Source of the DNA: Asterias amurensis
Lineage: Eukaryota; Echinodermata; Asteroidea; Forcipulatida; Asteriidae
Reading direction: 5' to 3'
Assembly: GCF_032118995.1 (NCBI RefSeq)
Contig: NC_092666.1
Span: 5,220,501-5,284,500 of the forward strand
Length of the DNA: 64,000 nt
The position numbers were made by a program, and so were the translations under genes. This document shows, in pieces, positions 1-64,000 of this stretch. Each line of letters begins with the position of its first letter. Position 1 is the first letter of the stretch. The notes under the pieces were generated by a model that did not search any database, was not told where the DNA came from, and saw nothing but the letters and a program-made list of their open reading frames with translations.

Positions 1-332
1 GTAATTAACAACCATTTCCTCCAATGTGTGATTTTTAAGACTGGTTCTTAGGCCTACATGACCAAAACATCTGAATTCTATAAATGTTTTCTTTATTCCC
101 GACTGCGACTGACAAAAGTTTCAGCCATTAAATTGCACGCTACACATGTGTGTACGTGCAAGCTCCGGTTTATAGTTTTAGTGATTTACGATGTTATCCC
201 ACCAAGGTTCAAAAGTTGGCGTCATCGGAGTGTAGCAGTGACATAGGGGACCATTTTTAACAGTTATCATTTTGCAGCGATCAAAATTAGCATAAAATTA
301 CCAATATACATGTTTCATACAAAGTTATCATA

Positions 333-496
333 CGGGGAAAATGGAAAGGGTATGTGAAAAATTACTTCTTTCTCGAAAACTATGTAACTTCAGAGGAAGC
401 TGTTTTCTCAAAAGGGTTTAAACTACCGACAGCTCCCCATTACTCAATATGCTAAAAATGATTTTGAGTATTAACCAAAAGTGTCCACTGCCTTTA
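333..496 (+). mobile_element. Truncated copy of TTAA inverted-repeat family A
   Basis: The right part of the dispersed family A element is recognisable (AAATTACTTCTTTCTCGAAA, then GTGTCCACTGCCTTTAA at the end, TTAA at 493-496). The left half is missing or degraded. Confidence 0.6.
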
Positions 497-612
497 AGTT
501 TCCACGGTAAGCAAAAACCTTGGCCCGGTTCTCCTCAGGAACTGATTGAATCAATAAAGAGAATCGCAGCAATTAATCAATGTTTTGTTTGTTTTGTTTT
601 TTTGTTTTTTAG

Positions 613-3600
613 ATGATTTCAGGATATTCTGCGGTGACATCGGGAATGAAGTCACAGATGAACTTCTTACCAAAGTTTTTGGCCGATACCCATCCTTCAT
701 AAAAGCAAAGGTGAGGAGAAAAAAAATAATACATCATTGTGATTCCTATCATGCTCATTTCTGCTAAGCAGAAAATTCTTATAGCTTGTGACTGCTATCA
801 TGCTCATTTCTGCTTAGCAGAAAATTCTTGAGCACTGTTTTCTGCTTAAAGACACTGGACACTATTGGTAATTGTCAACATATACATAAAATAACAAACC
901 TGTGAAAATTTGAGCTCAATCTGTCGTCAAAGTTGCAAGATAATAATGAAAGGTTGTGTGCTTTCAGATGCTTGATTTCGAGACCTCAAATTCTAAATCT
1001 GAGGTCTAAATTTGAGGTCTCAATATCAAATTTGTTGAAAATTACTTCTTTCTCGAAAACTACATTACTTCAGAGGGAGCCGTTTCTCACAATGTTTTAT
1101 ACTACACCTCTTCCCATTACTCGTTACCAAGAAAGGTTTTATGCCAATAGTTATTTTAAGTAATTAACAAGTAATGTCCACTGCCTTTAAGCAGCTCTAT
1201 GAAATTGGGCCCTGTTGCTCAAGAGTTATTGATTAAAGAAAATTCAATTACTTTTATTTCCATGGTTATATTTCCAGGTTGTTCGAGACAAAAGAACAAA
1301 CAAAACAAAGGGGTATGGTTTTGTTAGCTTCAAGGATCCCAATGACTTTGTGCAAGCAATGCGTGAATGGAATGGTAAATATGATTTGTATTTTTATTAT
1401 TAATATGTTATGTTTTCTGACTCAAAGAAGTCGTTGTATTTCCTCTGATCTATCTTGTGTCAGAGAGAGCTGTCTCGTCTTTTGTCCTTTCCTTTTGTTT
1501 GCATGTCTGTCTGTTTGTTTGTCTATTGTCTATTTGTCTGTCTGGCTGCTTATCAAAGCGGACCAAGACTCTTTTTGTTACATTTATACTGCTTACTACT
1601 ACTTAATATCATTTTTGCTTTACTCCATAGTTACATGTACTAGTCGATACTTTTCTTGAAAGTATAAAAGTAAATGTGTATTTGAATTGGGTTGAATTAA
1701 AGTGAATTAATAAATACCTCAGACAGTTTCGCTATTCCTATTGGTGGAGAGCACGTCACGTGGGTGTGTATAAACCTTTGTTTATGACCAGTCAAAAGTA
1801 TTGAAACATGGGCGTGACACGCGAGCTTGCAAATGTTCTTATAAGACAGTTTCTTCATTCCTGTTGGTCGAGAGCAACGGCTCAAACAGTTGTGCCACAT
1901 CACGCGAAACGCGCGATGTACATAGCATTCCCTTATAAGGAGTTGTTTACCCGAGGGCTGCGGAGGGCTATACCATTTCATAGCTGGAGGGGTGTTGTGT
2001 TGAAAGAAATCACTGAACAATTATAATTTTTGCATTTATTTTACTTTTTGACCAAAAAGTGTTGATGTTTTTGACCAAAAAGGTATTTATGAATGGGAAT
2101 CAAAGTGTTTTGAATCGGTTTTCAACTAGTGGTTTTAAACCCACCGAGGCCTGGTTCTTGATAATTTACCTCGATTTGTCTGGGTAAAATTATCAAGAAC
2201 CAGGCCTCGTTGGGATTAAACCGCTAATGAAAACCTCTTCACCACACATTGATTCCCTTATTCAAAGAAGTGTGCTTATGTAGAGACACAGGAAGGAAGC
2301 CGGTCCTCTAAAATAATAATATCAAAGTCTTATTAGCGCATGTATCTACCAAACAAGGTACTCAAGGAGCTGAGTACAAACTTTCAGAAAGATAGTTTAT
2401 TGCCGTGATGAATTCTGAGACCCAAATATGTAGCACATTATAAGGGCTAACAAGGTGCTTTGGCGCATACAGCAGCCATAGCCAGGAACACCTTCTCTTT
2501 TCAATAATTGCACTGGGCTCTTTTACATGCTTTACACAACACATAGGACCAACGGCTTTACGTCCCATCCGAAGGACGAAGCAATGGTTAAGTGTCTTGC
2601 TTAAGGACACAAGTGTTACGGCTGGGGATTCGAACCCACACTCTGCTGATCAGAAACACCAGAGTTTGAGTTGAGTGCTCTTAACCGCTCGGCCACGACA
2701 CTTCCACTAATTAATAAAGGACGAGCATTCGCCAGTATATAATCATAATCATTGATTGTTATAAGTGCAAAGCCAAAGACGTCTCAGGGGTCGAAATTGC
2801 CACTAGCCCGCTAGCCCGGGACTACCAGATTTACATCCGGGCTACTGATTTTTCCAGTTTGATAGCCCGACGGGCTAGTTGAATAATAATGCAAAAATCA
2901 TCATCACAAACAATAAAGAACTATGTTATTGGTGTGTTGTAAAGTTTGAGCCGTGACGCGAGACATAACGTGGCTTTTGGGCTACCAAAATCTAATCAGG
3001 GCTACTAAAAATTATTGGTCACTAGCCCTGCTGACTACCATGGAAATACACTTAATTTCGACCCCTGCGTCTCTATATGAAATAAACTCTCCTGTGCTGG
3101 TTTTAATTATACTCCAATACCAAAGCACATAAAACACAATACATTGCAAAAAGTCACATCACTACCTAGTACATGTACATGTACAATGCACAGTCAACGG
3201 TCACAAAAGGGTCAGCCAGGTCACAAGGTTTGCATGGCTACACAAACATAGCAATACTTACATGGCAATTACAATAATCCGATCAAAATAAAGCCCTACA
3301 AAAATCTCAATAAATCGGGAAAACAATGAGAGTCTAAACATAAAACAATACTCACATATACCTCTATAATTCTATCCCTCCAAAATGAATAGGTTTTGGA
3401 GCATGGCCAGAGCCTCATGCTCCCTACAAAAATAGATAGAAATACCACTCAAATAAAATGTGCTCTTCCAAGAACGAAGCTTTAAGAAAAGAGGAAGTTT
3501 GTCACGTGACAACTCAAATCCGTTGTTCTCAGAATTATGCGCATATTCAGAACTACATAAACATGGGAAATTTACCCGGTAAGTCTGCTGCCACCTAGCG

Positions 3601-4650
3601 TCGGCAAGTCTCCTATTCCTTTGACAAGTTTAAAATCCTTAACTGGGAAGGGTTTTTTGACATTGTGTACAAAGTTTGTTGACCTCTAGAATAAGCCAAA
3701 TTTCTATTGAGACCCTTATAATGTCAAACCTTGAATAGCATTATGCAAATGTCAGAAATCTTTATCTAACTACCAGCATAAAAATTTATTGGGATTTTAT
3801 CAAGAACTGTCTGCCGACATCAAGTATTACATCTTTACAAAAAAATTACCTGGTTTCCTTAGTGTTTATTTAACATTGCCATGGTATGGTTGTAGACGCG
3901 AATGATTAAAAAAAACAATCCGTTTTATTTTCAATACTTTGGGTTTTAACGAGGAAAAATTGACTGGAGTAGGACTTGAACCAACAACCTCCAGATCAAG
4001 TCCGCTCCAGTAAATATTTCTTTGTTTGTTGGAACATTACAGAATTTCTTTCTGCTAACAAAACAGTTGCTAGCAGTGTAAGCACTTTATGTAATCCACC
4101 ATACATAAACTGACAAACCTGTCGAAGTTTGAGATTGATCAGCCATCTGGGTCACAATAAAATAGTGAAAAACCGATTACACATTTTGCATGACATCATC
4201 GGTTCAAAATAAAAATGAATAAAACGCTCACTGAGCGATAAACTCCAAACTGGAAATTAGTTTTACTTTTTTTCTCTCATCAAATATGACACTTCAGACA
4301 GAAACATTTCAAAGGATGTTTTCTACTATCATCATTAGACCTTGCAAGTTTTATGTAAATATGTGTTCTTAGACGAGTTTTGTCGTTACACATTCTGTAA
4401 TGTTCCTTTAAGCAAGTGTTTCTGTGCTTAGCAAGTATGCTTACAGGCTTTAGGAAAATGGGACAATACATTAGGGTCCTCACCATGGTACCCTGCCAGC
4501 TTAGTGACTTTTTACCTTCTGTTTTAATTCTTTTCAGGGAAGTACGTTGGGAACCGACCGATCAAATTGCGGAAGAGCTCTTGGAAAGATCGGAATATTG
4601 ACACGTTCAAGAAGAAGCAAAGAGAGAAACAAAAACTGGGTTTGAAATAA
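613..4650 (+). CDS. RBM42: RBM42, C-terminal part with the RRM domain (5' end outside window)
   Basis: RNA-binding protein 42 homologue, a nuclear/cytoplasmic RRM protein. Three coding exons are visible: 613-710, 1278-1374 and 4538-4650, each with AG acceptor and GT donor, joined in phases 0 and 1, ending in TAA at 4648-4650. The joined frame holds a full RRM: RNP2-like IFCGDI in the first exon and RNP1 KGYGFVSF in the second. The tail after the RRM (GKYVGNRPIKLRKS then KKKQREKQKLGLK) matches the conserved RBM42 C-terminus as I remember it from vertebrates. The first visible exon opens mid-codon, so earlier exons lie upstream of the window. The last intron (1375-4537) is loaded with repeats, including an inverted-repeat element at 2785-3067 and a TTAA element at 4028-4411. 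Identification is strong; only the N-terminal half is missing. Confidence 0.93.
846..1190 (+). mobile_element. TTAA inverted-repeat element, family A
   Basis: Bounded by TTAA at 846-849 and 1187-1190. The left end reads TTAAAGACACTGGACAC and the right end GTCCACTGCCTTTAA. An internal near-palindrome (GATTTCGAGACCTCA ... TGAGGTCT) matches the other copies. It sits in an RBM42 intron. Confidence 0.8.
1697..2262. repeat. Dispersed repeat K, copy 1, with a strong hairpin
   Basis: Nearly the same sequence recurs at 34535-35090, from ATACCTCAGACAGTTTCGCT to the CACACATTG...TTCCCTTA end. Near its right side, arms GAGGCCTGGTTCTTGATAAT and the complementary ATTATCAAGAACCAGGCCTC form a hairpin at about 2146-2210. 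The short ORFs on both strands here are by-products of the repeat. Confidence 0.7.
2575..2705 (-). repeat. tRNA-derived SINE-like fragment
   Basis: On the minus strand there is a tRNA-like segment with a B-box-like GGTTCGAATCC, followed by the GAGCAAGACACTT-like stretch common in SINEs. No intact tRNA cloverleaf is claimed. Confidence 0.45.
2785..3067. mobile_element. Short inverted-repeat element (MITE-like)
   Basis: The ends are CAGGGGTCGAAATT and AATTTCGACCCCTG. The interior is rich in inverted AGCCCG/CGGGCT words. There is no ORF. It lies in the last RBM42 intron. Confidence 0.65.
4028..4411 (+). mobile_element. TTAA inverted-repeat element, family F, copy 1
   Basis: The right end ATTCTGTAATGTTCCTTTAA and left end GGAACATTACAGAAT are inverted copies. 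The internal sequence is shared with 4734-5118. The left TTAA has mutated; the right one is at 4408-4411. Confidence 0.75.
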
Positions 4651-4733
4651 ACGACTACAACATCGCAGGGTTTTTAGTATCTGGAATTGCCTTTCATTTT
4701 ACCTGCTTGGAACAGGCATGATACTCTTCCTAC

Positions 4734-5118
4734 TTAAAGGAACAATACAGAATTGGTTTTGGCTAAAACAAAACAGTTGCTGGCAGTGTATGCACTTTAT
4801 GTAACCCACCATATACATAAACTGACAAACCTGTAGAGGTTTGAGATCGATCGGCCATCTGGGTCACGAGTAAATAGCAAAAAAAAAAGATTAAATATTT
4901 TGCATGACATCCATGCAAACAAAAAATAGTAAAACATTTACCGAGTGATAAACTCCAAGTGCGAAAGTAATTTATTTATTTCTCATCAAATATTAAATTT
5001 CAGACAGGAATATTTTAAGGGATGTTTTCTACTATCATCATTATTAGACTGTGTAAGTTTTATGTAAATCTGTGATCTTTATGATTTAATATTTACCAAT
5101 TCTGTAATGTTCCTTTAA
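4734..5118 (+). mobile_element. TTAA inverted-repeat element, family F, copy 2
   Basis: Left TTAAAGGAACAATACAGAAT and right ATTCTGTAATGTTCCTTTAA are flush with TTAA on both sides. It closely parallels 4028-4411 and lies just downstream of RBM42. Confidence 0.8.
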
Positions 5119-5237
5119 GTCTGATTTCCAATTGGTTTCCCCTATGGGAAAAAAATAGGGTAAATTGTGATAAAACAGTCTGAAAAGTATTCTAATATCT
5201 ATTCCATGTGTATACATTTGTAGGTCAGCCCTTGTAC

Positions 5238-5562
5238 TTAAAGACACTGGACACCTCTGGTAGTTGTCAAAGACCAGTCTTCTCACGTGAGAATGAGTTC
5301 CGTGAGAAAAATGGAAGAAAAAAACAGCCTTGTTGCACAACTTCTGTGCTTTCAGATACTTGATTTTGAGACCTCAAAATGTAATTCTGAGGTCTCAAAA
5401 TCAAATTCAAATATTTTAGGGAGAATACTTTTTTCTCAAAAACTATGTTACTTCAGCAGGAGCTGTTTATCACAATGTTTTAATGCTATCAACAGCTCTC
5501 CGTTACTCGTTACCAAGGGTTTTATGCTAATATAGTAATTACCAATAGTGTCCAGTGCCTAA
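5238..5562 (+). mobile_element. TTAA inverted-repeat element, family A
   Basis: Left TTAA at 5238-5241 followed by AGACACTGGACAC. The right end AGTGTCCAGTGCCTAA is slightly degraded. Confidence 0.75.
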
Positions 5563-8037
5563 TAGATTGTTCCTTTTTTTTATCAAGTAACCAATATCAT
5601 GTCGTTTGGAAAATCTCCGTAACAAGGAAACGCAACAAAATAATGTGAACAGTACCATGTGGTTTTTTTTATTTGTATGTTTGTCTTTTTTTTTGGTCTT
5701 TTTTTTTCTATTAGTTTAAAAATATCACTTTCTTTTAAACTTTCACAGCAATTGAGGGCATAACTCATCTTTCAAGAGAATACATGTATATAACTGAAGA
5801 ATGACATTACTTTTTTGCTCCTTCTCTTGAAGACAGTCATTTTATTATTGTTTTATTTTCTCCCATTCGATGACCTCTTTTTCTAAAGTCAACAATCAAC
5901 AATTTTCAACAATCCCAAATTTAACAGGTTTGCTATTTGAAATAGCTGTTGCAAACAACTAACCAACCAAATGGACCGATGGTTTTAATGTAAAAAATAG
6001 TTAATGGCCCAACGTTTTCTCTAAGGCTACACAAGTACAAGTGAAAGACTCTACTAGGGTCGAAACGTCAGGCCATTAACTATTTTTTGCAGGTTTGTTT
6101 GGGTGCATATGTTTGGATTTAAGTGAGGATACTGGTTTTTGACTAAAACCTAAAGTAAACTCAGACTTAAATGTGCATAAAGCAGAAAGCTACGAATACT
6201 GTAGTATTAAGGAGGTCGATGCGTATAGCGAATTATTGGCTACAGCTAGTGTTTCTATAAGACCAAGTAAAACAAGAAACATGTTTAGCGTCCCCGCCTG
6301 CTTCCTTTTTACAGGCCGCCTCCTTTTTTTTTCTTTTTTTTTTTTTTAGAGTTATTTTAAATCATCTCAGCATCAACAATCTGAATGTCTTGTCTGAATG
6401 CCTCGACCAAAATGTTTCATTAATGTTTTGTGTATTTCAGCAGTAGAAAAAACAATGGATACAAATTGACATTTTAAAAAAGAATGGCGGCCATCTTTAA
6501 ATAAAAAATAATAAGCCTCTCCTCCTTCCTTTTTTGAGAAACCCGGACGCTAAACATGATTCTTTGTTTACTCGGCCTAAGGGTGTTGCTAAGGATATCC
6601 TCTATTTCAATGCATACTTGTCAAGTTCCCCAGCGCATGGAGGAAGAAATTCTTCCTCCATGCCCAGCGGAAGTCTCAGGAGTACCAAGTAACACAGCCG
6701 TAACTATAGCTGCTAATTTTGATATGGCTGTATAGTCTCGCACATTTGAACCAATATTGTGGGATTTTAATTCCTTCACATGGAATCTGTAATACCCCTT
6801 GCTTGGTTCACAGTGTTTGATTCAGGGCGATACTTGCATGGGTGTCTCTGATTACCTGTAATAGTGTTTAATGTATAAAATAATGGAATTAAAACGAGAA
6901 CAACAACAAATTGAGAATAGATCCATTTGTTTGGTTTATCTTTTCTTTAAAAGAGAGAGAGAGTAATAATGAAAACAATAAATCGAAATGGAAAATTTCA
7001 TTCACGAACGTGCGCGAAATCTCCGACAAAACCTGAAGAAAATCGCCATTTTATCGCCAAATGTCGAACCGCTGTGATGAACGAAGCCCCCACCCATCCC
7101 CATTTTAATATAACCCTTCACAACATCGGGGAAAAAATGTTTATTTCAAAACAAAATTTGCTGGCAACTTTGCGTTCCGTGTCGTCATGATGAAATTATG
7201 AACTCTTGCACGCACGCACGGTATGTTGAGCGCGTGCGTGTGACGTCACTGGTTGAGAGTTCACATGGTTCCCACGTACAGCCACAAACTTTGATCATTG
7301 AAATCGCCTTCATTGAAATATTTCATATTATATTTTTATATGAGGATGCAACCATGCAGGTACATAATACACTCGGACACGTCTTTCACCTCTGTGACCA
7401 GAGCCTTGTATGTGGGTTTTCAGTCCCTACCTGACTGTGTGGGTTTCCCTATAGGGGGTTTTCCTCCCACGTCTAAAACTAAAATGTCTTTATTGATTTC
7501 TTTAGGAACCGTATGTTTCCATGGATGCTTTTCCAATTATATAATTCAGATTCAGATTGCAACTAACATAAAAAAGTATCTGTCATTAAAAATGAGTAGT
7601 TGTATAACAGTTACGAAAGGGTCTTTGTTACAGATGTGCTCTTCGAACATCGTTATGAAAAGTATCAAATAACAAAGTATAACAAGCTTGTATGCTTTGT
7701 TTTTCTAGGGCAAGGGCACCAAGGCATTTTCTCCTTAGTAAGGAGCAACCTTTGAGGAGTTTGTAAATTTCCTCTTTAAGAGCATTTTAAGGGCATGGAT
7801 GCAATCGCCTTTTTTGCCTCCATGAAGTGTTATGTAAATCGTTAAATAAGTTAGGAAACTCAGTCATCCACTTCGTACTTTATTTCATTTCTCTGGAATA
7901 TTTCCCGGCCTTTATGGGTCATAAAAATATTTCGTCCGTGAACCGTGTTCATACTGCACGTATACCATTTACTTTATGCAAACATGATGGGCCTACCCTT
8001 CGATTTGTTTTGGTTTTTTTTGCCCTAAAAAGTCAGC
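5563..8037. other. Intergenic stretch without a recognisable gene
   Basis: AT-rich sequence between RBM42 and the sterol desaturase gene. Short ORFs on either strand show no family resemblance. A fragment at 7380-7500 (CAGTCCCTACCTGACTG ... TTTTCCTCCCACGTCTAAAA) is also found at 10500-10560 and 27980-28090 and belongs to a dispersed SINE-like repeat. Any 5' untranslated exon of the desaturase could lie here, but nothing shows it. Confidence 0.6.
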
Positions 8038-8555
8038 AAATTTTATTTGAATTAAATAGCCTGTAAGTCTAAGATGCCATTCGTACATATAGGCCAGCCC
8101 TAGTCCTATTTTACATGACTATTCCCCTGTACTGTACACTGTAGTTTAAACTACAAAGTGAAAGTGAAATTTTATTTGAATTAAATAGCCTGAAAAGTCT
8201 AAGGTGCAATTTGTACATATAGGCCAGCACTTGTCCTATTTTACACGACTATTCCCCTGTGTTGTACACTGTAGTTTAAACTACAAAGTGAAAGTGAAAT
8301 TTTATTTGAATTAAATAGCCTGAAAAGTCTAAGGTGCAATTTGTACATATAGGCCAGCACTTGTCCTATTTTACACGACTATTCCCCTGTGTTGTACACT
8401 GTAGTTTAAACTACAAAGTGAAAGTGAAATTTTATTTGAATTAAATAGCCTGAAAAGTCTAAGATGCCATTTGTACATATAGGCAAGCCCTTGTCCTATT
8501 TTACACGACTATTCCCCTGTGTTGTACACTGTAGTTTAAACTACAAAGTGAAAGG
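8038..8555 (+). repeat. Tandem repeat, 130-bp unit, four copies
   Basis: The words AAATTTTATTTGAATTAAAT and CTGTAGTTTAAACTACAAAG recur every 130 bases (for example at 8168, 8298 and 8428). Copies two and three are almost identical, so the array expanded recently. Confidence 0.9.
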
Positions 8556-8981
8556 CCACAAGGGATAGGCTGGCGCCAAGGCTTGATCAAGCTTGCATAA
8601 TTATTGTCAAAAGGTAAAACTGCATAGTGTCTATTTTTACGGTTCAAAATGTTTGTTTTATGTAAGCGTCTCACACTTCCGTAACAGCGAAGTGTTGCTA
8701 AGCATAAAAATAATTATATTGCTTAGCAGTTACCATACCCTTATGTTAAATTGTGTATTGTTTGTCACTGATACCCGCTTAATATTCTTACCAAACATGC
8801 TAAGTAGAAGATCTTTTGGTAGATCTCCAAGTACCAGTATAAAATATTTCGTCGGATGTGGATATGCAATAAGCGCTGGTAGGGCAGTCTGCAGCAGTGA
8901 TTTTTATGCAACCAATAATGTGACAGTTTATATATATTCTCCAAGCACAATCAGTCTACATCATTTTGATCCTAAAACATC

Positions 8982-11605
8982 ATGGAAGATATACTGTACA
9001 TGTCAGACAAATATTTCTACACGCCGTATATCTATCCAGAATGGTGGCCCGAAGACGACTGGAAACGGCAGTTGATGAGCATTCTCATTTTCACATGGAT
9101 GGGACAATACACGATGTATTTTGTAATGGGGTTACTCGACTACTGTTTCGTGTATGATCATCGGCTAAAAGAACATCCGTTATATCTGAAGGTAAGTGTT
9201 TCTATATGTTTTTTTTTTTATAACAAGTTTTGTTTTATTGATTAAATTTATTCAAACATTTATTGAATTTTATAACTGTAAAATTAGATCTTAGATAGAA
9301 ATTGATGTGTGGGTTAGGCCTAAAAGATAATATGAACTTTTTATTTCACAATTATTAACTTATTAATTATTAACTTGAAAGGCGCCTGGTGGAGTTTTTG
9401 GCTAAGGAAAAAAAAAAAAATTTCAGATAGACTTCCATTTGATGACATACAGTTGGACAGAAAGTGTTAAATTGTGATGTTTTTCAAAACATGCACTTAC
9501 AAATCTGTTACATTATATACATTTACTTTAGGAATCTTAATCGACTTCATTACATGCACATGATCATGATTACGTTACAACATTTTATGCAAATTATTCT
9601 GGTATATTTGCTGCCATCTAGCGTCTCAAATGCTCCATCCTTCGGATGGGACGTAAAGCCGTTGGTCCCATGTGTTATGTAACGCATTCAAATACGTAGT
9701 CCCACATCTTGCAGGAAATACCGTATGTTACATTGCCAGGAGTGTAACTGAGTGACGGACATAAGCGCTATCTCAGAAGCCACAATATTATCTATGAAAT
9801 TGATTTTCGATCATGTCACACAAAGTTTAAAATTACATCCTCTTTTTTTTGTCTTACAGAATCAAATAAAGCTCGAGATTAAATACGCTGTGAAGAACAT
9901 GATTTTTCAGGGGGCAACCTTCGGTCCCATCTTCTTGTTGGAGGTCAGAGGTTACAGTCGATTGCATCGTGATTTCAGCAGAGGATTCTTTGGTGAGTAT
10001 AGGGCGGCATGATAGTTGTTGCATTGTGTTTCACTGGACATTTTCGGTCGATCAAAATGTTTCACACAAAATAAAAAATCGGGTCCAACAAAAGAGACAA
10101 GCATGAAGCGTCAAAATGTATCCGCAGTGACTTTGAATTTTTAAAAGGAAGACAGTTTTCACAAAGCTTCCTTGCTTTTATTGTATTTTTTATACACAAA
10201 CTTGTTTAGTCTTCAATTTTTTGGAAAATTTGTAGTTCACATGAGTTCACTGTGGAAATATTTTGTGTTGTTGCTCCTATACTACGGGGGGAAGACCTTT
10301 ACCCAATGTTGGTTCCCTGTATACGCCTTAATAATGGTAGTTCTTATCTCTTGTCATGATAAAGGGGTCAGACTAGGTTTGACTTTCATCCTCGTTTAGG
10401 GTTCCACTGGACGGTCAGGATGACTGATTGTTTTCTGTCCATGCCTTTTATCTCTGTGGACCCCGGTTCGATTCCAGGAACAGAGCTTTGCATGTGGATT
10501 GGGTTGTCAGTCCGTACCTGGTCTGACTACGTAGGATGTTTTCCTCCCACGTCTAAAACCGAAACAATAAGTCTCCCCAAGTGATCAGGCTTACTAGTTT
10601 TGTATTGAAATGCATACTTATACTATGAAAATCTAGTGAAAAGCTTGTGGACTAGTGAAACAGAAGATCGTTCTGGTAATTTTATGTAAAATTTGCATCG
10701 GGGATAGATAAAATTATTTGATTGTACCCTTATCTATTTAATCGTTGCGGTTAGCATACCCGTAACGATTCGAACTTCTTGTATACCGGGCAATATCGGT
10801 GGTCTAGTTGGTAAGGCACTGCTCTAGATTTGCATAGGTCATGGGTTCGAATCCCGCCGAGTAGTATGCCTGTAGTTTGGTTTAAAGAACTCGGGAATGT
10901 GCTTTACTTTTACGCATTATGGTAAAACCAATTAATATCATTTGCACAGCTGGCTAGTCATTGCAAAAGATAAGAGCTCTATAGTTACTAATCCATCATG
11001 GAATGTGAAATGTATATAAAATAATATCTCATTTTGTTCAATTTGCAGGACCCCTGAACCCTCTGATCGAGATCATCGGCTTTGTCATCTTCACCGATTT
11101 CACCAACTATTGGTTCCACCGCACACTCCATCACCGTCTCATCTACAAGCATGTCCATAAGCAACACCACATGTGGAAAGTCCCTACACCATTCTCCGGC
11201 TACGCTCTCCACCCACTCGACGGCTTTACACAGGGGATTTCCTGGCACATCTACCCCTTCCTCTTCCCTTTCAACAGTAAAATCCTCATGGGCTTCTTCT
11301 TCTTCGTTCTCATGTGGACCTTCAGTATCCACGACAATCTTTGTGTTCTTCCTAAGTTCTTACAACCGATTATTAACGGGGCGGCACATCATACAGATCA
11401 CCATATGTTTTATAATTATAACTATGGTCAGTTTACCACGCTGTGGGATCGGGTGTTTGGGTCTTATCGTGTGCCTGGTACCCACCAGGGTAAGGGACCA
11501 GTTGATGACGTCATTGCGATCAAAGCAAAGGCTGCTGGGTATCAGATGAATGGGAAGAGGAATGAGTACATCAATGGGAATGGTCATAACAAGAAAGTAG
11601 AGTAA
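8982..11605 (+). CDS. SC5D: Sterol C5-desaturase (lathosterol oxidase)
   Basis: Complete three-exon gene: 8982-9191, 9860-9992 and 11049-11605, phases 0 and 1, encoding 299 aa. The start is the ATG at 8982 (MEDILYMSDKYF). The protein belongs to the di-iron fatty-acid hydroxylase superfamily of ER membrane enzymes and should introduce the C5(6) double bond into a sterol such as lathosterol. Histidine clusters that bind iron are intact: HRTLH at 138-142, HKQHH at 151-155 and HHTDHH at 228-233. Hydrophobic segments lie near 33-53, 85-97, 120-130 and 185-205. Context words such as WKVPTPF, LHPLDGF, INGAAHHTDHHMF and GQFTTLWDR match vertebrate SC5D as I recall it. The length is the family norm. 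Splice sites are canonical. The gene is flanked and interrupted by SINE-like repeats but the coding sequence is undisturbed. Confidence 0.93.
10395..10570 (+). repeat. SINE-like repeat fragment in a desaturase intron
   Basis: Contains GGTTCGATTCCAGG, a B-box-like word, followed by the TCAGTCCGTACCTG ... TTTTCCTCCCACGTCTAAAA segment that also occurs at 7380-7500 and 27980-28090. Confidence 0.5.
10786..10875 (+). repeat. tRNA-derived SINE head
   Basis: A-box-like TGGTCTAGTTGGTAAGGC and B-box-like GGTTCGAATCCC have tRNA spacing (10800-10857). A related copy lies on the opposite strand at 18240-18380. It lacks a convincing acceptor stem, so it is called a SINE head and not a tRNA gene. Confidence 0.6.
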
Positions 11606-12822
11606 GAAAGAGTCCTCCCACATCCTAGTTTACATGCACACAGCTCTGTGTTGCACTCACTGTGTGGATTATACACACACTTTAAGGAAAATCCTATTCT
11701 CAACAGAGAAAAAAACACTGTGTGGACGCGTGGAAGTCCACTCATCTGTTATCAGGTCCACACTTCGTTATGTAGCTTTAAATACCCCATCCAACCCAAC
11801 CACACCCACACACTGAACTAAAAACGAGCAATGGAGAGATAGTGAGAAACGCTCCCTCTGCTGATGTAACGTAATTGTTGAGAAAGAAGTAATTTCTCAC
11901 TAAAAGATTTGAATTGAATTCGAAACCTCAGCTGAGCTTTTAAATTCAAGCATCTGAAAGCACACAACTTTTACAGTCGAATGCAATACACTGTCTTCCA
12001 GTTTGAAATGCCAGTTCTGTATTAGATTTCATTTTAATCCAATTCCGTTTATACTTCCCCATACTGTATTACTAGTTAACGGGGAGCAATTTATGGTATT
12101 TTGTTAGTCTTGGCACCGCTCGTTATTTGACAAATAGTTTATTCACTGCAAGTGCTGATTCGCTGAAAGTTGTGCCTTTTTTCTAAGGAATATTTGTCAG
12201 TACGTGCGCGTGTGATAAAACCCTAGGCGTTCATTGTTTGTATGAACGCACGCATTGAATTTGCACATTTTGTTTTCACTGGGGCAGAGGGTAGTATCTT
12301 CAAACGAAAGTTATGTATTGAGTTAGGAAACTTGGAGTTAAGAAGTTGTTAGACTGCGTTCTATATTTTGGTTTATTTACTATGTAATGTAGATAATATT
12401 TAAACGGAGACATTTTCAATTAGAAAAATGGATAAATGATTAAGAACAGATAACCTATTTTCAGTACGATTTATTTTTTATTTTTTATTTGTTGAACTTT
12501 GTCATGTTTAATATTGATTTAATTATTTCATTTTCTGCCTTTTGGGTTGAATCATGACACAGTTCCTCAAACTGTTGGTAAAGTGCTCTCCACCTTTTTT
12601 AAATATATATTTAATGAATGACATAGAAGCTTCGAACTATATTATTTAAAAAAATATATTAAAAAATCAGTGAAAAATTCTTTGTACAGATTCGTTCAAA
12701 CTCGTTGCCAAATAACCATCCTGGCTGCGTATATAACAAGTTGATGGACAACCCATTGGCCAAAATAAGAATAACATTCAATTTACATTTATGTGTAAAA
12801 TAAAAAACTAAACAAGGTCAGC
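11606..12822. other. 3' flank of the desaturase gene, no further gene seen
   Basis: Probable 3' UTR and intergenic DNA. A decayed minus-strand piece of family A lies at about 11830-11975 (GAGAAACGCTCCCTCTG ... AAGCATCTGAAAGCACACAA). Confidence 0.5.
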
Positions 12823-13209
12823 TTAAAGGCAGTCGACACTATAGGTAGTTGTCAAAAACTAGCCTTCACAGTTGGTGTATCTCAACATATGCATAAATTA
12901 ACAAACCTGTGAAAATTTGAGCTCAATCGGTCATGGAACTTGCGAGATAATAATGAAAGAAAAAAACACCCTTGTCACACGAAGTTGTGTGCGTTTAGAT
13001 GGTTGATTTCGAGACCTCAAACTCTAAATCTGAGGTCTCGAAATCAAATTCGTGGGAAATTATTTCTTTTTCGAAAACTATGGCACTTCAGAGGGAGCCG
13101 TTTCTCACAATGTTTTATACAATCAACCTCTCCCCATTACTCGTCACCAAGAAAGATTTTATGCTAATAATTATTTTGAGTAATTACCAATAGTGTCCTC
13201 TGCCTTTAA
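12823..13209 (+). mobile_element. TTAA inverted-repeat element, family A (near-complete)
   Basis: TTAA at both ends. Left AAAGGCAGTCGACACTATAG, right ATAGTGTCCTCTGCCTTTAA. The central hairpin arms GATTTCGAGACCTCA and TGAGGTCTCGAAATC are perfect complements around a short loop. Confidence 0.85.
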
Positions 13210-14790
13210 TCTAATAAAACCACATCTTATAAATACCTTTATGTCGCATATTATATTGTGTAAGTTACTATAACTATACTTGTACATATAAATATGGGTA
13301 TATTATGTCATTGTTTTATTAACTCTATCCTACATAGTAACATAAACACTAGTTATGCATTAAATGAAATTAATCAAAACAGTGGTATTGCTTTGTTGTT
13401 GTCTTCTATAGAAATAAAAATATGATGAAATTCAGATTGTTTTATATCATTCGTTACTTTTTTGTTTACCCCTCTTTGCCGTCCGTCCGGCCATTTAGTT
13501 TTCGCACTAAACAATCAACTTGTGAAGAATTCTTCAAGCATAGAATGAAAATACTATACACTTTCATCAACAGAGTGACATCACAGAATAATATAACTTA
13601 TACCTCATTTTATATCAGTGTATTTTCATGTTATAATACATAAAACACCCCTAACCAAAGTTGTGAAATATTTTTCAAGCATAGCATGACAAATCACACT
13701 TTCATCAACAGAGTGACGTCACAGAAATGGTTTTATGTTAAGTACATGACGGTAAAGTTTACATAATAATAATAATAACAACTTTTAACTCATTTGTATA
13801 TCATGTATTTTCATGTTATAAAAGGCCTACGTGAATAGTACAGTCCTTACCAAAGTTGTGAAATATTTTTGTAGCTTAGCATGAAAAATCGTTTTTTCAT
13901 CGTCACAAAATAGTTTGTGGTTAGGTAAATACATAATTACTATGAAGCTTAAAGGGATGCTGAAGTGAATTCAAATAAAACAGTTAATTTTGCTGTCATG
14001 TTTTTCTGATATATGTATTTAACATCAATAAAATGTGTTTTGTTTATTCCCGACATATCTGATTTGCGTAATGACCCTTTTGTGGGTTGTTACCGCCCCC
14101 TGCCATCGACGTCAAGTCGGGAATTCAAACATATCGTCGGCAAAAAGAGTCTGGTCCCTAAACTACACGCGCCTAGGTACCAGGCCACACAGTGCACACG
14201 TCTCTATATGCACACAGCCAGGGGACCCGACGGCTCGGGTTACCAACATGACGTCACGTTTATGCAAATGTTTAATCTCTTGAAAACCATTTTTAAAATA
14301 CTTGCGCATTTAATAAAAAAAAATTAAAAAAGATTTCAGGTTTAAAAAGTCATGTTTAATAGTTTAAATGAAGAAAAAAAACTGCAGCCACCCTTTATAG
14401 AATAATTACGTATAACTCATTTGTTTATTTTGTCTTTTCATGTTTTAAGACATGAGTAGTACACTCCTAAATGAATGGTACATTACTCCCTGGTGATCTA
14501 GAAGTACAGTGTCAGCTGTCCACTTTAAAACTTTATCACCAACGATGACATTTGTACTAATTGACATTGTTAATAGGTTGTTAATTATCTTGGGGACATA
14601 TTCCATATTGTTTTAGAGTATTGACATATCAGCGCCATGTGAATTATAACAACTGTGTTTTTGATTGTGACAATCTCGAAAGATAGGTGTCGACACAGCT
14701 TCGCATGTAGGTCGTGTGGACTCGCTTGTCGTATCGTAGTTTTAAATTAAGGGTATCATACCCTTTGTACAAAATAAAAGAGGTTTATAC
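13210..14790. other. AT-rich intergenic DNA without a recognisable gene
   Basis: Short ORFs only. A segment around 13500-13640 is partly repeated at 13670-13870 (CTTTCATCAACAGAGTGAC and GTATTTTCATGTTATAA recur), a decayed local duplication. Confidence 0.5.
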
Positions 14791-14807
14791 CTTTCGAGAA
14801 GAACTGT

Positions 14808-15650
14808 TGGGCGCGATCGGTCAATCTGCGCGATCGGTTGATCGCGCTGCGCTATCGACCGATCGCGCTGCGCTATTGAAATATCTATTGGTCGCGCAGC
14901 AATCGGTCGATCGCGCAGCAATCGGTCGATCGCGCAACAATCGGTCGATCGCGCAACAATCGGTCGATCGCGCAATATTCAGCAACGAAAATGCGCGATC
15001 AACAGATCGTGCGAGAATGGCTCGGCGCGATCGGCCGATTGTGCAGGAATGATGTTGCGCGATTGGCCGATTGTGCAGGAATGGTTATGAGTGATCGGCC
15101 GATTGTGCAGGAATGGTTTTGCAAGATCGGCCGATTGTGCAGGAATTGTTTGGCGCGATCGGCTGATATTCACTATGGTGATACTGAAAATTTGTCCTGC
15201 TATGAATTTTATTGCTTTGAAAAATCGCCCCAAGGAATAGTTTACCTGCACGATCGGTCGAACGCGCGAAAACATTCCTGCACGATCGGTCGATCGCGCA
15301 AGCCCATTCCTGCACGATAGGTAGATCGCGCAAAACTTTTCCTGCACGATCGGTTGATCGCGCAAAACTTTTCCTGCACTATCGGTCAATCGCGCAAACC
15401 CATTCCTGGACGATCGGTAGATCGCGCAAAGCCTTTCCTGCGCGATCCGCTGATAACGGGAAAAAATACTCGTAGCGCAATCGGTCAATCGCGCAAAGAT
15501 GACATTGCGCGATCGACCGATTGTTGCGCGATCGACCGATTGTTGCGCGATCGACTGATTGCTGCGCGACCAATTGATCTTAATTTGATCGTTCAATAGC
15601 GCAGCGCGATCGGTTGATCGCGCAGATTGACCGATCGCGCCCAACAGAAC
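14808..15650. mobile_element. Foldback-like element built of ATCGGTCGATCGCGCA repeats
   Basis: The outer arms are inverted copies: GTTGGGCGCGATCGGTCAAT at the left and ATTGACCGATCGCGCCCAAC at the right. Each arm carries many imperfect units around ATCGGTCGATCGCGCA (left) or TGCGCGATCGACCGAT (right), plus a second series with CATTCCTGCACGATCGG on one side and its complement on the other. The overlapping ORFs on both strands are products of the repeat, not genes. A core at about 15165-15245 is non-repetitive. Confidence 0.8.
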
Positions 15651-16430
15651 TATGCTTTAGGGCCAAAACGTCAGCCAAGATTTTTTTTTTTTTTTTGCAA
15701 GAAAAGAGGTTCCCGAATCCTTTAATATAGACCAAACATTTCGCTGATTGGTGTGGTTACTTGCTATTTTGGAGGGCACCACACCCATGTATCAAGAAAA
15801 GGGGTTTTAGCCCTCGAGAAAAACTCTGCTATAGGTAGGGGCGAAACGTAGCGCCATGAACTTGTTTTTGGCAAGAAAAGAGGTTTTTACAATCCTTTGA
15901 TACAGGCCAATATTTATTTTCATGAGTTTGTTTAATTTTGGTTCTCAACTAAGCTTGGTTCTGAAATCATTTGCATAATTGGTGTGCCGCTTTAATGTAT
16001 TGTTCTGTAAGCTTTCTTTGTGCGTGTGTACCCATTTAACACCAATAACTAATAACAAAAGGGATATGGGTGTTTTTAGAAAACAAAGTTGAGTCTGTGA
16101 ATTATGGGTCGACATTCGTGTGTGTAAATTCTTTATTTTGAAGGTTTATAAGAAAATGAAACGACAAAAATTACACACAATGTTGATTCAAATTAATTTA
16201 CCTCAATATGAATATTTTATTCTGTGTTGTTATTGGGGACGCTTCAAAAATACCTGCAACAAATCACAAAATCAACTTACTTTGTTAGCATGACCATTTC
16301 ATCATAAACTTTCGCTTAACATATTGATAAGCACCATTAACAGTTGGTCAAACCCATACTATGTCCTAGTTATTCTGCGAAATGATTATCTGAAAATAAG
16401 TCATTAATGTCAATGTTTGCCTGATAAACG
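15651..16430. other. Intergenic DNA before the first hormone gene
   Basis: Contains two copies of a short repeat (GCAAGAAAAGAGGTT ... near 15700 and 15870). No coding exon is recognisable. Confidence 0.5.
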
Positions 16431-16434
16431 TCTC

Positions 16435-16441
16435 TATAAAA
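16435..16441 (+). promoter_or_regulatory. Probable TATA box of insulin/relaxin-like gene 1
   Basis: TATAAAA lies 53 bases before the ATG. A start site about 30 bases downstream (around 16465) would give a short leader of roughly 30 bases. A similar arrangement precedes the second gene (24124), which supports both calls. Confidence 0.6.
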
Positions 16442-16493
16442 TGCATGTACGGCTGCTTGGAGACTCATCTAGAATTCTGAATCATCGGTAACA

Positions 16494-19400
16494 ATGACTC
16501 GTATTGCTATCCTCAGCGTGCTGGTCCTAGCTGCAGTATGTTCCGGTGAGTATTAGCTGCAGTAGACAGCATTGGTTTTCAAAAGACTGCTTTTCATAAG
16601 TAACTTTTTTTATACTGATTAAATTTACTTAATTGTTGATTTACTTGACTGTTTTATAATTAATTGTTGACCATTAGTACACATTCTCCTGAAGATGTTA
16701 TTACCATACTCTCTAAATGCAAAAGAGTGAACAACACCACTCTTTACATTTCGAGCTGTCCTCCCTACGGCTCTTCAAAAAGAGTGGTGGTTATTTCATT
16801 CTTTTAGAGGGGTTTCACTCCAGGACAGAGTAAAAAATCACTCAAAAAGATGCAAACTTCAATCTAAAAGAGTGGAAGACCACTCGAAAAAGAGTTGTCC
16901 TTCATATGGCTCTTCAAAGAGTGCCTTTTCACTCTTTTACATTAAAAGAGTACTGAGTTGTCTACAGCCTATTCTGTTTAGAACCAACATTTCTCAAAAG
17001 ATTTTGACAATGTGTTACCGCAAATGCCACCTAATAACAATTCCAACATGCAGAGTTTCAAATGCGTAGTGCCCAACACGGAAAATATGTAACAAACTAA
17101 CTAAATATTGCCTAGCAGCATATAAGAATGTGAGGCTTTGCCTACTTTTGTTCAGTCTGTGTTGTAATTTGGTGCAGGCCTAGTATATCTGTTTACTTTA
17201 TTCTGTATTTTCCCTCTGAAGTGACGTAGTTTTCGAGAAAGAAGTCCTTTTCCACTAATTTGAATTCGAGACCTCAAGTTTTAGAATTTGAGGTCACGAA
17301 ATCAGAAAGCACACAACTTCGTGTGACAAGGTTTTTTTTAAATTCATTATTATCTCGCAACTTCGACGACCGATTGAGCTCAAATTTTCACAGGTTTGTT
17401 ATTTTATGCATATGTTGAGATACACCAAGTGAGAAGACTGGTCTTTGACAATTACCGAAAGCGTCCACTGTCTTTAACGCAAGATAATCTGAAGTCGGTA
17501 AAAAAAAACTAAAGTGCCTGTGTGTACACATAATAAAACTTTTTTTACATTGGAGTATAATTTATATTCTGGAATCTTTTGTACTTTTAAAGGGAAGGTA
17601 CACGTTTGGTAATTACTCAAAACAAAAACTAACTTAAAAACTGACTTGGTAATGAGCATTGGAGAGCTGTTGATAGTATGAAACATTGTGAGAAATGACT
17701 CCCTCTGAAGTAGCATAGATTTTGAGAAAGAGGTAATTTCTCACTAAAATTATAAAAGACTTCTAGCCTAAACACCCAACAAGGGTGGTTTTTCTCTCAT
17801 CAATTTTTCGCAACTTCGACGACCAATTTAGCTCAACTTTTCACAGGCTTGTTATTTTGTGCTTATGTTGGGATACACCAAGTAAGAAGATTGGTGTTTG
17901 ACATTTACCAAACGTGTACCCTCCCTTTAATACAAAGTTGGTTAAGTACGGTTCTTTTGTGAAAAGCGTTGCCTTACGCAAACACATGCTTCCGATATAT
18001 AAAAAAATCACACATTATGTTATTCATTTATGATAATTAAATAGTTAAAACAAATATTCTGTATTTGTTTTTATCCAATAGTGCACGGAGCACCGAAGAA
18101 GGTTGGCTATGGACCTTTGCTGCGGGAGGTGCGTCAAGCATTGTAAGTAATATTATAGAGAAGCTAATTTCAGTTTAATAGATGAAAATTTGCATCGGGG
18201 ATAAAGAATATTGGTTTTACCCTCACATCGATGTCTGTTAGCACTGTATACTCGGTGCTTTCCCGAGCTCTGGGAACAAAATCACAGGCATATTATTATT
18301 ACTCGGTGGGATTTGAACCCCAACCTTTGCCATTCTAAAGCAGTCTTGCCAACTAGATCACCGAGATTGCCCGGTACATAGGCAGTTCGAATCCTGTATT
18401 TTAACAGCAGGTACCACAACGATTTAGTCAGTAGTTGGAAATTTGCCTCGGAGATAAAGGATAATATATATTTAAGATATTACAGTATTTTGACATTACA
18501 ATATTTCGAATCCCGGTCGTGACACTTGTGTCCCTGAGCAAGACACTTCATTGTAATTGCTTCTCTCCACCCAGGGGTAAATGGGTACCTGTGAGGGCAG
18601 AGTCGGTTCTTGTGATAGATTAGCCTTGATTGCGCTACATATTTGGCGACACAGGCTGTATACTCCACAGGGAGCTGAGATGGTTTAAGGAATGATTTTA
18701 AGGCCCAGTGACCAGGGGTTATAATGTTGAAGCGCCATGAGCGTCACTGCGTGACGGACCTGAGGGCTATATAAGAAGCCACTGTTATTACTATTATTAT
18801 TATTTCTTGTTATTGTTACTAACACAATGGTTTTTTCATTTTTTTATTAATAATTCAACTTATCTCCAGCCCTCATACCACTTATATATCAGTTGTAAAC
18901 CTAACTCAATGAAATTAATGAAATAATGACAACCGTGCTTAATTATATATAGGCTTTGAGGCATTGCAAGTTGGGGTATTTAGGTATATGTTATGGTTTT
19001 AAGGGTTTTTTGGCCGTCTCTCTCGTATTTTTAAGACAGTTGTAAATATCTTTCCATGTCACTGTGTATTTGGTCCCGTTTTTCTTTTCATAGTTCCCCC
19101 TTTCAATTTTACAATTTTGTTCTTGTTTTTTTTATCTGATAAGACGCACATTGGAAAACAATTTTCATGCTTTTCAAAGTGATGTTTATAACAAATTGAT
19201 TTGTATTGAATTGGTATGGGGTTACACCATGCATGTAAATGTATTTTAGACTGGCTGTGTATAATAATTGATTGCGTTTCTGTTTATTACCACAGATTCC
19301 AGAAACGTGGTGAACTGAGATCAGAATCCCATTATTATTGTTGGGAGGTACTCGAACAGAAACGTGAGTATATCTGTAATGGGCCACCACCTGCAACCAA

Positions 19401-20432
19401 TCCACCACAGCCAACGCATGGCCATACCCAACCACCTGCAACACATGCTCCTTGGACTGATGCTCCTCACACTGATGCTCCTCACACTGATGCCCCTGCA
19501 TCCCATCCTCCTAGTACCGCTGCACCCGAACCACAACTCATCCCATTCGGTAAGTGTACACTTAGTCGTATACCTTTAGGAACTGAACACTTTTGGTGAT
19601 CACTCAAACTAATTGCTACCATAAAAAACTTACTTGGTATAAGCGAGCAATGGAGAGCTGTTGGTAGTATAAAACATTGTGAGAAACGGCTTCTTCTGAA
19701 GTTACGTAGTTTTTGAGAAAGAAGTAATTTCTTACTAAAATATTTGAATTGGATTGGAGAATCAGCTGAGGTCTGGAATTCAAGCATCATTCTGAAAGCA
19801 CACAACTTGTCCGACAAGGGTGTTTTTTCTTCCATTATTGTCACGCAACTTCGACGACCAGTTGAGCTCAAATCTCAGTTTTGTTATTTTAAACATATAT
19901 TGAAATACAGAAGACTGGTCTTTGACAATTACCAAAGGTGATCAGTGTCTTACTACTATAATATGCTAAAATTGCGGCAGCTTCATGTTGGCTCGGCAAA
20001 GTGGTCACTTTTAATGCGCTGTCATGAAGTATGGTTATTATATTCACATATGCGTGTATAGACAAATACTGATGTGCACCCTTCTTTTTGCCAAACAATT
20101 TCTTGAGAAGAGTCCATTCCACAAGTATTTTACGGCGGGTACCATTCTATTGGATGTATGTTTAGCATGAAATGTGGATAAAACTTAACAGTACCGACAA
20201 AGATGACACAACTCATATGCCACGCATGGAAAAAGTAGGGCCTATGTAGTGTTGAGCTTGTGATGTCATGCACAATATGGGTTTATTTCAACATGTTTTT
20301 TTCCTGTCTTTATTTATTCTAGTCGGGGCTAAGGAAGCGAAAGGTTTCTTGATCGGAAGAAACATTCAGGATCTGCATGAGGAATGTTGCTGGGAGGGAT
20401 GTGACAATGAAGAAATTGAGGAATCTTGTTAG
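16494..20432 (+). CDS. Insulin/relaxin-superfamily prohormone, gene 1
   Basis: Secreted peptide hormone precursor of 158 aa from exons 16494-16545, 18082-18142, 19296-19549 and 20323-20432, intron phases 1, 2, 1. Residues 1-18 form a signal peptide (MTRIAILSVLVLAAV). A pro-segment ends in the dibasic KR at 41-42. The B chain has Cys53 and Cys65 with 11 residues between. The A chain has Cys144-Cys145-x3-Cys149-x8-Cys158, the superfamily signature. The connecting region (about 67-135) is Pro/Thr/Ala-rich with a TDAPH repeat and has no ordinary dibasic site; cleavage before the A chain may use GR at FLIGR. The phase-1 intron in the connecting region is the classical insulin-family intron. The usual Gly after the first B-chain Cys is replaced by Trp. 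The specific type (relaxin-like, insulin-like or gonad-stimulating) cannot be fixed from sequence. Confidence 0.85.
17212..17476 (-). mobile_element. Truncated family A element in hormone gene 1 intron 1
   Basis: Minus-orientation family A sequence, with TTAA at 17473-17476 preceded by GTCCACTGTCTT. The distal end is missing. Confidence 0.7.
17587..17930. mobile_element. TTAA inverted-repeat element, family C
   Basis: Ends TTAAAGGGAAGGTACACGTT and AACGTGTACCCTCCCTTTAA are inverted copies with TTAA on both sides. The interior resembles family A on the minus strand (CTCCCTCTGAAGTA, TTTTCACAGG), suggesting a shared origin with different ends. Confidence 0.8.
18215..18385 (-). repeat. tRNA-derived SINE-like repeat
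   Basis: Read on the minus strand it has an A-box-like GGTGATCTAGTTGGCAAG and B-box-like GGGGTTCAAATCCC, matching the head at 10786-10875. It lies in hormone gene 1 intron 2. Confidence 0.55.
18500..18790 (+). repeat. SINE-like repeat with CCCTGAGCAAGACACTT core
   Basis: The segment TTGTGTCCCTGAGCAAGACA followed by CCCAGGGGTAAATGGGTACC is typical of dispersed metazoan SINE bodies. It ends in an ATT-rich microsatellite. Confidence 0.5.
19573..19952 (-). mobile_element. Family A element in hormone gene 1 intron 3
   Basis: Minus-orientation copy (GAGAAACGGCTTCTTCTGAA, CTGAAAGCACACAACTT, AATTACCAAAGG). The ends are degraded, with no clean TTAA. Confidence 0.7.
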
Positions 20433-20439
20433 AAGCAGA

Positions 20440-20706
20440 CTTGTAACGAGTCTACTACTCAATGAGGAGTAGTCTTGTAACCAGTCTACTACTCAAATGA
20501 GGAGTAGACTTGTAACCAGTCTACTACTCAAATGAGGAGTAGACTTGTAACCAGTCTACTACTCAAATGAGGAGTATATTTGTAATGAACGAGTAGTCAA
20601 ATGAGGAGCGCATTTGTAACGAGTCTTTACCTCAAGTGAGGAGTGGACTTGTAACCAGTCTACTACTCAAATGAGGAGGAGATTTGTAACCAGTCTACTA
20701 CTCAAA
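20440..20706 (+). repeat. Minisatellite of about 35 bp in the 3' UTR of hormone gene 1
   Basis: About eight copies of GTCTACTACTCAAATGAGGA plus GTAGACTTGTAACCA begin within ten bases after the stop codon. Each unit contains the inverted pair CTACTACTCA / TGAGGAGTAG, so the transcript could form stacked hairpins. Confidence 0.85.
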
Positions 20707-20929
20707 TGCTGCCACCTAGCGTTCTAAAGTTTCCCATTGCCACTTCAATTAACTATAAATACTGGACAATATTAATCCACTAATGATGTATTAAACTACG
20801 GTAATGAAAGAAATGACGACCTAAATACAAAAGGATAATAACTTTTAGATGTTGTTACAAAAATTGATTATTAAGTAATGGCTAGTGTGAAGGTGTAAAA
20901 TGAAATGATTAATAAAATAGTTATTAACA

Positions 20930-20935
20930 AATAAA
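20930..20935 (+). terminator. Candidate polyadenylation signal of hormone gene 1
   Basis: AATAAA with a GT-rich stretch downstream (TATTGTGCGGACTTGTCTCT). Another AATAAA is at 20911. Either could serve. Confidence 0.35.
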
Positions 20936-22447
20936 GTATTGTGCGGACTTGTCTCTTTTGTTGTCTTTGTTTGTGAAAATAGACAGAAAATCCTAAAACA
21001 GCTTCTTGGCAAAATGGGAATGCTATCACTTGTAATGTGTTTGTTTATCATAGTTACATTTTTTTTTTCACAGTTGTGAATGTTTCATACATTGATCAAA
21101 ACATTATTCCCCAACCTCAAGGTTTTTGAAAACTTGCGGAACTTATGCCGTATATGGCGTGCTTCAACCACTGACCTCCCACAAATAGACCTTATCGCAA
21201 ATACCAATGCGCAAGCGCAGACTGTTGAATGAGGTGCATTGTGGGATATATATGACTCAAATTTTGCTACCAGCTAGACCACAATGCATCTAATTCCAAG
21301 CTTTACGCGCGCGCCCCAGTATTTGCGAAAAGGTCTATGACGCAAACTGAGGGATGACGTTACATGGCTGTTTGCGAATCCAGCTTTGAAGCAGCAAGGA
21401 GGGGTGTTCAAAATTATCGGGTTATATTTTTTACAATTACAATCTGTCAACTCCCATGCAATCATTATTCCTTATTGGGTGAAACATTTGAAATAAATGT
21501 CAGCAAAGATTATTTATTCTTACGTAGTTCAATTCGCTTGAATCTAGGCTCCGCGTCCACATCATAATCACGCTAAGTATTCAATAAATAAGACATACTT
21601 TCTTTTACATCTCCCCATCGGTTTCGTGGTGGGAAAGACATTGGCTTGAATCAAAAATCTAGCACAGCGCAGACTTCATAATTGATTCCTTAACGATCAC
21701 ATCTTCTGCAATTACGTCAAACCATTTCATTGTTTGACCACAAGAACTGCCCTTTAAAGCTTGGTTTGACAACGAAATTAGAAAAAACGTGGTAGTTTGT
21801 GATTTGTTTGATATTGTACCATCGCATCATAAAATTCACTCAAACGTCGACTTATTTACATACCAAGTTTCTTTTATGTTTTTATAAAGTGAAATTGGCA
21901 TCTACCTTTTACTGCCCTCACAAATCCTTGTCATTTGATTGCGAGATGGAAAATAATTTTTTATGTCACATGTCATCTGGTTAGACTGCAGGACTTGCAA
22001 TCACAAGATCGTGGGTTCAAATCCCCCAGCAGCTGACTGCTGATTTCACAATGATTAAAATAAATATTGTTGTCTAGTTACTAAACCACAATTTCTTGAT
22101 TCTGTGCAATTCATAATCAAAGACGTTAACCAATGTTTGTACGATGAGAGAGATTGGCTGTTACCGGCTCGGTGTTAATTTCCCCCTTGTGGGAGTTTGC
22201 CAAGTTTCCTTGATGGGAAGATCATCCAACAAACAATTAAACAAACAAACAAACAAACAAACAAACAAATAAACAAACAAATAATTAGCCATAATACTGC
22301 CCATACAGATCCTTGTCATGTGATTGGTCCACGTTTCTTAGACACATATCCTTGTCACTTGACTGGTTGGACACGTGTCACGTGTCGTCATATAATTAAC
22401 CATGTATACTGCAGCGAAGCTCCAATAGGAGTCCTGTATGGATAGTT
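20936..22447. other. Spacer between the two hormone genes, no gene seen
   Basis: Includes a short inverted-repeat element at 21185-21338 (ATAGACCTTATCGCAAATAC / GTATTTGCGAAAAGGTCTAT) and a SINE-like copy at about 21980-22220. The latter has GTGGGTTCAAATCCCCCAGC, the TTTCCTTGATGGGAAGATCA end, and an ACAAACAA microsatellite. Confidence 0.55.
21185..21338. mobile_element. Short inverted-repeat element
   Basis: The ends ATAGACCTTATCGCAAATAC and GTATTTGCGAAAAGGTCTAT are inverted copies, about 154 bp apart. No ORF. Confidence 0.6.
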
Positions 22448-23045
22448 ACGGAAGCGTATATATGACATACCGAGAAAAAAAATCGGGCTCCACTATTATA
22501 TTACTATTTCGCCCGGGCGGATTACTATTTTGCCCGGGCGGATTACTATTTCGCCCGGGCGATTTACTATTTCGCCCGGGCGGATTACTATTTCGCCCGG
22601 GCGGATTACTATTTCGCCCGGGCGGTTTACTATTTCGCCCGGGCGGATTACTATTTCGCCCGGGCGGATTACTATTTCGCCCGGGCGGATTACTATTTCG
22701 CCCGGGCGGATTACTATTTCGCCCGGGCGGATTACTATTTCGCCCGGGCGGTTTACTATTTCGCCCGGGCGGATTACTATTTCGCCCGGGCGGATTACTA
22801 TTTCGCCCGGGCGGATTACTATTTCGCCCGGGAGGATTACTATTTCGCCCGGGCGGATTACTATTTTACCCGGGCGGATTACTAGTTCGCCCGGGCGGTT
22901 TACTAATTCGCCCGGGCGGATTACGAGGCCGCTTGTTTACACAGGGCTACATGTATGATTTCACTTCAAACATCACCGGATAAAAGTTCTCTTTAACCCC
23001 TTCCAGCCTCCTTTTTCTCCTTCAACCCCCCCCCCCCCCCCACTC
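22448..23045 (+). mobile_element. Foldback element (CGCCCGGGCG family), copy 1, one arm
   Basis: Starts with ACGGAAGCGTATATATGACA and ATCGGGCTCCACTAT, the same end found at 26953 and 59849. About 20 tandem 21-bp units of CGCCCGGGCGGATTACTATTT follow (22508-22930), then a unique core shared with 60045-60165 (TTTACACAGGGCTACATGTA ... a C-tract). No matching right terminal repeat is present. The long ORFs with LLFRPGG or ISPGR repeats are translations of the 21-bp unit and not proteins. Confidence 0.85.
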
Positions 23046-24120
23046 TTTCTTCCGTGTAAACGCATTTAAACAACAAACATATGATATGTTCTAACCATTG
23101 CTTTGACTTAGTTTTGTTTATGTTGGATCCTCTTTTTTCTGTAATGTAGGATCTACGTGGTATAGGTATGATCCTTGTCAGTGTGGTTGATATAAAACAG
23201 TGCTTAGTAATGAAGACTGCGGTGAGGCATGAACATTTGACGACACACCTGTAACGCCAGATACCGGTCTTGAGCGTAAGTCGACCCCCTTTAATACAAA
23301 TACACCTTTGAGCTCGGAATCATATTACATGGAGAATCGCAGTCAAATTACACATGCATTCTTAAAAACATTGTGCAAGCTGCAGTACAGCTAGCTTGCC
23401 AACATCACCTCGGACCAATCAAAACACAGAAACGGAAAGCTTATCCAATGAAATCATTGGTTCTGTTGTCGGGACGTGACAGTAGAGGGTGTTACACATT
23501 GTGGGAGGAGGGAGCGGGGGGTCGGCAACCAGCACGAATTAGACGCATGCATATTCAATGACCACAGTATGAACCTACATATGTGATAAGATAAACAAAC
23601 TGTTGTCTCTTCAGACAGTCTGGTGTTTTATTATAAAAAAAGTCTGAGAAAAATGCCAACTGTTTCTTTCGAACAGCCGAACTGATTGTACTATGTGGTG
23701 CCGTGCTCTTTTTTATCACCACAAAATTTCAACAAAGACTTAAAAATAGGTTGCCGTGGACGGTTAACGTCTTTAAAGAGGTCAGGGTTAAAACTTTGAA
23801 CTTTTGTTTACAAGTTTGACTTAAACCCCTTTTCACACGAGATAAATTTAGCAAGGGTCCCTTGCTAAATTGTAGCAAGGTTGTCAAAATTTACGTCGTG
23901 TGAACAGACAACAATTGTTGTTGTGTCCGAGGTCCCTTGACAAAAATACTGTCCACCATTGCTTCATAATGCGAAAGATAATATTCAAAGTAGGTATCTT
24001 AAACAAACGATAACAAATGTATCAATCTCAAATTTAAAGAGCTCTGATTGGCTGATGGAATAATATCATGTGTGTGAGATGACGTCAGTGAATGTTTAAC
24101 ATTAATCATTGAAATAAAGT
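23046..24120. other. Upstream region of hormone gene 2
   Basis: Contains part of dispersed repeat L at about 23825-23915 (CACACGAGATAAATTTAGCA; relatives near 40890-41095 and 58055-58275). No coding exon is recognisable. CCAATGAAATCATTGG at 23447-23462 is a perfect palindrome and also occurs near 59688-59703. Confidence 0.5.
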
Positions 24121-24123
24121 TGA

Positions 24124-24130
24124 TATAAAA
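24124..24130 (+). promoter_or_regulatory. Probable TATA box of insulin/relaxin-like gene 2
   Basis: TATAAAA lies 54 bases upstream of the last base before the ATG, the same spacing as in gene 1. Confidence 0.6.
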
Positions 24131-24183
24131 GTAGTTGAATATCCGGTCTAGACATCACCTTGTCGTCAACATCGACCTTCAAC

Positions 24184-27100
24184 ATGACTCGTATTCTACT
24201 CCTTGCAGTTGTGGCACTTGTCGTGGTCTACCAGGGTAAGTCTGAAATTAGTTTTCTTCATCTTAAGTTTTTCGTACTTTTGACAAAATGATAAGTAAGA
24301 TTTGAACATAGTATATTTTTCCGAGGTTTGCGGATATCACCATGTGTACATCTCCTGAAGATGATCATAGCATATACTGATTGTATAGTTGAGTTGTCAA
24401 CTACTCAAAAGAGATTAACACAAACCTCGCCTAATTGACAAATAATGCAAAATTGCAAGTAGGCCTACTTCAAAAACTTTACTGTCGCCAAAATTAACTT
24501 ATGTAGCTTACGTTTACTAGTGATCATTCTTATGTTATGTAACATGTTATGTTAAATAATTTCACAATGATTTGAAGATGTTTTTAACCAGAAAAGTATA
24601 AAAACAATTCAGACTAAAAGATGAGGAACAGGGTGAACTGTTTTATTGTGATGCATCACATGATGCTGATTCGATTTAGAAAATGTGTGGCACTCAGACT
24701 TTAAGGCCGAAAAGGAGGGATACGAGGAGAATCTGACTGTTGTTATGACTTTTTATTCTGTAAAGATATATAAAATAGAACTTATGTAAGCCAAACGTCA
24801 CACTAGTGTTTTAAAGGCACTGGACAACTTGTGTAATTGCTCAAAATAATTAATAGAATAAAACCTTACTTGGTATGGGGACAGGTTGGTAATATAAAAC
24901 ATTGTGAGGAACGGCTCCCTCTGAAGTAACGTAGTTTGAGAAAGATGGCATTTTTGACGAATTTGTTTTCGAGACCTCAGAAATAGATTTTGAGGTCTCG
25001 AACTCAGGCATCTGAAAGCACACAGCTTCTTGTGACAGAGGTGTTTTTTCTTCCGTTCTTTTCTCGCAACCTCGACGACCAAATTGAGCACAAATTTTCA
25101 CAGGTTTGTTATTTTATGTTATGTTGAAATACACCAAGTGAGAAGACTGGTCTTTGACAATTACCAATAGTGTCCAGTCTAAAGTATTTGTTTTGTTCGT
25201 TGCAGTGTCCGGAGCACCAAACCACAATGGCTTGTTGAGAGAAGCAAAAAGGAACATGTAAGTTATTCCATCGATTTATTTATGCGTAAATATTCGCAAA
25301 AATCTTTGTGATAAGAGCAGTGATCCTACCCATGGGTTTTTATTTAATCTGGTGTGCTGTTATTTTAGAGAGATGTGTTTAATCTTTCTCCTTTTCTGTC
25401 TGTCTTTTGATGCCAAACTCTTTTTCCCTCTTCTTTAAAACGCCTTGCCCCGCCCCTTCTGAAATGTATGTTTATACCATTGACATAATAATTTTATTTA
25501 GAAACGTAAAATCAAATACACGGTGACTGATGATGACAGTCACAGTGTGATCACGCAGAGAAAAAAGTAAAACATTAGAGCAAATAATGCAGGTCATAAA
25601 ATAAAATAAAATAAAAAAATTAAAGCATCGGTTAGCTTCTAAACCCGAATTCTATCAAAAGATAACTTTCCAGTTAAACCTTTTCGGTTTAATTCAACCA
25701 CCCAAACTGACCCTGCCGTTGACAATTCCCACCAATCCATCTCTGGTTTCAAGTCCAAGTCAAGCAGGTGCTCCAGCACCACCCCAGCCCCTCCCCCCCC
25801 CCCACCCCCCACCCTCGCCCATCTTGTCACTCAAATTGTCTTTTATTTGTGTCATGCATGACTTCTGTCTGTTTTTATTTTAGGCTTTACCCTTTTGCCT
25901 TGTGTATTTTTTTTTTTTTTTTTTTTTCCTATGATTAATTGTTTCATTGTACTGTTTTAATGCTGTATTTGTTAACCATCCTGTTATTGGCGCTTGCGCT
26001 GTTAGAGTGCTGAATAAAGTAAAATAAATGAATTTTAATTTTAAAAATAAAATAAATTAACAGTACAATCAATGTTTAAATCGATAACCAATTGCAAAAA
26101 AATCACCTTTAAAATCTCCCTTAAAATCTGCACTTAATTTAGATTGGGTAGGCGTGGTCACCAATCAAGGTGGGATGAGACGCATTTTTATTGCGATGAT
26201 GCACTGGAACAGCAGAGGGAAATGATTTGCAACCCTAACTACACTCATGCTCCAGTTCAACCTACACCAACTAGTGGACCAGTTCAACCTTCAGTAGCAC
26301 CTAGACGCCAAGGTGGGAGTTTAGATACCAGACTATAGACCTTTTTCATCATGCAGCCACCTTGAATTGATATCAATGTTTACCAAACCGAGGCTGGAAG
26401 AACAAAATAGTCTGGTTCCTATTTGCAAAATGATTATTAGCATTCATTGTTGTTATTCGATACAAGGTTTAGACCAAGATGGAGGTAGCCCGATAAAGGT
26501 CTTTTGACCCCTTGTACGCAACGTCACAAGGCGGCAACTGTGCCACACTCATCATTTTGGTGGTCAATATGTTTACGTGTTAACGCCGCCTCGCCTAAAA
26601 TGCGCACTTCACTGAATAACGCACAGTGACATTGACCACCAAAATGGCGCATCCAAGATTATTCGGATGATGACGTCAGGTGAATGCTGTCAATAGATTA
26701 ACATTATACAGTTAACTAAAGGTAAACTCACACTAAGTTAATCACCTATAGCATCCCGAACTTACTAGCCAATATCCCCAAATTAGTAGCCAATGTTTAA
26801 CATGTGTATAAAAAAATCAACACCATTATAACATGGATTGTCATTTGCACAAACAGGGTTAGCAGCTGGGGCCGAAATAACTGACCTGGGTTGAACAATC
26901 GGTTTTTTTTTCAAATGTATTTATTTACAAATAAAGAAACGATCGCCTACATACGGAAGCGTATAAAGGACATACCGAAAAAAAAATCGGGCTCCACTAT
27001 TTCGCCCGGGCGAATTACTATTTCGCCCGGGCGGATTACTATTTCGCCCGGGCGGATTACTATTTCGCCCGGGCGGATTACTATTTCGCCCGGGCGGATT

Positions 27101-28332
27101 ACTATTTCGCCCGGGCGGATTACTATTTCGCCCGGGCAGATTTCTATTTCGCCCGGGCGGATTACTATTTCGCCCGGGCGAAATAGTAAACCGCCCGGGC
27201 GAAATAGTAATCCGCCCGGGCAAAATAGTAAACCGCCCGGGCGAAATAGTAAACCGCCCGGGCGAAATAGTAAACCGCCCGGGCGAAATAGTAAACCGCA
27301 TGAAGCTAATGCTGTTGGAATGGTGTGCATCTTGTCGGTTGGTTCATGCACATGGAGGCACTTGAAATGTGTGGTAAGTTTGCTATCATGTTCGCAAGTA
27401 TTACGTTTATCCACTTGTACATTATAACCGCCCGGGCGAAATAGTAAAACCCCCTGGCGAAATAGTAAACCGCCCGGGCGAAATAGTAAACTGCCCGGGC
27501 GAAATAGTAAACCGCCCGGGCGAAATAGTAATCCGCCCGGGCGAAATAGTAAACTGCCCGGGCGAAATAGTAAACCGCCCTGGCGAAATAGTAAACCGCC
27601 CGGGCGAAATAGTAAACCGCCCGGGCGAAATAGTAATCCGCCCGGGCGAAATAGTAAACCGCCCGGGCGAAATAGTAATCCGCCCGGGCAAAATAGTAAA
27701 CCGCCCGGGCGAAATAGTAATCCGCCCGGGCAAAATAGTAAACCGCCCGGGCGAAATAGTAATCCGCCCGGGCGAAATAGTGGAGCCCGAGTCAAGCTGG
27801 TTTGGTAAAAAGAAATCCTTTCGACCTGGGCTTTGATATAATCTCGCGTGAGCGGGGGTAGTTCCGGGGTCGGTGTAAGTGCAGGGTGACTACCCAGGTC
27901 GAAATGTATCACACTTTTGAGGAAATGAACTCACGGGTTGGCGTAGTGATATCTTTCCTCGCCTTCCACCTCTGGAACCCCAGTTCGAATCCTGCCAGGG
28001 CACTTGGTATTTGGTTTTCAGTCCCTACTTGACTGCGTGGGTTTTCCCTGGAACAATTTTCTGGGGTTTTCCTCCCGCATCTACAACTGAAACTTCCTTT
28101 CTTGTCTTCTCTCTCAACTTATTCGCTTTTCTGAGAGTCCTTTGCCACACAATCAGAATTCATGAATGGTAATTTTATATACTGGTTTGATTTATTGATA
28201 TTTTTCTTAGATGCGTTCGTGGGGAAGAAGGAGGCGAGTAGGTTCTTGGGTCGTGGAGTGGTCCAGGGCTTGATTGAGGAATGCTGTTTCGAGGGGTGCT
28301 ACAGCGAGGAGATTCATGAACACTGCCCATAG
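24184..28332 (+). CDS. Insulin/relaxin-superfamily prohormone, gene 2 (tandem paralogue)
   Basis: Precursor of 131 aa from exons 24184-24235, 25206-25257, 26143-26312 and 28211-28332, phases 1, 2, 1 exactly as in gene 1. Residues 1-18 are a signal peptide beginning MTRILLLAVVALVVV. A pro-segment with LLREAKRN ends in RR at 38-39. The B chain has Cys52 and Cys64 with 11 residues between (CDDALEQQREMIC). The A chain has Cys116-Cys117-x3-Cys121-x8-Cys130. The connecting peptide is shorter than in gene 1, Pro/Thr-rich, and carries RR and KK that could be cleaved; FLGR again precedes the A chain. The Cys-Asp-Asp opening of the B chain recalls the starfish gonad-stimulating relaxin-like peptide as I remember it, but the rest differs. 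Intron 3 holds a foldback element and a SINE-like piece. Confidence 0.85.
24811..25182 (-). mobile_element. Family A element in hormone gene 2 intron 1
   Basis: TTAAAGGCACTGGACAACTT at the left and CCAATAGTGTCCAGTCTAAA at the right. The internal arms GAGACCTCAGAAA and TTTTGAGGTCTCG form the usual hairpin. It ends about 23 bases before exon 2. Confidence 0.75.
26953..27789. mobile_element. Foldback element (CGCCCGGGCG family), copy 2, with an inserted spacer
   Basis: The left end is ACGGAAGCGTATAAAGGACA. 21-bp units run in one orientation to about 27180, then flip and run inverted to 27299. A 128-bp spacer (27300-27427) follows, then more inverted units to 27780, ending GGAGCCCGA without the expected outer repeat. 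The spacer is nearly identical to 29736-29873. The ORFs on both strands are repeat translations. Confidence 0.85.
27925..28125 (+). repeat. SINE-like repeat in hormone gene 2 intron 3
   Basis: CACGGGTTGGCGTAGTGATA, then CCCAGTTCGAATCCTG (B-box-like), then the CAGTCCCTACTTGACTG ... TTTTCCTCCCGCATCTA tail shared with 7380-7500 and 10500-10560. Confidence 0.6.
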
Positions 28333-30781
28333 TTATACGAGAACAAAAAACAACAACAACGATGCTGACAACTTTAGGACGCTAGGTGGCAGCATACTCA
28401 CATGGTGAATCCATTGTTCTCGGTAATGTGCGCATGCTCAGAACTACAAAAATCATGGTCATTTACCTGGTTAGTCTGCTGCATCTAGCTTCCAAAGTCT
28501 CCAATTATATTATAACGCTGATAAAATAACATAATCCTCTGACAATTCGAAATATTAATAGGGTTACTGTTAATATTATTATTTTGTTGCAATACAATAA
28601 CTTTAATTATTTCATAATATCACTGCACAGTCCTAGTAATACCCAGGGACTGTCCAGTAAAATATTGCAAAATCCTCTTACATTTGGAAGAATTAATAGT
28701 TGCTGTAAAAGATTCTATTGATTTCTCAAAGTCACTGTAGAGAGTAATACCCAACTAATGTAACATTGTATTTTGAGGCAATACACTACACTCCATCTTT
28801 TAGCCGAGTGGGGGCGCTGTGTAAGCAATATTCAAGTTAAGCTGCATCCAAAATGGCGGCTATGGTTACGATTGTTGCTAGGTGTGTTGCTAAGGACATC
28901 AAACACCGCATGATGACGCAGCGATCCAGCTGTTACCATAGTTGCCATGTGTTCCAGAAAATAACCCCATCACAGGTTTATGATATTCTATCATACTTAA
29001 TGTAAGCCTACTATTTATCTAATGAGTAAAAGATTATTAATGACAAAGAATTTTTATAGACTTCTCTCATTATTTGTATCGAAATACCGAACAGAAAATG
29101 TTTCAACATAAAATACCCCAATAGAAAATACCCCAATAGAAAATACCCCAACAGAAAATGCGCCACCAGAAAATACCCCCAACTTAAAATACCCCAATAG
29201 AAAACGTCCAAAAATAAACTACCCCAACAGAAACTACCCCAATACCCCCTCTCCCCCCCCCCCCCCAACAGAAAATGCTATGGCCATACTACTGCTGAGT
29301 TTCAGAGAGTTCGTCCAGTATTTAGTTCATTTCATGGTTTTTCATACTTAAAATGATTATTATAATTTCCTTAAAATTCGCCGCGACTGTATAAAAAAGT
29401 GTTTTTATATCCAGCATTCTTGAAAAAGCAAGCAGCTGGACTAATAGGGAGAAACTTATTGTTTGGGCGCGAAACTATTCTACTAACTGTTGTATGTCAG
29501 CATTCCTATTGCATTTGGTGATGTTCATTGGAGTGTGCGGTGATCTCTTGTCCATGTATGGCGGACATTTTAATCTGTTGGTGTGGCATTGCAGAGCTGC
29601 TGCTGTGCATGGTTGTATTATATAGCTGTATTTGACTGGACTGCACGTTGTTGGGCTCACAATCTTAGCGGGAAATTTGCTCTGATTGCGAGCATGGAGG
29701 ATATTTTGGTTCTGATGAGGTGCTGCAATTTATGCATGAAGCTAGTGCTGTTGGAATGGTGTGCATCTTGTTGGTTGGTTCATACACATACATGGAGGCC
29801 CTTCAAACCATGTGTGGTAAGTTTGCTATATTGTTCGCAAGTATTACGTTTATCCACTTGTTCATTATAACCACAGCTTAACACTTACTTCTCAAAAACG
29901 TCTGATTTGAACGCTCAAAAAAAAAACTAGCCTTGATAGCCTACGTTCATATTTGTTTTAACGTAGTTGCCGATCGCAACACGAATTACTGGAGCAGAGA
30001 TATATGTATCACACAAACACCTGGATCAAAACGATCCTGATTCATAGACTTGCTCAGTCCCTCCGAGTCAGCCTTCTAACCTGTCAATATTGCGCCTTCT
30101 GACGAAAACTTAAATAACAGCGTCATGAATTAAGACTAACCAAAACAAATAGGCAACTCTTTCCCGTAGTTTACAAAACTGGAAAAAAAAAAGTAATTGC
30201 AGATTTGTCATACAAAAACACCTTTAAGTTAATGATGTTGGGTAAAAGATACACACAAAACATGTTTCAGCTTTTGAGACCACCAAAAGTTGAAAACTTT
30301 TGAACGTGCAGTAAACTACTACCGATTATTTGGTAACATTTTCGTGAATTTCGAGTTACTGCCTAAGTTACTGCACTGATGGAGGGGCAAATGTTCAATA
30401 AATTTATCAAACACAGAACTTAAAAGTATAAATTGAATTTCAAACGTTCTCGGGTGTTGTTTTCTCCGTCTTTATTTCAATCCCAGTAAATTATTATGAA
30501 TATATATTTACAAAACGCGTCAGTTCGTACTGAAGCTTACGTCCATAAAAATTACAATCATAGCAAAATGGCACACCATTCAACCGTTCACTTTCTTATG
30601 TATTACCAGTTTTCATTAAGTTATGGGTTTAAATTGTCAGTTAAAGCAACGAAGACGATCAGAGCATACTGATCGAAACCACCAGTTATTTTCAGAACCA
30701 ACCTCAAAATAGATTTACACATAGTGCTACCGCAAACATCATCTGATTATACTCCCACCATGCATAGATTCAAATCATAAT
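28333..30781. other. Region downstream of hormone gene 2, no gene recognised
   Basis: Holds an AAAATACCCCAACAG minisatellite at about 29100-29275 ending in a C-tract. It also holds the segment 29736-29873 that recurs as the spacer of the foldback element at 27300-27427. The 95-codon ORF covering the latter has no family resemblance. Confidence 0.5.
29100..29275 (+). repeat. Minisatellite of AAAATACCCCAACAG units
   Basis: Roughly ten degenerate 15-bp units, then a run of C. The minus-strand ORF rich in LLGYF is its translation. Confidence 0.75.
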
Positions 30782-31170
30782 TTAAAGACAGTGGACACTA
30801 TTGGTAATTGTCAAAGACCAGTCTTCTTACTTGGTGTATCTCAACATATACATAAAATAACAAACCTGTGAAAATTTGACCTCAACCGGTCGTCGAAGTT
30901 GCGAGATAATAATAAAAGAAAAAACACCCTTGTCACATGAAGTTGTGTGCTTTAATATATGGTTGATTTCGAGACCTCAAATTCTAAACTTGAGGTCTCG
31001 AAATCAAATTCGTGGAAAAATACTTCTTTCTCGAAAACTATGTCCCTTCAGAGGGATCCGTTTCTCACAATGTTTTTTACCATCAACCTCTCCCCCATTA
31101 CTCATTACCAAGTAAAGTTTTATGCTAGTAATTATTTTGAGTAATTACCAATACTCTCCACTACCTTTAA
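30782..31170 (+). mobile_element. TTAA inverted-repeat element, family A (near-complete)
   Basis: TTAA at 30782-30785 and 31167-31170. Left AAAGACAGTGGACACTATTG, right CTCTCCACTACCTTTAA. Central hairpin arms are perfect: GATTTCGAGACCTCA and TGAGGTCTCGAAATC. Confidence 0.85.
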
Positions 31171-32242
31171 ACAAAACTGTTAGTTTTTACAAAAATAAAT
31201 CACTTTTTGGTTCTACTTTTCTTATATACTAATTTTCTTTCCTATAAGATAATTCTGTTTTAATTTTAATTGTACATATCAGATTGTTTTTATTTCCAAT
31301 TTTTTTTTATCCTTCCCTGTAATTGGCGGCTCGTCCGCTGTTGGTTTGGTCAATAAAATATAATATAACTAAAATATATTAAAATTACCATGAAAATTAT
31401 AATCAATTAAATAAGCTGAGAACTCTGGAGTTTTAAAACCAGTAATTAAGTTTGCGATCGAAACAACACTCTCAAATCAAAAGAACTAAGCTGAAATACT
31501 TTCTGCATTAGGTTCTAAAAAAAAAAATTGAAAATAACATACTAAATTATTAAAAAATAATAAAAACAGGTGTCGTGCGCGATTAAAACTGCTGTTTACT
31601 TTGATAAATAAAATTAACCATTTACTCCTTTTTTACTTAGATAAAAAAACTATTTGTATTGTTGTGAGAAACATACAAGCTGTTCTGGTGATAAGAATTA
31701 GTACAAAACAACAGAGAAACAGATTATCAATAACATTTTTTTTTGTCTAAAACTCTAAATCGATTCACACAAAATACTGCAGGTAAACTGGCAGCAGTCT
31801 AGTCACAGCAATCATTGAGCGCGTTCGATTAGCTTCCCTGGGTCGACCCTGCAAGTACCTGCCTGTATTCTTGCGGATAAAGACAGGATATGTGTATAGT
31901 ATTTTTTTGTATAGATGTGAAAACATTTTGGTTATGAGATGGCAATCATGTTAACCGATAGAGGGCGCCTTTTGAACTTACGGTAATTAAAGTAAACCTT
32001 ATACCCTAACTTTAAATCTTTGATTTTTTTCCCTCTTAAACCCTTTTTTCATAAAACCCAAATAATAATATCGCAGGATTTGTATAAGATCAATATGTTT
32101 ACTAATATTTTGGTTATTGCTACCTTGTTTTGGGTATTAATTGTTTGGGTTTTTTTTGGGGGGGGATGTATGACTTTGTTATTTGAGATATTTATAAACT
32201 TCATTTTATTTGTACTGTTAGATTCTTAGTGTGATTTCGGTC
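31171..32242. other. 3' flank of the J-domain gene, no other gene seen
   Basis: AT-rich. TCGATTAGCTTCCCTGGGTCG at about 31828 is one arm of a hairpin element seen complete at 37004-37158. Part of this stretch is probably the 3' UTR of the minus-strand J-domain gene. Confidence 0.45.
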
Positions 32243-35200
32243 TCAGCTTGATTTCTGGTCGTTTGAGATCAGTTCTGTTTTCTTGCGGACTTCTTGTCCT
32301 ATTTCCGCTGCCTCTCTGGCTCGTCTCTTATGCTGAGCCAATAACTGTCTCTTTGACAACTTCTTCGGCTGTAAATAAAACAATAGATAAAAACAGAAAG
32401 CTGATGATTTCCAGAAAGAACAAACAGAGAATTTGACGAACTCTTTGTGGCTTGAAAGGCATAGTCATTGAGCTGCTCAAGCAGAAAATATTGCTTAACA
32501 CTTTTCCGCTTTAAAAGAAATGAGCATGATACAACTGACAAATTGTACAGTGGCATGATATTTATGCTGCTAACCTTATTCTGGTAAGCATATTTTTGTT
32601 GTATTTAACTACATCTGTGCTTTAGTAGCTAAAGTAAAATTGGGCTCCGGGGCACAGTTGCATAAAGCTGTTATAAGCAGAAAGTACTGCTCAAATTGAT
32701 AATAAGCAAATATTGAATAGGGCACAAGTCACACATTGACACTTTTATGTAATTTTGGCTGATAAACAGTTTCTGCTAAGCAACACTTGAGTGCGTAGCA
32801 ATTTGTTAGTGCAGGGTTTATGGAATTTGGCCCTGATTTTGATTGATCGTTCTAATCAATCAATCATAAATAAATAATTTGTATAGCGCCTAGGTTTGCT
32901 CAAAGGCGATGAGGAACAGAAGAAGAAAAAAGGTCATTGATTGTAGGCGGCCTTCCTGAAACAAGTGGGCTTTTAGAGGTGCCTTGATTGTGTTGAATGA
33001 TGTTGTGGAAGTTTGTTCCAGAGTTTGGGTTTATATACAGAGAAGGCTCTATCAGCAAGAAAAGGTGATGTGACTTGTTCTTGGCACTACAGAGTATGGT
33101 GAACAAGAGCTAGTTTATGTGTGAGATTTAAATTTTTGACAGAAACTGACCTTATATGTTTCAAATTTAGTTCTGTGTTTGACGGAGCTTGTAGATCTCT
33201 GATTCTGATTGGAGTTAGTTTCTGATCCTGCTGTGCTCACTTCACTCTCAGAAGGGTCAGTTGTTTGATCCCATTCTGTGTCGCCACCCACTGGGTAACT
33301 TGGCTCTGTATGGGTACAATCCTCACTGGGTGACTCTGAAGACGGTTTGTGTTTGCTGCCCTCGTCGTCAGAATCTTGACAGTCTTTTTCCTGTTACATA
33401 ATTGAAAATTGTGATAAGATTACTTCCAGCCTTTTTAAAGAGTTGCAACAAAATGGAACCAATATTCTTTGGTCACGTTGTTGCAGGTTTTAGTACAACC
33501 CAGTTTACTTGATACTTTCTCAAGTCCTGTGAAGAAAACAAATCTTAGGCATAATCTTGCATTCGAGAACTAGATTCGAACTTTGTACTCATCGAGACTG
33601 TTATACTTTTTTGTAACTCAAAACACAAGGTCCACAGATTTACATTAAATTTACACTATTTGAAGATAATGATGTGAGAAAGCTTCCCTGAAAATATTAC
33701 TTGCTGAGGTGCTGTAGTTTATACATGCTAAAATAATTTTGGTCTCATGATCACTGAGACGAAAATTATTTTCATGACATTGTGTTACTCATTTCTCAAC
33801 AACTACCGCATCTCGGCAAGTAATATTTTCGGGAAGCTTCCTACTATCATTATCTTCAAACTGTGTATGTTCAGTGTAAATCTGTGGACATTGTGTTTTT
33901 TGTCCAACAAAAAGTGCATAGACCCTTTACAGCTAATAAATTTATAAAAGTAACATTTAGGCCGATTTATTTATCCGTACCTGTGGGTTTTTTAACGGTG
34001 TGTATGTGTTCTCAGCGGAAGAGTGTCTGCCTTTGTCGTTCCCCTGCGGGGTTTCATTCTCCTTGCCTGCTCGTGATTTGTTTTTCCTGGTTAGTGGTGT
34101 AGACCTCTGTGTTTTCTGTTGGGAGCTGTTTTGTTGGGAAGTTCGTCCATTTGTTTGGGTAGGCCATCCAGAGGTTGGTTTGGAGGTCTTTCCCCGTGTT
34201 TGTTGTGAAAATCTTCCACTTTGTTGGGAAGTCCTCCACGTTTGTTGCGAAGTTCTTCCAGTTGGTTGGGAAGTTCTCCCACTTTGTTGGGGAGTCCTCC
34301 CACTTTGTTGGGAAGTTCTTCCAGTTTGTTGGGAAGTCCTGCTACTGTATTCAGAAGTCCTGCTACTTTGTGAGGAAGGCCTTCCCCATGTTGACTGTGT
34401 GGTCCGGCGTGGTGGACTCCATGTCTCACGTCGTCGATGAGGCTGTTGCTACATTTAAAACAAAAAACACCTTTTGACTTTAGAACGCTAGGTGGTAGCA
34501 GACATAGCAGGTAGTGTCCCAAAATCCCCCTATACTATATTCATAAATACCTAAGACAGTTTCGCTATTCCTATTGGTGGAGAGCGCGTGTGTTTAAACC
34601 TCTGATAATGACCAGTAAAAAGTGTTGAAACATGGGCGTGACATGCGAGCTTGCACCTGTGCTTATAAGACAGTTTCTTCATTCCTATTGGTCGAGAGCA
34701 ACAGCCGGGACAACTGTGCCACATCACGCGATACACGCGACGCGCACAGCAATCTCCTTATAAGGAGTTGTTTACCCGAGGGCTTTACCATTTCATAGCT
34801 GGAGGGGTGTTGTGGTTGTATTGAAAGAAATCATTGAAAAATTATAATTTTTCATTTATTTTACTTTTTGACAAAAAGTGTTGATGTTTTTTTAACGAAA
34901 ATGTATTTTTGTATGAATGGGAATGAAAGTGTGTTGAATCGGTTTTCAACTAGTGGTTTAAACCCGCCGAGGCCTGGTTTTTGATAATTTACCTCGACTT
35001 TGTCTCGGTAAAATTATCAAGAACCAGGCCTCGTTGGGTTTAAACAACTAGTTGAAAACCTCTTCACCACACATTGGTTCCCTTAGTTATAACCGTTATA
35101 AGTTTGTCAACTTTTAATAATGAATACATTATATTATACCTGCCACGGGTCGTAAAATTGCCGTCCAAACAACTCTTCCAACAAGATTTCCTCCAAGGAA

Positions 35201-38200
35201 TCTGTTATTTAAAAAAAAAAAGTTGTTTCATAAAAAGTCTAGAAAAGGATTTACTTTTTATCACAGCACTGTATTCTATTGGTCTGTTATGTCCATTGAG
35301 ATCATTTATTATTGGCAAGTGTCCATTTTGCTTTTGTAAAAATTAGCTAGAGCGATAATTTATTACAACGAACTAAAACAATTCCTTTCTTGAAAGCAAA
35401 GCCCCGCACCAAGCGCTGACGTTTTCAAACGTAACACAAAGTCATTAATATTCTATGCGGTATTAATAAATTCACTCGTCATTGCTAAAAAAAAGGTTAC
35501 CAAGCCCCGCCCCAATACACTACCCAATCACAACCACTTATTTGCAACCACCACTCTGTTATATTCAAATGTAACACAAAATCATGTATATTCTATGAAG
35601 TATCAACCAACTCGTCATTGCTGCTCAACATAAATAACTAAGCCCCGCCCCAATTACACTACCCTATCACATCCACCAATGCGCAGCAAACACTCTGACG
35701 TAACGAAACATCATGAATAATGTTAGACTGTGTCCGAATTGGCGACTTTGGCTACAGCTACGGCTAGATCAGCGCGTCTGTCAGTGTTGAAGAATAGGCA
35801 GACGCGCGCGCCCTAGCCGTAGCTGTAGCCGAAGTCACCAATTCGGACACGGCCATATTCAATGAAGTATCAACGAACGCGTCGTTGCCAAGATATTAGC
35901 AATGATTGTCGAGCTTAGATTGCATTGGACGTCGTCACCACAACTCTGGCATAATCAAAATGTAACACAAAGTCATGAATATTCAATGAAGTCTCGACTA
36001 ACTCGTCGTTGTAAAGATATTTGCATAAATGGTCGAGGCTTAGATTACATTTGAAGTTGCCATATTGTTTTGATTTTAGTTGAGTACTTACGATGTCTCA
36101 TCCTCCTGGCTTCTTCTTCCCTTCTTAGTATATCTGCAAACATCTAGAAAATACAAGGTTTAATGCCAGTTCAAGTGATGTACAATGTCCTGGCTAATCG
36201 TTTGAAGTACTTTGGTAGTTGTTTTTTATATTTATTTTAATTATGAATTCTTTGTATAAAAAAAAACACTGTGGCTACTACCCAATCCTTGACAGACGAG
36301 CTTTGAGTCGCTGACCCCAACTGATATTTGAGTCTAAGTTTGTTTGTTTGCTTGTTTGTTTATTTATTTCTACGCAATTAAACATCGAGTCGTACAACAT
36401 TGGCTTCGAAGAAAACATTGAGCGGATGGCTATCTAAAACCCATTTTGCTTGAACGGATGACATTATAATGTGCTAATGGAAGAGTGTTGATATATATGT
36501 ATAATGAGTAGGGTAGATGGTCTTAGCTTTTGATCCAAACCGGACCTTCTTTAGAGGCATAAAACAAGAACAAATAAAAAACATATCCATTTATAGGGGA
36601 AAGTGGTAAAGGGATTAAGGGAAGGATCCAGAAAGAGGCGGAAAATTTATAGCTAATCAAAGTTTCTATTTCAGAAATATATATATTATTTTGTTTTCTT
36701 TTCTTTTTAGTTTAAACTTAATTTATCCATTAATTCATAGGCGGCGCTATTTTAAAAGTAATATTACTTTGAATTGAGGGACATTCTGTTAATAACCATA
36801 ACATAATTGCATTTTTATAAAAAATCATTAACTGGTAGCCTCGGGAAAACATACACTTTATCGCAATTAATACTCAACGCGCGCGTTAACATTGACTAAA
36901 GGTGCATGCTGGTCAAGCTAGCGATCAAACTTGATCCATTATAGCAATACCGTCATGCACCTCATTCAACAGTTAGCAAATACGCAATGGGTAATATCAA
37001 TGGATGCGTTCGTTTAGCTTCCCTGGGTCGACCCCGGTGTGTGGCGGGTTTTTTTTCCCAGGACGAGTGTGTGCAGATAATTACCCACGTTCGTCCTGCT
37101 GGTAAAAAAAAAACGCCACGCACCGGGGTCGACCCAGTGGAGCTAAACGAACGCACCCATTATTGTTGTGGTTTTTAAAGGTGTGGTCCTATAACGGCCA
37201 TGTTTTTTTTGTGAATCTTAGGATAATTTTTCTGTATAAACATATTTTCGGTGGCTTTTACTTAATGTGTTTGGTTGATTATATATTCATCTGTTTACAT
37301 GTATCTTTATTGCTTTATGATCATAGTGTGGATCTTATTTTTAACATTTTAAATTATTTAGGTTTTGTGGCTAAAATGGAAGTTTGTATTCTTTTAAATC
37401 GCCTGGGAGCATTTTTAATGGACTTGGCGCTATATAAATGTGTTCATTATTTTATGTTATTTTTTTTGCGCAAAAAGGTCTATTGGTTAAACTGGGGGCG
37501 CCCTCTCTTGAAAATTGTTTATCTTAGCTTACCCTGAAAAAAAACATGAAGCCTAATCCACCGCCATATTCCTCATCACTTTCACCATCACTGTCCTCAT
37601 CGTACCTGTTAGTACCTGAAAAACAATAACCAAAATATTCTTATTTCTTATCCAGCAAGATGATGTTTTCCTCAAAAGTTATTTTAGCCCATTAGTTGGC
37701 TAAACAAAAGTTGGAGATGAGCATGCGCAGTTAATAGCTATAATAGCTATAATAGTTTAAGTGTTTGTTTAGATGATCTTCCCATCAAGGCAACTCGGCA
37801 AACTTCGAAAAAGACATATAAACACCAAGCTGGCAACAGCCAATCTCTAGACTGTAATACAAACATTTTTGTTGTAATGATTTAAAGATTGCTAAAATTT
37901 AGAAATTTGTATTCAGTCACTAGACGAAAATATTCATTCTAGTCATTGAGAAACCATCATTTAGCTTGCTATTATGGTTTGAACCTCAAAACGGTAACTC
38001 AGCCTAACTCGAGATAAGTCTTAAAGGAACACATTGCCTTGGATTGGTCGAGTTGGTCTTTGAAAAGCGTTCGTAACCGTTTTTTTATATAATGCATATG
38101 GGTAGAAAGATGTTGTAAAAGTAGAATACAGTGATCCACATAAACATGCCTCGAAATTGCACGGTTTTCCTTTTACCTCGTCGACTAACACAGTCGGCCA

Positions 38201-40537
38201 TTTATGGGAGTCAAGTTTTTGACTCCCATAAATGACCGACCGTGTTAGTTCGCACAGTAAAAGGAAAACCACGCAGTTTCGAGGCAAACTTGTGTGGACC
38301 ATTGTATTCTACTTTTAAAACATCTTTCCAACCATATGCATTTTATAACAAACGGTTACAACCGCTTTTTATAGACCAACTCGTCCGATCCAAGGCAACG
38401 TGTTCCTTTAAAACTCTTTGTTAAATCCACCCCTGCATTCTATTAAATTAAATTGTATCTCCATATTGGTGGAAAATGAGAGTGATAAACAAATTAAGTA
38501 CAATTATTAAAGTCAAAGACATTGAAGAACATGTCAAGCAAATGTTTATTAAAATTGAAACGAACAAAAACTATGATGTAATGGGTACGGAACAAACCAA
38601 TATGGCTTGTTTTAAAGTGCCCAACAAATACAAAACGGGAGAAATCACAGCAAAAACAAAACAACAAACAAACAAACAAAAAATTTACAACCTAACTCAA
38701 AGGACCACGGTGAGATACCCGGATTGTTTGAATTTGATGTTCCGAAACTATGATTAAATGATTGATCCGTATTGATCCTGTTTACCTTCAGCTAGTACAC
38801 GATAGGCCTGACTGATCCGCTGGAATCGCTGTGTTGCTAGCGGATCGTCCGGATTTTTATCCGGATGGTTGTCCATGGCCTTCGTCCGGTAGGCCTGTCG
38901 AATTTCATCTGCAAAATTTACAGTTATTAAGCACACATTGTATGGAAGCGTATTGCCGCTACATGAATACATTTTTCCCTCTCTTACCGTGTACGTACAC
39001 AATAACTTATCATGTACGTACACGATAAATTATCATGTACGTACACGATAAATTATCATGTCGTACACGATAAATTATCATGTGCGTACACGATAAATTA
39101 TCATGTACGTACACGATAAGTTATCCTGTTCGTACATGATAAGTTTGAACTTATCCTGTTTGTACACAGTAAGTTTGGACTGTTCCTGTTTGTACACAAT
39201 AAGTTTGGACTTATCGTTTTGTACACAATAAGTTTGTGGACTTATCGTGTACGTACACAATATTATTATATCACAACAAAAATGTACAAATATTACGCAA
39301 AAATTTACAATTATTACGCAAACATTTACAGTTATTACATAATTATGGTTCTATCCATATTAACAATTTGTTTCAAAAGGTTTCATCGGAAGCTTGACAA
39401 TAAGCTCCGCCCCATTGCGTATTGACCGATCACAACGCAAGGAAGGTCCGACACTAAGGTCCGACATGCGTGCGCGTATGCTTGGCGCGCGCGGCAGAGT
39501 TGTGCAGAAAGGCATTGCAGAGCCCCACGTGTTCTTGCTCACACGTGCGTTGTGGGCGGAGCTTACTGGATCGGTCTATTGCATAAAGACCTCTGTGGCG
39601 GGAGATTCTGCTCCCCCCCCCCCCCCCCCCCCATTACGGCGAACTGCGAATAAACTAGTTTACTTCCGTCAATTTTTTGACTCCCATAAATGGCCGACCG
39701 TGTTAATTCGCACAGTAAAAGGAAAACCACGCAATTTCGAGGCAAACTTGTGTGGATCGTTGTATTCTACTTTTAAAACATCTTTCCAACCATATGCATT
39801 TTATAAAAAACGGTTTCAAGTGCTTTTCATAGATCAACTCGTCCGATCCAAGGCAACGTGTTCCTTTAAAGCTCTGTCACCTTCATAACTCTGACTTCAC
39901 GTGCACTGTGTCTGCAACTACTGTGCATTTTTGACACGACGGTTCTGATATTGACATTCCATTGATAAAAATAACCTATGCTACTCTGTTTGCTTAAGTG
40001 TTTATTGATCTTTGTTTTGGAAAGGCTATACAGCTTGAAGGCACTGGACACTATTGGTAACTACTCAAAATAACTATTTGCATAAAACCTTACTTGGTAA
40101 CGAGTATTGGACAGCTTTTGATAGTATAAAACATTGTGAGAAACGGCTCCCTCTGAAGTAACGTAGTTTTCGAAAAAGAAGTAATTTTTCTACGAGTTTG
40201 ATATCGCGACCTCAGAATTAGAATTTGAGGTCTCGAAATCAAGCATCTGAAAGCACACAACTTCGTCTGACAAGGGTGTTTTTTCTTTCTTAATTATCTC
40301 GCAACTTAGATGACCGATTGAGCTCAAATTTTCACAGGTTTGTTATTTTATGCATACGTTGAAATAGACCAAGTGAGAAGGGTCTTTGACAATTACCAAT
40401 AGTGTCCAGTGTCTTTAAATATGCAGCACATAAAACAAGTAGCCTACATCATGCCAACAGATAGTCTTACCTTGACTAGCATTCGATGGTAGATCCAAAA
40501 TGGCGAAACTTTCCCTACGACTTAAAGACGATGACAT
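32243..40537 (-). CDS. J-domain (DnaJ/HSP40) protein with a repeat-rich tail
   Basis: Eight coding exons on the minus strand: 40471-40537, 38786-38908, 37533-37615, 36092-36143, 35140-35201, 33981-34448, 33151-33390 and 32243-32368. Phases join cleanly (1,1,0,1,0,0,0) to give 406 aa. Residues 9-64 are a J domain with the HPD motif at 37-39 (NHPDKNPDDP) and FQRISQAYRVLAEG, so it should stimulate an HSP70 ATPase. An acidic stretch follows (DEDSDGESDEE, 69-79). Residues about 159-213 hold a seven-residue repeat, RTSQQSG or RTSQQTG, about eight copies. The C-terminus is basic (KKLSKRQLLAQHKRRAREA), possibly a nuclear signal. I cannot place it in a named DNAJ subfamily. The exon at 34448 could also start at 34442; both keep frame. 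Start chosen as the ATG at 40537 just before the J domain. Confidence 0.82.
32850..33130. repeat. Dispersed repeat with TATAGCGCC head in a J-gene intron
   Basis: AATCAATCATAAATAAATAA and TTTGTATAGCGCCTAGGTTT are followed by a body ending AAGGCTCTATCAGCAAGAAA. A related head (AATCAATCAATCAATTG ... AAAGCGCTAATCC) is at 60172-60215. Confidence 0.5.
33605..33935. mobile_element. Inverted-repeat element, family E, copy 1
   Basis: Arms around a centre near 33745 mirror each other (GTGAGAAAGCTTCCCTGAAA against TTTTCGGGAAGCTTCC; ACAGATTTACA against TGTAAATCTGT). Related to 60996-61335. It lies in a J-gene intron. Confidence 0.65.
34214..34345 (-). repeat. 21-bp tandem repeat inside a J-domain gene exon
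   Basis: Units such as GTTGGGAAGTTCTTCCAGTTT recur about six times and read RTSQQTG in the coding frame on the minus strand. The other frames are also open by chance, which produces misleading ORFs on both strands. Confidence 0.85.
34535..35090. repeat. Dispersed repeat K, copy 2, with hairpin
   Basis: Matches 1697-2262 over most of its length. The hairpin arms GAGGCCTGGTTTTTGATAAT and ATTATCAAGAACCAGGCCTC lie at 34969-35032, and GTGTTGAATCGGTTTTCAAC pairs with GTTGAAAACC further out. In a J-gene intron. Confidence 0.7.
35730..35852. mobile_element. Short perfect-arm hairpin element
   Basis: Left GTGTCCGAATTGGCGACTTT ... GCTACAGCTACGGCTAG and right CTAGCCGTAGCTGTAGCC ... ACCAATTCGGACAC are inverted copies with a core of about 40 bases. 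In a J-gene intron. Confidence 0.7.
37004..37158. mobile_element. Short inverted-repeat element with GGTCGACCC
   Basis: Left ATGCGTTCGTTTAGCTTCCC ... GGGTCGACCCCGGTG and right CACCGGGGTCGACCCAG ... AGCTAAACGAACGCA are inverted copies. A decayed half is at 31820-31880. In a J-gene intron. Confidence 0.7.
38021..38411. mobile_element. TTAA palindromic element, family B, copy 1
   Basis: Ends TTAAAGGAACACATTGCCTT and AAGGCAACGTGTTCCTTTAA, TTAA on both sides. Nearly the whole element is one inverted repeat folding at GAGTCAAGTTTTTGACTC near 38217. In a J-gene intron. Confidence 0.85.
38985..39260. repeat. Minisatellite of CGTACACGATAAATTATCATGTA type units
   Basis: About ten units of roughly 24 bp, each partly palindromic (GTACGTACAC, ATAAATTAT). 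It immediately precedes the J-domain exon on the minus strand. Confidence 0.8.
39401..39565. mobile_element. Short inverted-repeat element
   Basis: TAAGCTCCGCCC at the left and GGGCGGAGCTTA at the right are exact inverted ends, 165 bp apart. Confidence 0.55.
39672..39869. mobile_element. Half copy of TTAA palindromic element, family B
   Basis: Starts at the family B centre (TTTTTTGACTCCCATAAATG) and runs to AAGGCAACGTGTTCCTTTAA. The left arm is absent and the junction lies next to a long C-tract (39613-39632). Confidence 0.75.
40035..40418 (-). mobile_element. Family A element in the J-domain gene first intron
   Basis: Minus-orientation copy, left TTGAAGGCACTGGACACTAT, right AGTGTCCAGTGTCTTTAA. 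Hairpin arms GACCTCAGAATTAG and TTTGAGGTCTCG are present. It ends about 50 bases before exon 1 on the minus strand. Confidence 0.8.
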
Positions 40538-41445
40538 GATGTTGCGTTTTTATAAACTTCACTCCACAACGAAAGAATGCTACTTCTGCGTCGACTTTAC
40601 AGTCCACTATAGTTAGAAATATTCCACGCAATGGTGTAGCAAGAAATAAACTAACCCTCTTGTCCAACGTTCAAGCTGGGTATTTCATACTGTCAATATT
40701 TCTCATCATTAATATTTTTCAGCTACGCAATACGGAGTGTTGCGCACTCGATTTGGGGGAATCCCCGTTTTGATGTGTCTGCTTGCGCAATCCACGCTAC
40801 TCCGACCTCAGTGAACTACATTTATGTGCACAAGCCCCACGTAACTCAATGCAGGATGGTAAGTAAACATTCTGCTTTTTGTCTGTGCAGTGAAAGGGCT
40901 ATCCACACGACAGCAATTTAACGGGGGTCCCTTGCTAAAATTTAGTCAGGTTTAAAAGTGTAGCACTTTTTGACAACAGTTGTTTTCCTTTCACTTGAGG
41001 TAGGCCAACATTTTCTAAAATTGTTCAACCATGCTAAAATTTAGCAAGGTATCCTTGCCAGATTGCTCTCGTGTGAAAGGGTCTTTAGTTAACGATCAGT
41101 GTTTTAAAGGAAAGGTTAACGTTTGGTAGTCACGTTTAAAATGAATGGCATTTAAAAAACCTTTGGTTAGAAATCTGCTGCAGCTTTTGATATTATAAAG
41201 CATTTTTGAGAAACATTTCACTCTGAGATGATGTTAGGTAAATATATATTCAGCTTTTATGCCCCAAATTTTGAATTTTAGAAGCCGTTACCGCAGTAAC
41301 ACTTCTTAGATTGATGATGTAGTCCTTTTTAGGGAGTATTGTTCCTGCTGCATGGACAATTATTCGCTCGGATTTTTGGCGATATATTCCTCATATGCAG
41401 TGGGGGAAATGACAACCCTAATGACGCGTTAAAATGGTGTACGCC
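40538..41445. other. Promoter side of the J-domain gene and intergenic DNA
   Basis: The 5' flank of the minus-strand J-domain gene lies here; I see no TATA box. An inverted-repeat element of family L spans about 40891-41090 (AAAGGGCTATCCACACGAC / CTCTCGTGTGAAAGGGTCTTT). A family C-like end follows at 41104 (TTTTAAAGGAAAGGTTAACG). Confidence 0.5.
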
Positions 41446-41833
41446 CTAAAAGATACTGGACACTATTGGTAATTGTCAAATACCATGAGTCTTCTCACTT
41501 GGTGTATCTCAACAGATGCACAGAGTAACAAACCTGTGAAAATTTAAACTCAATTGGTCGTCGAAGCTGCGAGATAATTATGGAAGGAAAAGAACCCGTG
41601 TCGCATGAAATTGTGTGCTTTAAGATGTTTGATTTCGGGACCTCAAAATCTAACGAGGTCTCGAAATCTAATTTAAATGTTTTAATGGAAAATTACTTCT
41701 TTCTCGAAAACTACGTTTCTTCAGAGGGAGCTGGCTTCTCGCAGTGTTTTATACTATCAACAACTTGTTACCAAGTAAGTTTTTATGCTAACAAGTATTC
41801 TGAGTAATTACCAACAGTGTCCGGTGCCTTTAA
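41446..41833 (+). mobile_element. TTAA inverted-repeat element, family A
   Basis: Left CTAAAAGATACTGGACACTA and right AGTGTCCGGTGCCTTTAA. The body is typical (CGTCGAAGCTGCGAGATAAT, TTCTCGAAAACTACG). Confidence 0.75.
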
Positions 41834-42101
41834 GCGCAAATTTTGTCAAAATCCATAATGGGTGACTGTGTACATTTTTGGGTGCGGGGTGTTTTGGTTT
41901 CATACCTGACCGCTTTTAAAAGCGCAATTTGGAATATGACGTCATTTGGATTTTTTATAATAAATAGGTCTTTACAAAAAACATTGCTCTTCAAATCGCT
42001 TGGGATCGATGTCTATGACGCACCTTTACAACTGTAAAAACTGTAACTGTAAGCTGTTTCTTTAGTAAGCTAAACAAACATTTCATTGTGCAATAGTAAT
42101 A

Positions 42102-42639
42102 TTAAAGGGACACACCGGCTCACTGTTTACGCAATTTAGGGGTGTAGAATCATAATTAATGTTTTTATAGATGGTTGCTGTAAAAAAAAATCATCAAAAT
42201 GTCACGTATTTAGCGAAAAATGTAAAAACAAAAAAAAGCGGCCATATAACAAGCTTCCGTTACACGGACTCTTTGAATGTGAATCTTACGTTAGATTTTT
42301 CACCATTATTTACATTTTGTAGCGATAATTTGAATACATGATCTTTTTCGTCAATTATTCGTAAATAATTTTGTAAAAAAAATATTTAAATTTGGTTAAG
42401 TAAGTTACTTTTAGACGGCTGAAAGTAAAACTAGCCCGGAAGGTCACGTGATTGTTTGTACCACTTTTTGGTTAGAACAATCACGCGACCTGCGTTTTTG
42501 TCTTAAAATGCTCAAAAACGGCTAAATTTGATGATTTTTTTTTAGGAGTGTTCTTCTTCATTCCTGGAAGACCGTTGAAGTCATATCTTAGTCTATTTTG
42601 TAGCCCAAATCGCCCAATTCGGCCGGTGTGTCCCTTTAA
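42102..42639. mobile_element. TTAA inverted-repeat element, family D
   Basis: Ends TTAAAGGGACACACCGGC and GCCGGTGTGTCCCTTTAA, TTAA on both sides. The arms continue (CAATTTAGG...; CACGTGATTG and CAATCACGCG inside). No ORF of note. Confidence 0.8.
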
Positions 42640-43426
42640 GTTGGCCCTAGAACCAACGGCAATCCAGACTATATGTGTTCGTTTCAGCTAAGCATGAAAT
42701 TGAAACAATGTATAAAATTGCTGTGATACAATCTATCGTGCGAAGTAAAACAAATTGTTTTAAAAAAAAAAATTAAAAAAAATGTAACTCTAATGTTCGA
42801 TTTTTTGTTTTCTTTCGTTTATTACTTCACATGATTATGACTACGGCGATACAAAATTAGAATACATACAGAAAATAGCAAACATTAAATAAAGGTGAAC
42901 AGTTTCGATAGACCCCCGCCCCCACCCCCCCGTACAAAAAATAATAAAATGTTCGTTACATTCCAAATTCTTAAAATAATGAAATAAATCTATAATCAAG
43001 TTCAAAATTAATGCCCTTCATTTTCAGAACAAATCCCCAAATATCAGTTGTGCTTAAAATCTGAACAAGAAATAAAATGATCGAAACAAACAGCAGCTTT
43101 ATTTCGACTGAAGGGGAAATTCCCGCGTTTATCATCCTTGCGCAATACAATAGTCGTGTAAACACACATGATGCAATAAATTGAGCCTAGTTTTCGACGA
43201 AATGCATTGGTCGCAGTGCGCATGTGCGTATAGCTGCTGATTAGCATTTGGTACAGTTGTCTTGCGAGTGGTTTTAGGTTGCCAAACGAAACGAACATTT
43301 TGTTCACATTTAATTTGGCCCGTGGGCCACGAACTGTAATGTATCAAATGAAATGAAACAATTGGGAAACATCACATTACGTACAGACTCTACCGTGGTT
43401 CTCAGGGCCCAGTTTGATACAGCTGC
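42640..43426. other. Intergenic DNA, no gene recognised
   Basis: AT-rich with short spurious ORFs on the minus strand and a C-tract near 42915. Confidence 0.45.
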
Positions 43427-43816
43427 TTAAAGGAACACGTTGCCCTGAATCGGTCGAGTTGGTCTTTAAAAAGCGTTTGTAACCGTTTGTTATAAAATGC
43501 ATATGGTTAGAAATATGATTTAAAGTAGAATACAATGATCCACACAAATTTGCCTCGAAATTGCGTGGTTTTTCTTTTACTTTGCGAACTAACACATTCG
43601 GCCATTTATGGGAGTCAAAAATTTGACTCCCATAAATGGCCGACCGTGTTAGTCGACGAGGTAAAAGGAAAACCACGCAGTTTCTAGTGATACTTGTGTG
43701 GATCATTATATTCTACTTTTTAAATATCTTTCTATAGTCATATGCATTTTATAACAAACGGTTACAAACGCTTTTCAAAGACCAACTCGACCGATCCAAG
43801 GCAACGTGTTCCTTTA
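43427..43816. mobile_element. TTAA palindromic element, family B, copy 3
   Basis: TTAAAGGAACACGTTGCCCT to AAGGCAACGTGTTCCTTTAA, folding at GAGTCAAAAATTTGACTC near 43620. TTAA on both sides. Confidence 0.85.
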
Positions 43817-45937
43817 AGCATGCACACGAGCAGTGAAGCACAGCAAAATTGTACTAACGACTAGAATATTTGTAATAATAAAAAATAATACAACAGACAT
43901 TTTATATTGCGCTGACCTATATAAATATACTCTACTGCGAATTACAAGGAATGCAAAAAATGCAGAGACAAAATTATAAAAAAACAAAATATACACTAAC
44001 AGAGCGAGAATGAATTAAATAGGTGAAGTAAGCAAATGGGTTATAAGTTAAGTTTAAATACATTAAGTGAAGAAAAAAAATAAGGTTACCAGCTATAATG
44101 CCATGTCATATGTACATTTTATGCCTGGTATCCTGCTCAATTCTGCTATGCAGGAAATTGTTAAGCATTTTTTAAGCAGCACTATTAAAGGGCACAGACT
44201 GTAAATAGATGATGTCCGTCTGTTGGTAGGGGAAACAAATAAAGGAAAATATGGAAATAAAATAAAAGTTACCGTAACTCAGCACCAACTTGGTGTTTTC
44301 ATCAGCGAAAGAACATCCACATAAATAAGGTACAGCTGTTAATTTGCAGCTGTTAATTTATACAGTTCGAAGAAGCTTATGATCTTGCGACTGAGGCAAT
44401 GTTCTAGCTGCCACATTTTCTATAAATCACAGAATATATCAAACACATTTTACAGCACAGCGTTTAAAAATGCCACATTTTTTCTATTTATATCACAAAA
44501 GATCTCAAAATACAGTCACAGCATTTAGATATATAAATGTATTGCAAATATGCTAAGTAATTCATACAATTGAGAAGTTAAATTTCATTTGCATTTGGTA
44601 TTGGTTATAGGCTCTGCATGGGTCTTGGGATCGGACCCTGTGTCTGTGTAAACAATTTTTCCAATTAGTGTATGCGCAAACTTGAAGCATTGGTCTTGGG
44701 TTCAAACACTCCCCGACCCCACACCGAGTCACACACCGCGCCCCAACCCCATGCCCACACCGCGCCACAACCCAACCAAATTATGAAGCATTGGTCTTGA
44801 GTTCAAACACTCCCCAACCCGACACCGCGCCACAACCCCATGCCCACACCGCGCCACAACCCAACCAAATTATGAAGAATTGGTCTTGGGTTCAAACACT
44901 CCCCGACCCCACACCGCGCCCCAACCCCACACCGCGCGCCCCAACCCCACACCGCGCGCCCCAACCCCATGCCCACACCGCGCCACAACCCAACCAAATT
45001 ATGAAGCATTGGTCTTGGGTTCAAACACTCCCCGACCCCACACCGCGCCCCAACCCCACACCGCGCCACAACCCAACCAAATTATGAAGCATTGGTCTTG
45101 GTTTCAAACACTCCCCGACCCCACACCGCGCCCCAACCCCACACCGCGCCACAACCCAACCAAATTATCGTCCCCCTATACACCCGAGCTATAATGCCAC
45201 ACATTATACATCACTATAATATCCACGATCTTATTTAAAAAATAGTTATTTGACGTAAAAGATTAAATAAATAAAGGTTGAAAGGTGAAGATCGAAAGGT
45301 TAAGGGTTGAAACTCATTATGATTACTAGAATCTGATATATTTGTGTACACAATCTATTCACACCAAGCATCAGCTTACATAAATATTTGCTCTATTTAA
45401 ATAACGCTCATTATTTTATCTTATACAAAAGTAACACAACTTATTAGAATTTGGTATTAATACTTGCCATATATCAAATTGAATAAATATTATCTAAACT
45501 TCAATTAAATTTGATTGTATAAATGAGAAAAATGCATAAATTATTATTTACACTACAAAAACCATTGTTCTCTGTGCGCGTGCGCGTGCTCTGAACTATA
45601 TTCTAACAATGGAAATTTACGTGCCAAGTCTGCTGCCACCTATAGCCTTCCATAGTCTCCCATCTGAGACAATGCTCGCTTTGAATAGTGTGGGGTTATT
45701 GAGAAAAAAAAACTTGTTCTACAATTTAAATTCCTTTGTATTTGCTGCTTTTAACTTACAAAGTTTGCACAGTTTCACAAGGCCTCATTCAACGATAAAT
45801 TGTTATAGAAGTTGTTTTGGATATTAAGCCTTGTGTTGTAATTCTTTAAAATGTGAAACTGAAATTAGGTTCAAACATCTCAAAACTCCATGTTTTTGTT
45901 ATTGATACTTGTACGTTTTGGAAAATAATTTCTGCTT
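43817..45937. other. Intergenic DNA with a GC-rich minisatellite, no gene recognised
   Basis: AT-rich sequence around the minisatellite listed separately. The short Pro/His-rich ORFs at 44560-45190 are its translations. Confidence 0.5.
44690..45175 (+). repeat. Compound minisatellite with an AACCAAATTATGAAGCATTG unit
   Basis: About five long units, each of ATTATGAAGCATTGGTCTTG, GGTTCAAACACTCCCCGACC and a variable number of CACACCGCGCCCCAACCC blocks. Block number differs between units, giving a two-level repeat. Confidence 0.85.
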
Positions 45938-46921
45938 TTAAATAATTTCTCTTATTTTCATGCTACATTTCTGGAGAGAATATTTCCATCCTGTCCAATC
46001 TACCCACTGTATTCCATCAGTTTTCCTAATATTCCCAGAACTGAAATATTTACCATTGAGGTGTGCGCGGTAGCATGAAACGAACCACCATCCGCCCCCG
46101 TGTTGTATTGGACAGCCTGGTGACGAATCATTATCTTTTGTTGAGAATGGTTGGAGATTGTGTTCTGCCATTGAATCACCTGCTGAGCTGGCGGCATCGT
46201 ATGAACCAACATGGAGAGTGTACTTATTACCTAATACAGCAAACTCATCATAACTGGCCCAAGCTGTGATTCCGTCCCAATCAGTCATGTCTACCTTTAA
46301 TCGCCATTGTCCTGACTTAGTTAGGTCACGTAGGATGTCATTACCCAGCCAGAACTCAGTGGAGAGATCACCAAACCCAGATTGGTACTCTGCCCAAGTG
46401 CGGTCAAAATCACCAGAGCCATCTTGTCTCCTCTGGAACACGATCCAGCCTCCTCCATCTGTCTCCATATCACAGTAGACCTTCACTCCATCAGTCAGAC
46501 CAGCAGGGTAGATGGTGTAGATGCCACTCTCAAGGTTGCCAGCCTGGTATAGCTGCAGACAGCTACTTAATTGTCCACTTAATTGTACAGAGTCTGGTGC
46601 TGAAAGTGAAGGAGTTTCCAAGTTGCCATCATAGTAAGCAACTCCTTGCAGCTCAATGAAGTCATCGGGGCTTTGAGATTGAGAAGCATTGCTCAACTGA
46701 CAAACATGGTTACTCATGTAGTAGTTGAATGATGCACAGTGTGGATCCATAGAGCAGTCTCGCCCACAGATCACAGGAGATGATACAGTCTTCCATTTAA
46801 ACACATGATTTAGTAGGACTTTGTTGCTTGCTGGATACAGGTTTGATTTGACTCGTTGTCGACAATCACCATGACAATAATGTATCAAGCAAGCCAGGAA
46901 CAAAATTATGATAACTTTCAT
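45938..46921 (-). CDS. Secreted PAN-fibrinogen-domain protein (FReD lectin-like)
   Basis: Single-exon 327-aa protein, ATG at 46921 and TAA at 45938. Residues 1-18 form a signal peptide (MKVIIILFLACLIHYC). Residues 20-97 are a PAN/apple-like module (VICGRDC, DPHCASFNYY, HVCQLSN). Residues 118-327 are a fibrinogen-related domain: SCLQLYQAGN, VYCDMETDGGGWIVFQRRQDGS, TEFWLGND, with expected disulphides Cys121-Cys150 and Cys270-Cys283 and the calcium-loop TKDNDS at 262-266. Proteins of this type (ficolin, tachylectin-5 and other FReD relatives) commonly bind acetylated sugars in invertebrate immunity; the ligand here is not shown. A paralogue lies at 49588-50555. The lack of introns in a gene-rich split landscape is notable but not rare for this family. 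Confidence 0.9.
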   Translation of the reverse strand: MKVIIILFLACLIHYCHGDCRQRVKSNLYPASNKVLLNHVFKWKTVSSPVICGRDCSMDPHCASFNYYMSNHVCQLSNASQSQSPDDFIELQGVAYYDGNLETPSLSAPDSVQLSGQLSSCLQLYQAGNLESGIYTIYPAGLTDGVKVYCDMETDGGGWIVFQRRQDGSGDFDRTWAEYQSGFGDLSTEFWLGNDILRDLTKSGQWRLKVDMTDWDGITAWASYDEFAVLGNKYTLHVGSYDAASSAGDSMAEHNLQPFSTKDNDSSPGCPIQHGGGWWFVSCYRAHLNGKYFSSGNIRKTDGIQWVDWTGWKYSLQKCSMKIREII

Positions 46922-48204
46922 GATGAGCGATCAGCTTACAACATAAGAAATAAAACTTCATCTGACCCAATCTGAAGGCCTTTAACAGATAATTGTAAAC
47001 AGTTTAAACCAGGCCTACCCTAACTGGCGTTACGGCGTGCTTTCCAGAGTTAAATTTTGATTTAAAAGCTCAATTTTATACCAAGCAGTTAATACCATCA
47101 ACAGTGTCAAAATATAAGACAGTGGAGTCTTCACAACCCACTCTCCGGCTGATAGTTCAGAAAAAAAGTCACCGTTTTTTTTTTTTTTTGTAAGGCTGCT
47201 AAACTTAGATTTGCATCCTTGGTTTTTGATTATTGAAAATAATTAAATCCTTCGCTTTGATTGTAGCCGATAGAGTGACCTTTTTGTGATGGTGAAGCCG
47301 TTGATTGGTTGTCCTTGATTCGGCCTCATTTATTTCTAAATTACTAAGCATCGTGTTGCATTGAACAAAAACATTGCATGAATTCAAGCCGGTGTGCAGG
47401 AGATCTTGTCACCCATATGGCGATCTGTGAACAAACTTCTTCTGAAAGGGCCCTCTTTTGAAACATCCCCCTTCAGCCCATGTTACTTCCTAACTCTGTC
47501 CTTACTCTGTCGGCCGACAGATTTCTCTGAGACACCGGGTTGGGTAACATCCAAACATTAAATGTACTTTCTAATGTCTTCATAAAATGCCATCACGTGA
47601 CTTTTTTTTTAAATGTGCAGTTTTACAGCATTTATGTTCACAAGAAAAAATGCGTGTGCAAGCTGAAATTTTGCCTGGTATTGGTAATGAAGTTGGGATG
47701 TGTAACATCCGAAATTTAAAGTTCTATTCTAATGACAACATCAATTGTTACATGAAATCACCTTAAAGACGCAGTTTTACATGAGCAATACAATACAAAC
47801 AAAGCGCGCCCTCCTCGAGTCTTGTTTTTAATTTGCTGTTTGCTGCATAATAATATCAGAATTAGAAAACTCATTTGACACAACCAGAAGGTCTCTAACA
47901 GATTCTTGTAAAAAAAGTTTAACCTAGGCCTACCCTAACTGGCGTTACGGCGTGCTTACCAGAGTTGAAGAGTTGAATTTTTTTATTTTAAAAGCTCATT
48001 TTTATATCAAGCAGTTAATTCCATCAACAGTGTCAAAATATAAGACAGTGGAGTCTTCACAACCCACTCTCCGGCTGGTGGTTCAGAAAAAGTCACCGTT
48101 TGGCGTTAGATACTCCCAGAAAGCAATAAACAGTTACCATGACAATTACCAATTGATGCCTAAATATTGATTGATATTCACAAAGCCGTTATAATTGCTT
48201 TTTT

Positions 48205-48598
48205 TTAAGGGAACTCGTTGCCTTGGAGCGGACGAGTTGGTCTATAAAAAGCGTTTGTAACCGTTTTGTTATAAAATGCATATGGTTGGAAAGATGTTTT
48301 AAGAGTAGAATACAATGATCCACACAAGTTTGCCTCGAACTTGCGTGGTTTTCCTTTTACTGTGCGAACTAACACGGTCGGCCATATATGGGAGTCAAAA
48401 ATTTGACTCCATAAATGGCCGACCGTGTTAGTCGACGAGGTAAAAGGAAAACCGTGCAATTTCGGGGCATGTTTGTGTGGATCATTGTATTCTACTTTTA
48501 CAACATCTTTCTAACTATATGCATTTTATATATAAAAAACGGTTACAAACGCTTTTCAAAGACCAACTCGGCCGATCCAAGGCAACGTGTTCCTTTAA
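48205..48598. mobile_element. TTAA palindromic element, family B, copy 4
   Basis: TTAAGGGAACTCGTTGCCTT to AAGGCAACGTGTTCCTTTAA with the usual fold at the centre (GAGTCAAAAATTTGACTC near 48402). Sits inside the second copy of the duplicated FReD upstream region. Confidence 0.85.
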
Positions 48599-48927
48599 GG
48601 CAGGCTAAACTTAGCTTTGCATCCTTGGTTTTTGATTATTGAAAATAATTAAATCCTTCGCTTTGATTGTAGCCGATAGAGTGACCTTTCTGTAATGGTG
48701 AAGCCGTTGATTGGTTGTCCTTGATTCGGCCTCGTTTATTTCTATATTACTAAGCATCGTGTTGCATTGAATTCAAGCCGGTGTGCAGGAGATCTTGTCC
48801 CCACATTTGGCGATCTATGTACAAACTTCTTCTGAAAGCGCCCTTTTTTTTAAACATCCCCCTTCAGCCCATGTTACTTCCCAACTCTGTCCTTACTCTG
48901 TTGGCCGACAGATTTCCCTTTGACACA

Positions 48928-49093
48928 GGTGTGGCGGTTTCAGTCTTCCACCGTGTCCAGTTTTCTGGGACTCAGTAAAGCATATAACAATTGACTTATT
49001 TCGCTTGCTGTGCGCAGGCGTCGCATGACGTAATGTAAGCGTATTTGGTCATTCGGAAAACTGAACACAGCGGAAAGTTGAAACCGCCACACC
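48928..49093. mobile_element. Short inverted-repeat insertion in the duplicated region
   Basis: Ends GGTGTGGCGGTTTCA and TGAAACCGCCACACC, with arms of about 40 bases. The homologous spot in the other copy (about 47535-47545) lacks it, giving a natural empty site. Confidence 0.8.
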
Positions 49094-49587
49094 AGGTTGG
49101 GTAACATCCAAACCTTAAAGTTACTTTCTAATGTCTTCATAAAATGCCATCACGTGACTTTTTTTTTTAAATGTGCAGTTTTACAGCATTTATGTTCACA
49201 AGAAAAATGCTTGCGCAAGCTGAAACTTTGCATGGTATTGGCAATGAAGTTGGAATGTGTAACATCCGAAATTTAAAGTTCTATTCTAATGACAACATCA
49301 ATTGTTACATGAAATCACCTTAAAGATGCAGTTTTACATGATCAATACAATACAAACAAAGCGCGCCCTCCTCGAGTCTTGTTTTTAATTTGCTGTTTTC
49401 AACTTTCAATTAAATAAGCACAATTTCACAAAATTTGTGACTCGAAAATAAATTGCAAAGAAACTGTTTTCACATTTCGAAAGTAACCGCTTCATTTCTC
49501 GACAGTAATATTTTCAATTCTTATAAAGGGTGAAAGGCCTTCTTTTTTTCTTAAATATGTTTGTTGCGGATACGTACATGTTTTTGA

Positions 49588-50555
49588 TTAGATAATTTCT
49601 CTTATTTTCATGCTACTTTGCTTAAGAGAATATACCCATCCTTTCCAGTCTATCCACTGTATTCCATCAGTTTTCCCAATTAACCCGTAATTGAAATATT
49701 TACCATTGAGGTTTGCATGATAGCAAGCAAGGAACCACCAACCACAAACTTGGTTGCACAGTCATCAGTAGAATCATTATCTTTTGTTGAGAACGGTTGG
49801 TCATTGTGCCAAGTCAATGAATCCCCAGCTGAGCTGTCTGCGTTATAGGAGCCAACATGGAGAGTGTACTTATCACCTGATACAGCAAACTCATCATAAC
49901 TTGCCCATGCTGTGTTTCCGTCCCAATCAGCCATATTTACCATTAATTGCCATTGTCCTGAATCAGTAAGGTTACGTAAGATGTCATTACCCAGCCAGAA
50001 CTCAGTGGAGAGATCACCAAACCCAGATTGGTATTCTGTCCAAGTACGGTTAAAATCACCTGAGCCATCTTGCCTCCTCTGGAACACGATCCAGCCTCCT
50101 CCATCTGTCTCCATATCACAGTAGACCTTCACTCCATTAGTCGGGCAGACGGGGTGTATGGTGAAGATGCCACTCTCAAGGCTGCCAGCCTGGTATAACT
50201 TCAGACAACTACTAAACTGTTCAGAGTCTGGTGCTGAAAGTGAAGGAGTTTCCAAGTTGTCATCATAGTAGGCAACTCCTTGCAGCTCAATGAAGTCATC
50301 AGGGCTTCGAGATTGAGTAGCATTGCTCAACTGACAAACATGGCTACATGTGTAGTAGTTGAATGATGCACAGTGTGGATCCATAGAGCAGTCTCGCCCA
50401 CAGATCACAGGAGATGATACAGTCTTCCATTTAAACACATGATTTAGTAGGACTCTGTTGCTTGCTGGATACAGGTTTGATTTGACTCGTTGTTGACAAT
50501 CACTCTGACAATAATGTATCAAGCAAGTCAGGAACAAAGTTATTATAACCTTCAT
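49588..50555 (-). pseudogene. Second PAN-fibrinogen-domain gene, frameshifted near its end
   Basis: Paralogue of 45938-46921. The frame begins at the ATG at 50555 (MKVIITLFLTCLIHYC); the longer frame upstream opens only with GTG. Signal peptide, PAN module and most of the FReD domain are intact, including DMETDGGGWIVFQRR and STKDNDS. Around 49750, just after CATK, the frame slips by one base relative to the paralogue and stops at 49680 after 291 aa. The homologous C-terminal residues (GGWW-type motif, NGKYF, TDGIQW, MKIREII) are still readable in the next frame to a stop at 49588-49590. It may be a young pseudogene, a functional truncated protein, or a sequencing error. Loss would remove the second Cys of the last disulphide and the C-terminal part of the ligand-binding region. 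Confidence 0.75.
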
Positions 50556-50639
50556 GATGAACAATGAGCATAATAACATCAGAATTAATAGCTGGTTAGG
50601 CACAACTAGAAGGCCGCACCCAACAGATTATTGTAACCG

Positions 50640-53600
50640 TTAAAGACAGTTGCCGTAACTGGCGTGCGGGATTGGGTGTATATTTTCCGCATTTGTAATA
50701 AAAGTTTCTGTTTATATCAAGCAGTTCATTCGATCAACAATACCAGTGCATTAAAACAAAATGGAGTCCATTAACTCAACCGCTTGGATCGTAACAGTAA
50801 TTAAGACAATTCTCAGCTATTTGCTCTTTATAAAGGCTTACACACTGCTTAATACCAATTGACTTCGCATTCAAACCACCATAGTCACGTCACAGCTACA
50901 TCCCCAGTAGCTTAAACAGTTACCATGACAGTTCACAATTGAGGCATAATCATCTTGTTGACTGCTTTTCACAAAGCCTTTAAACTGATTATATTTTGGA
51001 GTCTGTTATACTTAGCGCTGAATGCATCCTTGGATTGAGTTTATTGCAAAAAACAGGCCCTTGGCTTTCATCAAGAGCGACCTCTCTCTTCTGTATCGAT
51101 GGTTAAACCTCTTATGGTCATCCTTGTGTACCAGTTTCGGCCTCTAGTATATAATTGCATCTTGCTGTAAACAAATCTATTAGATATTGATCGGGACTTT
51201 ATCAGTTATTCGTTAATCCAATGTGGTTTGGTCTGTTGTGTCAGAAACCATGCAACCAAAGAAGCTTTTACGATGCCGACGGTATTGAAATTCTTAATCA
51301 AACTGATATGTAGAACAATCCAGAGGCAGGGCGAAAATGAAGGACCAGTTTGGAATCCGCGTACGCATTCAATAGACCTTATGCATTGACGTCATCCAGC
51401 CGCCATCTTAGAGCTAAAACGGTGACGAAACAATCGAGACGCACAGATTTGTACGCACGGCGCACAGTATCGGCCAATGAACAACCTCCTTTTGACCTCT
51501 AGGTGAGGGCGCCCTACTGAAATGTTGTCATGTGCATAAGGTTTATAGACAGCGATTCTGTGACGTCACACGTTGACATGTAAACACAGTTGCTGATGGC
51601 TTCTGCAGCTTTCGACGACTAGATCAAGCTAGTCGAAACGTTGAGACCGATTAAGAACTCACTCCGCGTCAGTGAAGTTAATTAAAGAGAAGTCCCTTTG
51701 ATCCACGAAAGTAGTCCCGGTCGATTTCGTATCCTTCCGCCCAGGTGGTACGTAATAAGCTTTTCAGGACTAGTCTCCCGAATTCCAAAATGTACTCCAT
51801 GCGGCAGTAGAATGAATAGCAAGACAAGTTATTAAGAGCAAATTTACACAGCAAAGTTACCGCAAAATGAATAACACCTATCGTTGAAGTTGACGTAACG
51901 CAAAATACACCTTGTCGTTGCTCATAAAAAGAGCAGGCCTCAAAATAATGCGCAGCATCTGCAGCAATTGCTGTTGTGCCCTGTGTTTTTGCCGTAGTGC
52001 CCAGTTGCAAAAGACTAGTGCAAATCCAAATTGTCCTCATAGACGTTCCCCTTTTATACCAGAGGAAAATTGCTGTGCCCCTTCAAGAGCGAACTTGGAC
52101 TCTGGTATAAAGCTATACATTGTGATACATTATGTCTGAGTGCGTTGCGATAGATTGAATTGTAATGTACACTAACCTTGGTTTAGTGCGGCATTGAAGC
52201 TAATTATTGACTGCATGAATAGCGGCTGTCAGAGTTTGATATTATGATATTGCCTCCTTGGCTAGTCATTAGGTGATGAAAGGAAAGTATTGATCATACT
52301 GTAAATTGTTTTCTGTGTATTTATCAACGCTCGCCTGACTTTCTAGGACGAAACTGTCAGGAAATGTTTTCTTCTTTGTCTGGGTTTTCTTTTGTCTGGG
52401 TTTTTTTTTCGTTGTCGTAATTATCTTGTGTTGATAGTTAAAGGCAAGGTATACGTTTGGCAATCACTTTGAAAACGAAAGAGCAATACAAATCCATCGT
52501 AAGGAGCCAACATTAGACTGCAGTCGTGTAAAAAAAATGTCAGTTTTAATTGCCCATTTTTTGAATAATAGAAGCGCTACTGCAGTTCATACTAGAAAAA
52601 AAAGGGTTAATTCTTTGAAATGATTCCTTTTGAAATAAAGTTATATTCTAGAAAACTGTATCTGAAAAATAACCTTTAAAAAAGTCACAGGTTGATTTGG
52701 GTTGTTGCAACCAAAATTAATGACAACCAATATGTCCATAATGATGTTCAAAGGGCTTTTGCTGATAAATGTGTTTGGTTTTTCACTATTTTCACACAAC
52801 TCACACACCAGATTAAAGCAATCGCACAACATCGGTTAACAGTATTGTCCAAGGCCCACACTTCGTGTATCACAACTTATATATAAAATAACAAATCTGT
52901 CAAAATTTAGGCTCAATCGGTCATCGGAATAGGGAGAAAATGACGGGGAAAACCCACCCTTGTTTCCGCACGTTTCGCCGTGTCATGACATGTGTTTAAC
53001 ATAAATCCGTTATTCTCGATATCGAGAATTGATAACTGTTTTAATGTTTTCTCAAAAAGTAAAGCATTTCACGAAATAATATTTCAAGGGAAGTCTTTTA
53101 CCATTACCCTCTGTAAACCCTGTAAGTTATTTGGAAATCTGTGAACTTTTATTTTTTGTTCTGTTCAGAAAGTGTCTAATGGCTTTAAGCCTAAATTTGG
53201 ACAGGTTTTTTAATTCATTTTAAAAAGTTGACCACACAAAACATTAACACTATTGTGTCAGCTCTACACCAATCCTGTGTTCCACTTTAAACTAAGCTCA
53301 TTTCCATTCCCCAGAAAGTACTCTCATAGTATCAACTGTCGACGTTCATTTTGTTAATGTCGGTGATATCGCAACACGAATTAGTGAAGAAGGGATATGT
53401 ATCACACGGTCGATCAAAATTATTAGGCCCTTTTCGAAACCACGGCTTCGGCTTTGGATTCGGCTCAGGCTAGCTTGGCATATTGCGTATGCTGTGCATA
53501 CGCGCTCGTGGTTTCAGACGAGAGGACGGAGCCTCAAGCCGAATCCAAAGCCGAAGCCGTGCTTTCGAAAAGGGCCATAGACTTGCTCAGTCTCTCTGAG

Positions 53601-54606
53601 GCAGCATCCCAAACAGACGACGTAGCGCCTTCCATGGGTGACTGATAATAAATATAAAAAAGTGTGGCTAATTAAGACTATAGTACTCAATGTTTAACAG
53701 CACTTTTAAGGTTGCTTGAGCGGGTATACACCATGCGCTATATTAGTCTCACCAGAAAACTAAAACAACTGGAGACAAAAATTACAAGAGGACAGTTGAA
53801 TTTACAGGAAATGAACTTTGCCATTTTTATGTTCGATGATTCTAGCATTCCAGTTCCCTTTTAAATAATATTATAGCATTTGTGTTAAACTATACACCTT
53901 TTCATTATGAACCTGAATAACATATTACCTCCACCAAATTCTAAGTATAATGCCAATCAAACCATCAGCTCGGGTTCTATTTCTAATGTTATTATGGATA
54001 TGTCTACAAAAAAATGAAGTTTGCTGCCACCTAGTGCCTGAAAACATCCAACTACTTATACTTTCAAAAGAAAGAATCATATACATGTACCGGTATTGTT
54101 TGTTATTTTCACCCTCCCTTTGCTTACCCACCGGTCTGCAGCCAGAAATCCAAAAATATATTTTAGTCTATATTTTAGTTTATATTTTAACTTCCCTTTT
54201 TTTTGGGGGGGGGGGACAGTTGAAACCCTGTATAGTCCATGATCCTCAGACAGGCCCGATCGACCTGGCTTATATGTCCCCTAGGCAGTATGACTCATGG
54301 ACCACGAATCTCCAATTAGAGAACTTTAAAAAAAAATGTTATAGGCCTGGAGTGTTTGTGAACAATTCAACGAGATTCCCTTAAGACAGCGGACCAGTCC
54401 GTGTTGTAAAAAGCCCAGCGTGTAACAATTACCTTGCTCTGGTCACAGTTTTTAAGTGTAAGACGCTTTAGGCAGTATGACTCATTGACTCGGAATCTCC
54501 AGTTAGAAAACACTTTCTACATAGTATAGGCAGTTTACAGTGAAGGAACAGTGTAAGCACATACTAATAAACATAAAAACCAATTAAAAACTACTATTTG
54601 TAATGC
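50640..54606. other. Intergenic DNA, no gene recognised
   Basis: About 4 kb with short ORFs only. A TTAA-bounded element or pair spans about 52438-53188 (TTAAAGGCAAGGTATACGTT at the left, GTCTAATGGCTTTAA at the right). A hairpin element is at 53426-53577. GCTGCCACCTAG at 54022, also seen at 3588, 20707 and (minus) 28381, belongs to another dispersed repeat. Confidence 0.5.
53426..53577. mobile_element. Short hairpin element with AAGCCGAATCCAAAGCC arms
   Basis: Left GGCCCTTTTCGAAA then CACGGCTTCGGCTTTGGATT; right AATCCAAAGCCGAAGCCGTG then TTTCGAAAAGGGCC. The arms are nearly perfect over about 40 bases. No ORF of its own. Confidence 0.7.
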
Positions 54607-57600
54607 CTACATTGTCATATTTTTGGGTATTTCTTCTGATTTGTTTCGATAAACGACTCGTTCTATCTGTCTTTGTTTGCGATATTTCTCAAGAATATCA
54701 CCACTGTCATCATCACCGCTTCCCGATTCACCGATGTAAATATCCACTCGACTCTCTGACAACTCACTCTGCTGTTTCAACCAATAGAGGGCGCCCAAGT
54801 ACCCATCTACTGCCCTCACCGTCGAGTCGGGAACTAGCAGAACGTCAGCGGATGACTCATCAAAAGTGATAATTTTATCGAGTTTTTTGTACAGGTTTTC
54901 CTGGAAAGCGTTCATTTCATCCAGCATGACCATTAGACGTTGGATACCGAAGGCAAACCCAGTAGAGGGCACAGCGGTAATATTTTTGTGGTGGTTACTT
55001 GAGTCTTTGATGAAATGTCCAACAAGCTTGTTGTATCTTCCGCCTCCGGCAATCTCTAGGAAACGTCTGCTGCCATCTACGACATCAACCTCGAACGAGA
55101 AGTGTGTGTAGTACTCGTGGGATCGAACCACACATAAATCAACCACAACCTCGAACCCATGTCTGGTCAAACCGAGAGAAATATCCTCCAAATCGTCAAA
55201 AAGCGGTTTGTAGTTTGGGGAAAACTCAGCGCGAAGTTTGGCGTCGACTTCACCAGTGGTGTGATGTAACATGGCATCCCAAGACGTAATTTCCTGCTGG
55301 TTGAGGTTGTACTTGTTCAAGACATTCCAGAAAGCCCTCTCGTTGTCTTCTACGCAGCCTGACTCTTTCTTCGCTCTGCATTCTGCAATCTCATCCATCG
55401 CCTCCTTCACTCGAATAGTATCAAGATGACTAATTTCAGAGTCCTTCACAAGTTGTATGAGAATCTGCACATTACTAATTCTGAAGACTATCTTACCCTT
55501 GGGTATCCCTACTGCCTCTAGCATGTCACCAAGCATGCATATAATCTCTACATCAGCTCCAAGATCCTGCGCTCCAAGAATCTCAACTCCGAACTGATCA
55601 AACTGACGTTTCTTTCGTGAAGACAGCGTGTCGGTCGGTTCATTCCTGAAGCATGGGACATTGTAAAAGATCTTGATTGGGAAGGTAATATCATCCTTAT
55701 CTGCTATTTCACGACCAAGCCAGCGAGCGGCAGACAGAGTTCCTTCTGGGATAAGAAGAACTGAGGTCGTCTCTAACTTCTCAGTAAAACCCTTCGCATA
55801 ATCCTGGATCTCAAAGAAGAAGCAACCTCTAGGATCCCACTCGGGCCATGGTGAGAGCCCAACAACATCTTCAGCAAATGATGTCGACCTCTCTACAATT
55901 GGGACCAGCAATTCCTCAAAGCCGTACCTTAAAGAAACTGCCTCCAAATTTCCTGACAATGCTCGGAACTTGCGTCGTTGTAGTCCGAATATATCTTCCA
56001 TCCCAACCACAGGTGTGTTTTGTACATTATCAGACAGTGGTTCTATGACCAGTTTCTGATCGAGTGTCTCTAGGAGATACTCTGACACTTGTATTGCTTC
56101 CTGATCTGATATCTCACTCTGGACCATAAAAGAGCCAAGTAGAAATGGAACTGCTTCTTCCGGTCCATTTACCCTTTGACCTCTAATAACCATCACTTCC
56201 GTTTCTATCACCCTTGTATCTTGCGCAATGCCTTCCAGAAAGGTGTTGTTCTTGACGATACCCGAAAACTCTACGTTGATGTAATGGGTTGTTATGTACC
56301 TTGGATTGACAATTTCATCATCAAGGATTCCCTTGTTACTAAGATCCTCTACTTGCTCACCCAAAGCAATCTTGAAGACCGACTCTAAGAGATCAACACC
56401 ATACGCAGCTTTAACCGTGTGCCTGCTCTTAAGCCCGGGTAATCTGGCGTTGATCTCAATCAGATGGGGGCGATCTCCGTCCATAATCATCTCTACATGA
56501 AACACCCCATCCGTCAGACCAACTTGGTTACAAGTAGCTACAGCAAACTCCGCCATCTTTTTCTGAGTTATTTTATTCACACTAGACGTCGGTATTGTCA
56601 TGGTTTTCTCCTGGAACCATGGGGCCGTCCCAACTGTGTTCAAAGTAATTGCAGCAAATTTCACTACTCCTTTCTGCATAATAACATCAACATCATATTC
56701 CTTACCCGTGACATATTTCTCAAGCATCAGATCAGTGTTCCCCTCAAAATACAGTTTCTCTGCGTCCACACTTCTCTGTAGTTTTGTATATACCTTAATT
56801 AGTTCAGATTTCGATTGTAGAAGGAGAGTTGATAATGACCCCACTCCGGATACGGGTCTTACAACAGCCGGGAATCCAACAGCTTCAGCTGCACTATCTA
56901 AATCAGCATAGGATGAGATTCTCTTTAAGGGGACGGTGCTTTTTATAAGAGACTTCAAGACAACTTTATCACGAACATTTGCAAACACCTCAGGATCAAG
57001 TGTTGGTAATCCTGCTTTCTTGGCAGCGGTAGCAACAGCAATAAGATAACGGTCCATGTTGGTAGTCACACCTGAGAATTCAATCCCAGATGTTGTGAGG
57101 ATATCGTAGATTTCTTTGGATAGTTTATCAGCCGTGCCGTGCGTGTCTACTGTGTGAACTGTGTAGATTTGTTTAGTCAGAACCAATCTCTCAACCCAGT
57201 GGCCTTTCTGCTCAGCTACGCTTATGTCAATCTCCACAGTCTGCGCCACATCATACATGTACTCATACCATGACTGGTTCCAGCCTCCACCAACAAGCAA
57301 CAGATGCTTTCTCTTCAAGACTTTCTCCTGCTGGTCCGGAAGCCTTAACGCCATTGCAACTAACAAAACCACAACACCAAGAAGAAGTAATCTTTCAATG
57401 GTAGACTTTGGTGGTGGTTTTGGAGTCGGTTTAAACAAGTAAACATAGTAATCGACCACTTTGTTGGTAAAAGGCTCCACATCTCTGACTGTACCTGGTT
57501 GCTTCTGGAAGCCTACACTCGTAGCGACAGCTAGACTCTTAGCATTCTTAGGGCCAATATGGAGTATAAAGCGCTCGATACCAATAGCCTGCCCGTACTC

Positions 57601-57990
57601 AATCAGCTTCTTACAGCTCTTGCTGCACAATCCATTGCCCACCTTATCCGCTCGTAACCAATACCCCATATCTGCTGTCATGGCTGGGACATTGATGGTC
57701 CTCAGACTAACAACACCAAAGACATCAACTTCTCCTTGATCATCCTTCCCATAAATCACACAATGCAGACCATTCCCATAACTTTCTTGCGCCATCGCTG
57801 ATTTGATGAAGTCGGCAGAATCTTCAACCTTCTTTACTTCAGAGACCCATGGTAGATATGGACCGAGGGTAGCTCGGCTTTGATCCACAGCTTGAAACAA
57901 TGCACTTGCGTCTGTTTCCTTCACTGGGCGGATGAATACCGTATCTCTTATCGCCATTGGGAAATAGCGAGCTACCTGAAGCGAATCCAT
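54607..57990 (-). CDS. GNAT acetyltransferase - membrane segment - ATP-grasp ligase - HisRS-like fusion
   Basis: One uninterrupted frame of 1127 aa on the minus strand; ATG at 57990, TAG at 54607-54609. Residues 18-185: RimJ/RimL-type GNAT (IRPVKETDA, VGNGL acetyl-CoA loop at 117-121, NAKSLAVATSVGF). Residues 197-216: a hydrophobic segment (LLLLGVVVLLVAMAL), one membrane anchor. Residues 230-550: ATP-grasp ligase of carnosine-synthase/PylC type (GFPAVVRPVSGVGS, LEKYVTGKEYDVD, HVEM, IEINARLPG with Glu512 and Asn514 as metal ligands). Residues 663-1025: histidyl-tRNA-synthetase-like class II core: PEGT 748-751, motif 2 Arg782, Gln799 and Glu803, Arg956 in VVRSHEYYT, GGGRYNKLV from 982, motif 3 Arg1018 in GFAFGIQRL. 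Residues 1046-1120 resemble an anticodon-binding fold. Likely makes or modifies a histidine-containing amide; inferred, not shown. The frame extends upstream only without ATG and into a splice acceptor. Confidence 0.85.
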   Translation of the reverse strand: MDSLQVARYFPMAIRDTVFIRPVKETDASALFQAVDQSRATLGPYLPWVSEVKKVEDSADFIKSAMAQESYGNGLHCVIYGKDDQGEVDVFGVVSLRTINVPAMTADMGYWLRADKVGNGLCSKSCKKLIEYGQAIGIERFILHIGPKNAKSLAVATSVGFQKQPGTVRDVEPFTNKVVDYYVYLFKPTPKPPPKSTIERLLLLGVVVLLVAMALRLPDQQEKVLKRKHLLLVGGGWNQSWYEYMYDVAQTVEIDISVAEQKGHWVERLVLTKQIYTVHTVDTHGTADKLSKEIYDILTTSGIEFSGVTTNMDRYLIAVATAAKKAGLPTLDPEVFANVRDKVVLKSLIKSTVPLKRISSYADLDSAAEAVGFPAVVRPVSGVGSLSTLLLQSKSELIKVYTKLQRSVDAEKLYFEGNTDLMLEKYVTGKEYDVDVIMQKGVVKFAAITLNTVGTAPWFQEKTMTIPTSSVNKITQKKMAEFAVATCNQVGLTDGVFHVEMIMDGDRPHLIEINARLPGLKSRHTVKAAYGVDLLESVFKIALGEQVEDLSNKGILDDEIVNPRYITTHYINVEFSGIVKNNTFLEGIAQDTRVIETEVMVIRGQRVNGPEEAVPFLLGSFMVQSEISDQEAIQVSEYLLETLDQKLVIEPLSDNVQNTPVVGMEDIFGLQRRKFRALSGNLEAVSLRYGFEELLVPIVERSTSFAEDVVGLSPWPEWDPRGCFFFEIQDYAKGFTEKLETTSVLLIPEGTLSAARWLGREIADKDDITFPIKIFYNVPCFRNEPTDTLSSRKKRQFDQFGVEILGAQDLGADVEIICMLGDMLEAVGIPKGKIVFRISNVQILIQLVKDSEISHLDTIRVKEAMDEIAECRAKKESGCVEDNERAFWNVLNKYNLNQQEITSWDAMLHHTTGEVDAKLRAEFSPNYKPLFDDLEDISLGLTRHGFEVVVDLCVVRSHEYYTHFSFEVDVVDGSRRFLEIAGGGRYNKLVGHFIKDSSNHHKNITAVPSTGFAFGIQRLMVMLDEMNAFQENLYKKLDKIITFDESSADVLLVPDSTVRAVDGYLGALYWLKQQSELSESRVDIYIGESGSGDDDSGDILEKYRKQRQIERVVYRNKSEEIPKNMTM

Positions 57991-58014
57991 TTTGGAAGAT
58001 GTGTCACACGACGT

Positions 58015-58033
58015 CTGAAAAGCCAAAGAAAAT
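58015..58033 (-). promoter_or_regulatory. Probable 3' splice site upstream of the fusion gene start
   Basis: Read on the minus strand, TTTTCTTTGGCTTTTCAG directly precedes ACGTCGTGTG and the ATG 26 bases later. It is a pyrimidine-rich acceptor, so the coding exon probably begins here with a short leader or a few upstream codons, and a 5' exon lies further upstream. Confidence 0.55.
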
Positions 58034-58054
58034 GAAAACTAGTCTTCATTACAA

Positions 58055-58275
58055 CGGTTAAAAGTATTCACACGACAAATATAACGGTGGTCCCTGATTA
58101 ATTTTAGCATGGTTGTAAAATGTAGCACTTGTTTGAAAGGATGTTACAAGAAACCCTTGACAGTACACTAATTGTTGTCCTTTCACACGAAGTACTTTTT
58201 TTATGCAATAACCATGCTAAAATTTAGCAAGGGAACCTTGCTAAATGGCTCTCGTGTGAAAGTGACTTTAGTGTT
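58055..58275. mobile_element. Inverted-repeat element, family L
   Basis: Ends TATTCACACGACAAAT and GGCTCTCGTGTGAAAGTGA are approximate inverted copies. The interior carries TTTAGCATGG and CCATGCTAAA. Relatives are near 23825-23915 and 40891-41090. Confidence 0.55.
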
Positions 58276-58356
58276 AAAGTGGGATTAATAGTAACAACAG
58301 TGATTGAAGGTAGGGTCATTTTGGTAAAAACTTTCAGAATTTCCGTAAAATTTTGG

Positions 58357-58744
58357 TTAAAGGCAGTGGACACTATTGGTAATTGTCAAAGATTATAACC
58401 TTCACAGTTTGTGTATTTCAACATATGCAAAAAATAACAAACCTGTACAAATTTGAGCTCAATCGGTCATCGAAGTTGGGAGATAATAATGAAAGAAAAA
58501 ACACCCTTGTCACACGAAGTTGTGTGCGTTTAGATGGTTGATTTCGAGACCTCAAGTTCTAAATCTGAGGTCTCGAAATCAAATTCATGAAAAATACCTT
58601 CTATCTCGAAAACTATGGCACTTTAGAGGGAGCCGTTTCTCACAATGTTTTATACCATCTGCCTCTCCCCATTACTCGTCACCAAGTGAGGTTTTATGGT
58701 AATAATTATTTTGAGTAATTACCAATAGTGTCCACTGCCTTTAA
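58357..58744 (+). mobile_element. TTAA inverted-repeat element, family A (near-complete)
   Basis: TTAAAGGCAGTGGACACTAT to ATAGTGTCCACTGCCTTTAA, TTAA on both sides, central arms GATTTCGAGACCTCA and TGAGGTCTCGAAATC intact. A family C-like end (TTAAAGTGATAGTACACG) starts at the same right TTAA. Confidence 0.88.
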
Positions 58745-59848
58745 AGTGATAGTACACGTTTGGTAGTCTCTCTTCAAACTAATGACAGTAACAACAGTTC
58801 GATTAGAAGCCTTTCGATAGATAAAGCATTTTGAGAAACATTTCACTTCGAAATAATGTGGTTATGTAAAACGATGAAGGTTTTTATGCCCCAAAATTGA
58901 ATCTGAAATTGTGTAGTGCTATTCAGTTGGTATCATTTCTACGTGGACATAATTCGCTTTGAATTTTTTTGGGAGACTTCAAAATGATTATGTTTAATGA
59001 TGTTAACCTGAAGCCATCAGGTGCTGGAAATCTTGGTGTAGTATAGGCTATAAAATAATATTTGTCGGGCTTCCTCTTATGGCTTCTACGAGGTAGGAAG
59101 GATCAGACAATCATATTCTATATCTATGGTGCATGCATGTGCCGTAGAAATCAAACCGGGAACGCTGCGTGCTTATTTGATGTACGCGTTTAGACGCGCA
59201 TACGATTTGCCCTATACAAGATGGCGAATTTCATGCAAAAAAAAGGTTATTCAGCTGAAACATTTGGTGTACCTTTCTATGATGGTGCTTTCTTTAATGA
59301 TACATGTGCTTTCTGTCAAACTCAATGCAGAATTATAATGTACACGAAAGAGTAGAATCGCACGAACGCATCTTTCACTTTAAAAATTCCTTGTCAGAAT
59401 TTATCAACTGACATCACACTTTGAGGCTCGTGATACGCAAGAAAACTGGCTTAGCTTAACACGTCAGGATCCTTCCAAATGCACCTTTGACCTCAATTCC
59501 TTTCACATTGAGATTCGCAGTGAAATCCTACGTATATGCATGCATATAAGAACAACATAGCACAATTATGCATGTTAATATAATACAATACAATCATAAT
59601 GCTCGCTGCAAGCAGACGACCGAAAGTGCATGCTGACATCACAGATATGGAAAGCTTACGTCACTGTTATCCAATGAAATCACTGTATCCAATGAAATCA
59701 TTGGGTCTGTAATACGAGTGTCTGTCCAAAGACAGGCTGGGGACCAGTCTCAGAATAGACTTGGTTCCATTGTAACGGGAGATTGGCGGCCCCCAAACAA
59801 AGAAATATTTTAAGAAATTGTGTCTGATAGCACCCGCTGTTGAATCTA
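58745..59848. other. Intergenic or intronic DNA, no gene recognised
   Basis: Begins with a decayed family C-like stretch to about 58970. No coding exon is recognisable. It may be part of the 5' intron of the fusion gene. Confidence 0.45.
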
Positions 59849-60798
59849 CGGAAGCGTATATAGGACATACCGAGAAAAAAAATCGGGCTCCACTATTTCG
59901 CCCGGGCGGATAACTAATTCGCCCGGGCGGATTACTATTTCGCCCGGGTGGTTTACTATTTCGCCCGGGCGGATTACTATTTCGCCCGGGCAGATTACTA
60001 TTTCGCCCGGGCGGATTACTAATTCGCCCGGGCGGATTACGAGGCCGCATGTTTACACAGGGCTACATGTATGATTTCACTTTTACCTTAACAAACATCA
60101 CCGGATAAAAGTTCTCTTGAACCCCTTCCAGCCTCCTTTTTCTCCTTCAACCCCCCCCCCCACTCCGATTATCAATCAATCAATCAATTGTTAAATTTAT
60201 AAAGCGCTAATCCAACAATCGTTGCTCATGGCGCAGTACAGTAGGCTTTTGAAAAAAGATGAGATGATTTCAACGAAAATGGTATTTTTACTTGATAATA
60301 ATGCACTTGTTCACCATTTTAATGTAATTTTGATATGTGTACACTTCTGAAATTTTTGTAATTATCGACTAAAAAATCAGGCCCCAACCTAAGGTTGTGA
60401 AAAAACTTAAAACACATCTGCCGTTGACGGCGCAAGTCAAAGGACAATGCCGCTGACGTCATGTCTGGGAGTTTGCTTTGTTCTCTAGTTGATTAGTGGT
60501 TTGCCTCTACGCTTCAACAAAAAGTCGGGGAGCTTATGACCAAAAATTAAGTCCCGTAGAAAATAAATGATTAGAACATGCCACCTGGCTAGATACCTAA
60601 ATAAGACTCTCAGGAACTAGAAAACCATGTTGGCCATCTTGGATTTCAAAATGGGCGCCGAAATAGTAATTACGCCCGGGCGAAATAGTAATCCGCCCGG
60701 GCGAAATAGTAATCCGCCCGGGCGAAATAGTAATCCGCCCGGGCGAAATAGTGGAGCCCGATTTTTTTTTCCGGTATGTCCTATATACGCTTCCGTAT
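59849..60798. mobile_element. Complete foldback element (CGCCCGGGCG family)
   Basis: Both outer ends are present: ACGGAAGCGTATATAGGACA at the left (59849) and TGTCCTATATACGCTTCCGT at the right (60798). Just inside are ATCGGGCTCCACTATTTCGC and GCGAAATAGTGGAGCCCGAT, then 21-bp units of CGCCCGGGCGGATTACTATT: about seven on the left arm (to 60040) and four inverted on the right arm (from 60660). The core of about 600 bp has no ORF that looks real and includes a segment shared with 22935-23040. This copy defines the full element. Confidence 0.88.
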
Positions 60799-60995
60799 GA
60801 ATCAGCTTCCTTCAGCCTGTGTTAATTTATCGTAAGCGGGGAACAAACCCGGTAGCTTTTAGAATACAGACGGAAAGAAAATAGTCTTGGTTTGTAAGGT
60901 ATATGGATGAAGAAGGGTTTACGTTTGTCAGTAGTTTTTCTTTTTACATGCATTTCCTGAAAGAGTCCTACAGAGTTTGCATCCCTATTAATACT

Positions 60996-61335
60996 TAAAG
61001 GGGCTATGTAACTTTTTTTATGACAAAAAACACAATGTTCACAGTTTGAAGATAATGATAGTAAAAGCTTCCCTGAAAATACTACGTGCTGAGGTGCTGT
61101 AGTTTTTGGGAAATGAGTAAAACAATGTCATGAGAACAATTTTCGTTTCATGAGACGAAAATTAGTTTAATCATTTACAAACGTATTTTCATGACATTGT
61201 TTTACTCATTTCTCAAAAACTACAGCACATCAGTAAGTAATATTTGAAAGGAACCTTTCCACTATCATTATCTTCAAACCCTGTAAGTTTAATGTAAATC
61301 TATGGACATTTTGAAAAAGTACCCGAATCCTTTAA
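60996..61335. mobile_element. Inverted-repeat element, family E, copy 2, TTAA-bounded
   Basis: TTAA at 60996-60999 and 61332-61335. The arms (GCTGTAGTTTTTGGGAAATG and CATTTCTCAAAAACTACAGC) mirror each other around a centre near 61160. Its right TTAA is also the left TTAA of the family B copy that follows. Confidence 0.7.
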
Positions 61336-61721
61336 AGGAACACGTTGCCTTGGATCGGTCGAGTTGGTCTTTGAAAAGCGTTTGTAACCGTTTTTTATAA
61401 AATGCATATGGGTAGAAAGATGTTGTAAAAGTAGAATACAATGATCCACACAAACATGCCTCGAAATTGCGTGGTTTTCCTTTTACCTCGTCGACTAACA
61501 CGTCGGCCATTTATGGGGGTCAAAATTTTGACTCCCATAAATGGCCGACCATGTTAGTTCGCACAGTAGAAGGAAAACCACGCAGTTTCGAGGCAAACTT
61601 GTGTGGATCATTGTATTCTACTTTTATAACATCTTTCCAACCATATGCATTTTATAAAAAACGGTTACAAACGCTTTTGTTTTGACCAACTCGTCCGATC
61701 CAAGGCAACGTGTTCCTTTAA
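61332..61721. mobile_element. TTAA palindromic element, family B, copy 5
   Basis: TTAAAGGAACACGTTGCCTT to AAGGCAACGTGTTCCTTTAA. Folds at GGGTCAAAATTTTGACTCCC near 61526. Confidence 0.88.
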
Positions 61722-62072
61722 CTTACGGTACTAAAGCTTGAAAATACGTGTGTTCCTGGTGATTGTCATCAAGTTGTATTACCACAGCACCATGTAAACC
61801 ACTACATGGTACTGTAAAGGTCTCATACTTCAAGAACGAAGCGCCACATACATTGCAAGACAAAATACGGAGCACTTGGTGCGCCCCATATATAAAGGGG
61901 ATTGATTAAGCGCCATAAGAACCTAGTATTAAAACTTATTTTGATCGTGTTAGTATAAGATGCATTCTTGATCACTGCTCGGCACGTGAAATTTCAAACC
62001 CCCAAAAATCAAACAGTTTCTGTAAGAAATGCAAACAATTAATGGCCCGACGTTTCGACCAGAGTCTTTCTC
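61722..62072. other. Short spacer without a recognisable gene
   Basis: Contains ATGGCCCGACGTTTCGACCAG near 62042, a fragment also seen around 6000-6080. Nothing coding. Confidence 0.45.
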
Positions 62073-62461
62073 TTAAAGGCAGTGGAAACTATTGGTAAAT
62101 GTCAAAGACCAGTCTTCTCACTTGGTGTATCTCAACATGTGCTTAAAATAACAAACCTGTGAACATTTCTGCTCAATCGGTCATCGAGTTTGCGAGATAA
62201 TAATGAAAGAAAAAAAAACACCCTTGTCACACAAAGTTGTGTGCTTTCTGATGCTTGATTTCGAGACCTCAAATTCTAAACTTGAGGTCTCGAAATCAAA
62301 TTCGTGAAAAATTACTTCTTTCTCGAAAACTACGTCACTTCAGAGGGAGCTGTTTCTCACAATGTGTTATACCCTCAACCTCTCCCCATTACTCGTAATC
62401 AAGAAAGGTTTTATGATGATAATTCTTTTGAGTAATTACCAAGAGTGTCCACTGCCTTTAA
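62073..62461 (+). mobile_element. TTAA inverted-repeat element, family A, with duplicated tail
   Basis: TTAAAGGCAGTGGAAACTAT to GAGTGTCCACTGCCTTTAA. The last 140 bases plus the flank TAGCCTTCAAGAAAGACTCT are repeated in tandem at 62494-62660. Confidence 0.85.
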
Positions 62462-62493
62462 TAGCCTTCAAGAAAGACTCTGCTAGGGTCGGA

Positions 62494-62660
62494 AAAAACT
62501 ACGTCACTTCAGAGGGAGCTGTTTCTCACAATGTTTTATACCCTCAACCTCTCCCCATTACTCGTAATCAAGAAAGGTTTTATGGTGATAATTCTTTTGA
62601 GTAATTACCAATAGTGTCCACTGCCTTTAATAGCCTTCAAGAAAGACTCTGCTAGGGTCG
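62494..62660 (+). repeat. Tandem duplication of a family A tail plus flank
   Basis: CTACGTCACTTCAGAGGGAG to CTGCCTTTAATAGCCTTCAA and GAAAGACTCTGCTAGGGTCG are nearly identical to about 62327-62493, so a 167-bp segment duplicated after the element inserted. Confidence 0.85.
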
Positions 62661-62733
62661 GAAAAAAGTCAGGCAGTAACTATTTTGTGCATGTATATCA
62701 CAGTTCCTTTTTGTTGGTAAGAAGTTTGCTACA

Positions 62734-63124
62734 TTAAAGGAACACGTTGCCTTGGATCGGTCGAGTTGGCCTTTAAAAAGCGTTTTTTGACCGTTTATTA
62801 TAAAATGCATATGGTTAGAAAGATGATGTAAAAGTAGAATACAATGATCTACACAAATATGCCTCGAAATTGCGTGGTTTTCTTTTTACCTCGTCCAAAA
62901 ACACGGTCGGCCATTTATGGGAGTCAAAATTTTGACCCCCATAAATGGCCGACCGTGATAGTTCGCGACGTAAAAAGAAAACCGTGCAATTTTGAGAAAT
63001 ACTTGTGTGGATCATTATATTCTACTTTTAAAATATCTTTCTAACCATATACATTTCATAACAAACGGTTTCAAACGCTTTTTATAGACCAACTCGTCCG
63101 ATCCAAGGCAACGTGTTCCTTTAA
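62734..63124. mobile_element. TTAA palindromic element, family B, copy 6
   Basis: TTAAAGGAACACGTTGCCTT to AAGGCAACGTGTTCCTTTAA, TTAA on both sides. Folds at GGGAGTCAAAATTTTGACCC near 62930. Confidence 0.88.
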
Positions 63125-63164
63125 TAGCTAGCTCTATTTTTTTTCCAAAACAAAATGTATAGAA

Positions 63165-63305
63165 AATCTCAACTTACTGAATGTACTGGTTGAATTATTG
63201 GAGTAACTCCATTTCCCTTGGCGAAAGCTTGGCGAAAAATGAACACAGTGGATAATTTTCTTGGTGTGTTGGGTTTTCATGAGTACGGAGCTCTTTATAT
63301 ACGAT
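63165..63305 (-). promoter_or_regulatory. Possible minus-strand promoter with first exon
   Basis: On the minus strand TATATAAAGAG (complement of 63293-63303) is followed about 30 bases later by a plausible start region and then by TACATTCA/GTAAGTTG near 63175, which reads as a splice donor. No coding frame is evident. It could be the 5' untranslated exon of the fusion gene whose acceptor is at 58015, or chance. Confidence 0.25.
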
Positions 63306-64000
63306 TTGATAAGCCAATCAGATGTGAATTACTATTGTTTTTACGAACATCATAGCGGTACCAGCCACTTTAGTATCCTTCAAAATGTCCTTCAAAAAGC
63401 CTACAATTCAGCTTTATTATTTTGTGTGGTCAAGCGTAATAGCCATCAGGTGTCTTTGTAATTATATTCAACTGCAAACTGACCTTTTTAAAGTTCATTT
63501 GATCATTAAACTTATTCAGGCCACAAATTTAAGGCCGTAGTTACAGCGAGATTTGCAGAAAGGAAAAATATAAAACGCAAGTAAAAATAACAAATTAAAA
63601 ACCTTAACCTCAATGACAGTTATTTAAGGTACTAGACACGTTTGGGTATATTGTCACAGACCAATAGTCTCAATTGGTGTATCCCAATTGGTGTATAAGT
63701 ATAAAATAACGAATCTGTTAAGATTTTGACTCAGTTAGTCATCGGAGTTGCAAAAGAATCCACAATATTGTGTGCTTTCAGAGGCCTAAAAAGTGCTTTA
63801 TGCCTGAAGTATTTTAAAATTTTGATTGGATGTCATGTTTTATGACACGACCTCCCTTGTTTTGTGTTTTAAAACTGACATGATTTAAAATAAATAAAAA
63901 ATGACAAATGAGCTGGACCAGCGGAGTAACATTGTACAATAATTGGTACATTAAAACAAAATATCGGTACATTAAAACAAAAAAACACATTATGTGAACA
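63305..64000. other. Window end, no gene recognised
   Basis: AT-rich. A stretch at about 63625-63790 resembles a strongly diverged TTAA-family element (TTTAAGGTACTAGACACGTT, then TTGGTGTATCCCAATTGG). Confidence 0.4.

Follow-up and report, generated by a model that had tools for sequence, protein, structure and literature searches.

HisZ is a non-catalytic paralogue of histidyl-tRNA synthetase (HisRS), the HisRS-like part of Gcn2 binds uncharged tRNA, and the acetyltransferase MccE is partnered with a PLP enzyme. According to PMC2922099, paralogues of tRNA synthetases serve in non-ribosomal peptide synthesis, and PMC4335047 presents Gcn2 as a HisRS relative employed as a sensor. Here, a gene of the sea star Asterias amurensis is described in which an acetyltransferase (GNAT) domain, a predicted membrane helix, an ATP-grasp ligase module and a HisRS-type core are joined in one frame. 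The gene lies in a window of 64,000 nucleotides (contig NC_092666.1, positions 5,220,501 to 5,284,500). A literature search for this fusion architecture found nothing.

Gene structure and domain organization

The frame runs on the minus strand from the ATG at 57990 to the TAG at 54607-54609 and encodes 1127 amino acids without an internal stop. The longest stop-free frame of the window has 1143 codons; the maximum in 20 shuffles (two-base blocks) was 168 codons. The following features were assigned:

54607-57990, minus strand: complete coding sequence, 1127 amino acids plus stop, single coding exon
58015-58036, minus strand: probable 3' splice acceptor of a 5'-UTR intron, a pyrimidine tract followed by CAG at 58017-58015, proposed from sequence comparison
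57421-57990, minus strand: GNAT domain, residues 1-190 (Pfam 19-162), Ser152/Glu172 aligning with RimL and MccE
57340-57402, minus strand: predicted hydrophobic membrane helix, residues 197-217, from hydropathy and the structure model
56071-57306, minus strand: ATP-grasp module region, directly before the ATP-grasp/HisRS linker
56011-56070, minus strand: ATP-grasp/HisRS linker, residues 641-660
54901-56010, minus strand: residues 661-1030, a class II core of the HisRS type in which motifs 1-3 and HisA/HisB-like motifs are present
54610-54900, minus strand: C-terminal 97 amino acids at the position of the HisRS anticodon-binding domain, without a family match and poorly modelled

Pfam identified Acetyltransf_3 at residues 19-162 (6e-18), ATP-grasp_4 at 372-518 (6e-17) and tRNA-synt_His at 664-1019 (3e-23). 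The top hydrophobic segment, residues 197-215, lies between GNAT and ATP-grasp with a mean hydropathy of 2.33 (3.07 in the paralogue) and came out helical in the structure model. If this helix spans the membrane, the GNAT domain would be on the opposite side from both ATP-using domains. A sequence-only reading had proposed a single frame with four parts in this order, which is borne out by the ORF, Pfam and hydropathy.

The AG-ending tract is located 24 bases before the ATG, and similar tracts are present 26 and 17 bases before it in the copies on contig C5. Downstream of the stop, the nearest poly(A)-type signal was only found at 1,392 bases. No Rfam family scored above threshold at 53000-60500, PADLOC gave no match, and one acetyltransferase family was matched in PHROGs. 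The genes adjoining the fusion include Fibrinogen_C/PAN, and no pathway hint was found among the neighbouring animal genes. Read with genetic code table 9, contig C23 of the same genome (16,427 bp, first 10 kb examined) contains full-length mitochondrial frames, and table 5 gives frames of equal length; nad1/nad2 are inverted relative to cox1, as in the asteroid order. Both the neighbouring genes and this mitochondrial contig support the earlier assignment of the fusion to an animal.

Copies of the fusion and selection

Another chromosome carries a further intact copy, 78% identical and with its modules in the same order, and a third copy is broken. Between the intact copies, dN/dS was 0.20 overall (1111 codons). 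By module it was 0.097 for the HisRS core, 0.178 for ATP-grasp and 0.416 for GNAT, and the highest value among the modules, 0.471, was obtained for the C-terminal 97 amino acids. As judged from these comparisons, the fusion is intact and kept by purifying selection in two copies. Because the paralogue pair is intact, the fusion appears to be maintained by selection and to be no passing accident. A chimera or pseudogene was rejected on the basis of dN/dS and the further intact copy; the view that the gene is no decayed chimera and has its catalytic motifs thus held, with the catalytic residues largely kept.

The GNAT domain

The GNAT domain is of the RimL/MccE type, with RimL, MccE and YdaF as best solved relatives and MccE as the nearest. 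Ser152 and Glu172 align with S141/E160 of RimL and S553/E572 of MccE, and this general acid and general base pair is retained in all three copies. No other loci of the GNAT family were matched in the genome. The adenine-stacking residues of MccE, as reported in PMC4964394 (where the printed T453 was interpreted as Trp from the aligned chain), line up by eye with W48 and F61. For the alignment of RimL-type proteins, 12 bacterial regions were fetched and one without a match was left out, which gave 11 bacterial rows besides the three sea-star copies. Since W48 is found in 14/14 and F61 in 8/14 of these rows, the two residues are not diagnostic. Their use as proof of an adenylate substrate was dropped, as W48 is present in 11/11 bacterial rows.

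The ATP-grasp module

The nearest relatives of the ATP-grasp module are bacterial L-amino acid ligases (BL00235, BacD), and PylC is a weaker match. The L-amino acid ligase 3vot was the top phmmer match and, with the AlphaFold model, also the top Foldseek match (E 7e-26, TM 0.87 on target). The sequence-only reading had called this module carnosine-synthase/PylC-like. The ATP-grasp ligase fold was confirmed, but 'bacterial L-amino-acid-ligase-like' seems the better label from the comparison with BL00235, BacD and PylC. When 30 of the 80 bacterial ATP-grasp loci were aligned, K342, E424, E500, E512, N514 and R516 agreed with all 30 relatives. Position 378 is Arg here and Lys in 30/30 relatives, while position 346 is Lys here and Arg in 29/30, a reciprocal swap that could lower ATP-grasp activity. 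No match to LAL_C2 (PF18603) appears among the Pfam results at E<=1; the domain was detected at 1e-5 in three of five bacterial ATP-grasp proteins scanned and is therefore not universal. No other PF13535 locus was matched in the genome at the sensitivity of the tool.

The HisRS-type module

Nine charged residues of E. coli HisRS (D13, E47, E83, R113, E131, D141, R259, E270 and R287), taken from a list in PMC8558854, were scored. All nine are kept in both copies, compared with four of nine in the HisZ control; the equivalent of R259 is Arg956, where the HisZ control has Gln. The HisA loop reads SHEYY here versus GLDYY in E. coli HisRS, motif 3 is GIQRL, and the motif-2 Arg121 is replaced by Lys793. 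The module scored 151.4 bits with NCBIfam hisS (cut-off 286.75) and 112.3 bits with hisZ (cut-off 271.65), both below the cut-off. The AlphaFold model of the HisRS core matched T. cruzi HisRS 3hrk in Foldseek (E 2e-20). No Pfam family was matched in the last 137 amino acids, so that the core is complete but an anticodon domain is not recognisable, and the model has pLDDT <50 at the C-terminal end. The 'full class II HisRS-like core' proposed before stands as a complete core with its charged residues.

The branch of the module is very long (7.9 changes per column), the best full-length HisRS comparison gave 28% identity, and a 14-row HisRS tree failed to place the module, with 8/11 inner branches open and long branches flagged. 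The genome also contains a separate multi-exon HARS on contig C4. As assembled from exon matches, and thus possibly with errors, this HARS scored 30-48 bits against the fusion and 218 bits against a Bacteroidota HisRS. A recent derivation from the animal's own HARS was rejected, based on the multi-exon structure of HARS on C4 and its score of only 30-48 bits.

In a whole-protein structure alignment the HisRS rows were misplaced onto other regions, and the two halves were therefore modelled separately, with ATP-grasp sequences from 30 of the 80 loci and 10 HisRS rows from 14 IMG/VR loci. The GNAT model, made without relatives, and the C-terminus are of low confidence.

Searches for the same architecture

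With the whole protein as query, 16 of 50,697 phage records matched, 16/16 inside one module. In plasmids, 425 of 72,556 records matched; in no record was 80% of the query covered at a single site, and none of the 40 matches listed spans two modules. The whole protein had no relative in IMG/VR, and the ATP-grasp alignment found one there. In genome_contigs the same alignment, used as a single pattern with which misses are possible, identified 423 relatives, of which the best 80 have 24-34% identity. The surroundings of 84 loci (80 from genome_contigs, three plasmid and one viral; flanks of <=10 kb, shorter at contig ends) were searched at E 1e-3 for matches to either the GNAT or the HisRS part, and 84/84 gave none; this search also missed annotated GNAT-fold genes of another type in two loci (L009 and L010).

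Prokaryote genomes were searched in sets of 5, 398, 396 and 340, which amount to at most 1,136 different genomes because three genomes of the first set come up again as centres. Among the matches listed, none extends beyond its own module into the main part of a second one; in the three larger sets at most two candidates were scored per genome in the rows listed, and in the sets of 396 and 340 matches are listed only at E<=1e-30. The same architecture, for which bacterial genomes had been suggested as a place to look, was thus not found in these genomes or among the best 80 of the 423 ATP-grasp relatives. No donor of the modules was found in the phage, plasmid, IMG/VR and prokaryote genome searches.

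Eight bacterial relatives were examined beyond the domain. In five, an MFS transporter adjoins or is fused to ATP-grasp, and two of these five also adjoin GNAT-fold genes; for the other three, the ligase frame alone was scanned. These settings suggest synthesis of small peptides and their export.

Possible function and origin

The reading we favour, though tentatively and at somewhat less than an even chance, is that the sea-star protein is a working amino-acid ligase, a single chain tethered to a membrane, which would activate histidine or an analogue, form an amide and acetylate an amine. The HisRS-type core would bind ATP together with histidine or a near analogue and form an aminoacyl-adenylate. 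As no anticodon domain is recognisable, tRNA is probably not charged. The ATP-grasp domain, like BL00235/BacD, would phosphorylate a second carboxylate and couple it to an amine. The RimL/MccE-type GNAT would acetylate a free alpha-amine, either that of the amino acid or that of the adenylate or dipeptide, and the product to be expected would be a small histidine-like amide, N-acetylated and formed at a membrane. Step order, substrate and product are guesses. In favour of this reading are the Pfam and Foldseek matches, the low dN/dS, the key residues mostly retained in three active sites and the MFS and GNAT-fold settings of bacterial relatives. Counting against it are the Arg378/Lys346 swap, the altered HisA loop, the GIQRL motif 3 and Lys793, the very long HisRS branch, the poly(A)-type signal as far as 1,392 bases away, the GNAT opposite the ATP-using domains if the helix spans the membrane, neighbouring genes without a pathway hint, and the 84/84 bacterial, plasmid and viral loci with no GNAT or HisRS match. 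The SHEYY loop makes histidine itself less certain as the substrate. A role of the modules in building and capping a small peptide at a membrane, as suggested earlier from the DNA, remains plausible. Searching the literature on echinoderms for metabolites of the histidine type yielded no relevant title.

The HisRS-type module might instead be a non-catalytic sensor or scaffold that regulates ATP-grasp and GNAT, like HisZ or the Gcn2 part. Its very long branch, altered HisA loop and motif 3 and unrecognisable anticodon end would fit such a role, as would the sensor use of a HisRS relative in Gcn2 (PMC4335047). However, the nine charged residues kept in both copies, as opposed to four and a Gln for R259 in the HisZ control, and the strong constraint on the core (dN/dS 0.097) argue against this role, and we regard a sensor as unlikely, if still worth weighing. 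An extra HisRS with accessory domains that charges tRNA would agree with the complete catalytic core, but the separate multi-exon HARS, the last 137 amino acids without a Pfam family and the 28% identity in the best comparison make this very improbable.

That MccE is the nearest solved GNAT, with stacking residues aligning by eye with W48 and F61 (PMC4964394), could also point to detoxification: aminoacyl-nucleotide antibiotics or stray aminoacyl-adenylates would be acetylated by the GNAT and bound or edited by the remaining modules. These residues are not diagnostic, however, and there is no evident use for an ATP-grasp ligase, which renders detoxification improbable. The intronless coding region, the broken third copy and the absence of any poly(A)-type signal in the 1.39 kb after the stop might be taken as signs of an assembly artefact, bacterial contamination or a pseudogene. 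Given an intact copy on each of two chromosome-scale contigs, purifying selection, adjoining animal genes and signals that resemble splice acceptors, this is hardly credible.

If the gene does encode a single-chain ligase, it may be a previously unrecognised animal route to a small capped peptide: a compact non-ribosomal peptide machine in one animal gene, for a chemistry so far mostly bacterial and fungal. It would also add a HisRS case to the tRNA synthetases recruited away from translation. A more specific proposal, possible but on balance doubtful, is that sea stars possess a non-ribosomal amide synthetase of a type not described before. In it, a module derived from HisRS would feed histidyl- or analogue-adenylate in cis to ATP-grasp and GNAT, and an N-acetylated histidine-type metabolite would be made at a membrane without tRNA or carrier proteins. 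Microbial transfer, or a build-up of the fusion out of transferred genes, is likely, since the modules are more similar to prokaryotic families than to the other loci found in the genome. The fusion offers a well-defined protein that can be tested and that exists naturally in two variants.

Comparison with known systems

The GNAT domain shares the catalytic Ser and Glu pair with RimL, MccE and YdaF, but the partner of MccE is a PLP enzyme, whereas here the partners are an ATP-grasp ligase and a synthetase core. Most ligase active-site residues are common to the sea-star ATP-grasp and BL00235, BacD (YwfE) and RizA. The solved chains of these ligases have 388-471 residues and no other modules, whereas the sea-star module is fused to GNAT, helix and HisRS core, has the Arg378/Lys346 swap and is without a LAL_C2 Pfam match. 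ATP-grasp domains of about 29-31% identity are located C-terminally in longer proteins in Burkholderiales (L152, an MFS / cyclic-nucleotide-binding / ATP-grasp fusion) and Elusimicrobia (L148 and L149, ~1630 amino acids). The membrane part of L152 is of transporter type, the N-terminal part of L148/L149 matches no recognised family, and none of the three has a GNAT or HisRS Pfam match at 1e-5.

With HisRS/HARS the fusion has in common a class II core with 9/9 of the charged residues tested, but it differs in its unrecognisable anticodon domain, altered HisA loop, fused state and distance from the animal's own HARS. HisZ, the control, loses catalytic residues, whereas the sea-star module keeps them. 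PMC2922099 describes LysRS-MprF and fungal AspRS-MprF fusions, VlmL, mycothiol ligase and CDPS, in which, likewise, a synthetase module has left translation and is fused to, or acts together with, a ligase or a partner of the GNAT fold. In the class II cases presented there, aminoacyl-tRNA is passed to an MprF-type GNAT-fold ligase, whereas the sea-star protein combines an ATP-grasp ligase, a RimL-type GNAT and a HisRS-type synthetase.

Frame and domains of the fusion gene

In a frame scan of the window, 1127 codons without a stop were found on the minus strand from 57990 to 54607, where the sequence-only reading had claimed one long frame, and stop-free frames in 20 shuffles of the window reached a maximum of 168. 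The claimed GNAT, ATP-grasp and HisRS-type domains were all recovered over their cut-offs by Pfam.

Pfam domains of the fusion protein
Residues 19-162, Acetyltransf_3 (GNAT), over cut-off
Residues 247-330, ATPgrasp_N, slightly below cut-off
Residues 372-518, ATP-grasp_4, over cut-off
Residues 664-1019, tRNA-synt_His, over cut-off

The expected membrane segment corresponds to residues 197-215 between GNAT and ATP-grasp, the top hydrophobic segment (mean hydropathy 2.33; 3.07 for the corresponding segment of the paralogue). AlphaFold models were built with relatives gathered in the same analysis. In one model (mean pLDDT 75.6) the ATP-grasp part was confident, residues 197-215 formed a helix and the GNAT part was of low confidence; the HisRS core gave mixed confidence (mean pLDDT 59.0), with the C-terminal 94 residues below 50. 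Foldseek identified the L-amino acid ligase 3vot (TM 0.87 on target) as neighbour of the ATP-grasp model and the trypanosomal HisRS 3hrk as neighbour of the HisRS core.

Gene copies, selection and genomic setting

The fusion is a genuine animal gene maintained by selection. A second intact copy of 1116 aa, 78% identical to the window copy, is located on contig C5, and a broken third copy, in head-to-head orientation with it, is ∼26 kb away:

G000:C5:10430215-10430988, minus strand (L003/L093), GNAT followed by the beginning of the ATP-grasp part, with one stop

For the intact pair (1111 codons), the Nei-Gojobori method resulted in dS 0.643 and dN 0.128, a ratio of 0.199, which together with the second copy bears out that this is not a decayed chimera. 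By region, dN/dS was 0.416 for GNAT, 0.34 for the membrane region, 0.178 for ATP-grasp, 0.142 for the linker, 0.097 for the HisRS core and 0.471 for the C-terminus. A pyrimidine tract ending in AG precedes the ATG by 17-26 bases in all three copies, and therefore a non-coding first exon probably lies upstream of the coding exon. Downstream of the stop in the window copy, the first poly(A)-type signal comes after 1,392 bases.

The window lies on contig C19 (15.8 Mb) of the 491.5 Mb assembly (23 contigs). Contig C23 (16,427 bp) is mitochondrial, with long table 9 frames and nad1/nad2 opposite cox1 in the initial 10 kb; because its frames are equally long under table 5, its assignment to an asteroid rests on the gene order, which is that of asteroids. 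Adjacent frames to the fusion gene encode fibrinogen-C/PAN proteins. Additional features of the window were observed:

45938-46921 and 49680-50603, both minus strand, single-frame fibrinogen C-domain and PAN pair, 4-8 kb from the fusion gene
∼58352-58745, ∼400-base repeat directly upstream of the fusion gene, with copies 80-90% similar near both C5 copies; it looks like a MITE-type element
∼59890-60040, minus strand, short tandem repeat whose unit is rich in CCGCCCGGGCGAA, within a 127-aa frame that looks spurious

Origin and prokaryotic relatives

In profile searches of the sea-star genome, PF13535 was found in the two intact copies only and PF13302 in the three copies only; beyond the fusion copies, PF13393 was found only in one exon of the multi-exon HARS on C4. 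Candidates were scored exon-wise and only the best were kept, and therefore divergent or intron-rich relatives may be missed. The HisRS part scored at most 111 bits with rows grouping with Rhodobacter HisRS, 91 bits with haloarchaeal-group rows, 89 bits with Listeria-group rows and 30-48 bits with the animal's own HARS. With so few HisRS rows, and such divergent ones, no donor can be named.

The search for the same architecture yielded the intact C5 paralogue. Searches of phages, IMG/VR, plasmids and prokaryote genomes (for the last two, among the matches listed) did not recover the fusion, nor did it occur at the best 80 of 423 ATP-grasp relatives in genome_contigs. These 80 bacterial ATP-grasps are 24-34% identical to the fusion. 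In five of the eight relatives inspected outside the ATP-grasp domain (L009, L010, L011, L152, L153) an MFS transporter is fused to the ligase or lies beside it; the ligase frames of L148, L149 and L151, scanned alone, gave no transporter model at 1e-5. GNAT-fold genes near the ligase in L009 and L010 are of the FemAB/Acetyltransf_6 type, not RimL. In Mycobacterium triplex (L153), an MFS/cNMP protein is encoded separately, adjoining the ATP-grasp gene. In Elusimicrobia, the ligase forms the terminal part of a ∼1630-aa protein (two genomes translated), and seven of the ten matches listed sit in open frames of 1595-1639 codons; the long N-terminal part in L148 and L149 matched no Pfam model at 1e-5.

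Longer bacterial proteins ending in the ligase
L148:4521-9410, minus strand, and L149:159-5060, plus strand, Elusimicrobia ∼1630-aa proteins with C-terminal L-amino-acid-ligase ATP-grasp
L152:2135-5326, plus strand, Burkholderiales MAG, MFS transporter, cyclic-nucleotide-binding domain and ATP-grasp ligase fusion

Catalytic residues and possible function

Nine charged residues are conserved among the HisRSs considered in PMC8558854, and both intact copies have all nine, identical to E. coli; one HisZ (a HisRS paralogue) in the same alignment kept four (R113, E131, D141, R287). Some true HisRS rows have Asp at two of these nine positions, E83 and E131. The equivalent of E. coli R259 is Arg956 in the fusion and Gln in this HisZ, Lys793 replaces Arg121, motif 3 reads GIQRL and the HisA loop is SHEYY versus GLDYY. 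ATP-grasp residues K342, E424, E500, E512, N514 and R516 are the same in 30/30 aligned bacterial relatives; position 378 is Arg in the fusion and Lys in all 30, and position 346 is Lys in the fusion and Arg in 29. For GNAT enzymes, the available part of a review gives RimL S141/E160 and MccE S553/E572 as general acid/base (PMC4964394). Ser152/Glu172 of the fusion align with these and are kept in all three copies; bacterial rows have Ser in 11/11 and Glu in 7/11. Across the modules, catalytic residues are largely kept, as had been claimed.

The HisRS-type core would form an aminoacyl-adenylate, the ATP-grasp module an amide, and GNAT would acetylate an amine. These three activities would fit the build-and-cap role that had been proposed, which is the likeliest account of how the enzyme works; what the sequence shows is the residues, and substrates, step order, product and cellular side are inferred. 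The chief alternative is a HisRS core that acts as a sensor; its long branch and altered HisA loop favour this reading, and its retained catalytic residues and strong constraint count against it. A membrane-spanning helix would separate GNAT from the ATP-using domains, which is a puzzle; therefore a re-entrant or peripheral arrangement, or a lumen containing acetyl-CoA, is to be considered.

No description of the domain combination was found in open PMC full text, including the accessible parts of PMC2922099 and PMC2824669, and the fusion may be undescribed in print; orthologues are probably present in other sea-star databases. The use of tRNA-synthetase paralogues in non-ribosomal ligation, GNAT-fold ligase fusions included, is a known theme, as set out in the available part of PMC2922099.
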